A DNA stretch of 64,000 nucleotides from Ligustrum vulgare (Eukaryota > Streptophyta > Magnoliopsida > Lamiales > Oleaceae), in the NCBI GenBank assembly GCA_963555705.1, contig OY743172.1, forward strand, positions 17,111,446 to 17,175,445, read 5' to 3'. Below the pieces are notes generated by a model that made no database searches, had not been told where the DNA came from, and worked only from the letters and a program-made list of their open reading frames with translations. Positions 1 through 64,000 of the stretch are shown in pieces; the first letter of the stretch is position 1, and every line of letters begins with the position of its first letter. A program made the translations under genes and the position numbers.

Positions 1-2
1 AG

Positions 3-752
3 TGGAAGGGCAAGGGTAGTGGTAGAGATGGAGATAAGTGCTTTCATTGTGGTAAAACGGGACACTTTAAGAAAGATTGCTACGAGTGGCTAAAGAAGAA
101 AGAGAGGCTGTGGGATGTAGCTCAAAGTAATACTGCTTTTGGGGCTTTTGGGAATGATGATGATCAATTGAGAGTGTTAAATGTGATGTTAGGTGAGCAG
201 AATCAAGAGTGGATACTTGACTCAGGGTGTTCCTATCATATGACCTCCCATAAAGCTTGGTTTAAGACCTATAGAGAGATAGATGGGGAGAATGTGTATT
301 TAGGGAATGGCGAGTCTTGTACTGTGATGGGAATAGGTGAAGTTGTGGTCAAGATGTATAATGGGATGGTTAGAGTTCTAACTGGGGTGAGGCATATACC
401 TGCTTTATCCAAAAATCTTATTTCTTTGAGCACATTGCATATGTCTGGTTTTCATCATGAAACAAAGAATGATAATATGTTAGTATGTAAAGGCAATGAC
501 ATTGTGATTAAAGGAATATTGAGAAATAGACTTTATTATATGCTTGGCACAACGGTAATTCAAGAACATTCATGCTCACACATAATTCAAAAGGATGACA
601 CTCAATTGAGGGACAAAATGATAGCCCATGAAGGAAATAAATTTCCTTGTATTTTTGTTACTGCTAACAATGTTGCAGGTTTAACTTCAAATTCACTTGA
701 AAGTGAGTTTTTGGAGGGTAAGGAGTTTGGAATAAACTCAAGTGACCAATGA
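3..752 (+). pseudogene. Ty1/copia gag-pol remnant (CCHC knuckle plus protease)
   Basis: An open frame enters from the left edge and runs to a TGA at 750-752. It encodes a retroviral-type zinc knuckle, C-x2-C-x4-H-x4-C (Cys codons at 39 and 48, His at 60, Cys at 78), at the end of gag. An aspartic protease start follows: WILDSGCSYHMTSHK, with the catalytic Asp codon at about 219. The next part resembles the region before integrase (IPALSKNLISLSTLHMSGF). The H-H-C-C zinc motif and integrase core expected next are missing, so this is an internally deleted, non-functional copy. The family call rests on the order knuckle, protease, pre-integrase, which is standard for plant copia. There is no ATG; the true gag start lies outside the window. 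Confidence 0.85.
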
Positions 753-1161
753 ACAAGTGGTCAAAGGTGTGGAGTTCAAAATCAGCTACAAAATAACGAT
801 TTTGATTCAGTTGTTGAGGAAGTTCAACAAGAAAATGATGAAGTTGTTGAAAATGATGGAGTTCAACAAGAAGCTACTCAAGAAAGCTTGTATGACTATC
901 TATTAGTCATGGATGGTGAAAGGAGGCAGGTAAACCCTAATCCTAGTTTTTATTCCATTAGTCTAAAAGAGTGTTCTCTTTTGACAGGTATTAAGGAATC
1001 TACAAGTTGTGGAGAAGCTAGGATGATTCAAAGTGTAATGCAAGTGAAGATGTTTTCTCCTGAACCATCAAGTCAAAAGGCTTGGAAGGATGAAAGCTTC
1101 CAAGAGGACTTTCAGAATAGGTGAAGGTAAATTTAGATTAGGTGGAGGTTTGGTTTAAGCC
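753..1161 (+). pseudogene. Copia pol hinge remnant after large internal deletion
   Basis: The same frame continues past the 750 TGA to a stop after codon 1124. It encodes an acidic Gln/Glu-rich stretch (VVEEVQQENDEVVENDG) and then YDYLLVMDGERRQVNPNPSFY. That second part resembles the acidic linker and R/K-P patch between integrase and reverse transcriptase of plant copia elements. The catalytic integrase and the whole RT/RNase H are absent, so about 3 kb of a normal element has been lost. No function is expected. Confidence 0.55.
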
Positions 1162-1173
1162 AAGGTGAAGGAA

Positions 1174-1655
1174 TGTGGGATTATTGGCTTAGAACCAAAC
1201 AAACAAGCCCTTAGAAATGCTATCTTGTTTAACATAAATTTGTGTGGCATTTCGAGGATTACTTAAAGTAATCGGGGGCAAAAATAAAAAAAGGGCTTAC
1301 GACCGTTAAAACCAATTGGGAAATAATTTTTAGTAATTGCATAAATTTGTTAAATTTTTTTACAAGTGAATTTTGGACTTGGGTATTTTTTATAAAATGT
1401 GCAACAAGTTTTTAAAGAGGTGGTGCATATTTCTCTAGAAAGTGGTTTTTCTAGTTTTCTCTCTACAAAAATATAACTTGTGATTTTTCTTCAAGAGAGT
1501 CAAGAAAAAGTTTATCTTCTTGATTGAATTGAGATTGCATGATTTTGATTTTCTCATTGGTATGGTCGTGAGCCTACATTTTCGGTCGGTATCGAATTCA
1601 TTATTTTGGCGTTCTTGGTATTCTTGATTTTGGAAATCAAGGTAAAGATCCTACA
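1174..1655 (+). repeat. Inferred 3' LTR of the decayed copia element
   Basis: A purine run AAGGTGAAGGAA (1162-1173), a plausible polypurine tract, sits directly before TGTGGGAT. The segment ends ATCCTACA at 1655, almost the inverse of its start, as expected for TG...CA LTR ends. The 5' LTR is outside the window, so the right boundary cannot be confirmed by comparison. If correct, the LTR is 482 bp. Confidence 0.45.
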
Positions 1656-2338
1656 AGTATGTATTAATACCTAAACTTGTAATAACAATACTTGCATAAA
1701 ACGGACCCTGGCCCCTTTCATAAATTAAATATCAAAATTGTACTGTTATATCGATACTTGCAGTAAAGAATTTGTATAAGATATTTTAGTGCAGGTTTAA
1801 CCTTCTTCTCTGAATCTTAAGTTCAATGCATCTCTCTTTGAAACAAATTGTACATATGGAACCCTTAATGTTTTTTTTTTAGTGTTTATCTCCATGTATC
1901 GATACATCTTTTTTACGATCATAACTTGCAAAATTCAAAATGTTGGATTGTCAAGGCATAACTGAATGTATCAAATATATACTAGATATCGATACATGCA
2001 ATGATATTATAGTATAACAATTTTGGAAAACTTTGAAATCAAATGTCGTAATGGTATCACCTCTTATACAATGACTTCATAATTATCTAAATTACTTAAT
2101 GATTTTATTTTCCTTCTGTTGTACTCTCTTTGTATTATAAAAATGAAAAAATTTATATGAAAAATTGTGTGCCACAAATTGTAAGATTGTTAAGCTAAGA
2201 AAAAAGAAAATACTAGGTATACACACTCACTTAAACACAAGACGTGTAAATACGTGCAATGACTATTTTGTCCTCATCTTATACATCTTGTGAGTAAGTC
2301 AATATTCACACCTAACAAAGTCCAAGAAAAAAACCTTT
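1656..2338. other. Intergenic, no gene seen
   Basis: AT-rich sequence with no supported ORF, terminal repeats or RNA gene. Confidence 0.6.
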
Positions 2339-2343
2339 GTCTG

Positions 2344-2551
2344 TGTTATAAATAATGTATATATGTGAATGACATAACCATTATATCCCTGTAAACTTTA
2401 CAATATTACGATTGTGCCATTGTCCACTCCTATAAATAGGAGCCTATACTTACCAATTTATTACACCAATTCTTGAAGAGAAATTCTCTCCTCTAAACTC
2501 TCTCCATTTCTCTCTCTATGTTGTTCTTATGATTTCGATGATTTTATAACA
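2344..2551 (+). repeat. 5' LTR with TATA-like promoter
   Basis: This 208-bp LTR matches 8467-8674 base for base by eye. It contains CTCCTATAAATAGGAG (TATAAATA at 2431-2438), a likely Pol II core promoter, followed by a CT-rich leader (TTCTCTCC..., 2480-2518). The same core is conserved in the related solo LTR at 60111-60294. Confidence 0.93.
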
Positions 2552-2573
2552 CGTTATCAGCACGAGTCTCTAA
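2552..2573 (+). other. Probable primer binding site region
   Basis: CGTTATCAGCACGAG immediately follows the 5' LTR, where a tRNA-derived primer pairs. It contains the TATCAG core seen next to many plant LTRs. I did not verify the complementary tRNA, so the exact primer is unassigned. Confidence 0.5.
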
Positions 2574-2702
2574 CCAATTGAGTAATAACGGGAGTATGCT
2601 CTACAGTTGCATCTAAATGATGAGCCTCTGTATCAGAAACCTGATTATTACTAACCAATGTTTCCTTTTCTCTCAAACTGAAAAAGAATGATTCTGTCCG
2701 AT

Positions 2703-2976
2703 CCAGATATCCGATCGACGATCGGCCACCGCCATCAGAACGGGCTTGTCAAGGAGAAGACTCGCCTAAAATTTGGCGCAGAACCAACGGCTGAAACAAA
2801 AGATATCGACCGAAGAAGAAAATCTGAAAAACTGTGCAAAAACAGATATCTGACCGAAAATTGAAATGCTTATTCCGGACGATTCTGAACTCCGATCGAC
2901 GATCGGCCAGCGGCATATCAACGGGTTTTTCTAGGAGAAGACTCGACTGAAATTTGGCGCAAATCCAACGGTTAAA
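2703..2976 (+). repeat. Tandem duplication in GC-rich leader of the retrotransposon
   Basis: The roughly 86-bp block starting TCCGATCGACGATCGGCCA at 2708 recurs at 2891 with a period of about 183 bp. Both copies run through GAGAAGACTCG and AAATTTGGCGCA to CCAACGG. CCGATCGACGATCGG is itself palindromic. The following 3000-3200 segment is GC-rich (3130-3175). Short ORFs here exist on both strands without recognisable domains, so I treat it as untranslated leader. Confidence 0.75.
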
Positions 2977-3489
2977 ACGGAAGTTATTGTCCGGAGAAGA
3001 AGATGCTGGCGGACTGAAAAATGATGATTCCGGCCAAACGGTTGATCTTTTGGAAAATCGGAGACCACCGGCATGTTCAGGACGCCGAGGCACATATTAT
3101 GGTGATGGGTCAATTTTTCCGATCACCGGCGCGTGGCGGCCGGCGGCGGCGGCGCGTGGCGGATCCGGCGATGACGAAAGGCAGTTTGTCCGTTTTGATG
3201 AATTGGATTTTTCTATGATCTTATTTTTCTGTTTTGTGCAGTTTTTAAAATATTCCGGCGGTCGAACATGGCGGTTTTCTTAAAAACTGTTTTTGGAGCA
3301 ATCCTGACGAGATTTTGAACTTCGGACCAAAAGTAAGTTTGTTCTAAATTAAATTTTAAACCTATTGACGGTTTCAATTTATTCATATGAGCAATATATT
3401 AAAATATGGACGATTTTGCCCTTAATAATACATACAAGTATAATAATCGTAAATTAACGATTAATATGTGATCAATTGAATTATATTAT

Positions 3490-3665
3490 GCTGCCACCTA
3501 CATGGTTGGTTTTACCACCTACATGGTTGGCTTTACCCGGTTTAATTATTTCATTATGTCGATTCTGCCTATATGGCCGGTTTAATTGTTTCATCTCGTT
3601 GATACCGTCTATATGGCTGGTTTAATTATTTCATCACGTTGACACCGCCTATATGATCGGTATAT
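3490..3665 (+). repeat. Iterated hairpins with TACAT/TATAT loops
   Basis: Five short units have the form ACC(N)3-TATAT/TACAT-(N)3GGT, for example CCACCTACATGGTTGG (twice) and ACCGTCTATATGGCTGGT. They are separated by a repeated TTTAATTATTTCAT spacer. The arms are near-complementary around a five-base loop, the same architecture as the CAGAA-loop hairpins downstream but with another loop sequence. Confidence 0.6.
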
Positions 3666-3814
3666 CAATTGAATACATATAAACACCTCAGTTGTTGGTT
3701 AATTCTAACATATTAGAGGGTTGTTGTCAACATATATACTTGGTGGTATAACCCCAGTATCGTTATTGTTAATATATATATACAATATTATTGTTATTTG
3801 ATACTTCATTAAAT

Positions 3815-4204
3815 GATACCAGAAGTTATCAATACTAAAGTTAGAAAATATTTTATCAAATGATACCAGAAGTTATCATTACCAAAAGGTTGATAAATAT
3901 TAATAAAATGTTTTATCCAATGGTACCAGAAGTTACCAATATCTGAATTTGAATGGGTGGATGAAAATTATTCAACAAGAGAATGTTGATGTATGATAAG
4001 ATAATATCACATGATAGCACGGATATAGCTAATGTGAAAATAATCTCATCAGTATTATGAGATGAATGTTAGATGATAAGTGCCTGGAAAAGTTCTTGCA
4101 CGAGCACTTATATATTCCAGAAGAAGTACATATTTACTCCAGAAGAAGTAAAAATTATCATCTAAACATACTGAAATGATATTATTATTGCTCCTGAAGA
4201 AGCA
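3815..4204 (+). repeat. CAGAA-loop hairpin array A
   Basis: Short palindromes with a shared loop: 3861-3878 (TGATA...TATCA), 3921-3938 (TGGTA...TACCA), 4133-4152 (TTTACT...AGTAAA), 4189-4204 (TGCT...AGCA, loop CCTGAAGA), and a near-perfect one at 3815-3830. A further 7-bp stem is ATCTCAT/ATGAGAT at 4043-4063 with loop CAGTATT. The first two stems differ by paired changes (A to G with T to C), so pairing is kept while sequence changes. Confidence 0.8.
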
Positions 4205-4474
4205 TAAACGAGACATACATGCAAAATGCAAAAGGGGAAAACATTTATGATCCTCAAAATTAGAGATGTGTTTCGGGAGTAGCCGTATCCTACCACCTCT
4301 GACCTTTTGAGGAAATAAAGAAAAAAGTGTGTTTCAAGAGTAAGAAATACTCCATACTCTACCACTTTAAATCTTTGAGGTACACAAGATTAATACATTG
4401 ATAAAATCCTAGAAATTTATGGTGTGTCTCAAGAGTGAGAATACTCCGTACTCTACCACCACCTATTCTAGAGT

Positions 4475-5128
4475 TCACAAAGATAAATTTACATTAACCG
4501 GACTCCATTTTCGCTTGATTCCCCTTCCTTGCGACCAATCTATCTTTACTCCTGCTGGATCTTGTATTGGAATATATGATTGCAACTTATCCAGCAGTTC
4601 CTCGATAGTAGGAGCAGAAATAAGGATTCTCCTAGAAAATGGAGATATGAATCCCTGTTCCACAGCATAATCAAGAAATGTTAGCAAACCATCAAAGAAA
4701 TTGTTTACATTTAAAAGCCCTATAGGCTTAGTATGGAGATCTAGTTGAGCCCATGAAGTAATATTAAAGATTTCTTCTAAAGTACCAAAACCTCCAGGCA
4801 GGGCTATGAAGGCATCAGAACCATATAACATGCAAGTTATGCGTTCATGGATAGATAAGGTTTGTACTTCATGCCCTCGTGTTTTGCCTGCAATATCAGC
4901 TAAAGGAGTAGGTATAACACCTATCACTCTTGCTTTCTCTACTAGAGCGGATTGTGAAACACAACCCATCAATCCACTGCTACCTCCTCCATACACGAGA
5001 GTGATACCTTTCTCTCCCAATTTCTTTCCTAAATCCACGGCTGCTTCTAGATACCCAAAACCTTTTCCCACTTTTGATCCACAAAATACACAGATAGTTT
5101 TGATCTGTCGAAATTTTGGTCCTTCCAT
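4475..5128 (-). CDS. LOG-like: LONELY GUY-like cytokinin riboside 5'-monophosphate phosphoribohydrolase
   Basis: Intact 217-residue ORF with its own ATG (rc of 5126-5128). LOG enzymes release active cytokinin bases from nucleotide precursors in one cytosolic step. Seen here: the Rossmann-like start ICVFCGS (12-18), VYGGGSSGLMG (45-55), catalytic Arg96 in IHER, and the LOG signature PGGFGTLEE (111-119), followed by SWAQLDLHTKPIGLLNV and a C-terminal ISAPTIEELL helix. Length is normal for the family. Oddities: plant LOG genes have several introns but this copy has none, suggesting capture through RNA. It lies antisense inside the LTR retrotransposon. The Lys that usually follows the catalytic Arg is Ile97, and the last 15 residues are unusually basic. 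Family membership is secure; activity and exact subclade are not. Confidence 0.9.
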   Translation of the reverse strand: MEGPKFRQIKTICVFCGSKVGKGFGYLEAAVDLGKKLGEKGITLVYGGGSSGLMGCVSQSALVEKARVIGVIPTPLADIAGKTRGHEVQTLSIHERITCMLYGSDAFIALPGGFGTLEEIFNITSWAQLDLHTKPIGLLNVNNFFDGLLTFLDYAVEQGFISPFSRRILISAPTIEELLDKLQSYIPIQDPAGVKIDWSQGRGIKRKWSPVNVNLSL

Positions 5129-5188
5129 TTTTGAAAGTAAAGAAGGAAAATGTTATTTTGGGATGCATGAACTATGAAAAATGTTTGG

Positions 5189-5198
5189 CTATTTAAAA
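5189..5198 (-). promoter_or_regulatory. Possible TATA element upstream of antisense LOG
   Basis: On the minus strand TTTTAAATAG lies about 61 nt before the LOG ATG. The matching ATTTAAATAG lies about 34 nt before the second antisense ORF (5957-5966). The shared 9-mer TTTAAATAG suggests each antisense gene has its own core promoter; position and sequence are the only evidence. Confidence 0.3.
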
Positions 5199-5377
5199 CC
5201 GAAAAACTTCACTATTTACTGGTCGTTTTTCGAAAAAGTGAAGATTTACTTTTGACAAAATCATCCTACTCACCTTTCGGCGATTTAATATTTTTAACCA
5301 GCCTTTATCAAAACTCGTGAAAGGAAACAGAAAAAAATATTTTATATGTGCATATATATCAAATGATTTACCTTGTA

Positions 5378-5923
5378 TTAATGCTGCATAGCCAAAGCAT
5401 CATTGTTTATAACAGCATGGCAAACAGGATCTTTTGCTATTATATTTTTGAGACTATATCTCTCTTTATCGCTGATGAATTTAGCCCATAAAGATAGTAG
5501 CTCACGCTGCACATATCCACTAGGGTGCGTCTCAAGAGTCAATCGGATATCATCCAATGACTCCTTACTCAGTCCACCCTTAATGAAGTCTATCTTATCA
5601 TCTCGATTTATGGATGAATATCCTATTGATTTACAACGGGTATCACATGTCCATCGAGCACATTTGTAGCAACTATTTAATCTTTTTGCTCTTCGCTTCT
5701 TTGCAAAAGTACTCTTACCTAAGCCAGGCTTGTGCTTAGAAAATGAATCTGGTAATTCACCAGCTAATCGAACTTTTGCTTCGATCAACCAGCGAACATC
5801 TTCTGGCATGCCATGATCCATCAGCAACCTCAATCTTTCGAGCCTAATTCGATAATTTTTTCTCAAATCATTTACTGGAAGATTGGAATAATATTTGCGA
5901 ATATTTGAAAGTATGATATCCAT
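5378..5923 (-). CDS. Unassigned basic Cys-rich protein, possibly nucleic-acid binding
   Basis: Intact 181-residue ORF starting at a real ATG, 249 bp upstream of and in the same direction as the LOG ORF, so the two form an antisense pair inside the retrotransposon. Residues 1-60 look helical and charged. KKRRAKR (75-81) is a strong nuclear-localisation or RNA-binding patch. It is followed at once by C85-x2-C88-x4-C93-x3-C97, a possible zinc ligand set, and then an IDFIKGG segment. The combination of a G-K-S-T start, Arg/Lys run, closely spaced Cys and later FI-x2-G recalls the small Cys-rich nucleic-acid-binding proteins of carla-type plant RNA viruses. That is only a pattern resemblance and could be chance. 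It is not a retroviral CCHC knuckle. I do not recognise a host family. Confidence 0.6.
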   Translation of the reverse strand: MDIILSNIRKYYSNLPVNDLRKNYRIRLERLRLLMDHGMPEDVRWLIEAKVRLAGELPDSFSKHKPGLGKSTFAKKRRAKRLNSCYKCARWTCDTRCKSIGYSSINRDDKIDFIKGGLSKESLDDIRLTLETHPSGYVQRELLSLWAKFISDKERYSLKNIIAKDPVCHAVINNDALAMQH

Positions 5924-5956
5924 TTTTTGATGGATCTAGCCTTCTTCCCAAATCAT

Positions 5957-5966
5957 CTATTTAAAT
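5957..5966 (-). promoter_or_regulatory. Possible TATA element upstream of the Cys-rich ORF
   Basis: ATTTAAATAG on the minus strand, about 34 nt before the ATG at 5923. It shares TTTAAATAG with the site upstream of LOG at 5189-5198. Confidence 0.3.
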
Positions 5967-6216
5967 GCATTATTCAACGCGTAAAAGAGCGACGGCTCCG
6001 CGTGTCAGTGATATGGATTCCATCAAGAAATAATGGAATAAATTATTGAAAAGGTGAGATAATATGCCATTACCTTTTTCGATATAAGGGAAGATTTTGC
6101 GACAAGATTGAGATTATGAGATATTTCCTTGGATATTGTACCTGATTTTTCGGTATACTAAAAGTAATAAAGGTATACTGATTTGAACTATATAGAATAC
6201 TGATGAAATAAATGTT

Positions 6217-7730
6217 GTATTGAACCAGAAGTTCATACATATGTACAAGTGAAATATCTTATTGAACCAGAAGTTCATACGTACAAGTGAAATATGTATA
6301 TAGTATGAACCAGAAGCTCATAAATGAAATATACATTGTATTGAACCAGAAGTTTAGCGATATTGTATTGAATCAAATATTCATACATAGAAATGAAATA
6401 AAACCGTATAGAACCAGAAGTTCTATAATAAACGGTTAGATTATCAAAAGTTCCAAATTATTTTCTATGAGAATAACTTATTCAGAAATTGTTTATCATA
6501 CAACAATATTCTATGTCAAACAGGGAATAGCTCAAGAAGCTTTATTATTTGTAAAAGTGCGATATGCATACACTCCACCAAAGCGCACTGAGATATATGA
6601 TTGAAATTACATCCCTAAAAGAATGACATGTGTTATGGCATTTTAGCCGATTGATAATATTTGAGAACATTATGGTGAAAACACGCCTGAAGCGTAATTA
6701 TGCCTGAAGCATAATGACTATCGATTCCAAAAATAAATATCTCTTGAATGATTGAAATGATTCCTTTGAGGCTAAATACTCAAAGTAAGTAAAAGGGACA
6801 TAGTCAAATGATGAGATATTCAGGTACCTGATGATAGAACATATAAAGAGATCTCTCCACGTTATATTGAGATGGAATCGATAAATAAGTCGACTGCATA
6901 CCCTCTTATGAAATAAGATTGATGAAATCATAATTCTTTGGCCAAGTATGAAACCCTAATGTAGGGATTATTGTTCAAGGACCTGAAGTCCAAATGCTTA
7001 AATGTGTAAAGCCAGTAATTATATGTACAAATGAAAAATATTTCACAGTCGTAAAAGACGACTAGTTGCGCGCGAAATTTTTCATAGAACTGGCATGACA
7101 TATGGTGGATAGACTATAGTCTAAATCACTAGCTTGAGCTCCTTGATATACCAATGAGTGAGATCAAAATGTATGATTCTCATCTCGGTACTTTGGGAGT
7201 ATTCTTTGATGTACCAGTTGATCGCGGTACGTTGGGATTTCAAGTAAAATGATTGTAGATTATATGTCGAAATTGATATCTATTTCAATGATTGATTATG
7301 CTCCTGCAAAATTAGAAATTGCAGTTTATAAAGTGTAAGAACATACATGTATAAATCATTGAAAGATTCAATATGCCCAGATTAGTATCACTATAGAATG
7401 ATACAAATGACTCCATGATATAATATGTTGAAAGTGAAATTGGAGTGTACTATTTATGACATCTGGGAAATTGATTATTCACTAGAAGTGAATACGAAAA
7501 TGAATATTCACCAGAAGTGAATTTGAAATTGATTATTCACTAGAAGTGAATTTGAAAATGAATATTTAATTATTCACTAGAAGTGAAAGATGCAATCTAT
7601 GAAAGTGAATTATAGATTTGATTATTCACCAGAAGTGAATTCTAAATTTGATTATTCACCAGAAGTGAAAAATACAATGAAAAGATTCGTGATTGCACCA
7701 ATATACATGTAATATTCCATGAAAGGAATA
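6217..7730 (+). repeat. CAGAA/CTGAA/TAGAA-loop hairpin array B
   Basis: More than a dozen hairpins with 4-8 bp stems and mostly five-base loops. CAGAA loops: 6217-6238, 6263-6277, 6304-6322, 6407-6427 (8-bp TATAGAAC/GTTCTATA), 7506-7522, 7624-7640, 7654-7669. CTGAA loops: 6683-6695 (ACGC/GCGT), 6697-6715 (ATTATGC/GCATAAT), 6979-6991 (GGAC/GTCC). TAGAA loops: 7477-7493, 7535-7551, 7572-7587. Other loops: CAAAT at 6365-6386, AAAAG at 7048-7062, ATGAAA at 7713-7730. Stems differ completely between loci yet stay complementary, and loops hold the form C/T-A/T-GAA. No protein is encoded here. Confidence 0.85.
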
Positions 7731-7740
7731 AATACGCGTT

Positions 7741-8434
7741 GCACTCTTTTTCCCTTAGCTGAGGTTTTGTCCCACAGGGTTTTCATAGCAAGTTTTTTTA
7801 ATGAGGCAACAGTTGAGGCGTATTGATGAAAATTAATGAGAATAATGCACTCTTTTTCCCTTCGCTGAGGTTTTGTCCCACAGGGTTTTCCTAGCAAGGT
7901 TTTTGAGGCATCATCATAGCTATCAACAAGCTATAATTCAGCAACACATTGGTATACTGGAATGATATCAACAAATGAAGAAAATCATACACATCTTATG
8001 AAGAATGTTATGATATCGACTACACACAAGAAGATTTTCATATATATTCCAGAAGAAAGATGATATCATTATTCAAAAGGTTCATGAATACTTGATTGCA
8101 CACTTCAGGGGGAGAATCATGCTGTCATGCTGTACTCTTTTTCCTTCGTCCAGGTTTTGTCCCACAGGGTTTTCCTGACAAGGTTTTAACGAGGCAGCGG
8201 CTTTACTCTTTTTCCTTCGTTCAGATTTTGTCCCATTGGGTTTTACTGACAAGGTTTTAACGAGGCAGCACTGAAGCACTGAAGAACTTCAAAGATTCAA
8301 TACATGATTTGTTCTACTTGAACATTAAGACTCAACGATTGACGATGGCCAATATCAGGGGGAGCAACTGTACTCTTTTTCCTTCGCTCAAGTTTTATCC
8401 CATTGGGTTTTCTTAGCAAGGTTTTAACGAGGCA
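7741..8434 (+). repeat. Five copies of a TTTTGTCCCA-containing repeat near the 3' LTR
   Basis: Copies at about 7741-7806, 7848-7910, 8132-8200, 8202-8270 and 8371-8434 share CTCTTTTTCCTTCG, then TTTTGTCCCACAGGGTTTTC, AGCAAGGTTTT and AACGAGGCA. A very similar block is common downstream of RNase H in plant copia elements (from memory), which supports copia ancestry for this pol-less element. The copies differ from each other by several bases, so the amplification predates the latest insertion. Confidence 0.75.
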
Positions 8435-8457
8435 GACAATTGCGTAATATGTCATTC

Positions 8458-8466
8458 AAGGGGGAG
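8458..8466 (+). other. Polypurine tract (plus-strand primer site)
   Basis: AAGGGGGAG abuts the 3' LTR, the position required for plus-strand priming. AGGGGGAG also occurs at 8107-8114 and 8357-8364, each just upstream of a TTTTGTCCCA repeat, so the tract appears to have been amplified with those repeats. Confidence 0.8.
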
Positions 8467-8674
8467 TGTTATAAATAATGTATATATGTGAATGACATAA
8501 CCATTATATCCCTGTAAACTTTACAATATTACGATTGTGCCATTGTCCACTCCTATAAATAGGAGCCTATACTTACCAATTTATTACACCAATTCTTGAA
8601 GAGAAATTCTCTCCTCTAAACTCTCTCCATTTCTCTCTCTATGTTGTTCTTATGATTTCGATGATTTTATAACA
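8467..8674 (+). repeat. 3' LTR
   Basis: Same 208 bp as 2344-2551 with no difference seen. Followed by the GTCTG target duplication at 8675-8679. Confidence 0.93.
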
Positions 8675-8679
8675 GTCTG

Positions 8680-9757
8680 CACATTTTTAACTTCACATTA
8701 TTGACTATTGCCAAGTACTGGGGATTAGGACTACAAATTTTGAAGCCAATTAGGAGTTTTTGCTTTAAACAATGCGAATATTGTTGTCTTTGAAAGTTTT
8801 AACCTACAAATTTGTATCTAAAAAGCCCCCAAAAGAGAGAAATGGAATCGAATTCTGTTTCCAATACAAATAAAACTGAAATTATTAGGGCGCCCAATAT
8901 TTTATTTAGAATATACTTTTTGCCAATATTTATGTTTAGTTATTTTATTTTATTTATTAAATTAAATTTATATAAAGGAAAGTGTTAGGTTCAATATACT
9001 GTATACACACAAAGTAGGATTGAATCAACTCACCCCGTCCCCGTCATAGACCATACAAGTCGGCTTGTGTAGGCAAAAACGTACGACTTTCAAGAACAAG
9101 AGACGCAATCAATACGGCACAATAAATAAATAAAACTTTTAATTTTATTTCTTGCTAATATTGTCTAGTCTTGGACTCTTGTACAATTTGCTTCACGAAC
9201 TTCCCAAAAAAATAAAAGAGTACTCGATTAGTACACATTACAAAAGATATAGATAATTTCAATCGTGTCAAAACTTCTTCATTTCCATGGTATCGTTTTC
9301 CAATGGGTCGCGTTCTAAACGCGCTCGTGAATAGGATAGACATACCTAAACATAGGACTGGTAATGGGCAACCTACCTTGCCCCAAACCCGAGACGCCCC
9401 ACCCCGCCTCACGACCTGCAAAGTAGTGTAGCGATCGACCCTCCGCCCCTATTATCACCCCTTTTAAGATTTTTTTATTTCCCTTATTTTATTTGTATTT
9501 TTTTATTATTGTACAATTAGTGGGTCTCAAGGTAGACTGCTGAAAATCACCCCCGAACTTGCCCCACGGACCTATTAGTCGGGTGGGTTGCTCTTAATGG
9601 GATGGGGCACCTACGAGTTTTGGGTCCGCCCGTTTTTTTTTTTTTTTTTGCCAACCCTACTCCGACACCCGTATTGGTGGAAATGTTTAAGACCTCTGTA
9701 AAATTCAGACTTGGAGGGCACTGTGTTTCTCCTAAGTAGCATAACTCGAGCCACGGA
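8680..9757. other. Intergenic between retrotransposon and RLCK 3' end
   Basis: AT-rich to 9300. At 9355-9430 and 9545-9665 there are C-rich segments (CCTTGCCCCAAACCC) and GGGTGGG-type segments around a T17 tract (about 9633-9650). These are simple pyrimidine/purine-rich repeats of a sort common in plant DNA. The minus-strand frame over 9547-9822 runs through the RLCK last exon in a wrong frame. Confidence 0.5.
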
Positions 9758-11827
9758 TCAGGCCATGCTCTTCTGCGCGAAACGCTCTTTGAAATACGTC
9801 TTCCATCTGGATAGCTCTCCACTTTTCCTGATCAAATCTAGTGCGCCACAGCTTCCACGTAAAAGCAGCAGAACCTACAATCACATGGATCAGTATTCAC
9901 TAGGATTTAAGGCTCGCAGTCTGATCGACGTCTATAAGAACAATTTTTGAATTAGATAATCTCGACCGCACATAAGCAATGCTATAACTGCAAATACCTG
10001 ACTCATCGTAGGACGATGAACGGAAGATTCTTTCACGCATAGAGAAGCAGCCACAACCATGAGATTCATTTGTTGTACGTTGTAGTCATCGTCCAGCGCA
10101 GGATCCACAAGCTCCCTGATTTTGTTCTGCTTTAGCAGAGGTTTTGCCTAGAACAAGTAAACAGGAAAATAAAATTTCAACCGGATATAGCAACTCAACT
10201 CAATTCAAATCGGGTTGAATGGAAGATCCATACCCACAGAACAAGGCTTTGTTGGGAGTAATCGAGCGCTCGACGCCCGGTGATAAGTTCCAACAGAAGC
10301 ACACCGAAGGCGAAAACATCTGTTTTTTCATCTACTATTCCATGCATCAAGAATTCAGGAGCTAGATAACTGCATAGAGGCGAGAAAATTATAAGTGGAA
10401 TCTTGTATAGACAGAGATGGAAAATAAAGAAATTTAGGTCCTACGAACCCGAAAGTGCCTTCAAATTCAGAAATTGTGAGGTGAGTCCATTGCTCCGGTA
10501 GCCATTTTGCAAACCCATAATCACAAATCTGCATTAATTATAAATAAATAAATAAAATTCTCAATTCCAACCATTCAATAACCTTAAACATGTAATTTCT
10601 TCAGGCTATTTTATTGATATCAAGAAGATTAAATAGATATGACTAAAGTTCAATCATCCAAATCTCAGGTGCATGTGATCACCAAATCACTAGTATCTCG
10701 ATTAAACGTAGTTTCAAACGGACTTGGATACGATACTTTTTTCCTACTTACAAGAAGAAAAATTACTTATTTTGAAATGGAAAAGTTGGGGTTACTGTCA
10801 AGTAACTAGGAACCTACTTATTTCCAACTCTTTGACCAACAAAAAAATTATCTGATACCTGAGGCTCGAAGTCCTTAGTGAGCAGTATATTTTCCGACTT
10901 AATATCTCTGTGAATGATTCTTCTTTGACCGCCCTCGTGGAGATAAAGCAAACCCTTAGCCGTTCCCAGTGCAACCTTGTACCTGATATCCCAGTTTAGC
11001 TTCTCTGTGGAACCTGTTCAATTTAAAGATGACGGGAAAAATTGAGAATAAGCATACATATAACACGTTCAACAAGTTACTGATCATTTGAAGAAAACAG
11101 GAACCAAGAAAAATGTACTAACTGTGAAGCTGAGAAGCCAAACTCCCAAGGGGAGACAATTCGAGGACAAGGTAAAGTCCTCCTTCAACCCCATATCCAA
11201 TCAATTTAGCCGTATTTGGATGGTTGATATGAGCCATTATACCAAGCTCGGATAAAAAGTCTCTGATTCTATCGTCCGGTTGTCCTTTCGTCAGCCGCTT
11301 AATCGCAACAAGCTGACCATCCCGCAAACGGCCTCTATAAACTTCGGCATAACCACCTTTCCCAATCAAACATTCTAAAAAATAGATATGTGAGATTAAT
11401 ATTTGTCATCATAACATAAGTTCTATTCCTTCAAAATGCAACTTTAAACAAAAATACGAGGACTTGATTTTCGAACAAATTCCTAACCTGGTGAAAAATC
11501 ATTGGTTGCAATTTGGAGTTTGCAGAAGCTAAAGTTCTTGCAATGAGGCTTGAAATAGTTCAAACTAGTATCCATAACAGGATTCCGTGCTGCACGGCCT
11601 TCGTCTCTCATGCTACTGCTAAATCTTTTCGATAGGTTGAGAGGGTGTAAGGTGGCTAATCGGCTTTTGGATTTAAATCTCAATAATCGAACAAATCCAG
11701 CCAATAGAGAAACGGGTTTTCGATCCGAAGTGCTTGTTTTGGGGGAATCTATGTCGGATTGTATACTCCTAAAGTATTCATCAAGAACCGTATCTGGGGA
11801 ATAAACATCCTCTGTCTCTTTCTTCAT
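9758..11827 (-). CDS. Receptor-like cytoplasmic kinase, RLCK group VI type, 409 aa
   Basis: Seven exons with GT-AG introns join in frame: complement of 11488-11827, 11123-11374, 10859-11013, 10449-10528, 10234-10369, 9998-10147, 9758-9874 (1230 nt). The N-terminus (1-105) is Ser/Arg-rich with no signal peptide or membrane span, so the protein is cytoplasmic. Kinase motifs: glycine loop [12 protein letters not shown] (117-128; the GGYAEVY form is typical of RLCK VI), catalytic Lys139 in [13 protein letters not shown] (HRD 232-234), activation segment FEGTFGYLAPE, and [20 protein letters not shown]. Some group VI members bind ROP GTPases; whether this one does is unknown. Oddity: the DFG motif is DYG (252-254), a conservative change that need not abolish activity. 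The short C-terminus ends FAQKSMA. All exons are intact, so it is probably functional. Confidence 0.93.
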
Positions 11828-11867
11828 GTTTCAAAATATCAACACTGCAGAATACAGCAAATTATAA

Positions 11868-11878
11868 CCTTTATATAG
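11868..11878 (-). promoter_or_regulatory. TATA box of the RLCK gene
   Basis: On the minus strand CTATATAAAGG lies about 41-51 nt before the ATG at 11827. A start site about 30 nt downstream would leave a leader of only 10-20 nt, unless an upstream promoter and a 5' UTR intron are used. Confidence 0.5.
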
Positions 11879-13653
11879 AGAGATGCAACATTGACAATCT
11901 GATTGAGAACAAATCTTTATTGTTTGCCAATCACAAATTGCGAATTTTATAACTACAAGTGTTTGCCAGTAATGAAAACAACAGTAATCAAAGACCAAAA
12001 ACAGATAAAAAAGTTCAGCAAAATAACCCAAAATTTCAAAGTTCAAAAACATAAACGAGGAATTTTCCGGCAACATGACTGTCAAAGAAATTAAAATCTT
12101 ATCATAGTCCAATACTAATGTACTAAAAATATATTCCACAAAGGAGTAACAGAATACAGAAACCTAAGACAATCAATCTCTTTCTTGAAAAGTTTTAACA
12201 TTAGTAAACATGAAAATTTGCTAGTACAAACTACAAAAGCAAAGAAAACAATAAAATATAACAAGAAATAACGGATAAATTAATTGCAAATTAATCCAAA
12301 ATTTGCAGAAATTCTATTCACTGACTATTATCTGAAAAAACGTCAAAAGATAAACGCAAGAACAGAGGAAAATCACAAGAACAGTAACATTTACGGATCA
12401 AGACAAACCAGTGATACTAAGATGGTGTCGGTTGTTGAAAAATTGTCCTATAGTGCAGTGAGAGAAAGTTGGATGGTTTGAAGGAAGCATATGTTGGGTT
12501 TTATGGAAGAAATTTATACTGTTTGTCGTTTGAGTTTGCGGAGTTTAGCGCTCTGAAAACATGGAACTTCAACGAGAAGCTGCTGAGGGAAAAGGATACT
12601 GAGAATATGTGTTGGACTTGAAATACAAAACAGTACTTGGAGACGGAGTCAACAACGGCAAGTAAGAGGCCACGTGCCTAATGCTCGATATATCAATGCC
12701 TTTTTATTTCGACATTTGTGTGGTCAAATTTCGTCCCCCACCTAGATTTTCAGAAATTTAGTACATGTGATATCAAAACAAAGAATTTATAAACAATAAT
12801 TTATACATGGTTTATAATGTTTATAAATTTATTGAAAATAAAATTTAATAAATTATGCCCATATTTGATAGAAATTAAAATAAAAATTTTAGTAAATTTT
12901 TATAAAAATTAATAAAACGTGTGATTAAAATATTGTGGGACCTATAAAATATGTAGTTAAAAATTAATTGTTGATTGCTCTGTTCAATAACATTATATCA
13001 ATTATAAATTGGTTTATTTATATTTTGAGGTAAAATGTGATTGAAAAGTGAAGAGAAAATTTGTGTGGTTAAAAAGTTGTTTGAGAAATTGTGATATTTA
13101 TAAATTGATTTATAAATTTTAATGATTGCATTAAAGAACATATGTTAATTAAATTTTTTTAGATTTACCAAACATAGACTATATACAATTTATGAAATAG
13201 ATAGAATTATGAGGTACGTAATAAGTATGCTTTCTGTCTGATAACACTGTAACAATTATAAATATATTTTCTGTTAATTTTTTTTTTCTTTCGTTTTAAT
13301 TTATTTACTCATGAAATTAAGGGTTTCCATTGTGCATCTCAAATATTAAGTACATGACAACACAGGCGATGAAAATTTCAATATATAATTATTATTTTTA
13401 GTTGGTATTTTTTAATAAAGAAATTCGAAATTCAGTTTCGATTAGGACTTTTAATTTTATGTCATCTAGATAGTTGTTGTTGTAAATTAGAATTAATCAT
13501 TAATTAGAGCTAGTCATTTATCAGAGTTAGTCGTTTATGTATAAATAAAGGTTATAGCCTTATGGCGACGTATGAATTACCGAGATTTTCTCCAATTTTC
13601 AATTCAATTAATTAGCCCATGTTTAATAAATCGTTTATAAACGATTATTTATA
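11879..13653. other. RLCK upstream region and AT-rich intergenic sequence
   Basis: No coding gene supported. A G-box core CACGTG lies at 12671-12676, about 850 bp from the RLCK start; G-boxes bind bZIP/bHLH factors, but a single 6-mer is weak evidence. 13006-13143 carries a copy of a dispersed AT-rich repeat (GAGGTAAAATGTG ... GGTTAAAAAGTTG ... TTTGAGAAATTGTG) also seen near 30820 and 59840-59990. Confidence 0.45.
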
Positions 13654-13662
13654 AATATTATT

Positions 13663-14817
13663 GAGTAATAGGCGTAAAACGTTCCTATCTTTAAAAACTC
13701 CTGTGCAATTCGTTCTATCTTCAATCATTTCACCCTTACCTTTTCATTTCTTTGTTGAAGACGTCCTTACCGTCCAAAAATTTGTTAGTTGACCAATTAA
13801 TCATCATTGGGCCATTTTAATGAAGGACAAAAAAGTCTTTTTACATTATTTAACTCAAATTATTATATAACAAAAAATGACAAACAAAATTAAAAAATTA
13901 TAACTATTCATCTTCCCCCATCTCCCCCTTACTCCCACACGACCACCATCACAATCTAACTCATTGCGATAATTTCGAAGACTAGCTAATAAGCTCCAAC
14001 GGTACTACCACCACAACCATAAATGATAGCGGTAGACGATGGGGGAGAAACCACTCGACAGACGAAGGCTAGTGCGCGTGCGGCTTGAAGGACCACCAGT
14101 CGAGCTGTTCGCAATGCCGCTAGCAATTGTTGAGCTCAAGCTTGCTGTTGTCGCCTCCCTTGTGCTCTTTTCTAAGCTTTGATTCATTTCAAGTTCAAGA
14201 TTATGATAAAAAAAAACTTGTAACTATTCATCTCCACCTCACTCCCACACAACCACTAACCCCAACCTAACCCATCGAACCAAAAATGAGAGGGAACAAC
14301 TTCAGTTGCAATTACTAAATCTCTTAAATTCATACCAGTTACCAAATGTTTTATAATTGTCAATTTTGTGTGCAATAGTTTGGTATTGAAAAACAATTTC
14401 AGTTGCATTCTGGTTCATTATCTTCTTAATTTTAAACACACGAAATTCCCTCATAATCATGGCCTCGACTATGTATTTTGAATTGAAAGAGGGGTATGTG
14501 GGATTGTACACAATTGTTAAAATTTGTTCAATCGAAACATTTTTGTTGTGCTAAACATTGAACAAAATTATCGTAAAGAGAATCCGATTGTGCAGAAGAA
14601 AATGAATTGAAGGAAGAAAGGTAATGTGAAAAAGACTTTTTTGGGCTTCTTAAAATAGTCAAAAGATGATTAATTGGTCAACTAATAAACTTTTGGACAA
14701 TATGGACGTTTTTCAGCAAAGAAATGTAAATGTGAATGTGAAATTGTCAAAAAATCAAAGGTAGGGACAAATTACACAAGAATGTCCAAAGGTAAAGACA
14801 TTTTGCGACAATTACCC
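13663..14817. mobile_element. Mutator-like element with long TIRs and a GC-rich insert
   Basis: The left end GAGTAATAGGCGTAAAACGT and the inverse of the right end GGGTAATTGTCGCAAAATGT start TIRs that stay alignable for about 200 bp (GGACAAAAAAGTCTTTTTAC near 13823 against its inverse near 14630). Flanking 9-mers AATATTATT (13654-13662) and AATACTGTT (14818-14826) match at 7 of 9, a decayed target duplication. No transposase is present. The interior 13980-14185 is clearly richer in G+C than its surroundings and is bracketed by a diverged direct repeat (CTCCCACAC-ACCA near 13931 and 14241). Confidence 0.75.
13980..14190. other. GC-rich island inside the MULE, possible captured fragment
   Basis: This roughly 200-bp block contrasts with about 30% GC surroundings. 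It has an open frame on the minus strand (MNQSLEKSTREATTASLSS..., 60 codons, ATG at 14187) with no recognised domain. Host-fragment capture (Pack-MULE) is a plausible explanation, but the source is unidentified. Confidence 0.4.
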
Positions 14818-14826
14818 AATACTGTT

Positions 14827-15543
14827 TATAAATAGCGATATGTAAACGTTTAGTCGGTCTTTTTTTTTTTTTAAAAAGTAAAAAATATTGGACGAGAATT
14901 TTTGACTAATCGAAATTGTTGATTCAAAAAAAAAAAACCACCGAGGTATTTGCCATGAAACCGTTTATAAACAAAATTTATAAACATTTTTTTAACCAAA
15001 CAGAGGATAAAACACCCATCAATGATTTATTGATCAAATCAAATATTCAATATTCTTGCAAAAAATAAATAATTATTTTTAAGAATCAATATATTTATTA
15101 CTTCCTTACAAGTTACACATCAATATATCTTCTACATGGTAACATAGATAAATACCATAATAAATTAATAATGTCAACTAGAATTAGATAAGATTAAAGA
15201 AATATCCATTTCGGGAATGTCCAGTCCCAAGGTCGCTAAATAGGTAAGTCGACAATCTCTATACTAATAAATAGAAAGGTGCAAAATCTTTATCTGACCT
15301 ATTTCTTTTTTTCTTTCATTCTTTCTTTTTTCCCCCAATATTTTTAAATTTATGTTAGAATATGTTTCATAATTAACAACTGACCAAACTGTATAATATA
15401 CTACGAGTAGTTTAAATAATAATTAAAGAAAAAATAAAATCTAAAATAGTATACGAGACAAGGTAAATATTTAAGAGAATACCAAAAATGTAATAAATAC
15501 TTTTTTTTGGCTGAGCGTAATAAATACTATATGTAGTACAAAA
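14827..15543. other. AT-rich intergenic with a possible Helitron 5' end
   Basis: No gene. At 15256 the sequence A|TCTCTATACTAATAAATAG resembles the 5' terminus of plant Helitrons (TC start, TATACTA motif). No 3' partner is clear, so it may be a truncated copy. Confidence 0.4.
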
Positions 15544-15878
15544 TTTTTATAATATATAAAAGTTTGGTAGTTCCTAAAAACAAGTTTTCACTCATTTCTG
15601 TTTCTATAAATAGTAAGTTCTCATAAAATTAAACAGTGTGAGTTCAAAGTGAATTAGTATGAATGTAAAATCTGGATAAATGTGAACGCATATATATATA
15701 TATATTAAATAATTGTTGATATTTTTTAATCAATTTTAATTTTATTATTAACACTAATACTGAATTATTTGTTGTTCTTAATATTATAAATTCTATGTGT
15801 AGCAATCAATATAAAAATTGTGTTTAATTATTAATGGTCAAATAAGTTATCTTTAATATAAAAATAATACTTTCTGAA

Positions 15879-15930
<52 letters not shown>

Positions 15931-17764
15931 TTGAAAAAATACGTTGCTTATAAATAATTTATAGAAAAAGTTATTAAACAAAGACTAATATTGAATAATT
16001 AATGCTTTGATTTCTTTTGAGATAATAATATCAATAGGATAATTAATATTTTTTAATCATTCTTAATTTTAATAAATTTTTAAAGATTATAGGATATAAG
16101 ATTTTTCGTATAATTTCGTGATCTCCAACTTTACTCGGTTGTCGTATTATGATAATTGCGAGATTATCATATTATTATTTTAACTATTTGACTTTGATTT
16201 TTTTAGAATTGTTTTTGTGGAAATTTGATTTTTTAGGATGTATAGTTAAAAAGTAGTATGAAAAATTGTAATTTTTTTTAAAGAATGTGTGATTGAGAAT
16301 GAATGTTTAGAAAAATTGATTCTTGAAAAATCAATTCCATGTGGTAAATTATAAAGTATTATGTCTTGTGGGTTAAACAATCGCGCCGCTTTTTATGAAT
16401 CGAGAAGCATAGATGATTTCTTAGTATTTAAAGTTAAATGTATCACGATATATATTCGTTAAAATTTATTCAAAACTAACATTTCATGTTGCTTAATTTG
16501 CTACATTCATTTAAATATATGATCACATATATTTAATTTGTAATGGTAAAGTAAATATGAAATGAAATATTTGTTTAATGAATTTAAATATCAAATATTG
16601 TAATAAAGTAGTTAATACCATTTCTAATAGTACTATTCGGATAATGATAAATTATTTGTGATAATTCAAAGATTATATTTTAAAAAGATTAATTATATCA
16701 ATAATTATTAAAATTGAATAGTTATGCAAATGGTCATTGAAGTATTATTTTTTTTAAGTAGTAAATTATTTAAATTCCTAATTATTACAATTGTGGCAAA
16801 ATAATAATTAAAAATAAATAAAAAAATTGGCCCTATTAAGTACACTTTATTCGAACTCTCATTTTTTTTTAAAAAAAAATCATTTTCAACTAACATTCTA
16901 TTAATAAAATAATCTACATATAAATTAAAAAAATTCATACTTTTTAATAGCTCATTGTACAAAAATTTACTGTTATTATTTCAAATAATGAGTCTCAAAC
17001 GGTGCTTAAGTATACATTATCATCAAAATCATTATTATTAAACTCATTTTTTAGATAATGATGGCTCAAATAAGGACTAAATATGTTAACGAGAGAAAAA
17101 CGTAATGCATAAAGGGGAGAGCACTTCCCAAAAACAGGTATTGACTCATTTTCCTGTCTAAAACACATTTCCTAAAATGGTAATTAGTAGTATTAATTCA
17201 CTATTTATTATTACTTTTGGACAAATTTCAGATTTAAAATAATCCAATTGAATGCAGATTTTTAAATAGTTGCATTTTCCAGGTCCCGAAATTTCTTTAT
17301 CCGTCTTCCTCTCTTGAAAATCAATTAAATCTTTTTTTTAAAATTAGTGAAAAAAAAAAACGCTGTCAATATTACATAAATATTTTTATTTAAAAATAGA
17401 AAATGAAAGAGGATGAAATAAGAACGTTCATAAATCTATTTTTCTTTTTCTTTTCGTTTTAATAAAATTCTGAGTTTATATCACAGATAAATCTATTTTT
17501 TCTACTTATTTTAGATTTTATTTAAATGTAATTTTTTTTTTCATTTTAAGTTTTAAATAATTTCAAATTATAATATTTAAAGAAATTTCTGGAACGATAA
17601 ACATAAAAACAGTAAAAAAATATTAAGGTTTTGTAATGTACTTTTGTAATTAAATATTTTCATTCATTTCTTATTTTTAATTAAATATTCATTTTATATA
17701 TTAAAATATAAATTTGATATATGTAAGTAATAAATGATCTTGCATCCAACGAGTATAACACTAG
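15544..17764 (+). mobile_element. Helitron copy A (non-coding)
   Basis: Aligns along its whole length with 49056-51504. The 5' end reads TTTTTATAATATATAAAAG against TCTTTATAATATATAAAAG in the other copy, so its TC start has mutated. The 3' end is ACACTAG|T with a decayed hairpin where copy B keeps CGTGTATCGCACG. Sequence before and after the aligned block is unrelated in the two copies, which sets the boundaries. No Rep/helicase ORF; non-autonomous. It contains a (TG)n tract missing from copy B. Confidence 0.75.
15890..15929 (+). repeat. (TG)n microsatellite
   Basis: About 17 TG units following (TA)n within Helitron copy A; copy B has only a short TATATATG here. Confidence 0.95.
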
Positions 17765-18253
17765 TTAAGAAAATAGGCAGGTTGGAGAGTCGAGTTGTAA
17801 TTATTAAGTGAGCTTTAATCATTATCATTAATATCATTATCATTTATTAAAAACAAGCTGATGCCGTAAGTAAATTTCTGTCCTTTTAAGAAATTTTAAT
17901 CACTAATTTATAATCATTTCAGAATAATGATTGCTTTTCACTAATTACAAATCCAAACGGTTACTTAAACCACCACTTTTTATATTTTTATTATTATTAT
18001 TATATTTACATACTTCTTGCACTGGACCTTTAAGAAATTAATTTTTTTTTTTTTTTATGATTTTTTAATTTTTATTATTGATGCTCCTTTTTTTTTTCCC
18101 CAAGTTCGAAGAGTATTGACATGGTACGTAAAATCTTCTTATTTACCTTACAAATGGTTCGACCAAATATTACATAAAATAATATATTGAAAGGACAAAA
18201 CAATAATTTACAAGGGTATCAAATTTGCAAAATGAGGCTTGTGTATTACAAGT
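17765..18253. other. Intergenic, no gene seen
   Basis: AT-rich with poly-T tracts (18040-18060); nothing further recognised. Confidence 0.6.
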
Positions 18254-18262
18254 TTCTTTAAA

Positions 18263-20085
18263 AGATAATAAGCACAAATGGTCCTCAATCTTTAAATTTC
18301 TTGCGAAAATGATCTCCAACGTTTAGATTTTTACATTTATACCTTCAGAATCACCAAACGTTGCGAAAATGGTCCCTACCGATAGATTCCGTTAACTTTT
18401 CCGTTAAAAACGTGTAAATAGCACAAATAATCTCTAACCTTTGAGTTTTTTTACGATAATAGTCCCTAACATATTAATGTCACGTTTGACATTTTTAGTT
18501 TGTAACCTCCAAACGTTTGGCATATTTAGTCCCTAACATATTAAACCCCTATTTGAAATCAATTATTTCAAATAATATAGTTGGGAATCGTAATTTTTTG
18601 AAGAATTTGTTGTTAAAAAAATTGAATTTATTTATAAATTATTTTATTGATAAAATGTGTGGTTAAAAACGAGTTTTAAAAAATAAAATTTATTCTGAAT
18701 TTATAAAATGCACAATAAAATACTTAACAAAAATTCACCGATTCAACCTATTGGAAAAAAAAAATAATGAATCTATGGAACATAAACAAACAAATACATT
18801 GGACATTATTTTAGAAATTGAATAAAAAATATGTTTTTATCAATTCTATTTTCAATTTTGAGAACTGATCAATATCGATTTTGGAATTTTCATTTTTTTT
18901 CATAACTCATTTTCTTCCATACGTTCTATTAATATTTTTTTTAATTTATGCATAAATTAAAAAAAAATTACGTTTTAAATAATGTGGTTTGTAATTGTAA
19001 TTTTTTAAAGAATTTGTGATTCAAAAGTAAAAGAAAAAATTTGAATTTATTTGTAAATTATTTTATTGATAGAATGTGTGTTGAAAACGAACTTTAAAAA
19101 TAAAGTATATTCTAGATTTTTAAAGTGCACAGTAAAATATTTAACAAAAATTCACAGCATTAACATTTCAACTTATTGATAAAAAATAAATAAATTTATG
19201 GAATATAAACAAACAAATACATTGGACATTATTTTAGGAATTGAATAATAAATATGTTTTTATCAAATCTACTTTCGATTTTGAGAATCGATCGATTTGA
19301 AAAGTAAGTTTAGAGAATTTTGGTTAAAACGTAATTTTTTTTAAAATTTATGCATAAATTAAAAAAAAAAATTAATAGAACGTGTAGAAGAAAATGAGTT
19401 TTGAAAAAAAAAAAAAAAGAAATTTCGAAAATCAATATCGATCAATTCTCAAAATCGAAAATAGAATTGATAAAAATATATTTTTAATTCAATTTCTAAA
19501 ATAATGTCCAATGTATTTGTTTGTTTATGTTCCATGGATTCATTATATTTTTCCAATAGGTTGAAGCGGTGAATTTTTATTAAATATTTTATTACGCATT
19601 TTAGAAATTCAGAATAAATTTTATTTTTTAAAACTCGTTTTTAACCACACATTCTATCAATAAAATAATTTACAAATAAATTCATTTTTTTTAAACAACA
19701 AATTCTTCAAAAAATTACAATTACAAACTATATTATTTGAAATAATTGGTTTCAAATAGGGGCTTAATATGTTAGGGACTAAATATGCCAAACGTATAGG
19801 GACTTAATATGTTAGGGACTAAATACGCCAAACGTTTGGAGGTTACAAATTAAAAATGTCAAACATGGCCTTAATATGTTAGAGACTATTATCATAAAAA
19901 ACTAAAAGGTTAGGGATAATTTGTGCTATTTACACGTTTTTAACGGAAAAAACTAACGGAATCTAACGGTAGGGACCATTTTCGCAACGTTTGGTGATTC
20001 TGAGGGTGTAAATGCAAAAATCGAAATGTTGGGGACCATTTTCGCAAGAAACCTAAAGGTTGGGGACCATTTATGCGTATTACCC
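18263..20085. mobile_element. Long-TIR Mutator-like element
   Basis: TTCTTTAAA is duplicated at 18254-18262 and 20086-20094 (9 bp, typical of Mutator). Ends are AGATAATAAGCACAAATGGTCC and the inverse of GGACCATTTATGCGTATTACCC. The arms are roughly 700 bp and run through repeated GGGACCATTTTCGCAA-type blocks (near 18360/20000). The middle holds a second, direct copy of part of the left arm (18560-18870 resembles 18980-19290), so the unit occurs three times, twice direct and once inverted (19440-19745). No transposase. Confidence 0.88.
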
Positions 20086-20094
20086 TTCTTTAAA

Positions 20095-20550
20095 ACAGAT
20101 TTGCCAATCACCACCAGTATTTGAGGTTTTGGTTGAGTGTTTGCCTTTCCAAATACAACGAAAAACTAGTAGAATTCGAGCACCTCAGGTTTCACACCAC
20201 AAGTATTTGAGGTTTTGGATGAATTTTTGTAAGACAGAAGACGAAAACTGTGTGCAAAATTTGTTCAATCCGATATTTATGTGTGTAGGTAACACCAGTA
20301 CACAAGTGCAAGATCAATTCAGTTCCTAATTTGCGCCCTTGCGTATGGGCCCCACCACCACGTGTGTGTTGGACACCCGTCACGGGTAGGAGAAAACTTC
20401 CGTTTCATCAAAATTGAAAACTTATCCGTATCCTATGATTATTTCCAAGTCTTGAAGAAATATGGGTGCGAATTTTCTTATGTTATTATACTTTTTTAGT
20501 TATTATGGCTTGTTTCATATCGATGAAGATCAAGATCCTCATAAATTAGT
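20095..20550. other. Spacer between two MULEs
   Basis: Contains a short direct repeat, CCACCAGTATTTGAGGTTTTGG (about 20110) and CCACAAGTATTTGAGGTTTTGG (about 20198). The two small ORFs covering it have no recognisable domain. Confidence 0.5.
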
Positions 20551-20559
20551 CTCAAAGGT

Positions 20560-22445
20560 GGGTAAATAACAAAAAAACGTCCCTATCGTTTGGATATATT
20601 GTGGAAATCATCCCTACTGTTTCATTTTTTGCAATTGCACCCCCAAAATCACCTTTCATTGCGGAATTCATCCTTATCGTCCAAAACCGTTAACATTTCT
20701 GTTAAATGCTGAGCTAGTAACAATTTTTTGTTTAAAAGTTAGGGGCAAAATCGTTAATGCACAAAAGTAAAGGTAGTATGTATATATGTTTGGCACAAAA
20801 CATCCTTGGGATATAAACGTTTTGCACAAAACCTCACTGACATGTAAACGTTTTGCGCTAAACATCCCTGTCTCTCAAAAACTAATTAAGTAAATGATAA
20901 ATTATTAATAATTTCATTTATATAATGATCTTGTGTGATCGGCTAGATCATTTAAATCAACAAATTAAATTACTTAATTTCTCAAACCACTTTTTAACCA
21001 CACACATTTTCTCTCTCAACTTTTCAACCACTTAGCCTCTATTCGATTAAAGGGTTTTTTTTTTTTTTTTTTGTTTATAATCACTACAATTTTCAATACA
21101 ACTTACTAATCCAAATTAACAAACAATTTATTAATCCAAATTATCAAACAAACTATTATAAATGTTTAGAGATCACAAAAGAATTTTTTTTTCGGCGACT
21201 TACTAAAGAGGAGAGAAATATCTTTGTTGTTTTCGAGGTAAAATGTGTGGTTAAAAATTGGAGAGAAAATGTGTGCGGTTAAAAGTGATTTGAAAAATTG
21301 TGTAGTTTAAATTTTAGTTTACACACCCCATTAATGGGCTAGGCGAACGAGTATATATCAAATTATTTATACGAGGATTATATTTACCGAAATGTATAAT
21401 TTGTGATTAAGCCTCTGTTTGTTAAATTTGTTTATAAATAATACATTTTAAAACTATTTTTAGCCACACATATTTCTCCAAATTATTTTTAACTATATAT
21501 TTTACATCGAAAGTATCATATTACACATTTTTGAGAAATGTGTGTGGCTAAAAATAGTTTTAAAATGTGTTATTTATAAACAAATTTAACAAACAGAGGC
21601 TTAATCACAAATTACACATTTTGGTGATTATAATCCTCGTATAAATAATTTGATAAATACTCGTTCGCCTAGCCCATTAATGGGGTGTTTAAACTAAAAT
21701 TTACAATTTTTCAAACCACTTTTAACCGCACACATTTTCTCTCCAATTTTTAATCACACATTTTACTTTGAAAACAACAAAAAATCTTCTCTCTCCTCTT
21801 TAGTAAGTCGCTGAACAAAAAATAATTCTTTTGTGATATCTAAATATTTATAATAGTTTGTTTGATAATTTGGATTAATAAATTGTTTGATAATTTGGAT
21901 TAATAAGTTGTATTGAAAATTGTAGTGATTATAAACAAAAAAAAAAAAAAATCTTTTATCGAACAGAAGCTAAGTGGTTAAAAAGTTGAGAGATAAAATG
22001 TGTGTGGTTAAAAAGTGTTTGAGAAATTAAGTAATTTAATTTGTTGATTTAAATGATCTAGCCGAACACACAAGATCATTATATAAACGAAATCATTAAT
22101 AATTTATCATTTACTTAACTAGTTTTTGAGAGGCAGAGATGTTTTGCGCAAAACGTTTACATGTCAGTGAGATTTTGTGCAAAACGTTTATATCCCAAGG
22201 AGGTTTTGTGCCGCCAAACATAGATCATACTACCTTTACTTTTGTGCATTGATGATTTTGCCCTTGACTTTTAAACAAAAAATTGTTACCAGCTCAGCAT
22301 TTAACAGAAAGGTTAACGATTTTGGACGGTAATGATGAATTCCGCAATGAAAGGTGATTTTGGGGGTATAATTGCAAAAAATGAAACGATATGGATGATT
22401 TCCACAATATATCCAAACGATAGGGATGTTTTTTGTTATTTACCC
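20560..22445. mobile_element. Near-complete palindromic Mutator-like element
   Basis: CTCAAAGGT is duplicated at 20551-20559 and 22446-22454. Ends read GGGTAAATAACAAAAAA and its inverse. The left arm (20560-about 21480) is mirrored by 21533-22445, leaving only about 50 bp of unpaired centre, so the element is essentially one palindrome with arms near 920 bp. No ORF of note. Any transcript across it would fold into a long double-stranded RNA. Confidence 0.92.
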
Positions 22446-23124
22446 CTCAAAGGTTGGTGAGACATTTGACAACATCCCGATAATCTAAAATTATTTGTAG
22501 ACTAGTTCTATCACACGTACAATGTACGGTATTAGATATATACAAAATATTTGAAGTAAAATGTAAAAAATAAACTTGCAAAGAAAAAAACTAAATTCTA
22601 AAATATTAAATATTCCTCATAGATCTGTACATATATAATTTTTAATATTAAGAACAACAAATAAATAAAATGTCAATAATTACCTGTGCGTTGCACGAAA
22701 GTTGTAATTCGTGTGAGTGATTTCAATTTTTTTTATTGAAAGTCTATAGTTCACATAATATAGTCAAATAATAATAAAAAAGAACATTTAAGATTTTCCC
22801 ACTTCATTTAGTAATAAATAAACATAGTAATAAGAACATTTAAGATTTTCCCACCTCATTCTAACAAAAAATTATCCACCTATCAGCAAAAGGATTTGTT
22901 CATCAATCCTTCCTTTTCGTATTATAAATATATTTATATTTTTGAAGAATTTATAATTACATTATAACAACATTGAATGTTTGTTATAGTTACTTAAATA
23001 TTTTTCATGATCAAAGAATCTGAAACCTAAAATATTAGAAGCCTACTTATAATCAATAACATAAGCCTGGTCAAGTCAGCATATCTGTGTCTAGTGTTTT
23101 CATTCCCATTAGAAGGCATTTATA

Positions 23125-23326
23125 CATGTTGACAACCTTCATTGGGTAGTCTGTGACTTGAACTGATTTGTCCTTGGTGGAGAGCAACAGTGCATGACAT
23201 TTATGTGATATTGGGCATGTGGAGCACCTGGGACTATAAAGGGTGCATACCGTTGCACCAAGCTCCATGATAGCCTGATTAAAATCACCAAGCCTAGAAG
23301 GATCAACTAATTGGCCAGCTAGTTTC
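23125..23326 (-). pseudogene. MUTYH: Captured exon(s) of adenine DNA glycosylase MUTYH
   Basis: Minus-strand frame starting after an AG acceptor (rc of 23327-23328) reads [28 protein letters not shown] and then the iron-sulfur loop C-x6-C-x2-C-x5-C ([17 protein letters not shown]). VTDYPMKVV follows, the junction toward the C-terminal domain in plant MYH proteins. MUTYH removes adenine mispaired with 8-oxoguanine in the nucleus. Only this small part (about 65 of roughly 500 residues) is present, with no catalytic HhH-GPD core. It is a Helitron-borne fragment, although the part retained has no stop and all four Fe-S cysteines. Confidence 0.85.
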
Positions 23327-24111
23327 CTATGTAATGGAAATGTAAAGCATGGTAAGGAAAGATAATGGCAAATTTAAACACAATTTTTCAGGGTAGAAAT
23401 ATCTAGCCAAAAATGAAACTAATCCTATAAATCCACATTGCAAGACACATACCAAGTAGGCTATACTGCTTATACTAAAAATGATAGAGCAAAACAATGA
23501 CAGAAAATGGACTTCTAAAAACCAAAATAAAGACTCTGGTTATATTTTTCCTTTTTCACTGAAAACTAAAAGTGTACAATTTATGAAATCTAGTGATGAT
23601 TTAATTTTAAGGAAATTGTTAAATTACAATATCTTGTGGAGCAACAGTTCATCAGTTAATGTTGATTTAATAAATTTTGAAGAAAGGAGTACACTAAAAC
23701 ATCCTTTACATTCAAAAACATTGGTGCTAATGAGCATTTATGTTTTAAATGGAGATGGTGCCAATATGTAAGAGAAACAAATCTATATCAGTTAAGCATT
23801 TGAAAAAACTTAATACCAAAGAGTTTTTGAAAAGAGATACCACACTATACACCCAAAGAAACTAAAGTCCAGTCCGCTATATTGATCTGGGAGTCCCGTG
23901 TGGAAGGGCTCTCGCTCAACGGATCAAGGGTATGAAGAGTTATTGAACAAATGAACAGGAATAGAGTGGAAAACACATGGTAACTCATGGTGGCAGAGAC
24001 AGGTTCTTAATGAAAAACAATTGCAATAACAAGTATTAGTATCACATAAATGCAATAAGTAATCCATTGGGAAATAGTAACTGAAAGTCTTCAGTAACTT
24101 CTAAGCACTTG

Positions 24112-24766
24112 TTATTGCATTCTTGGCTCAAACAGAGGCACATTCCTTAGGACTTGCATAGCCTCTGCAAACTTGGCTCTCAGCGAGTCTAGCGACTCCA
24201 TCAAGTGTAAAACTTATGTTTGGTCCATTTCCAAAAGCATGACAGTCACCTTAGCTGCTGATTCAGGCTCCAACTGTTGTATCAGTGGGTATAAATTCCC
24301 ACCCAACATCTGCAACCACAGTCTCAGACATGGGAAGTTATTGAGACACTAACAAATAAGTTTAAAAGGATATGTATTGAATGCTTACCATCTTGTGTTC
24401 CGAATGGTGCACATTTGCAAGTGCATAAGCCAAAGTTTGAACTGGGATTTAGGCTGCCTATGTCACGTGGAAGGGAACCATGTCTAGTCCAGAGAAACCT
24501 TGCACAGAAACATTAGGCAGAGGATATCAATACGCGCATCCCCTTGAAATCACCCGTGTCATAGCAATGCTTGAATCTTTATAAAATGTTTCAAGAAAGA
24601 AAGGTGCAACTGAAAATGCCACTAACTTGTTGCTGAGTCATTGCAAATGGCTGTAGGCTTTGCTGTGCAGAATTGACACCGGCGCGTCTGCCACCGGGGT
24701 AAAACCCTGGTTGTCCTGACTGAACATGAATGACCCAATAGGTCCCATGCCCGGAACATACTGCAT
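24112..24766 (-). pseudogene. PABP: Captured poly(A)-binding protein C-terminal exons
   Basis: Three exon-like blocks with splice signals on the minus strand: 24627-24766 (VPGMGP..., then in a shifted frame PGGRRAGVNSAQQS, the linker typical of plant PABPs), 24389-24457 (PVQTLAYALANVHHSEHKM) and 24112-24309 (the MLLE/PABC domain: MLGGNLYPLIQQLEPESAAKVTVMLLEMDQT). The MLLE domain recruits PAM2 proteins in normal PABP. Defects: a frameshift in the linker, TAA at the start of the second block, and a TAA after MDQT where family members have Glu. All four RRM domains are missing. Clearly non-functional. Confidence 0.88.
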
Positions 24767-27700
24767 CTGATATTTAAAATCATCCCAATTCATAAGAAGT
24801 TATAACCATGAGTCAAAAGCTTAATAACTTGTAATCCTACCAAGTAAATTGCAAATCTTTTCCAGGATAGATATATATTCATTTAATGTTGCTTCGTGTT
24901 GACATAAAAATGAAAGAATATCTCAAACACCTGAGGCATATGTGAACTGATTTGAGAAGCAGAAAAAAGATATACTATTGGATGGATAAGATACTTAATT
25001 CCTCAATTCAGATACTTCAGCCAATAACATTTCTCTCAAAAGATTGTTCACTTTCTTGGTTGTGAAATCCCCCCCCCCCTCTTTTGGCTAAAGTGTCAAA
25101 TATACTAAAATTCTTGATTGAATGATACACATCAATGGAAATTATCATATATCTTGAAACTATATCTAGTTCAAAAAAAACCATCTTTTATGAAAAATAA
25201 AATAAATCTGAGAACACATGACACTAAACCAAACCTCGAAGGCAATCAACATTAATATAGAGAACAAATTCCAAGAGAAACATAATGCAAAATGTAGGAA
25301 AACCACGATTTCCATATTCAAGGAACTGCATATGTGCAGTCAAAAGATTATACAGATAGTAATAACCATAGATTGGAGGTATGACCAAATCTAAATAACA
25401 AAAACGTGAAATGGAAGCAGAAGTACAAATAGGACAAGTTAGATTTTAAACAAAATAAAATCAAAAGAATCTGAGAAGCTACGAAGAGTTTCATCATACC
25501 TTTACAACACCCAATGAACATGAAATGAAATAAGGTTATAGTCCTGTGATTCCTCTCAAATTCTGTATTGGAAATGCTCATCATACAATTACCAATGACC
25601 TTATCTCGGACAATAAAACTTGGGTTTCTTGTCTAAAATATGTTTTACATATAAATCTCCCCACCATTTTATATATATATATATATATTGTGCAAAATTG
25701 TCTAAAATATGTTTTACATGAAAAACTCAATCAAGCACTAATGAAAAAAAAAAAACAAATTATTTTACCTGATTTGATATTTTTCAAAATAAATGGAAGC
25801 AATAGCACACACCTAAGATCAAGATGATGTCAGTCATCAGTTGGACAAAACTTGATCCAACACTTCTAGGCAAATTTTGATATACAATCACATTCGAGAA
25901 TTTTGTAAATAACTAAAAAAATAAGATTCAACTCAGTTTATGGTGTTCAACTAATCTCTTCAAGTAGTTTTGGCCAAGTCATAAATTTTAAAAATAGATA
26001 TTAAACAGCTTTACTAAACTAGTAAATTCTAAATCAAAATGTTTAACGTACTATTAGAAAATGAAAAATTATCACAGAAAAATGAAAGGGACATCAGTTC
26101 TTTAAGGTGATGTAGCATAAATGAAATTTCAGACGCGAATTACTCATTTGTTAATGAGATTCATCCATTGTCCCCAAATAAATTAATAAAAAATAATTTG
26201 ATAAAGCTCAAATCGAACAAAATAATTGATGCTGTACAAAGTATTCTCCAAATAATTCATCCACAACACATCAGGAACTAAAAATTTAATAATACCTATA
26301 AATTTCCCTCGGTTCTCACTTCTCTTTCAATCCAAAATGCGTGAAAATATTCCTCAAAACCACAAGAACATAAAAACACAAATTTTATACAGTGAAAGCC
26401 GAAAGGCTCAACAAAGACTTGGATCGAGCAAAATCTAAAACTTTTAATGTGGATCAAGGTACAATAAGAGAAAATCAGACCAATTTCCATAGATAATGAC
26501 ACGAAATCTATAAAGAGAATGATAGAAAAATGGTACCTAGTCGGTTTCGATGGTGGCAGCTAGCTTCATGACGACGGTAGGATGTAGCGGTGGTGGTGGA
26601 GTTGAAGTTTGGTTAAAAGCGTGATTCGGACGGTATGATGAACCTTAAAAAAAAAAAAAAAAATTAGACCATTCAATTAGATTTTTCAAACAAAAAAAGA
26701 AGAATTAGAAAAAATAAAAATAAAAAAAATGAGAGGGTTCATAACATAGGACCTACAAAAACTCTCGTTACATGGTGACATCAATGGAAGTTCATTATTG
26801 TTCTTATTTTTCTTAACAAATACAAACTTTAATTGCTCAAAGGCAGCTTTAAAAAATGCCAACCCGTATTGATTCTTGATTGGTGATTACTATGTTTGAT
26901 AAACAAATTAGCTTGATGAATATCATAAACAATGCTTTCCAGATATCCGCTAATTTTGCAACAAAATATTCAAGTATGACTGATTATAAAGCAAGAATAC
27001 AAAGCATGTTCACTAATTCTATACTACCCAAAGCAAGTTCAATACAATTTATAATCTAAAGAAAAATCAAACTGCTTGATACATAGTTATCCTAAATCCT
27101 ATCATCAAACTTTAAATCCAAATTCAAATCCTCATCAAATTTCCAACGCAAAATGATGCTTATTCTTTGTGTATACACGAAAAAAGTTTTAAGAAAATTT
27201 TAGAATAATTCTTCTATTAACTAAATGCAATGTTCTCTACTGACTAATGCTTAATTCTTTTTGTAACTGAATATGATACCAAAGACTTACCCTATTTCTA
27301 GGTTGCAATGTCCTTTCCCTTTCCAAGCAGATCCTAATCTAAAACAATGACCAGTTGTTCTATATTAACTGGCTGGGGAGAATAAAGCCCCATTATTTCT
27401 TCAAGAATCATTTCATCAGATGTGCCTCTCTCCTACTTAATTGGAATTATTGATAAAGTTACTATTTTAAAAATTGTATCATAACTGGAAAAAGGTATTC
27501 TTTCTGTAAATTATGAAGATTTGAAAATCCTGTTCATCTTCAAATTTGAGATCTGAAGACAAATTATGAAGACAAACTATGAAGATTTGAAATCTTGTTT
27601 ATTATTTGATATATTGCAACCAATTTCATTCTGAAATTTTTTTTCTAATCTTTCCATTAGTTCTTCTATATTTTTATTCGTTGCTTCCCAATGTGTGTTT

Positions 27701-27827
27701 TTTTATTGATACAGTTGTGAAGAAGAAATCACGTGAAAGGGAAAATATATTTGTGTCTGGGGGCATTTGACAACAAACATGACTTATGCAAGATAAAGGA
27801 TTCTGAAATCATAAAAATTAAACTTAC

Positions 27828-28424
27828 ATTTTGGTCATGACCGATGAATCTTAGCTGCTATACTCCTCTTCAAGAAAAGCAGTGGAACTTGCTAAACTTG
27901 AATCTCGGAAGTCAGAAGCTTCAGCTCCCTTATTCGAAAATTTCATTTAAAACATAAAAATCATAGATTTAAAACATAAAAAATCATAAACAAATGGAAA
28001 CTCACCCGAATTGTGTTCTTCAAAATTTGTTACTTCTTCAAGCTGAATCCATGAAAAATCCAACCTTTACGTTACATAACTTCTGGGTTTTCCTTTCTGT
28101 TGCTGTAAAAAAGCTTTTGGGTTGGGTTAGTCAAAGATTCGATTAATATGAAAGCGAAAATTTGAATTGATAAGTTGTTGTTCTCACCGGTTGATCGATG
28201 CAGATCAGAGAATGCCGCCATCATATCCCTGCTTCGAGCCGGATCTCAGCCCCAATTCGTTTTTCACCTTCGATGCCACTGTTAGAGCAAACAACCTTTG
28301 GCGATTGGGCTTTGATGGTGGAGCCTAGAGGCTTAAACTGCAGAGGCGTTTTGTTTTGAAATTGAAACGAAATGCATAATACTAATTGTAGCAGGTGGGG
28401 CCTCGTCCTTGTTACTGACCACAT
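27828..28424 (-). pseudogene. Three captured exons of an unidentified gene
   Basis: Minus-strand blocks 28188-28424, 28006-28102 and 27828-27928 are separated by introns with GT donors and AG acceptors. The first holds an ATG-ATG start (MMAAFSDLHRST, rc of about 28221-28188). It reads on into the second block until TGA. It may be the 5' end of a host gene that donated sequence to the Helitron. No domain recognised. A separate frame from 28424 (MWSVTRTRPHLLQ) overlaps it and is probably leader. Confidence 0.4.
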
Positions 28425-28517
28425 GGGCCGAGATTTTTCTTCCTCTACACGCTTTTTCTTTGTAAGCGGGAAAAATGGTGCAACTAAGTTCCTTTAATAT
28501 AGTAATAATAAGAAAGA

Positions 28518-31500
28518 TAAGATAACATAAGATAAGATTAGGGAAGATCTTGCTTCTTATTATTTCATAATACTGTTAAATTCAACTTACCTGTAGTGGA
28601 TATCCTTTTTCCACGTCCACTTTAGCGGTCGACTGTCCGTAGCTATAGATGCTAACATGTTAATGTAGGGCAGGCTCCAAAGATTTTTCAGGAGTTTTGA
28701 TGCTCCTTTAGGATGGTGGCACTATCCTTTTTTATTGGAATAACTAGGCTATACACTAGATTCCTCTAGTGTGTTTAGATAACTACTTGTTTTTCAAACT
28801 AATTAGAATAATACGGTTTTTTCTTCTCTCTCTCTCTCTCTCCCTCCCTCCCCCCATTTATGGGTTTTACTTTTTTCTTCTCTCCCTTCTCTCCTCTCTC
28901 CCCATTTTCTTGTAGCAAATCAAAGCACATGAGCAACAAAGAATCAGCATCTTCTCTTGAAGGGGAGTTTCTCTCTCTAAAAAAAGCTCACCAATTAATT
29001 GATCTTCTTCTATTCTTTTGCATCAAAATTCCATCTCTAATATGGGACAGTTTGATTATTCAATCGAAGCAAACGAAAAAATGGAGCAAAGGAATTTGGA
29101 CGATGCCCAGATTAAATGCGAAGAAGGAGACAAAGCTAACTTGGTAGACATAGGAGAGGAGAGGAGAGGAGAGGAGGAGGGGCTTGAAGGGAAGGATATT
29201 TGGTGATAAGGAAATGATCGTATTGAAGACCGTTGAAGACTGGAAAGAAGTAGGATGTGGCGGAGATTATACTGTAGGGGTTGGGACTGGGCTGTAGGAG
29301 TAGGAGTAGGTTGCTATGATTTTTGTAAGGGATTTCTATAGGAGGGTTCGAAGGATTTGGAGGGTAGATTTGAGAAGGCGAGGAGGATGAAGGCGGTGTT
29401 GGGGTTTACGGGGTAGCATGCTACTTTTTTTTTTTTTTTTTTTATCATTGGCTACAAGTTTTAGAATTTAAATCCTCCTGTTTGAAGTGTTGGTTTGGTT
29501 GTAATCACTGGTATCTTATTTGATATTCCATCGATCTTTGTGCTAAAATTTTTATGAAAATTATAAGGCATTACAAAGTATTACTGAACATTACGACACA
29601 AGTCAAAACATTATAGTGAGTAATAAATTTCTTTTGTGTACTTTGTTATTGTAAACACAACTGTAATGTTACAGTAAATATAGTTACACAATATTACAAA
29701 GATTGTAATATTACATAACTACTACAATTACACAACATTACAATAACTGTAAAACTGCTTCAAATTTCGACCGACACGAAGAAAAATAATTATAATGAAT
29801 ATTACATAACAGTCATTGTAGTCATAAATTACAACACGTTACATAACATTACAAAACGATGACTATTATTCAATGACTGTAATATGTAACATTGCATAAC
29901 ATTACATGACTGTAACATTACAGAAATGACCACGAGAATTGGTACTGTCGGAGAGGTTGAAGATTACAGACTGTCAAGAGATAGAAATTGTATTGAGAGT
30001 TTTTTTGAAATATTGTAATAGCATAAATTTATCCCTAAACAAATGACAATTACCTCCTAAATAATAGGTTCCTTATCTAATTAAAGAATTAAATAATATA
30101 CACTCTCTACCCTATATTCTAGTATTTTTCTAAAACTAGGGATAAAAAACCTGTAATATTACGAATAGTTTCAAAAGCGGGTATTTTTCAATTACATGAC
30201 ATTACAACAAGGTAGTTACGTAAATTTTCCTATTTTATTTTATGTGTTGCTATGTGAGTCCAGAGACTAATCAAACATCCAATGGGCTTATGGGCTCGGG
30301 TAACGGAAATCCATTGATTTCTAATTAATTTCTAAAAGATTTTAAACTACAATACGAAGTAGGTCAATTTGATTTTAGAAATTAGATGATATTTTTCTCT
30401 TTTCATCTCTTACACCCTCTTTTAAAGACAAAAAACAAGATTAATCCTGGAAATTTTTTCATGCTACATTAGCATTCTTTGCTTTCTTTCTTTTCTTTAA
30501 AAATACATAAAAAATATTTTTCATTACATGTATCTGATTCTGTTTGATACACCCAAATTTGCCATGAAAAATGCAAACATTTTCTATCTTTAGTCACTTT
30601 CTTGTGTTTGAGAGCAATAATTTGCATTGGAAGATATTTGGAGACTTCTTTCCCACGCGCCAGATTTCTTCTCTTTTGGTTGAAAATGCTTGTGTCAACT
30701 TTTGGTTGTAAAAGATTTTCTATGTAAGATGGAAAATCTTTTGCGTCATGTTTGATCAATTTTGTTGTTAAATTTTCGATTGTTAACACTTTAGTGATTT
30801 ATAAACTGATTTATTTATGATTTTGAGGTAAAATATGTGGTTAAAAAGTTGAGAGTAAAAATTTGAATGGTTAAAAAGTAGTTTGTGAAATTGTGTGGTT
30901 TATAAATGGTAAAATATTACTTTATTTGCCATAAAAAATAATGTCAATCAAATAACAAAATTTGAAAATCTTTCCATTTTTTCACATAGAAAATTAAATC
31001 AATCAAACACTTCCAATTGATGTTTTCCACGAAAATATTTTCCAGGCAAATCAATTCCTTCAAAATTATTTTATTTTCACTCATTTTTCACTATCGCAAT
31101 CAAACCCTTACAAATTCATTTGGATAAAAATTAGGTAGATGGTTAATAATTAGTGTTAAGAATACTATTCATGCTTATTATTATTAAGGAATTATTGATA
31201 CTTAAAAAGCTATATGAATTTTAGAATTTTTCCTTATTTATGTATAAATTTTGATCCCTTTTTTCTATTGATCAAAGACTTCATTGCTCCTTTTCCCCCC
31301 TTAATCTTAGAGTTTTGAAGGAATAATTGACATATGTTCTCTCCACTTACATAGAGCTGCTCTGAAACCAACAATGAAGGGGCGTGACATGCTAGGTCGA
31401 GTAAGGACTGGAACAGAAAAAACATTAACTTTTTGTATCCCATTCGTGGATAAGATAATTCAGTACAACAAGAAGCCCGGATTTGTCCTCCTTAATAATA

Positions 31501-31518
31501 ACTATTTTATGTTTATCA
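28518..31518. other. Intergenic with simple repeats, no gene supported
   Basis: Holds CT-rich sequence (28828-28860), a GAGGA tract (29150-29180), T20 (29425-29445) and a 400-bp stretch (29540-29935) dense in ACATTACA/ATTACATAAC motifs on both strands. A copy of the dispersed GGTAAAATATGTGGTTAAAAAG repeat lies at 30820-30905. ORFs here (28860-29147, 30469-30789) have no domain and biased composition. Confidence 0.5.
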
Positions 31519-31694
31519 TCCCTACTATATATAAGATCCACTTACAAAATTACTATTCATGGGACGAAAAATGACACTTTCAGTTGAATAGTGGAACACG
31601 CTTTTTCGTTCAATTGTATTTCCTGTACTAGCACTCTCTCTCTGACCGTATAGATAGTAGATACGCATAATTCCTTTCCCAATTCTCCTCTCTC

Positions 31695-31743
<49 letters not shown>

Positions 31744-32138
31744 GCTTCTAGATCCTTCTCCTAGGGTTAAAGCGTTTCGCATCGATCGCAATCAAAGGTT
31801 AGGTGACATGTTTTGACAGTGGTGCTCAGTGATGGAGAGGTTTATCATTGACTTTGGCGGTGGTGTTCGGTGATGGTGAGGTGTGGCGATGACGAGGAGG
31901 TGGTTGTTCTGGTAGTGGTGAGGTGTTCTGTTCGAAATTTTTTGTATAGTTTTTGTAGGTGATTTGAATCTGCGGTGGTGTTTAGCTATGACTGTCATCG
32001 TTGGTGTTGGTGTTGTTTGGTTTGCGTTGGTGGTAGTTGTAATTCGTCGGAGGTAGTGGCGGTGATGGTGGTGGTCACAAAGTCAGTATTTTCTGATCTT
32101 TCTTTTTTTGACCTCATTTTGTTGGTAGATTTCCTATG

Positions 32139-32177
<39 letters not shown>

Positions 32178-32216
32178 TAGATCAGTAGAAAGAAAGATTG
32201 AGCAAAACGAAGAAAA

Positions 32217-34921
32217 ATGGGGTCTATCGCAAAGAAGGGATTGCAACAGTACTTGATACAACTCCAACAGCACCCTTTAAGAACCAAGGTCTTGACTTTC
32301 TTCTGACTTCAACATTTATTTATTTTTTGTCGTTGTTTACTTGTTTATTTTTTTCCATGTGAGGTGTGTTGATTTTTATTTATTTATTTTGCATACATGG
32401 CCTTGATTATGTATGGGTATGTATTACTTTTGATTATTCAAAAAATCTTGAATTGGGCTTTTGCAGATGATAACTGCAGGGACGATGTCAGCGATCAGTG
32501 ATATAGTGGCGCAGAAGCTCACTGGCATTCCAAAACTTCAACTCAAACGACTTCTTCTCAAAGTGATATTGTTATACATTTTTTTTTTCTTTTTCTTCAC
32601 ATGTGTACAATTAAATTGTGGACATATATGTTAGCATATAATTAGCAGTTTCTGCTGTATTTTGAGGTATGAATCCATGATTTTTACTGAAAATGCTCCC
32701 CAATTGAAAATGTTCAACAATTATTGAGTTCATCTGGCTTTGGCAAATGGTCTATCAATGACACTGTAATTATTTCCCCTTGTGTAGTAGTTTAATATAA
32801 TTGATTTTCTGTCTTGATGTAGATAGAAATATATTAATGAAGTAAACCAAAGCTAGGACAGTAGAGTAGATTTTGAATTATCTTTGTTCTTTAATACAGT
32901 TCAGTCTTGTACTTGTGTGAAAAATTTTGGGGGGGTGTGAGTGTAACCTGTATCCAGGGGCTTATAGGTTGATAGATCTTTTATGGAAAGAAAGAATTTA
33001 GAGCTTGTTTGGTCTCGTTGGTTTTTTTCAACTTTTTCCTCAAATTTGATTTCAACTAAACATTTTTATGGAACCAATCATTTTTCAACTATACATTCTC
33101 CAAAAAATCCAAAATTCCTCCAGAACACCCCACACCAAACAACCGATAAATTAAGGTCTCTATTATCACGTTAAGGAGAGCCTCTGTAATTTCTAGAAGA
33201 GAATATGCCCTTATCATTTAGACATGGTATCAATTTTCAAGTCATATTAGATCAATTCTCGGTTTGTAAAGTTGATGTCTCAACTCTATCTTTCATTCAA
33301 ATGTTGTGGAAATAGAAACGAATTAGGAACTTCGCTGACTTTGTTCGGTAGGAAGAATTAAAAGAAATTACCAAGTGACATTCATCTTTGGCCACAATGG
33401 AAAATATATATATATACAATTAGAAACACTAAAATGTAGGGAAAATTAAAGGAAAACGTGTTTTAACTGCATCTTAGTTTTTTATTCCATTCTCCTCCTT
33501 CCCCTTCCTTCTTTCACTTGACACAATAACATTGATTTCTCTTGAAAATGTTTATCTTTGTAAATGAAAGTTGCACTGAGTTTAATATTTTTTTCATTTT
33601 TGGTGATCATAAGTTATAAATTTAAGTATGCCTTTGGGCTGTGTCAGCCACACAATTGATAAAAAACGCTGACACTGAGTCTTTATTTCGATTTTCTTCA
33701 TTGCACTATCCCATTTCTGAAGCTGCTAGCATAAACCTCCTAAAAACCAAAAATTATCTTCAGTACACCCCTTCATTTGCTGCCAAGATTCATTTTCTCC
33801 ATTAATAGTCTCACACATGCACACATTTCATAAATGAGTGACAACAAACCTTGAATATTAGGACCTTTCTCTTTTCTGATACCATAAACAATTATTGATT
33901 AAAAGTTTGTCTTTAACACTATGAAACTGAGTTTTACACGTACTTGTTATTTCTGGTTTTTATCTAAATACAGATTTTTGGCGCTGCCTATCTAGGACCG
34001 CTTGTACATTTTTTTTCACATTTTGTTGGACAAAATTTTTAAAGGGAAGAAGGATACAAAAACTGTTGCCAAGAAGGTATTCCCCACACCCCTGTTCTAT
34101 GATACTTCCCATCATCCCTTGTAGCTTTAATATTTTCGTATATTCAAGTCTTCATTGTCAACAGAAGTTCCTGTATTGACCACGGGTAAAAATATTAGAA
34201 AGAGAAAAGACTGGATTAACCAGAAACTTTAAATGACAAATTATATTATTTCAGGTGGTGCTGGAGCAACTGACGTGGTCTCCATGGTACAATCTCCTTT
34301 TCATGATTTATTATGGGTTTGTTATTGAGGGTGAGTCTGCTTGTACCTTCCTAACTTATAAATTAGTTTTGCTAATCATTCCCAATAACAAAAATTGAGC
34401 AAAATAAGTTCATTTCTCGACAATCTTAGTCATAGTTTCTACTTCCCCGAAAAAATATTATTGTTAGAATATCAAATTTAAATGGAAAAAAATAGGTAGT
34501 CTGTATCATGATCAATACCAGATTCCTGATTTTGTGTTTTCGAGGTTTTGTCTTATGTAACTGTCGAAGAAGCTTTGTCATAATTAGTTCATTCTCGAGT
34601 TCTTCCTGAATTTTGTTTGGAATGAGCGTATAAATTTATTGACTTTACTGTTTTCAGTTAATTAGAAAATGATTAGAGCAAAGATTTTGGTTACTTGGAT
34701 ATTATGCACAGGAAGACCCTGGATCCACGTGAAATCCAAAATTAAGAAGGAATATCCAAATGTGCAGTATACATCATGGATGGTACATAATATAATTTTA
34801 TTTTATTTTACTTTTCGGGCTTCAAAATTGTCACCCTATTATTGAGTACGAAGGGAAAATGCGACGTGACTTGGTATTAATTTTGACGAATAATATGCAG
34901 TTCTAGCCAGTTGTTGGATGA
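32217..34921 (+). pseudogene. PMP22: Captured peroxisomal membrane protein PMP22 (Mpv17 family)
   Basis: Exons 32217-32288 (MGSIAKKGLQQYLIQLQQHP...), 32467-32562 (ITAGTMSAISDIVAQKLTGIPKLQLKRLLLK), 33974-34076, 34255-34330 (VVLEQLTWSPWYNLLFMIYYGFVIEG), 34712-34782 (RPWIHVKSKIKKEYPNVQYTSWM) and the start of a sixth at 34901, all with GT-AG introns. Order and residues follow plant PMP22, a four-span peroxisomal membrane protein. Defects: one extra T in the T8 run of exon 3 (34010-34017) shifts the frame so that TAA follows; exon 6 reads TTC-TAG and GGA-TGA where the family has Trp codons; the C-terminal helix is absent. Introns are retained, consistent with DNA-level capture by a Helitron. Confidence 0.9.
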
Positions 34922-35075
34922 GTTTGTTGTAAAATTAGTGATATTGAAATGGATGGGTTTGTTGTAAAATTAATGACATTTTCTAATGAGCTTTTGTTTT
35001 CCTTTTTTTTTTTTTTTATTATCTTGGTGGGTTTGTTGTAAAATTACTGATATTGAAATGGATGTCAAGATTTGA
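34915..35075 (+). repeat. Three copies of a GGTTTGTTGTAAAATTA unit
   Basis: GTTTGTTGTAAAATTA followed by TGATATTGAAATGGATG (or a variant) occurs near 34921, 34956 and 35030, starting inside the broken last PMP22 exon. The amplification probably removed the rest of that exon. Confidence 0.6.
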
Positions 35076-35470
35076 GTTGAGGAAGTAAAAGATGGGGAAG
35101 ATGAGAGAAGAGCTGGAGCTAAAATTGAGTTGGGATTTAGGGTTTTGAGATTTTTGGGATTGGAAGTAAGGGTTAGCGTTTTCAGTATTTATAATTGTGT
35201 TGCTAATTGCATTATTTATCATATATTTAAGAAAAATCTGAATAAAATCTGAAGTTTTCAACATCAGGGATGGGTCAGGAAGTTCAAGGAGATACTTGTT
35301 ATGTCTCCTCAGTGTTACCTTTTGTTCCTTGTTTTCTTTTTTTCAACTAAATGCTTAAATTTTCAAATTTTCAATTTCAGTTTTATTACAAATTTAAGCT
35401 AATCCAATTAATAGTTAAGTTTGTGATTATCATTGAAAGGTAATTGCCTGTTGACTGTGGGTTATGTAAG

Positions 35471-35813
35471 GGGAGAAAAGGTGCTTGAATTCCGAGCTAT
35501 GGCTTGCATGCATAGGTCCTCCGATATCCATGCCGACAATTGGGAGTCATGTGGTTTACTTCCCTCATGATCATAGTGAGCAGGTCTTTTTAACTAATCT
35601 AATTAAACTCTGTTTTCTCTTTCTGTTGTTTGATTATGATGAAATTTTTATTTAAGCACTGTAATTTCTTTGCTTATATATGTAATTGATCCTATTTGAA
35701 ATTGCTGGCCAGGTTGCTGCCACTACTAATAATAAGAAGTCGATGCCGATATGCCAAATTACCCGAGTTTACCATCCCAGATGCTTTGCCAACTCCACAA
35801 TGTTGCAATTAAT
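35471..35813 (+). pseudogene. ARF: Captured auxin response factor exons (ARF6/8 type)
   Basis: Exon 35471-35583 reads [20 protein letters not shown] then [18 protein letters not shown]. After a GT-AG intron, exon 35713-35813 reads VAATTNNKK and, after a one-base frameshift, DADMPNYPSLPSQMLCQLHN. This is the segment just before the B3 DNA-binding domain of ARFs, closest in my memory to the ARF6/ARF8 clade. ARFs are nuclear transcription factors for auxin-response genes. Less than 80 residues are present, and the B3, middle and PB1 domains are missing. The frameshift (near 35742) makes it a pseudogene fragment. Confidence 0.9.
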
Positions 35814-37314
35814 GTAAGTTTTTAGCTATATATGTAACTAATTCTTGTGTATACCCTACATATATGTATTTGTGCTATCCTTTGTTTTGTTTATGATTGT
35901 TGATACGTTTTAAATTCTATTTGAGAATAAGTGAACCCATTGATTTAATTAATATGCGGCCTTGTAATTCTGCATCTATAGGTATTCAAGTTTACATTCC
36001 TTGTTGGTCATCCATGAAACAGTCACCTAATTTTTTTTTAGGTGGGACCATAGGAGGCTCCTTACTTCTATCTTCAGGTGGGCTTAGGAATATTTTGCTA
36101 TTAGATTTGCCTCCTCTTTTTTATTTTTTATTTTTATTTTTATTATTTTTTCTTTTACCTTTCTCATTTCTAAATTTGTACAGAATTTATGTTGAACCAT
36201 CTCCTAAAAGCTTACCCTATTAACGAGGAGATAACTTATATATTTAAATTGTGTTTTGAAACTTCTCCTTAGACGTTAACTGAATTCATTGGAGATTATG
36301 GTCTTTAATAGATTAACGTATTGAGTTTCTGTTTTGTTAGTATATTTAAAAAAAAGAAAAAATCGGGTTTATGTTGACTACTGAGCTTTGTGGATTTACA
36401 GGTTTTGAAAGTTGGAGACTACAATACTACTTCAAACACGGTAAAATAGAATTTGGGTTCTTAGAGACAAAGTGTTTTTTTTTTTCTTTTCATTGTAAAT
36501 GCTCTCTAACCTTCATTCTTCAGTGTGTTTATTTCATTTACTTGATTCCACCATTTAAACATTTTTCAACACAAAAAAATGTAATAAAATGTTGATTGTA
36601 ATGTGGTTGTTTTAGTCTAACAATGTAGTGGTTTTTGTATTGATTTTATATTTACTTATATTCTTGATTTATATTTTTATAACATTATTTTTTTTATAAA
36701 AATTACATAATTTATAATAAAATTGTCTCATATTTCTGATTCCAGCAACTTATAAATGACTGTGAGCTTCCTGTAACATTAATTCTTGTAATATCCAAAA
36801 TTTGTTGCCGTTATTTGACTTTTTGAAGTTGCTCCGAGAGACCATTAATATTCTTTCTCATAGTTTGGTCTCAGTCGTGTTGTCAAATTTGAGGTTTCTG
36901 ACTGGACAAAGAATACATATCTTGCTCTATTTAAGTCCTATAAGTAGCTAAAGCCTGTAGGAAATGTCCTTACATTGCTAGATCTCGCTTAATAGACTCG
37001 GCACCCTATATTAAACATAGGGGATATGATCTACATGACATTGAATAATTACATGATATACTTAAACAATCTTTTCTTTTTGAACAACTATAGATTCTTA
37101 GAAATTCTTCTTTGGATTTAATAAGTCAATTCCATTTATAAATATATGTGTGTATAGCTCTGTGTGTTTCATTTTATGGAGAAATGAATCCTGATTTTAA
37201 TGTTTTTTCCAATTTAATTATATATTAGGATTTATGCTGTGATTTTTATGGTCCTGAGCTTTTTTAACTTAGTGATTTCACTAACTTTATTGAGTATGTT
37301 AAAAGGGTTAATTT

Positions 37315-37384
37315 ATGGCATCGAAACGTATATTGAAGGAACTCAAGGATTTGTACAAGGATACTCCTACATCATGCAATGCTG
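37315..37384 (+). pseudogene. Captured first exon of a UBC8-type ubiquitin-conjugating enzyme E2
   Basis: ATG at 37315 begins MASKRILKELKDLYKDTPTS followed by CNAG, ending at a GT donor (37385). This is the N-terminal helix exon of the UBC8/10/28 (UBCD1-like) E2 family and ends at the conserved first exon boundary. No later E2 exon with the catalytic Cys is found before the Helitron end, so the enzyme cannot be made. The start codon and donor are intact, so a Helitron transcript could use it as a chimeric first exon. Confidence 0.88.
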
Positions 37385-38032
37385 GTATACAAATTATCTT
37401 TAATGTGCTTATTGATGTTTAGTATTTGGGTCAATTTTAGTCAATGATTTTAATGTACTGTAGTATTAGAACATGTTCAAAAGTTATTCATTAGAATTTT
37501 TGAAGTTAGGTGGTAATTTGTTATTCTTTTTGAAAATATGGTGGAAGCTTTATTGTCTTATGGTTTTTTCTTGATATATTGCTTTACTTTCTGTTAAAGT
37601 TTTCAAGAGGATATTTAAAATTGCTATTTGGGAGATTTGTTTTTTTTTTTTTAAGAGTTTCAAATTGAATTAGGTGGTGAAATACTTGAGTCATTTGGGC
37701 TTTACAGAATAATTAAGCCCTATAACCTTGACAACTGGTAACTTCACTTTTTTTGTATTGGATTGTGTCTTTGGTCTTATGAAAAGTTGAAATGATAATG
37801 TCCTTTGTTGTTTACATGTAATAAGGCTCCTAATTCTACTTTTGTAGAGGATGCTTCTTTTGGTTGAGGAGATGATTCGAACAAAGGATGGACAACAAAT
37901 TCATGTAGTTCCAAAAAATGTTGTAAAATTTGGTTCTATACTCACAAATAAATTTTTCTTTTCTCATTACTAATTATACGGGAATAAACACAAATATAAA
38001 CCCCTTCGTGCAACGCACGTAACTCTTACTAG

Positions 38033-38681
38033 TATTTGAAAAAATTATGGAGTTCTTTTAAGAGTTTAATATTTCAGCCTTTTTCCCCCCACTATTCAAA
38101 TGGGGAAGGAATCCTTTTGACTTCTAACTTGCAATTGAATTCGACAAGGTTCATGCGATATTGATGGGGAAGAATGGTTTTGTCAAGAGTACATTTGTAA
38201 AGGTTAGTATTTTTTATTTTATTTTTTTAGTTGGGTTTTGACTTGATAATAATGTTATTATACATGAGAAATGAGTTGAGTTCTTCGCGCATGCTAATTA
38301 GATTTGGAAGGAGAATATTTAATAGAGAATTATATGTATTTAAGTTGGAATTAGAATTTATTCAATGAGTAATTATTAGATTATTTATTAAATAGTTACC
38401 ACTAGGTATACTTCTGTTCATTCACATACATTATATAAATACATTTTTACTTATTGTTCATTTGAGGTATGTTGTGATTTTGGGGCTTGTAGAAAACGGG
38501 AGGAAAATGCATCTGAGATATATTTTTCAATTTTGTGTTTATTTAGATATGAATAATGGATATGAGTTGGTGAATTATTGTTATTAATCAATGGTTTGTT
38601 TTAAAATTAGTATTTGTTGTTTTTATAGTAAAATATGTGATTTAAAAATGATTTGAATATATATATATATATATATATATA
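38033..38681. other. Spacer between two Helitrons of the same family
   Basis: AT-rich, ending in (AT)n at 38656-38682 where the next Helitron begins. No gene recognised. Confidence 0.6.
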
Positions 38682-41600
38682 TCCCTACTATATATAAAGT
38701 TCACTTTAAGATTACTATTCCTAAAGACCAAAAGTAGCACTTTTAGCCTAGAGGTGAAGACGTGTTCTATATTTTCTATCTGGTTTTTGCTAAAAACGCT
38801 TTCCTATAGTAAAAAAACATAAAAATAAAAAAGAGGCCAGCTTCATTTCCCTCTCGCTTTCACTACTCTCTCAGCGTCTCCAGAGGCTTCTGACTATGGT
38901 TACGATTTTTCCCCGCCTTTCGTCGTCGTCGGTAAGTTTCTTCTCTTCTTTTCTTCTTTTGGTTGTTTTTGTAAAGTGTATTCTGTAGAAAATAATTTAG
39001 ATTTTGAAACTTATTTCAAAATGTTGGTAATTTTTGAGTGGTTATGAAGAATCGTCGTTCTCCGGCAAGTTTCTTGTCTTCCTTAACTTTTTTTTTTTTG
39101 TGTCTTCTGTGTATAACGTGTATTGTTGAAAGATCAACGTTTTTTTCCTGGGTTTCGGGTCGGAGGTCGAAATCGAACGATTTTGATAGCTTACTGCCTT
39201 CTCCAATCGCGACTTCTTCATGATCGGTGCTAACTAATTTTTTAGGTTTTGCTGGATTTCGGTAATAGAGGTTCTCTTCAACTACTATTTTTAGCTTTTA
39301 TTTCGATGATGATTTGAGTCCTTCCAGGTTCGGGTTCGAGGTCTGCTGTTCACTCTAGAACGAAATTTATACTGGGAAGAGTATTCGAGCTTCAGGTATT
39401 ATTCTTCCCTTTTTTATTATTCAAGGATTTCATTTTTATGTGATTTTTGCAAATTTTGGACTACATGTGATTGATCTCAGTTTTTCTTTACTTTTTTCTC
39501 GTAGATTCTTCGATCTGCGTGTCTTCTGCCTTCGTGATACCATAGGTGCTTCTTTATTGCAGGTAGTGTATTTATACGATTTGAGTGTTTCAATTTTTTC
39601 TTTCATTTTCCAAAAAAACGAGTTATTTGTTTACAAATTCGTGTATTCTCAGACCGTTTAGTGAGGGTGAGTTGTGGAACAATGCTTAAGGATTACAAGA
39701 GAGGTGTCAGTTTCACAGAAAATTGCTAGGAAATACATAGATATAGATTTTGCATTTGACAAGGTAATTTTCTGTAATGGGTTACTTACTATTAATTTTA
39801 GCGAATTCAAGGTCCATACCTTCTTTCTCTATTTCTCACTATGCGTGAATGTGTGCAAATAATCTTGAAAAAAACCCCATGGATCTATTGGAATCACTGA
39901 AATCTTTATGTCATTTTTTGAATATGTTCCTCCTCCTAGCAATGTTTGATTTTTCCATTTATATCTTTATGTTGATGAATTTTTTAGGCGAGAGAGTTAA
40001 ATTCACTGGTCCAGCTTCTGGAGGTTCACACTCAACTTCTGCCAAGTATTTTGTAATAACATTCCTTTCTTTTAAATGGAAACTTTTTGCTGGTAACTGA
40101 TGCTAGATTCAGGTTTCTTAATTTAGTAAACAGTCAATTATTTGATCTTCTTCTTTGTGCAAGTTTAGGTTGGTGGTTTAAATTGTAGATGGCCTTTGTT
40201 TGGTGAAGTAGTTAGCGAATAGCGGTTCTTTCTATTTTAGCTTCTTTGACACTTGAATTGTGCTGTTGATTAACTGAATTAGCTAGGTTGTACCCACTTC
40301 TCATTGAAAAAGTGTTAAAAGATTTTTCTGTTATTACATAAAGATTCTTGGTTTTCAACTCCAAAAACATAAGAGAAGCTCTCAGTATTGGACCAACATA
40401 CTTTGTGGTGAAGTTCGGAGAGAGTAATTGGTTTATTTTAAGGTTTTGACTGGATGTTCAAACTATTTTGGATTTATAAGACAATTTAAAATATGTTTTG
40501 ATTGGTACCCGATTTATGTACTTTGCTTTCTAATTTATGATTGCTATTGTGACATTGTAATGATGAATGGGGCATATTCTGCCTCAAGACATTTAGTCGT
40601 AGCCAGGATTTTTCTCCTTTTTCTATGTTATAGCTTAGCTTCAGTTATCATATGTTTCCTATATATGTGTACATCTCACTCTTTACACACTTATACTACC
40701 CTCTTCTTCTGTCTCCTTCTCTTATTCTTTCTCTTCTCTTCTCATATGCTTATCCTCAGTGCAAAATAAGAGTTCCTACTTATTTATTTATTTTTTGGTG
40801 ATTGCAGTAAGGCTCTTGAAGAGAAACACTATACTGAATGTCGAGTCAATCATCTATAAAATTTATGTTGTGGTTCTTGTCATCTAAACTTGTTGCAATT
40901 CTTTTTGAGTTTCTTGATGCATATATCGGCATGTCACCATTTATCCAATCAATGCGATCATTGGCCCATTCCTTGTTTTTATCAAATGGATGAAACCAGG
41001 TTGACATTTTTGGTTGAATGTCTGAATTATGCAAATAGCTTTTTGATGAAATTATCCTATTTTGTATTTGAGAAACTGGCTTGTTTGGAATAGTTTTTGT
41101 TTTTGCTTATGCCTTTTCTAGAGCAGAAACTCAGAATATTATCCAAACAAGTTGTTTGGGGGTGGGAGTGTTTAATTGATTTTTCATTGTTGTTACTAAA
41201 AACTTAGATTTAATGAGATGTTGAAGAGATTCAAATTGATTACTACGTTCTTACTGTCTGGTTTTAAATTTTTTTCTACTTATTTTTGAGTTTCAATTAT
41301 GCAAATAGCTATTTGATGAAGTTATCCTATTAATTTTTGTATTGGAGAGATTGGCTTATTGAAATAGCTTTCGTTTTTGCTTATACTTTTTATGGAATAG
41401 AAGCTCAGAAAATGGTCAGAACAAGGTCTTAAAAGTCACTCTTTGTTTTTCAAAAGTCATGCCAAACAAGCCTAATATCATTTCTTTTATGTTATTTTTA
41501 TTTTTTGAGTAGAAACTAATCACATGATCAAAAAGGGAGTTTTTAACATGCATGAAGACTCCTTATATTAGTGATGATGTGAAATAAAAGCTCATAGTGA

Positions 41601-42768
41601 ATATATGCACAGATAAGACATTTTAACTGAATTTTTAGTTATGCATGGATGTTTTGAGTGGGGATAAGTTTCTTTTGCTAACCACTTAAGATCTTCGTTT
41701 AATTCTGCTACCAACAACTTTCATCCACATCTTATCCACTTTGATAGGCTTGAAATTTATCTCCCTCTTTTGACTTTCGACGCTTCTTGTTTGAATATTC
41801 TTGAAGGAAATGAATGTTGCTAACTTCTCAGTGTAGATGACTAAAAATGGACTCGACTGGGTCATAATCAAATCAAGAGCAAATTGTTTAAAATTCAATT
41901 ATGTTTTGTAGTGTATGTGAAGCTCCACCTATTGAGGTTCTACACATAACAAGCTGAACTTGAGCACATTTTTACTATGAATAAAGCTATTTTTAGATTT
42001 CAACCTCAACTCTATGTGCACCATGTTTTCGTTAAATAAGTAAAGTATTTTGGATCTTAAGTTTTGAAATGGTTCTTTTTCAAAGAGGATGTGTAAAAGT
42101 ATCCATTGAAGACCATGGGTGTGATTGAGATCTTATGTATTTATAGGCAAAAGTTTGGTTGTTCTCCTTGATGAAAATATACAGTGTTGTTTTTTTAGGC
42201 TGTTGTGCTTTTTAAAAATTTTCCTCTATATTCCAGTTAGCCTTTGATTTTTTTCGATAACTGGGTGTGATTCTTTTCCTCTGGACGAGCTTTGCCTTCA
42301 TTTTAACTGCTGTTTTTTTTTTTTTCTTTTTAGTGATTTTTTTAATTATATATTTATCATTTTCTACTTTTTTGGTCTTAGATGTAGGTACTTTTGTAGC
42401 TACTGCACAAAAAGCCAAATAGAATAGATCAGCAGGGAATCGAGGAAAGAAGGGACAACTGAAATCACATGTTGGGGATGTAAGGGAGAAACTTCTTTCT
42501 CAATCCTTGCAGGTAGATTGACACTTTCCACTCAGTTTCATGACTTACAATTGTAATTTTTTTAGGGTACCAAGTTACAATAACGTTTCAACGTGTTGAA
42601 ACCATAGTATGGTACCATATATTCTTTACTACCAAATATGGAATGATCGAAATAACATATTTTTTGTTTACAAAATTCTGAGTAAAAAATCAAAATAAAA
42701 GAGTATATTAATGCACTTATATATTTTATTTCATGGTTTGGCTAATGGAGATTTTTGTGCAATTATAG

Positions 42769-43013
42769 GAGAAACAACATTTGTAAAGAGGCATCTCTCT
42801 GGTGAATTGGAGAAGAAATATGAGTGTAAGCCTCCTCGACAGGTTATGCTTCAATGTGATCTTTTCTCAATTAATTATTTTTATATGGGTATAGCTACCA
42901 TTGATGTGGAAGTTTATTCCTTGGATTTTTTCACAAATTGTGGAAAGATCGAGTTTTATTTCTAAGAAACTGCTGGTCAGGAGAAATTTGTTGGCCTTAG
43001 GGACGGATATTAG
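42769..43013 (+). pseudogene. RAN: Captured Ran GTPase exons
   Basis: Exon 42769-42842 reads [20 protein letters not shown], matching the end of the P-loop and switch I of Ran. The P-loop Lys is Glu, a lethal change. After an intron, exon 42895-43013 reads [23 protein letters not shown]-stop, then ETAGQEKFVGLRDGY, covering strand 2-3 and switch II (the usual DTAGQEKF is ETAGQEKF). TAA falls where the family has a Trp-containing stretch, and TAG replaces a Tyr codon. Ran drives nuclear transport; this copy cannot. Confidence 0.92.
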
Positions 43014-44357
43014 TAAATAACGTTTACTAAGTTGTGATTAAACTGTTAAGATTATTTTCAGTTTGTTTACAAACTTTGCATTTTATTTCATATTTTACAA
43101 GGATGAGCTGAGAAAGTTATAGTTTTTTTTTTCCTCTTGGACAATGTTTACACATTCTATACTGAACGTCATTGAGTCTAATTTGTACTTAAAAATATGG
43201 CTCTTTTAAGGTATATTTGATTTCCTTTCCAGCAACCCCGTGTTGCCTACCTGTCTTGAGTCAAACAGGTTTTTGGAGTTCATTTATAATTTATATTACA
43301 CTATTTTTATGCAAACACTGCATTATATAATGAACTTCGTTTTGAGTACTCAATGAGCTTAAACATTTGACTTATTTCTTAATATTCAGCTATATGAAGT
43401 TATTTGTTGTTTAAACCAAATAATGTTAATCATTTCAGGTAGCGACATCATTAAACTCAAACAAGTGGTTTCAGCTGCTATCTGGATCTTTGTTGTTTTG
43501 TTGTCTTGAAAATCGAAGAACCTTCCAGCAGTAGCAGTTAGTGACCAAAGTTGCGAGTTTTAAGATATGCACGTTGTAGAACAGGTTGTGTCTCACTTTG
43601 CAACTTCACATTTACTTTGCGTCACCCTAGATTCCCACGCTATATAAAGGAGTCTAAGCGGGGCCTTTTTTGTGTTTGTATAATGTGTTTTATTTTATGT
43701 TTGCACGTTGAAGATGCTTGGATTGTAGGTGGTAAAGGCTTGAGTAATTGGGATGTTTTTAAGTGTGTTTCTCTATATAATATAGATAAACACGGGAATT
43801 AAGAAGATCAGAGAGACAGAAGATAATGCTGTGAGTCTGAACTGTTTTCGAGTTACATTAGGCTTTTCTGTTTATTGTGCTTTCGAAATTGTATTTTTGT
43901 ATATTTAGATATATTTGCTATTTTCTTGCAATTCAGTACATTATAAATGTTCTGTGGTTTTTTCTTTTTCTTTTTTTTGGGTTAGTTTAGTATATTTAAT
44001 GTTTGTTGCACTATAATGTCGTTTTAGTATTTCTATAGTTCAACTTTCCATATAGCTATCTGGTATGGATTCATATGTGATAATTAAGTTTGGGGTCATC
44101 AATTTTTTTTTCTTTTCTTTTCTTTTTCTTTTCTTTAAGTATTTTTAACCTTTGATGCAAATGAAGATTAGAGTATTAGATCTTTTTAAGTGAAGCTATT
44201 ATTAATTTTTATGAATTAAGTGAAGCTATTATTAATTTTTATGAATTTATTCCTTTGTAATGGTTGTTGAATAGTGATTTTACTAAGTAGTAGCTGTATT
44301 TTTTGTCACTTAGGCTTCTTTTTTCTTAATAACTAATGACATTATACTGAAGGTTGT

Positions 44358-45290
44358 ATGATGAATGATATCCTGGCTATTGAAAAGAGGAAGGCACGCA
44401 ATCAACGAAGGAGAGAATTGTATGCTCAAAAGAAAATAAGAAATGAAGGGTGTAGTAACATGTTTCAAAGGCGTTCTCATCGTTTTGTTACTAACTCTGG
44501 TAAGACTTTCAAGTAGAATTCAAAAATTTATTCTTTATGATATTTAAAATTTAATTCTTCTTCTTATTTCTTGATTTCATAACCATCTCTTTTGTTATCC
44601 ATAGAGCATGCGTCATTAAATACGTTTAATGTTATCGACGAAGAAATTGAGATGCAACATAAAAACAAAGGTTTGAATTCTCTCATCTTTTGTTTCCTTT
44701 TATTTTCTTTGTTCATTTTTTTTAAAGTTTGGAAAATTTGCCTATTTTTTTTTCTTGAAATCAATTCACTCATTGTAATATAATATTTAAAGTTCAATTT
44801 TTTTTTAAGTCATATATATATATATATATATAAACACACACACACACACACACATATAAATATATATATATTATATATTTTTTGTTTGATAATTGCTTCT
44901 TCTTGTATCTTTAGAGCAAGTATCATCAAATATGTGCAATGTTAACAATGAAGAAATTGGGACACAGCGTAAAAATATAGGTTCAGAGTTTCTCTTCTTT
45001 TTTGTGCCCTTTTTCCTATAAATTATCTTTTTCTTTTATTTAGAAATGTTCCTTTCTTTTTTTCATTTCGTTTTTTAATTTTTTTTCCATTTCCTTTTTT
45101 TTTTTCATTTTTGTATGATATATTCTTCTTTTAATATACATAAATAATGTGATTATATATTACAGGAACTAATGGTGCATTGTTGTTTAATGAAGATAAA
45201 GCATTTAGAGTAAATATAGATAGTGATGATATTTTTTCTTCTAATATTATTAGCAACCAAGAAAATCACATTTTAATTCTTGTATATTAA
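44358..45290 (+). CDS. Four-exon ORF of unknown function, possible Helitron N-terminal remnant
   Basis: Exons 44358-44499, 44605-44670, 44915-44980 and 45166-45290 join at GT-AG introns into exactly 133 codons with a stop, all introns in phase 1. The product starts MMNDILAIEKRKARNQRRRE and is basic (RKARNQRRRELYAQKK), then acidic/Asn-rich. Exons 2 and 3 are both 66 nt and encode related 22-residue units (SLNTFNVIDEEIEMQHKNK and SSNMCNVNNEEIGTQRKNI), so one arose by duplication. The Arg-rich RRRELYA start recalls N-terminal regions of plant Helitron Rep-helicase proteins, but I am not certain. No catalytic domain. Splicing is predicted, not shown. Confidence 0.5.
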
Positions 45291-47226
45291 ATAATGATTA
45301 ATAATAAGTCAAAAATTTAAGAATTACACATTTAATTTGTAGGTATTTTAATCTGTTATAGGTTTTTAAAACCCTTTTTTGGAGTATTTACCTTTTCTCA
45401 TTTTTTTCTTTTTCTTTTCCTGTTACGTTATGTTTTATTAAATTCTCTCCTTTTTTTTTCCACATTGCAGTAAAAGAAATTTATATTGCAGCATTATTGG
45501 ATGTATTTTGCAGTCAAATGATAGAAGAGTTAAAAAAGGTAAAAAAAAAATTAATTTATATCATTCCTTTTGAATAAAATATATTTCACTGTGTCCTTTC
45601 TACATGTTGATGATTTTTAATAATATAAAATTGTGTCCTTTCTACAAGTTGATAATTTTTAATAATATAAAATTTTGTTGCAGGCGATAAACAAGATCAA
45701 GAACTTATAAGATATTGAAGAACAATGTGTATATCATTTTTATCAACCTACAGACTCTCTAATTCAAATTTACTATGAAGGTATATACTAAATTTCAGGA
45801 ACACTTGCATACAATAGGGTCATCAAGTTTAAAAGATAATTCTTTTAACTGTTAAGTAAATATAAATGAGATTTACATAAAAAAAATTTAATATTGCTTA
45901 ATTTTCAACCAAATCCATTAGAGAACAAATAAATAAATGAGATTTTACTTAATCTTTTTACATTGTTGATGGATTTCCTTATTTATTTTATATTTTGATT
46001 AAGTGCTTATATTAAATGTCACACGCACTTCCTTGTCTATTTAAGAAATATATAGTCATACTTGCATAGCTTAAGCATCTGGATGTAAATATACATGGTC
46101 TACCTTAGAACTCCAAGTAAAAAACCGAAAAATTATACTTTAATTTAAAGGATACAAAGCTACTTTATGCAGGATGTTCTCTTTGAAACCCACTCTATCT
46201 TTGAAACCCTCTTTCTCTCTCTCACATACATGTTTATCATGTTATGTTCTACCTATGTAGAATATAATGCATTAATTAAATTGTCCAAAAAAGGAGATAA
46301 TAGAATTTTTAATTAAAGAGGGGAGAAATTTTAGAAATTATTTTCATATAATTTTTTTTTTGTACTTATGGTTCTCAAGAAAAATTTTCATTTTCTATAT
46401 TGTTACCTTTTTTCATGATGAATCTTGTTGACTGAGTTATAAAATTAAAATATTTTGCTCATTTGGTTTCAAATCTTTTGGCATACTAAATTGTTGACAT
46501 TACAAGACTCGTACTTTAAAGAACAAATGGAAGATGATATAGAGTCTATGCCTCTATGAGTGCACGTATTCGGTGAAGGTAAGCCCAAAATATTGTTTCG
46601 TCTTGTAAACAACTATTAATCCCTGTGGGGCGTATTTTATTTTTATTTTTATTCATTGCAGTTATTATTGCTTCCTTATTTAAAGATCTGTAAGAGGGCT
46701 AAGTTGATATGTAATTGTCTTATACAAGGTAGTTAGCCAAAGTTACATTCAATAAATGCTACAGATAATATTCTCAAATGCACATCGTGAAAGTCAAAAT
46801 TCTTTAAGATTGATTGGGAGTGTTGAGATTTTCCTTGTACTAAAATTTCCCATCTTCAAATCTTAACAAGTGTTTAATCTCTTCTGTGTCAACTTTAGAA
46901 TTGGTTCCAGATTACTGATAATATACTTTTTTGATTGTACACAATCTCCTAACCAAGATTTTCGTTATTTTATTGTTTATTTTATTATTAAATGATTTTT
47001 ATTTTTTATATTTTGTTGGGGAGATGGATAATGATTATGTCAATCGACATACTGTTAATGGCCACTGAATGATGAAATTCATCTTTTCCTTTTTATTTGA
47101 ATGATATTTTGATGTCATTCTTTATTTTATCGTGGTGATAGATTGGCGGTAGATTACTCTTTAGAAGAAAGTTTCAAGTTTTACTAGCATTTTCTAACGA
47201 GAAATATGTTTGCAATTGATCTTTAG

Positions 47227-47336
47227 GAAGCCATTTAAGTATTTCTTGGATGCTGTAGATGAAGTTGAAGCTAAAGATATAGCTTCCTTTGCAAAGAAGC
47301 TTTTATCATTTCTCACAATAGCATCTTATGGAGTTG
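47227..47336 (+). pseudogene. MPPalpha: Captured exon of mitochondrial processing peptidase alpha subunit
   Basis: Between an AG acceptor (47225-47226) and a GT donor (47337) the frame reads KPFKYFLDAVDEVEAKDIAS then FAKKLLSFLTIASYGV. This matches the last domain of plant MPP-alpha (KP...FL..VDE....DIA..A.K...SPLTMASYG), the subunit that with MPP-beta removes mitochondrial presequences and sits in the bc1 complex in plants. Only this 36-residue exon is present; the frame is open. Confidence 0.82.
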
Positions 47337-48320
47337 GTAACTACTTTGTCCTGAAAAACTCATTTTCCCCAATGATACCCTTGTTGTATAACATGGTCAG
47401 CATTGTTTATTCTCATTTTTAGTTAAACATTTATTCACAAATAATCAAGTCAAACTTTCATTTGTACACTTTAGTGCCTTTCACAGCTTTATAATAAAAA
47501 ATCTTCATCTATGGACAATGACCTTTTGTAGTATGACCAATATACTTTTGATTGGCACTGGTGATGTATTTAAATGTGTTGAACAGTACACCAGTTTAAC
47601 GTCAGAATTGGCATTATCTTTATGTGATGTTTTCATTTTATAAATTTCCATGTGTTAGCACACTATGCATTAAAGCACCATGATAGTGTTTTGGTTACTA
47701 CACATCCCTGTGAACTACAATTTAAGTGTAGTTTATCATAGACCAATTCATGAATATCAAGCTGTTAATTGTGGATGAATGCAGGGCCTATTACATAATT
47801 TACATGAGTTCACTAAAACAGGTTCATTTCAGTTTTCTTGAAGGAAGTGCTTCATACTCCATGCTGTTGATTTCAAGTTCAGTTGCTTCAATACTTGTTC
47901 TTTTAAATTATGTTATCTGTTCAATATATTTTTTTAAATTTGTTAGGTATTTTTGAGTTTTATAGTTTAGATTCTTTCACTCACAGTTTTGATTAATTAC
48001 ATTATTTTGACCTATGAGTTGAGCATGGAGTATAAGTGTGTTAGAATATTAATGAATTGCTTCAAGTTGAAGTACCAAACATTTGTATATAATAGCAACT
48101 ACTTTCTTGAAGTCTTACGTCTGGTCTATTTTCTATTTTTCATTGTTGTAGACTCATTTATCATTTGAGTTTATGTTTGCATTTTTACTGGCTCTATGTT
48201 GCTAGCCTGTTCATTTTTCACAGGTGGATTGTGGAGTACTAGGTATTTTTTCCGTTACAAATTCCACGCGAATAAATACAAATATAATACGTTTCGTGCA
48301 ACGCACGAGAATCCCACTAG

Positions 48321-49055
48321 TATATATATATATATAGTTAAAACGTTATTTTAGATTATGTGAAGATTTGGGTAAATATGCAAGTTACAAACACATTGTA
48401 GGATGGCCATGGAAAAGACGATGAGTATTTGTGAATTGATTTATCATCTCTATGGAATACTTTTGCATCTTTAAATGGTCATACGAAGATTTAACTTTAT
48501 TTTTAAAATATCACACACACATATGGGCAGAGCTACAGGGGGTCTGGTGGGGTTCAAGACCCCCCAATTTTCTTTAAATAATTTTTTTTATCATTTTTAT
48601 TTAATTTTTAAGATCAAATGTAAATATTTTGAAATGTATTATTATAATCTACTAAAAAAGTAGAAGAATTATAAGGAAAAATAGTAAAAAAAATATTAGA
48701 ATATCACAGGAATATCACAAGTTACAAACACATTGTAGGATGACCAAGGAAAAGACGATGAGTATTTGTGAATTGATTTATTTTGAAAAAGATTTGATAC
48801 CCATTGATTGTAAGCCTCTGTTTTGATGAAGAATACAATAAAGGAGACATTATATATATATTATTTGTGGCCTAGGTCCTTTATTTAATAATTGCACATT
48901 GGGTTTATCTCTATTAGTTGTGAGCAATTTCTCTTAATTTTTAAATTTGACAAGGAAAACAAAAGTGTACAAAATCGTTATTTATGAATTATTTTATTTT
49001 TAATTTTACCATAGTTCGGGTGAGGGATTCCATATCTCTTTTATCTTAATCTTAA
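48321..49055. other. Spacer with a short direct repeat
   Basis: A roughly 60-bp unit, CAAGTTACAAACACATTGTAGGATG...GAAAAGACGATGAGTATTTGTGAATTGATTTAT, occurs at 48380-48447 and again at 48717-48783. No gene. Confidence 0.6.
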
Positions 49056-51504
49056 TCTTTATAATATATAAAAGTTGGGTAGTTTCAAAAATATTTTTCC
49101 GTTCATTTTATATTTCTATAAATAGTAAAATCATAAAATTAAACAGTGTAAATGCAAAATCTAGATAAATGTGAACGCACTTTATTTCCTTAATTAAACA
49201 GTGTCAATTTTAATTTTATTATTAACACTAATACTGAATGAGTTCAAATGATATTTTTATTTATTAGTATTAATATTATCATTTAATTATTATTTATTGT
49301 TCTTAATATTATGTGTAACCATCAATATAGAAATTGTGTTTTAATTATTCATGGTCAAATCATTTGTTATATTTAATATTAAAAATCATATTTTCTGAAA
49401 TATATATGTGGTTGAAAAAATGCGTTTTTTATCAATAATTTATAAAAAAAAGTTATTGAACAAAGACTAATATTGAATAATTAATGCTTTTGATTTCTTT
49501 TTAGATAATAATATCAATAGAATGATTAATATTTTTAATCGTTCTTAATTTTAATAAAATTTTTAAAGATTATAGGGCATAAAATTTTTCGCATAATTTC
49601 GTAATATCTAACTTTACTATGTCGTCTTATCATGATAATTACGAGACTTTCAAATTATTATTCAAACTATTTGACTTTGATTTTTTGAGAATTATTTTTG
49701 TGAAAAAATGATTTTTTTGGAATGTATAGTTAAAATATAATATGAAAAATTGAAAAAATAAAATTTTGAAAAATGTGTGATTGAGAATGAATATTCAGAA
49801 AAATTGATTCTTGAAAAATCAATTCCATATGGGTAAGTAATAAAGTATTATGTGTTGTGGGTTAAACAACCGCGCAGCTTTTATGAATCGAGATGCATAG
49901 ATGATTTCTTAGTATATAAAATTAAATGTATTTGCGATATACATTCGTTAAAATTTAATTAAAACTAACATTTTATGTTGCTTAATTTGCTACATCCATT
50001 TAAATATACAACCACATGTATTTAATTTGTAATGTTAAAGTAAATATGAAATGAAATATTTGTTTAATAATTTTAAATATCAAATCAAATATTGTAATAA
50101 GATAGTTAGTACCAATTCTAATAGTACTATTCGGATGGGGATAAATTATTTGTGATAATCTTGAAATTTTGTATTGAAAAAATTAATTACATCAATATCA
50201 ATAATCATTAAAATTGAATAGTTATGCAAATGAGTTATACAAATGATCATTAAAGTATTTTTTTTAAGTAGTAAGTTATTTAAGTTCTTAACTATTACAA
50301 TTGTGGCAACTTAATTAAAAAAAAAAACATATTAAGTACAATTTATTCAAACCCTCATTTTTTTAAAAATCATTTTCAACTAACATTCTATTAATAAAAT
50401 AATCTACATATAAATTAAAAAAATTCATACTTTTAATAGATCATTATACCTAAATTTACTATTACGAACTACATTATTTAAAATAATGAGTCTCAAACAG
50501 GTGATTAAGTATACATTATCCACAAAATCATTATTATTAACTCATTTTGTAGGTAACGAGGGCTCAAATAAGGATTAAATATGTTCACGAGAGAAAAATG
50601 TAACACATAAAGGGAGAGCACTTCCCAAAAACAGGTATTGACCCATTTTCCTTTCTAAAACACATTTCATAAAATGGTAATTAGTAGTATTAATTTACTA
50701 TTTATTATTCATTTTGGACAAAATAAAGCTTCAAAATAATTAACATGAATGCAGATTTTTAAATAGCTACATTTTTCAGGTCCCAAAATTTCTGGGTCTG
50801 TTTTCCCCTCTTGAAAATCAATTGCATTTTTTTAAAAATTCGTAAGAAAAAAACCTTTGTCATTATGACATAAATATTTTTATTTAAAATAGAAAATGAA
50901 AGAGAATGAAATAAGAACGTTCATTAATCTATTTTTTCTTTTCTTTTTCTTTTCATTTTAATAAAATTCGGAGCATATATCACAGATATATCTATTTTTT
51001 TTACTTATTATAAATTATATTTAAATGTAATTTTTCTTTTCCATTTTGAGTTTTAAATCAATTTAGGCACCGTTTGGTAAAAATTAATTTGTCAAATTAA
51101 TACATTAAAAGACAAAAAAAAACAACAAATTTAATTTTCACAATTTCTCAAATTACTTTTTAACCATTCATATTTTCTCTCTCCAATTACATAATTTTTC
51201 AAACCAATTTTTAACCCCACATCTTACCTAAAAAACACAAATAAATCCAACACAAAATTTAATTTGGAACACACTCCAACCGAACAGAGCCTTAAATTAC
51301 AATATTTTTAAAAAAAATTTGGAAGGATTAACATACGTATCGTAAAAAAAAAATAAAAAAATGAAGATGTGTGTAATGTACCTTTGTAATTAATTATCTT
51401 CCTTCATTTCTCATCTTTAATTAAATATTTATTTCATATGTTAACATATAAATTCAGTATATGTGAGTAACAAACGATCGTGTATCGCACGGGTGTAACA
51501 CTAG
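49056..51504 (+). mobile_element. Helitron copy B (non-coding)
   Basis: A|TCTTTATAATATATAAAAG at the 5' end. The 3' end has the hairpin CGTG-TATCG-CACG (51479-51491), then GGGTGTAACA and CTAG (51501-51504), then host T. Related along its length to 15544-17764 (for example GTATACATTATC, CGTAAT.CATAAAGGGAGAGCACTTCCC). It carries an extra Tourist-like MITE (51066-51291) that copy A lacks. No ORF. Confidence 0.85.
51066..51291. mobile_element. Tourist-like MITE (PIF/Harbinger type)
   Basis: 226 bp with inverted ends GGCACCGTTTGGT and the inverse of ACCGAACAGAGCC, flanked by TTA on both sides (51063-51065, 51292-51294). GGC...GCC ends with a TTA duplication are the hallmark of Tourist elements. 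It is inserted in Helitron copy B and absent at the matching place in copy A. Its interior has the CACATTTTCTCTCTCCAA / TTTTTAACC motif (inverse strand) found in other dispersed repeats of the window. Confidence 0.82.
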
Positions 51505-54500
51505 TATGTACAGAAGTATAATAGCCGTCACTAAAATACACACATAGTTTCCCGCAAAAAAACTTTTTAAATCTGAAAATTTTTGCTAAAAAATAGTAGT
51601 ATATTAAATATTTTAGCAATTATTATTTTATATATGTATCATTAATTGTATTGATATCCGTGCTGTGTTATTATTAATAACATCAAAATGTTATTTTTTC
51701 TATTTTATTATTATTCTTTTAATAATTAAGGTAATATTTTGAAATCGAAAAATATGTAATATGAATGTCAAATTAAAGATTACGGCGAGAAGTTTGATGC
51801 ACACTAACAAGTGAGAGCAAATTATAAATATATTGTCCGTAAAATCATATCAAAAATTAAAGGTAAAGTTTTATTTTATATTTTTTTTATTTTTCCTTAA
51901 TATTAATTTATTTTAAATTATATCATTTAAGTTCTATAATATTATCTATAATTTGTTAACTAAATTCATTTTAGTCATAAATGATTAATTTATGCTCTGA
52001 TTCTTTCTCATCAAATTAAAATAAATAATAACTATACGAATTTTTAATGCAAATCCAATTAATTTGGGTTAATTTTACAAACTTAAGATTTATTCAATTT
52101 ATTCATCATTTTCACATCATTTTTATTTATTTATTGGTTCTGTTCATTTTTCTATTTTTCATTATAAATTTAAATAACTAAAATTTGCAAAAACATATTA
52201 TAAATTTTAACAATTAGTTCATATAATTTCTATTAAACAATTTATCGATCAATAATTTTTATTAAAATAAAAATGTAACAATATGAATAAATAAATTGCC
52301 AGTGTGAAGAAAGAAGAATCAATTAATGTAACAATATTTATTAAAATTAATCATTATTTTTTTAGAAAAACATTTGAAGTTAATAATTAATGCTTAAAAA
52401 ATCAAATTATACCAAAAAAGTCTCTCGTGCACATGTATTGTATGGGTCTAATTTTGTAGTTCAAATTTTTTTTAAAAAAATTGAAAATTTCATTTATGGA
52501 ACGTTAATTTCAGAAATGGAGTTGATATGTCCACGGTACAATCTCTAAAACACTTAATTCATGACATGTTTTCCCGTAAAGAGATAAAATAATTTAACAG
52601 TTTACAATTTTATTATAATATTAAAAAAGTAATTTTATGTCATAAAAATTGTGAAACTTTATTTTTTAATTTTATTAACATATATAGATAAAAAGACTCA
52701 CTATATATATTTTATTTATATTTTTATTAATAATTTTTTTATTGACATATAATTAAATGCACTACAAATCTTGATGTTGGTTTTCACTTTCGTACATCGT
52801 CAATGTTGCATAATTTGTTACATTTATTTATATATAGGATCGCATATATTTAATTTTTTACAATTACTTTATTTTATGTAAATTATAATATTTTGAGGGT
52901 TATTATTTTTATTCACGTTAGTCAAAAATATTTGGATGAAATTTTTTATTTATTCTATACAATATATATTTGTGAAATTTTATTATTTAATTTAAATTTG
53001 AGCAATTGTTTAAATATGTTTTGTCTATAGCAATTTTCGTGTATCACACGGGTGTGAGCAACTACAAATTGTACAAACGATGTATTATTTAAAGAGGTTT
53101 TCCAAAATTGATGAGAATTGTAATTTATTTCTATTTTAAGCATTCGTTGAAAGTCTGTATCATTAATTAAAACAAATTACGTGTTCAATTTTTTTCCCTA
53201 TTTTGTACTGATATTTTTACAATAAAATAATTTCATATTGATTTTCCGTGCAACGTACGAATGCGATACTAGTCTGTAGTAAATATATCTAAGCCCTTCT
53301 TTCACTCTTTTTTAAAACTACTTTTAAAACACATATTTTACATAGAAAATTAAAAAAAAAAATTTATAACCAAACTTACAAAATCTATTACTCTATTTAT
53401 CACTTCTGTAGTTCATCCAGTTCATTAATCATTAGTTGATAGATACAATGAAGGGAGTACAAAGTACTGGTCGGTTGGTTTCTTTTTTGTCATTTCCTTT
53501 CAAATTGTTTGCTAAATTCCAAGAATAAAAAATAAAATTTGTCCAGTAACAAATTAGGTGGTCAATGAGTAATTTTTTTATTAGAAAAATTATTGACTTA
53601 TTACTCTTGCTATTACAATATTATTACTCATACTCATTTCTCTCAAATTTATTGTCGTCATGCGAGATGCTTATTAAATTCTTGATTAATTACATTACAT
53701 TCACTAATAGACGTAACATCTACTTTTGAATGTGCCCGCTAAAGGATTGAGTCTTATCATAACCCGAACATCCATTTCAAGTCGGCTAACGTATCATAAT
53801 TTTGCTTGATTGAATTTGTAAGGCGATGGACATTGATGTTTTTTTTTTAAAAAAAAAAAGTGAAATGGAATAGCCACCAAAAGAAATTGGCTCACCATCT
53901 TGATGTGGACACGTGTAGTAATCTTGAGGTGTCCTGCACATGGAGGCTGGAGCCAGGTGATCCACGGTAAGTGCTCTCACTTTATCGTTCTCAGAACTTC
54001 ATACATCAGCGTGGACTCAGTCAAAATTGGCAGATTACATAAATATGATTATATGAAGCAACATTTTTTTTGCTTGAGACTTGAGAGTAGCGATGCATAA
54101 TTTGTGTTATCATCCGCGTGGCAAATTTGAAAATGATTAACGTTTGTAGAAGTTTGTTTAAAAATATTGATTTATCCACATTAGTTCATTTTTTAAAAAA
54201 TAAAAAAATATTGCATAAATTTGTTTTAATAATCCAAATTATTGACTTTTTAAAAAGTTGGTCCAATATTTTATCGTCACGTTACTATTTATAAATAAAT
54301 TTTTACTAAGAATAGTTTAGGTCTTCATTTGGCCCCCATTATAAACAAAACACATTTTCCCTCATTTTCAAATACGTTTATCAATAAATTAATATTACAC
54401 ATAAATTCATAAAATATTTTTTATTTTTAATTACACATTCTCCTAAAAATCTATTTTTCAAAATAAACTCTTTAAAATCAACATCAAACGGATGCTAAAT

Positions 54501-54625
54501 AATAAGATAAATTACCATCAATAATATCGGAGTATGATTTAATAAAGAACAATATTCTTTAATTCAATCTTGATGAAATTTATGCTTTCTTTCAATATTA
54601 TCGACTAATTAATATCGTAGTTGGC
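51505..54625. other. AT-rich region with decayed Helitron 3' ends
   Basis: No gene. CCGTGCAACGTACG followed by ATACTAG|T at 53246-53273 is a Helitron-type 3' terminus whose 5' end I could not place. 53035-53055 (TTTCGTGTATCACACGGGTG) and 52426-52450 are further decayed hairpins of this kind. 53800-53980 is moderately GC but shows no coding domain. Confidence 0.5.
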
Positions 54626-54865
54626 AATAAGACCAGTGGCGGAGCCAGCCGAGAAGTCCAGGTAGAGCGTTGACCGTTGACCTTGTCTGTCGTTGACCAT
54701 TGACCTACTAACGTGAACGATGGCAGTAGCGAGATTGTGAATATTATTTAATAAAATAATTTTCAAAAATGAATAAATAGATATAAGAATAAAAAGTCGT
54801 AATTAAATATATGAACAAATAGTCCAATACAAACCAAAATATATGCAAAATACATAATAATGACA

Positions 54866-57271
54866 TCAGTTGGTATTCGTTGGCTCGGACAACTGCATTC
54901 TTCGGGGTCTGATATTTTGGAAACGCTGCAATATTGCCTCATTCTCAATATTTTTAAAAATGTCTCGCTCCGTGTACACAACCAAATTGTCATTCAACCA
55001 TTTACCTCCCATTTTGTTGCGCAAATCACTCTTGATTAAATTCATTGCAGAGAATACTCTTTCAATAGATGCAGTGGCCACAGGTAATATCAAAGCCTGA
55101 GCCTATAAACCAATGGAAAATAACAAGAATTCCCCGTTTCAACCAACTTCTTTGCTACGCATGATATACTGTTGAGATTAAAGAAAGCATTCTCCATTGT
55201 GACAAGTATAAAAAACTTGTCAAGTTCGGGTCTAAGTAATAACAACTCTTCAGCATTGAAGTTTGAAGGATAGAACTCAGCAAGACGTAGCAATTTAGCA
55301 GTATCAAAGGCTGCAAATGAATCTTTTGGACTCAAACATGAAATGCAGATAAGGAACTCAGTAGTTGTCTCTGGAAAACGATCGTCCAACTCTTGCAAAA
55401 TTGAGTCTATAACATGACAGTACAAATCAACATAAAAACGATGATAATACGTCACCTGCTGAGCAACTCCACGTCTTGTTGATCGACCTTCCAAAACCAT
55501 AATATCCTCCATGATAGGCACTCTGATATTTTTACCAACAAAAAACTCGATCACCCTATCCAACAATTTATTTCAACCATTGTCCCTCATGTTCTGCAAT
55601 GAACGCTTGACCACATTTAACAATCCCATAGCATTCTGAATATCCTGCTCCTTTTTTTGTAACGCTTGTGAAATATTATCTGTAATGGCAAGAATGTCAA
55701 ACATAAAATGGAGACAGAAGACATGCTGAAAGTTTTGCATAGTGGTCATCTGATGGTCGGCCAGTGCTCTTTGATCTGCAGTTGGCCCATCTTGTGATAC
55801 AATATCAAGAACGTCTAAGACATTATTGAACATATTAATAAAACGAGTGACTGTGAGTAAATGCGAGCCCCATCTAGTGTCACCAGGTCGTGCCAAATTC
55901 ATTTCTTGAAACTTTCCACTGCCACTACAAAGTTCCCCAAGATTGAGCCTCTTCACAATCTCGTCATGATAACTTGCTCGAAGTGCATCTACACGCTTAC
56001 AAGACACACCCACTAGATTTACAATGATAGAAAGCGTATTAAAGAAATCACCAACCACTATAGTTCTACGTGCCACCGAAACAATTGATAATTGAAGTTG
56101 GTGAGCGAAACAATGAACATAAAAAGCATAGGAATTCTCCCTTAAAATCAAAGCTTTTAATCCGTTGAACTCACCAGACATATTGCTTGCCCCATCGTAA
56201 CCCTGACCTCTCAAATTAGATATGCTCAAATCATGATTAGCAAACATTGCATCGATCGCATTCTTAAGTGACTGTGCACAAGTGTCTTTAACATGTGTTA
56301 TGCCCAAAAAACGCTCCTTGATTTGTCCAGATTTGTCTACAAATCGCAAAACAACTGCCATTTGTTCTTTCACGGAATTATCACGAGACTCATCAACTAA
56401 GATTGAAAATAAAAAATCATTCATCTCATTCATTATCGCCTTGGTCGTCTCAACTGCACAACAGTTCACCAAATCCTTTTGGATAGGGGGTGAGGTCATT
56501 TGCTGGTGCATTACCAAATACCGAAGTCCTGACTTCCTCACAACGAGCTGCATGCCATTCTAGTAACTCAAGTAGATTACCTTTATTAAGTGAATCTTCT
56601 GATTCGTCATGACCACGAAAAGGCAACCCTTGCATCAAAAGGTATCTAGTACAATCTAGTACCGCAGTCAACCTTGTCCTATAACTTTTCTGTTGTGTAC
56701 TACTTTGGCTACGCAAAACATAAGAGATATTTTGTCTTTGATTCTTCAAGTTGTTGCATTTCTCAAAAGCTATATTATGAGCACTATCCACAAGACCGAC
56801 ATGATCTCTTAAAATCTTTTTGTGACTCCAATCTCTAAACCCGGTCTTAGTGAATGTATACCCACCCCCTTGATTTCCCCTATCAGGTTTGAACAAATAA
56901 CAATACAAACAATATGCAGCATCCTTTTCTACACTGTACTCCAACCAATAAAATTCATTAAACCATTCTTTCCTAAAACATCTATTATCCTTTCCCATCA
57001 GTCTTCTTGGAAAGTCATGTCCATGTGGTTGACAAGGACCTTTCTCTAAGTATGCCATCCTAACATCATCTCTAATGTTAGAATCATATGACTCAATTGG
57101 GGGCCGTATTCCTGGATCCGACACGAGTTCATCCATATTGAATTCAGTGCGAAATTTCTTTGTATTATCAAAATCTACTAACTCATTTGCTCTACTAGAA
57201 GCAGTTGCATGACTATTAGAACTAGAACCACTAAGTTCAGATTTTCGTTTCAGTTGGAAAAAACGTTCCAT
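54866..57271 (-). pseudogene. hAT transposase, zinc finger MYM-type 1-like, inactivated
   Basis: The start MERFFQLKRKSE (ATG 57271) is typical of plant members. Domains in order: TTF-type zinc finger (about 57080-56800; WLEYSVEKDAAYCLYCYLF), DUF4371/RNase H-like core (56450-55573; FSILVDESRD, GQGYDGASNMSGEFNGL, HCFAHQLQLS, RPGDTRWGSH), and the hAT C-terminal dimerisation region (ASIERVFSAMNLIKSDLRNKM). Breaks: a frameshift near 56480 between the ORF ending at 56450 and the one opening at 56553; a TGA at 55573-55575 where Trp is expected (RDNG-stop-NKLLD); another frameshift near 55093 just before the dimerisation region. The DUF4371 core keeps long open frames, so inactivation is fairly recent. 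Not functional as it stands. Confidence 0.92.
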
Positions 57272-58162
57272 AATCTGTAAATCAATGATCACAAATCAAA
57301 TCAAATATTCACCAAATCTCAATTCACAACCTATAAATCAATAATAATAATTCACAAATCAAATCATATTTTCATCATAATAGTCACAATTTACAAATCT
57401 AATCCACTTTGCAAAAACTTAAATGTAACATTTATGTATAAATCAATTATAACGAATTAAAGTTTAACCTTAGTGGGGAATCACAAATTGATAAAAAAAT
57501 TGGGAAATGACATCTAACTTAACCAAAAAAATTAATAAATCAAATATCAATAATATTTATTAAAATGTTTAAAACTTGAAGTCTTGGACATTAACCTAAT
57601 TACTTTATAAAATCTGAAAATTATACAATTAATAAAAATAATATATTCATAATTTTAACTAATTATAAATTGACAACAAACCATTAAAAAGTAAACATTA
57701 CATATTTACATTTACATTTTACAACAATTACTATTTATAATTTACTTACCTTTACCGAGTCAGAGAGCTAGAGAGAAGACAGAAGAGAGGCAGAGGCGTA
57801 GCCGTGCACACAGAGCTGGACGACTGGACCTGGACGCCGGACGCAGGAGCTGGAGCCTGGATGGACGTGGACCGACCGGCGACCGTCACCGACGTTGGCT
57901 GGGAGGAGCGCCGCGCTTGACAGAGAGAATCGGAGTGAGGCAGTGAGCTGAGAGCTTCAGACAGAGGTAAGCTGGGCTGCTGGGTTAGGGATTTTTTGAT
58001 GATTTTGCTTATTGGACCAAATGAAGATCAATTTGTATGTTGTATTTGTGGTTTGGGCTTGGGCACTAATTTGGGCCAAAAAAAAAAAAAAAAATTTCAC
58101 AGACAGCAGGCGCCGCCTGCGCAGCGCGCGCGCGCCAGTGGCTGGCTGGCGGACCACCGGCG

Positions 58163-58190
58163 GCGAGGTAGCGCGGCCGCGCTACCTCGC
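58163..58190. repeat. 28-bp perfect palindrome in the hAT subterminal region
   Basis: GCGAGGTAGCGCGG followed by its exact inverse complement (axis between 58176 and 58177), containing a NotI-like GCGGCCGC core. It sits 21 bp inside the 5'-side terminal inverted repeat. The opposite end instead has CGTTGACC direct repeats (54668-54705). Subterminal motifs often bind hAT transposase, so this could be a binding or hairpin site. Confidence 0.9.
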
Positions 58191-58219
58191 CTATAGGTGG
58201 CTCCGCCCCTGAATAAGAC

Positions 58220-60105
58220 TAATGTTACTTATAATAAATGAGAGATGTGTTTATGTATCTTAAAGTACCTTCAACATAATCGTGGATTACTTACAAAATT
58301 GTTTTAAAAATTAAAAATCGATGACGTTTACAATTTTTTTACAATGCAAAGTAACTCGAACTCCGTCAAACTGATGAGTAAAAAACAATGTCTAAAGTAA
58401 TTAGAATTTCTAAATTGTGGCCTTCTTCATATTATATATACATTAATTACTAGTTATTTCAACGTGATTGAATTGATAATAATTAAAATTTGATTTTGAC
58501 CATAAAATATTTTTCAAGAACGTGTGCATTTCAAATTGGACGAGCTAAATATGGAAAGACACTTCAATATACAATTGATATCCTCTTATTGAATATCAGA
58601 CTGGTTGGCAGCGTTAGGTTTCAAACTATCTTAATCGGGGATTCTTTTAATCCCAATTAGGGTATGATAATTAATAAATCACCTCATTAAAATATCTTTA
58701 CACTTTGTGCGTGTTTGGGTCAGCTTAAACGGTTAACTTTGAAATAAAGTAAGAAAAATGTGTTCATGGATGGAGGAATGTGACTTATCCGAATAGTCTC
58801 CTACTTTGGAAACAACACACAAATTTCGATCCAACCGTCTTGCTGAATAAAATGAAAGGACAAAAAGGAGAATGTCTTGACATAATTTTCGTTTTTTTGG
58901 TAAAATTTCGAAATCATTTAGTTTGAAAAATTATGAGTTGCTTGTAAAAAAAAAAAAAGAATTTCTTTTTTAAATATATGTAGACAAGTCAGAAAAAGTC
59001 AGAAGTTAATTTATACAGGCTTAGCCAAACACGCCGTTATAAATTAGTGAGGGAACAAAGTTTATGGAGTCAAACATCCCCAACTCAAAAGATTCATCCA
59101 AAACGTGGATAATTAGCATTGAAAGTGAATTCCAATAAATGAGAGCACAACACGCAATTGTCATTTCTTATATGCGTAAATTTGCTTCTTGCAACAATGA
59201 AAAATCAACTAAAAAGGATTTAAAATTTTTATATCATGCCCACGGGTCAATTGGTGGGTGTACATTGGGTGTCAGTCATGACTCGATGGGCCCCGACTGA
59301 CACCCGCTCAATAGGGGAGGACATGTGCCCCCAATGGTCACCTTTAAGATTTCCACTTCAAATTTTTTCTACTCGCATTTTAAAAATATCGATGATAATT
59401 AGTTTCATGTGATTTTAAAATTTACTAAATATTTGATAAATGTTATATTTTTTAGGAGTGATATCGTCAATGATATTCAAGTGTGATATTATTTATTCTC
59501 TATTCAGCTGACTTTTGACTGTTTATAAATGATTTTTTATTATTTTTAGATAAAATATGTTATTAAAAGTGGTTTCGAAAAAATGTGTATTTAAAAAGTT
59601 ATTTGAAAAATTATGTTGTTTGTTTACAAATGAGTAATAATTCCGTTATAAAACATATGTTTAATAATGATAGATGTGATGGTACACGTGTGATCTTAAA
59701 TTTATTGAAATTAAAATGGTTAGTATTGTTTTGGGATTTTCCTATTGGTTCATATCATTCTTCCAAAGTGGATCGTTTATGAACTAGAAGATCAACTTCA
59801 AGATAATTCTCTAAGGCTATGTTGTCTAAAAATATAGCATTTATAAATTAGTTTATTTAGATTTTTAGGTAAAATGCGTGATTAAAAAGTAAATATTGAA
59901 AATATGCGTGATTAAAAAATATTTTGAGAAATTGTATCGTTTATAAATTAATTTATAAATTATAATGATTACTTTAAAGAACAAATTTTTCCATATTAGT
60001 CATCGACCGATCAACATATATTATCCATAGTCTTAGAAGAGACCACTCGTCCACTCCCCACACTATACATCTATGGATCTAGGTTGAGAAGAAACTATGA
60101 AAGTG
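58220..60105. other. AT-rich intergenic sequence with dispersed repeat
   Basis: No gene. 59836-59990 is a clear relative of 13006-13143 (GGTAAAATGCGTGATTAAAAAG ... TTTTGAGAAATTGTA ... TTTATAAATTATAATGATTAC). 59245-59345 is a short GC-richer patch with repeated GGGTGTCAGTC / GACTGACACCC arms. Confidence 0.5.
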
Positions 60106-60110
60106 TTTTT

Positions 60111-60294
60111 TGTTATAAAATATAGGTTTATTCTAAATGACCATTATATCCCTGTAAATCTTATATTATTACGATTGTACCATTGTCTATCCCTATAAAT
60201 AGGGTGCTTCACTTTTTCATTTGACATACAATTAAAATAAGAAGAATTCTCTCTATCTCTATATTATCTCTAAGATTTTGATAGTTTCACAACA
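60111..60294 (+). mobile_element. Solo LTR related to the 2344-8674 retrotransposon
   Basis: Starts TGTTATAA, ends CACAACA, flanked by TTTTT on both sides (60106-60110, 60295-60299). It shares with the complete element CATTATATCCCTGTAAA, TATTACGATTGT.CCATTGTC, CCTATAAATAGG and AAGAATTCTCTC in the same order. It is 184 bp against 208 bp and clearly diverged, so it is an older insertion of the family reduced to one LTR by recombination. The TTTTT duplication is low complexity and gives only weak support. Confidence 0.8.
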
Positions 60295-60299
60295 TTTTT

Positions 60300-61150
60300 C
60301 ACATTTTTGGCCCTTGTGAGTTGTAACCATCACATTTTTGAACTCACACAAAGTCGAAAATCAAAATAAAACGGAGATTTTATGACTTGTTGAACCTTCT
60401 AAGCACAACGAAGTTAAAATTGGATTTGAGGCTTTTATACCAAGGCAACATATGAAGGGTCGAAGGTTGAGAAAAGAGTAAGAGAGATCCGATCCAAATT
60501 CATAACATGGAGATTTGCCACTTACACATTCATTTACACATGTGGAAATTACACACACCCCTACATTTAAATATTCAAATTCAAAAAGGAGGTGAAACCT
60601 AAATAAATTCAATTTTCAGGTTCAATTAAGATTTTAGTAATTAATTAATAAATCTGAATAATTTAATATTAAATTAATTATTCAACCAAAAGTCACACAA
60701 TATCATTTGGAACCCTAATAATTTTCTCTCAATATTTCACCACCGTCCGCCCATTTCACGATCTACCAATTTCACCATTTCACCACCATCTTTTGCAATA
60801 TTCGCCAATTCCATGGCCACAACCCACGGTCATGCCCTACAGTTATGGACTCCCGCCACTCTTCAAGCATCGTCGGAAAGATCATTGCTGGCTTGTGACC
60901 TTGATCTTGGATCTGATAAGGTAGACACGTGATCGGAGATTTCAAGGTAAGGATGTGTGGCGGCTTACCTCGAGGCAGGGGCGTCGCCGTTGCTTACCCC
61001 ACTGCGTCGATCTAGCGGCGGCCATTAGAAGTCAGATCCTAGCAGTGGCTCTGTTTTGCCCAGATGGAGAAGTCAAATCTCGTGCTACCCCAGTGCAATG
61101 GTCCATGTGGCTCTGTTTTCTTCTTTATTTTCTATTAATTTTGGTTACTA
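60300..61150. other. Intergenic, C-rich patch, no gene supported
   Basis: 60740-60830 is rich in TTTCACCACC-type pyrimidine repeats. ORFs at 60361-60612 and 60955-61164 show no domain. Confidence 0.45.
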
Positions 61151-61159
61151 GTTGGATGC

Positions 61160-61860
61160 TTTGATATTTGGAATTCAGAATTTGGAGAAGGGAGGGGAGA
61201 AGCGATGGTGGTGCAGCCGGCTTGAAGTGACGGTGATGGTGATGGTGATGGTGACGTTGGCGACTGGCGAGGGAGTGGGACTTTGGTATTCGATTTTTGA
61301 ACATTGCAGTGGTCTGTTGAAGGTGGTGGTGATGGTGGTTCTAGGCCTTCTGGCGGTGGTGATGGTTGGCGATGATTCTACTATCGGTGGTGGTGGTAGC
61401 AGGTGGTTGAGGGGTGGGGCTGTGTGTAGGTCGTGAGTACGGTGGTGATAACGATAGACGACAATTGTGACCTCGTCAGCCTTCTTGTTTTTGTCTTTGA
61501 TTGTGGACGGTGGTGGCTGCACCGGCTTCAGGCTGAGGTGTTGACGGTTTGTATGATGTTGACGATTGCATTTGTGGTGGTGGCGGAAATTTAGACTACG
61601 GTGGTTGGCGTTTGGTGGTGGTTAGGGCTGTGGCCGTGGCGGTGTGATGGTTGTGGCGCAGCTGTGCTGCATCGATTTGTGGTCGCAGTAGTGAAGTGAC
61701 GACAGAGATGGTAGTGGGCAATATGTGGAATCGTGGATTTGGTGTTTGCAGGTGGGGCTAGGTTTGGCCAGAATTATGGAGGTGGTGGTGGCGGTGGTGG
61801 CTGTCGTTGAAGAGTGGAGTGGTGGTGACGTGGCAGGGGTGGCGGTGGTCGTGATGGTAA
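61160..61860 (+). repeat. GGT/GTG-rich low-complexity region
   Basis: Dense GGTGGTGGTGATGG-type sequence, including GTGATGGTGATGGTGATGG at 61232-61250 and GGTGGTGGTGGCGGTGG near 61784. ORFs on both strands simply translate the repeat. A shorter similar tract lies at 31810-32080 inside the 31519 Helitron. Confidence 0.75.
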
Positions 61861-61869
61861 TATAAATTT

Positions 61870-62410
61870 TTTTGAGTTGTGACCTTAAATATTTAAAATT
61901 TGTGACTTGTGATTAATTTAACATTCCGTGGCCTTCTGATTCGATAAGTAGTAATTAATTTAACACTATGTGACCTACTGATTTGATAAATTGTGACCTT
62001 AAAATTATTCTTGACTATAAAATTGTTAATGTTTGTTAATGTGATCTAAAAATAAGTTGAAATTTGTGACCTAAGAAACTTGTGACCTAATAATTGATAA
62101 TAAAATATAGTAATTTGATATGTTGTGAGTCTTGTGACCTAATAATTGACAAGGATAAAATAATTGTGACCTAATAATTTGATAGGTTTTGTGATCTAAT
62201 AAATTAACAAGTTGTAACTTGATTGATTAATTTGACATTTTGTGATTTAACTATTTTGATAACTTGTGACCTTGAAATTTGTGATTGTAACCTAAAAATA
62301 ATTTTGATTTGTGACCTCTTATTTTGATAATATATGATCTAAAATATTAATGGACTGTGTCCTTAACACATTTGTCCTTTGTAACCTGCAATTATATAAT
62401 ATTGTGACCT
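61870..62410 (+). repeat. Degenerate TTGTGACCTAATAATTTGATA repeats
   Basis: At least a dozen variants of TTGTGACCT followed by AATAATTTGATA occur with irregular spacing of about 20-45 bp (for example near 61964, 61989, 62079, 62093, 62136, 62164, 62269). No protein coding. Origin unknown. Confidence 0.75.
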
Positions 62411-63290
62411 TCATATATATGGTAAAATATTTTCTTTCTTTAATTTAATTAATTATTTAATTCTAAATAGACCTGATTTTTGAAAGAATATAACTTTGAC
62501 TTCATTTTTGAAATTTGTATTTTGAAACACATTATTTGTATATTTTTCCCATTACACATGACCTATTTGGGCCATATTATTTTAAAACAAAATTTATTCA
62601 ACACTCAATTTCAATTATCTATCTTAGCAAAGCTTATCATTTTTTACTTTTTCAAATATTTTTTAACCACATTTTACCAAAAATACTATTCACAATCACA
62701 ATTTTTTTTTTTTTTTCAAAAAATGGGGCCACATGCTAAAGTAATTGAAGTTCTAGTTGAAAATGGTAGGGAAATTCTAACCCCATCAGCTCTAGCGGAG
62801 GCCTAAAAACCATGTTGAGGTTTTGTTGATGTCTTATTATTATTATTATTATTTTTTTAAAATGGTAATTGAAGTTCTAGTTGAAGAGTTTTTTTTTTTT
62901 TTAATTATTCTTCAAGCATGCAATCTTAGAAAAATCAAATTATAATTCCGTCTCTAATGGAATACCATGGCAAAAAGCGAAACGATGTCTAGATTCAAAC
63001 ATCGAGCTGGCCTTTAGGTTAAATGTCCATTTAATTGTAACTTGTACGACCCAGTTTTTGAAGTGTTGAAAATACGAAATCATTTTTTACACTTCCAAAT
63101 TTCCAATAGGAGAAGTAGAAAACGCCGACCTTCATTTTCCCGTCTTTCTGAGCATACCAAATACTTGTAAAAAAATATTGATAAACAATATATATCGCGT
63201 AAAAGAAATATTTATTTACGGGTCCCACCTAGCGTGATGCAAAACAGTACATTCATTCATTTCACTGGTACCCCTCGGGTCTCAGACTCT
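62411..63290. other. Upstream region of the sulfate transporter
   Basis: AT-rich. A 25-bp direct repeat GTAATTGAAGTTCTAGTTGAA lies at about 62740 and 62864. No sulfur-response (SURE-type GAGAC pair) arrangement was convincing by eye. Confidence 0.5.
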
Positions 63291-63294
63291 CAGC

Positions 63295-63302
63295 TATAAA
63301 AA
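63295..63302 (+). promoter_or_regulatory. TATA box of the sulfate transporter gene
   Basis: TATAAAAA in GCTATAAAAAGCC, about 172 nt before the ATG. It is followed by a pyrimidine-rich leader with iterated CCACCT (63308-63390), matching the Y-patch/CT-rich leader style of plant Pol II genes. Confidence 0.7.
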
Positions 63303-63473
63303 GCCACCCTCCACCTCCACCATTCTCAGCCAACCTCCACCTCCACCTCCACAGCCAACCTCCCTTCCTCCACCGATTCACCACCTCCAGCTGCTAAATT
63401 CTCTTTGCAATACAGTTATCGAAACCCTCAATCCGTCCTGAGGAAACACTTCCAAATTCACAAGAAAACATTA

Positions 63474-64000
63474 ATGGGTAACGAAGATCACCGGCGGGTG
63501 GCAATCCCGCCGCCGCAGCCATTTGTGAAATCACTAAAGAACACTCTAAAAGAGACATTCTTCCCAGACGATCCACTCCGGCAATTCAAGAACCAGCCGC
63601 CGCGCCGGAAGTTCATATTAGCCCTTCAGTATCTCTTTCCCATCATCGAATGGGGTCCAAAATACAGCCTCAACCTCTTCAAGTCTGACCTTATTGCCGG
63701 AATCACCATAGCCAGCCTTGCAATTCCTCAGGGAATTAGTTATGCAAAACTTGCAAATTTGCCACCAATTCTTGGCCTATGTGAGTGAAAAAAACACTGT
63801 TGTGCTTAAGTTGATTAAAAGTTGTTTTCCAATAATGACTTAATTTTGCTTGTAAATAATTTGATAACTGCCACAGATTCAAGCTTTGTTCCTCCATTAA
63901 TATATGCAATCATGGGAAGTTCTAAGGATTTAGCCGTGGGAACTGTTGCTGTTGGATCACTCCTCACAGCTTCTATGTTAAGCAGCGTGGTGAATGCAAA
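63474..64000 (+). CDS. SULTR3: Sulfate transporter, SULTR group 3 type, 5' part only
   Basis: Exon 1 63474-63780 and exon 2 from 63877 to the window edge, joined by a GT-AG intron that splits a Tyr codon. The cytosolic N-terminus HRRVAIPPPQPFVKSLKNTL is typical of group 3 SULTRs. KSDLIAGITIASLAIPQGIS begins the first membrane span, and LPPILGLYSSFVPPLIYAIM and GSSKDLAVGTVAVGSLLTAS follow: the conserved SLC26/SulP substrate-site region. Family members are about 640-660 residues with 10-14 spans and a C-terminal STAS domain; only about 143 residues are inside the window. Group 3 proteins move sulfate across plasma or chloroplast membranes. The ATG at 63474 is preferred because the family begins MGN/MG and the upstream in-frame extension lacks an ATG. 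No defects seen. Confidence 0.93.

Follow-up and report, generated by a model that had tools for sequence, protein, structure and literature searches.

The window analysed here, a 64,000-nucleotide stretch of Ligustrum vulgare DNA, contains a complete LTR retrotransposon of 6,331 bp (positions 2344-8674) with two genes in tandem on its minus strand: a relative of the carlavirus nucleic-acid-binding proteins (NABP, 5923 to 5378) followed, after a gap of 249 bp, by a LOG homologue (5128 to 4475). The original prediction had LOG alone; NABP was absent from it. The element has a high recent copy number, the two genes lie side by side, NABP first, in the loci read, both carry the mark of purifying selection, and the clade to which this LOG belongs is associated with a distinctive C-terminal tail. 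The reading that we prefer, and to which we give slightly better than even chances, is that the pair forms a selected antisense accessory module that manipulates the host, carried on a non-autonomous LTR retrotransposon.

The element is bounded by a 5-bp target-site duplication, GTCTG, intact at both ends (2339-2343 and 8675-8679). Its LTRs, each of 208 bp and on the plus strand (5' LTR 2344-2551, 3' LTR 8467-8674), end in TG...CA and show 0 differences over their whole length, which bears out the original prediction that the element moved recently. A PBS-like sequence, CGTTATCAGCACGAG, lies immediately 3' of the 5' LTR (2552-2566, plus strand), and a polypurine tract, AAGGGGGAG, lies just before the 3' LTR (8458-8466, plus strand). 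These positions place the genomic RNA on the plus strand, and the LOG reading frame on the minus strand is therefore antisense to it. An ORF survey of 2344-8674 found no plus-strand frame of gag-pol size; with its LTRs, duplication, PBS-like site and polypurine tract, the element is a non-autonomous LTR retrotransposon. An Rfam search of the element gave no match. At window positions 168-752, near the element, a retrotransposon polyprotein is represented by a Pol_BBD fragment (E=1e-30), which we take to be of Copia type.

The element family is a recent burst. A DNA search with LOG (40 scored of 1687 candidates) returned at least 40 other copies, all identical over 654 bp, and a protein search (best 150 of 9449) returned at least 150 copies including that of the window, all 217/217 identical and free of stops; both searches favour the best matches. 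Two outcomes that would have counted against the original prediction, LOG in one copy only, and stops in most copies or a dN/dS near 1, were not observed: the listed 150 are stop-free and the ratio between lineages is ~0.2. The 150 protein-identical LOGs sit on C1 to C5:23.45 Mb, a stretch of about 345 Mb in a genome of 1385 Mb if the length of C4 is taken as ~69 Mb; this is roughly a quarter of the genome and so, with an even spread, would imply some 600 genome-wide. The region common to both lists holds 70 protein-identical and 40 DNA-identical LOGs, and the 30 outside the DNA list presumably differ only silently. Twenty copies with DNA-identical LOG were fetched. Exact 5-bp duplications flank 18 of them (the exceptions are L013 and L027), LTRs are identical in 13 and differ by one or two bases in four, the LTR pairs of L013, L024 and L028 not being simply comparable, and NABP is open in all 20. 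The interiors of L013, L020, L021 and L028 are near-identical to that of the window, with LTRs only 81-89% like those of the window, and the two LTRs of L028 are of different type; this divergence suggests LTR exchange or different mobilising partners.

Two samples were drawn blind to LOG. The first comprised 40 places identical over 1000 non-coding bases, of which 23 on C1-C5 were checked; a protein-identical LOG stands at the expected place in 21 of these, window included, or in 21 of the 22 that fall within the LOG-scanned range. The exceptions are L037, beyond the scanned range and with an identical LOG, and L044, with a nonsense codon in LOG. In nine copies of this first sample, on C5-C12, LOG is open in eight (L033 is frameshifted) and NABP in all nine. 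The second sample was taken from 40 places that match the 3' end of the element exactly, the 18 on C1-C5 being checked: 12 carry a protein-identical LOG, window included, one lies beyond the scanned range, and the remaining five are two with one amino-acid change, one with a duplication, one with a deletion and one without the element. L043 holds no part of the element. LOG is broken or missing in the young copies L033, L040, L042 and L044, as expected of dead insertions. An older neighbouring copy, L038, has deletions in both genes and is read as decayed.

The LOG reading frame (4475-5128, minus strand) encodes 217 residues that are predicted to adopt the LOG phosphoribohydrolase fold. It matches the Pfam family Lysine_decarbox (PF03641, E=7.4e-34), At2g37210 (2a33, E=1.6e-59) is the closest relative with a solved structure, and a structure search with its AF2 model (pLDDT 85.6) gave 2a33 (2a33_B) as top match (E 1.7e-24, rmsd 0.9). 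The frame is intact and retains HER and PGGFGTLEE, in agreement with the original claim of an antisense LOG with catalytic motifs. In an alignment of 27 members, P111-G113 and T116-E119 are invariant and R96 and G115 are found in at least 90%, the Arg and PGGxGTLEE being retained in nearly all.

The proposal that LOG was recently captured as cDNA is not supported, given its separate clade, its relatives in several eudicot orders and its virus-like NABP partner, constant in the loci read. A tree of 58 hand-chosen rows (36 of the relatives listed and 20 of the canonical LOGs listed, from 120 of each, together with the window and the 1ydh stretch) splits 37 window-type LOGs from 21 canonical ones at a 100/100 branch with a stem of 0.97. 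Among the matches listed (120 of 7301), the named relatives come from Xanthoceras, Diospyros, Reevesia, Diplodiscus, Populus, Parasponia and Primulina, and the clade spans several eudicot orders. This LOG is therefore no recent cDNA of a host gene, and fresh capture was rejected on the tree and the family spread; either its acquisition is old or the lineage may have spread between species. When the genome was searched with a canonical LOG, the 150 matches scored, of 8923 candidates, were all single-frame and six had a stop; none exceeded 52% identity to the Arabidopsis protein, to which the 120 listed canonical LOGs are 74-98% identical. Canonical host LOGs are thus not seen as single full-length frames among the matches scored, which supports, indirectly, the statement that they have introns.

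At its C-terminus the window LOG reads VNVNLSL (4478-4498, minus strand), a V-for-L variant of an LxLxL (EAR-like) tail, preceded by a KRK basic patch (4508-4516, minus strand) that may resemble a nuclear localisation signal. The EAR motif, which binds TOPLESS-type co-repressors, has LxLxL as its core. With V in place of the first L, the window LOG falls outside the strict LxLxL definition of an EAR-motif repressor. Its clade conforms more closely: LxLxL at most two residues from the C-terminus occurs in 95 of the 120 listed window-LOG relatives against none of the 120 listed canonical LOGs, many of the other 25 being shortened or ending before the tail site. A relaxed pattern raises the count to 102, again against 0 of 120 canonical, and a basic patch within the last 35 residues is present in 105 of 120 against 1 of 120. 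Residues 201-213 and 215-217 of the AF2 model have pLDDT <50, fitting an exposed tail.

The upstream gene (5378-5923, minus strand) encodes an NABP/CRP-like protein of 181 residues. It matches PF05515 (Viral_NABP) with E=5.4e-9 and 36.8 bits (cut-off 23) and PF01623 (Carla_C4) with E=2.4e-5 and 24.6 bits (cut-off 20.9); each family matches 26 of the 29 members of the NABP alignment. The protein has a cysteine cluster, C-x2-C-x4-C-x3-C (5633-5671, minus strand), and a basic motif, KKRRAKR (5681-5701, minus strand), which is followed by CYKCARWTCDTRC. A similar short-spaced cluster is present in 108 of 120 listed NABP relatives. The named relatives, among the matches listed (120 of 334), are plants: Orobanche, Populus, Acer and Xanthoceras. 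A scan of viral contigs with a single NABP query, which reaches close relatives only, confirmed no relative, and the AF2 model of NABP (pLDDT 50.7) was discarded. An Orobanche gracilis gene model, P0141, fuses NABP with part of LOG, and LOG and NABP hits fall on contigs of matching size (P0025/P0142, 8723; P0075/P0137, 4511). The matching pairs together with P0141 are a hint of LOG-NABP linkage in other plants, where copy number and linkage suggest that the hits lie in retrotransposons.

The 12 best of the 150 canonical-LOG matches (L045-L056) represent diverse lineages of the NABP-LOG module. NABP precedes LOG in 12/12, although two hold only the first part of NABP, and 11 of the 12 LOGs end in VNVNL[ST]L, L046 terminating before the tail. 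Mean dN/dS for LOG is 0.216 over 13 sequences including the window (78 non-independent pairs, the stop-carrying L046 and L047 retained), a value that may be lowered by the choice of these loci by LOG match. NABP, on which there was no such selection, gives a mean of 0.199 (10 of the 13 sequences, 45 pairs, leaving out L046, L050 and L051 with a broken or short NABP). Between the window and L052 there are 12 non-synonymous and 26 synonymous changes in LOG (p=1e-8) and 31 and 39 in NABP (p=2e-9). A second family in the same genome, represented by L057, has a cassette ~80% identical to that of the window, again with NABP before LOG; its LOG differs by 14 non-synonymous and 57 synonymous changes (dN/dS 0.06) and its NABP gives a dN/dS of 0.17 over 176 codons. 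The synonymous excess in both reading frames argues for selection on protein, and purifying selection on both genes is well supported by these comparisons. L048 differs from the window by eight silent changes in LOG and none in NABP, a sign of possible template switching between lineages.

A third, far lineage, L058, also encodes NABP and LOG in this order (1137-2627, minus strand), with amino-acid identities to the window of 63% (NABP) and 57% (LOG) over the aligned parts, so that three lineages of this genome have the two genes next to each other with NABP first. Their antisense placement relative to LTRs was read in the window and in L009-L028. The LOG homologue of L058 has a long basic C-terminal extension ending in LDLELRL and reads HES for HER, PGD for PGG and TLEQ for TLEE; without the usual active-site Arg and second Gly, catalysis is perhaps dispensable in some lineages. 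A search with a foreign NABP (150 scored of 8565 candidates, 64-69% identical, six with a stop) found 16 neighbour groups spaced by 5.3-7.0 kb on one strand, as in tandem arrays. The L057 family apparently forms such head-to-tail units of 5.3-7.0 kb, for example at C10:31673650/31680562/31687474.

Upstream of NABP lies a conserved block (5924-6280, minus strand) that is a candidate antisense promoter or 5' UTR. Identity to the window among lineages, per 40 bp, is 0.89-0.98 in 6280-5924, 0.62-0.77 in the seven 40-bp blocks of 6281-6560 and 0.85, with a third gaps, in 6561-6600. Mean lineage identity is 0.94 in NABP, 0.96 in LOG, ~0.93 in the 350 bp upstream of NABP and 0.89 in the non-coding spacer; since the spacer is nearly as conserved as the upstream block (0.89 against 0.93), the contrast is weaker than it appears, and rapid turnover of repeats, and not a promoter edge, may account for the drop past 6280. 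A TATA-like sequence, TTTAAATA (5958-5965, minus strand), stands 40-42 nt before the NABP start in 13/13 loci; in L057 the distance is 41 nt, and no such sequence occurs in the stretch read before NABP of L058. The antisense promoter put forward by the original prediction is thus consistent with the upstream conservation and the TATA-like site, which fit it without proving it, and is tempered by the conservation of the spacer. That spacer (5129-5377, minus strand) contains possible splice sites, found in most lineages and not all, and a second TATA-like site before LOG that is exact in only some. A scan of the cassette for bacterial-type promoters found 7 against 7.5 expected and is uninformative.

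The genomic-RNA strand has a further feature, an array of short hairpins between 3820 and 7670 in which the loop, C[AT]GAA, is fixed while the arms differ yet remain self-complementary. A first group with this loop lies at 3820-4204 and a second, with loop [CT][AT]GAA and arms covarying between units, at 6226-7670 (both plus strand). With a stem of at least 4 and one 3' bulge allowed, 14 C[AT]GAA hairpins were found on the plus strand and 0 on the minus strand, and other five-base loops gave at most three each in the same scan. Among the 14 units (11 distinct), which were partly picked for loop and stem, five of six pairs change on both sides, a count that 50 of 500 shuffles also reach; the covariation score of 0.679, against 0.198 for shuffled units, was reached by 0 of 500. 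L057 gave one weak case in a scan without bulges. The hairpins are perhaps a packaging or Gag-binding array.

Several explanations compete for the two genes. One is that a host LOG cDNA captured by chance is a mere passenger, multiplied only through the element. An intronless frame in a very young, high-copy element and the existence of broken copies are what it would lead one to expect, but it does not accommodate a dN/dS of about 0.2 and lower between lineages in both genes, a LOG clade apart from the canonical one, or a partner gene and order that are constant in the loci read; we regard it as largely refuted by these comparisons and barely credible. A second explanation, in which the antisense unit acts as RNA, pairing with the genomic RNA and setting copy number through small RNAs with coding secondary, draws on the antisense arrangement and on a like role discussed, in the part of the review concerned, for other antisense ORFs (PMC7264820). 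The synonymous excess in both frames points instead to selection on protein, and makes this explanation very improbable.

Both genes may alternatively have arrived as a block from an RNA virus that had captured LOG. This would explain a virus-like NABP, genes adjacent in the loci read and the long stem of the LOG clade; the viral-contig scan with NABP, which reaches close relatives only, on the other hand confirmed no virus with both genes, and all organism-named hits among the matches listed (120 of 7301 for LOG, 120 of 334 for NABP) are plants, which weighs little. We consider such an origin distinctly unlikely. Somewhat less unlikely is that the LOG homologue is mainly a nuclear TOPLESS-binding recruiter or decoy with incidental enzyme activity. 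The tail is confined to the window-LOG clade in the lists compared, and L058 retains its LDLELRL end despite HES and PGD, but the Arg and PGGxGTLEE are kept in nearly all 27 aligned members and the window lineage itself has the weaker VNVNLSL tail.

We prefer the host-manipulating module because relatives of both proteins control host division, transcription and silencing. NABP and LOG, which are unrelated proteins, are kept together in one order and are selected; as single copies decay after insertion, the pair must have served the element repeatedly. Transcription of the module would start at a promoter of its own within the conserved block 5924-6280. By analogy with published work on carlavirus CRPs, NABP would work in the nucleus, suppressing silencing, regulating transcription, or both. 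LOG would release free cytokinin, and its tail, where intact, would recruit TOPLESS-type co-repressors. The joint effect would be a host cell that goes on dividing and is weakly silenced, a state in which the element, which an autonomous partner would mobilise in trans, could be copied more often into cells that are inherited. The cytokinin effect suggested in the original prediction would be one part of this. A bolder form of this proposal is possible, though we rate it at somewhat under even chances: that a retrotransposon lineage across several eudicot orders keeps a host-reprogramming pair, a virus-derived zinc-finger protein and a LOG with a nuclear TOPLESS-recruiting tail, which favours inherited transposition. 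In meristem and germ-line cells the pair would, if this is true, raise free cytokinin and disarm silencing or repression, and a transposon would be wielding the tools of pathogen effectors. A selfish element would then be acting on hormone level and silencing in its host cell as viruses and other pathogens are known to do. Many intact, near-identical LOG genes would in addition be relevant to the hormone biology, gene annotation and breeding of such plants.

Compared with canonical plant LOG (At2g37210, 2a33), the window LOG has the fold and active-site motifs in common; it is 46-48% identical to six canonical LOGs in alignment A2, is a single-frame ORF, and differs in the basic patch and LxLxL-type tail, a trait of its clade. 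YgdH (LOG-family) domains are reported in Ty3/gypsy elements from Citrus and from Populus (PMC9289625), a finding said to go back to Steinbauerova et al. 2011; as here, a LOG-family domain sits inside a plant LTR retrotransposon, and Populus is also among the named LOG relatives. Those elements were identified through their reverse transcriptase, whereas the window element has no pol, and the passages of that source dealing with them mention no NABP partner, tail, antisense placement or selection test (PMC9289625).

Published accounts assign silencing suppression to the CRPs of carlaviruses; for chrysanthemum virus B they add that the CRP is a transcription factor and causes hyperplasia (PMC12172455, PMC8839810). 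As far as these sources describe them, the NABPs of carlaviruses, allexiviruses and mandariviruses resemble that of the window in their Viral_NABP and Carla_C4 matches and in a basic motif adjoining the cysteine cluster (PMC12172455, PMC8839810). They differ in that the window NABP is encoded in a plant genome, and its spacing, C-x2-C-x4-C-x3-C, departs from the C-x2-C-x12-C-x4-C given for a carlavirus (PMC8839810). The open-licence PMC literature, in the portions consulted, yielded no report of a retrotransposon with NABP and LOG or of a LOG with an LxLxL tail. LOG-type domains in gypsy elements and antisense extra ORFs are already in print; the virus-like partner and the tail were not found in the literature consulted.

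The closest parallels in arrangement are the antisense additional ORFs of other plant LTR retrotransposons, namely Grande gene23, RIRE2, Retand TRP28 and PvRetro13 (PMC7264820, PMC11963269). As described there, the antisense ORF is present in most copies with tandem repeats nearby, as in the window element, and an antisense promoter is reported for Grande. The sources call the role of these proteins unknown and present them as without clear relatives or as putatively DNA-binding (PMC7264820, PMC11963269), and a 2020 review likewise calls the benefit of antisense extra genes to plant retrotransposons unknown (PMC7264820). Unlike those ORFs, the window pair consists of one member of an enzyme family of known chemistry and one virus-like gene; because the relatives of both proteins have known biochemistry, the question of their role is directly testable.
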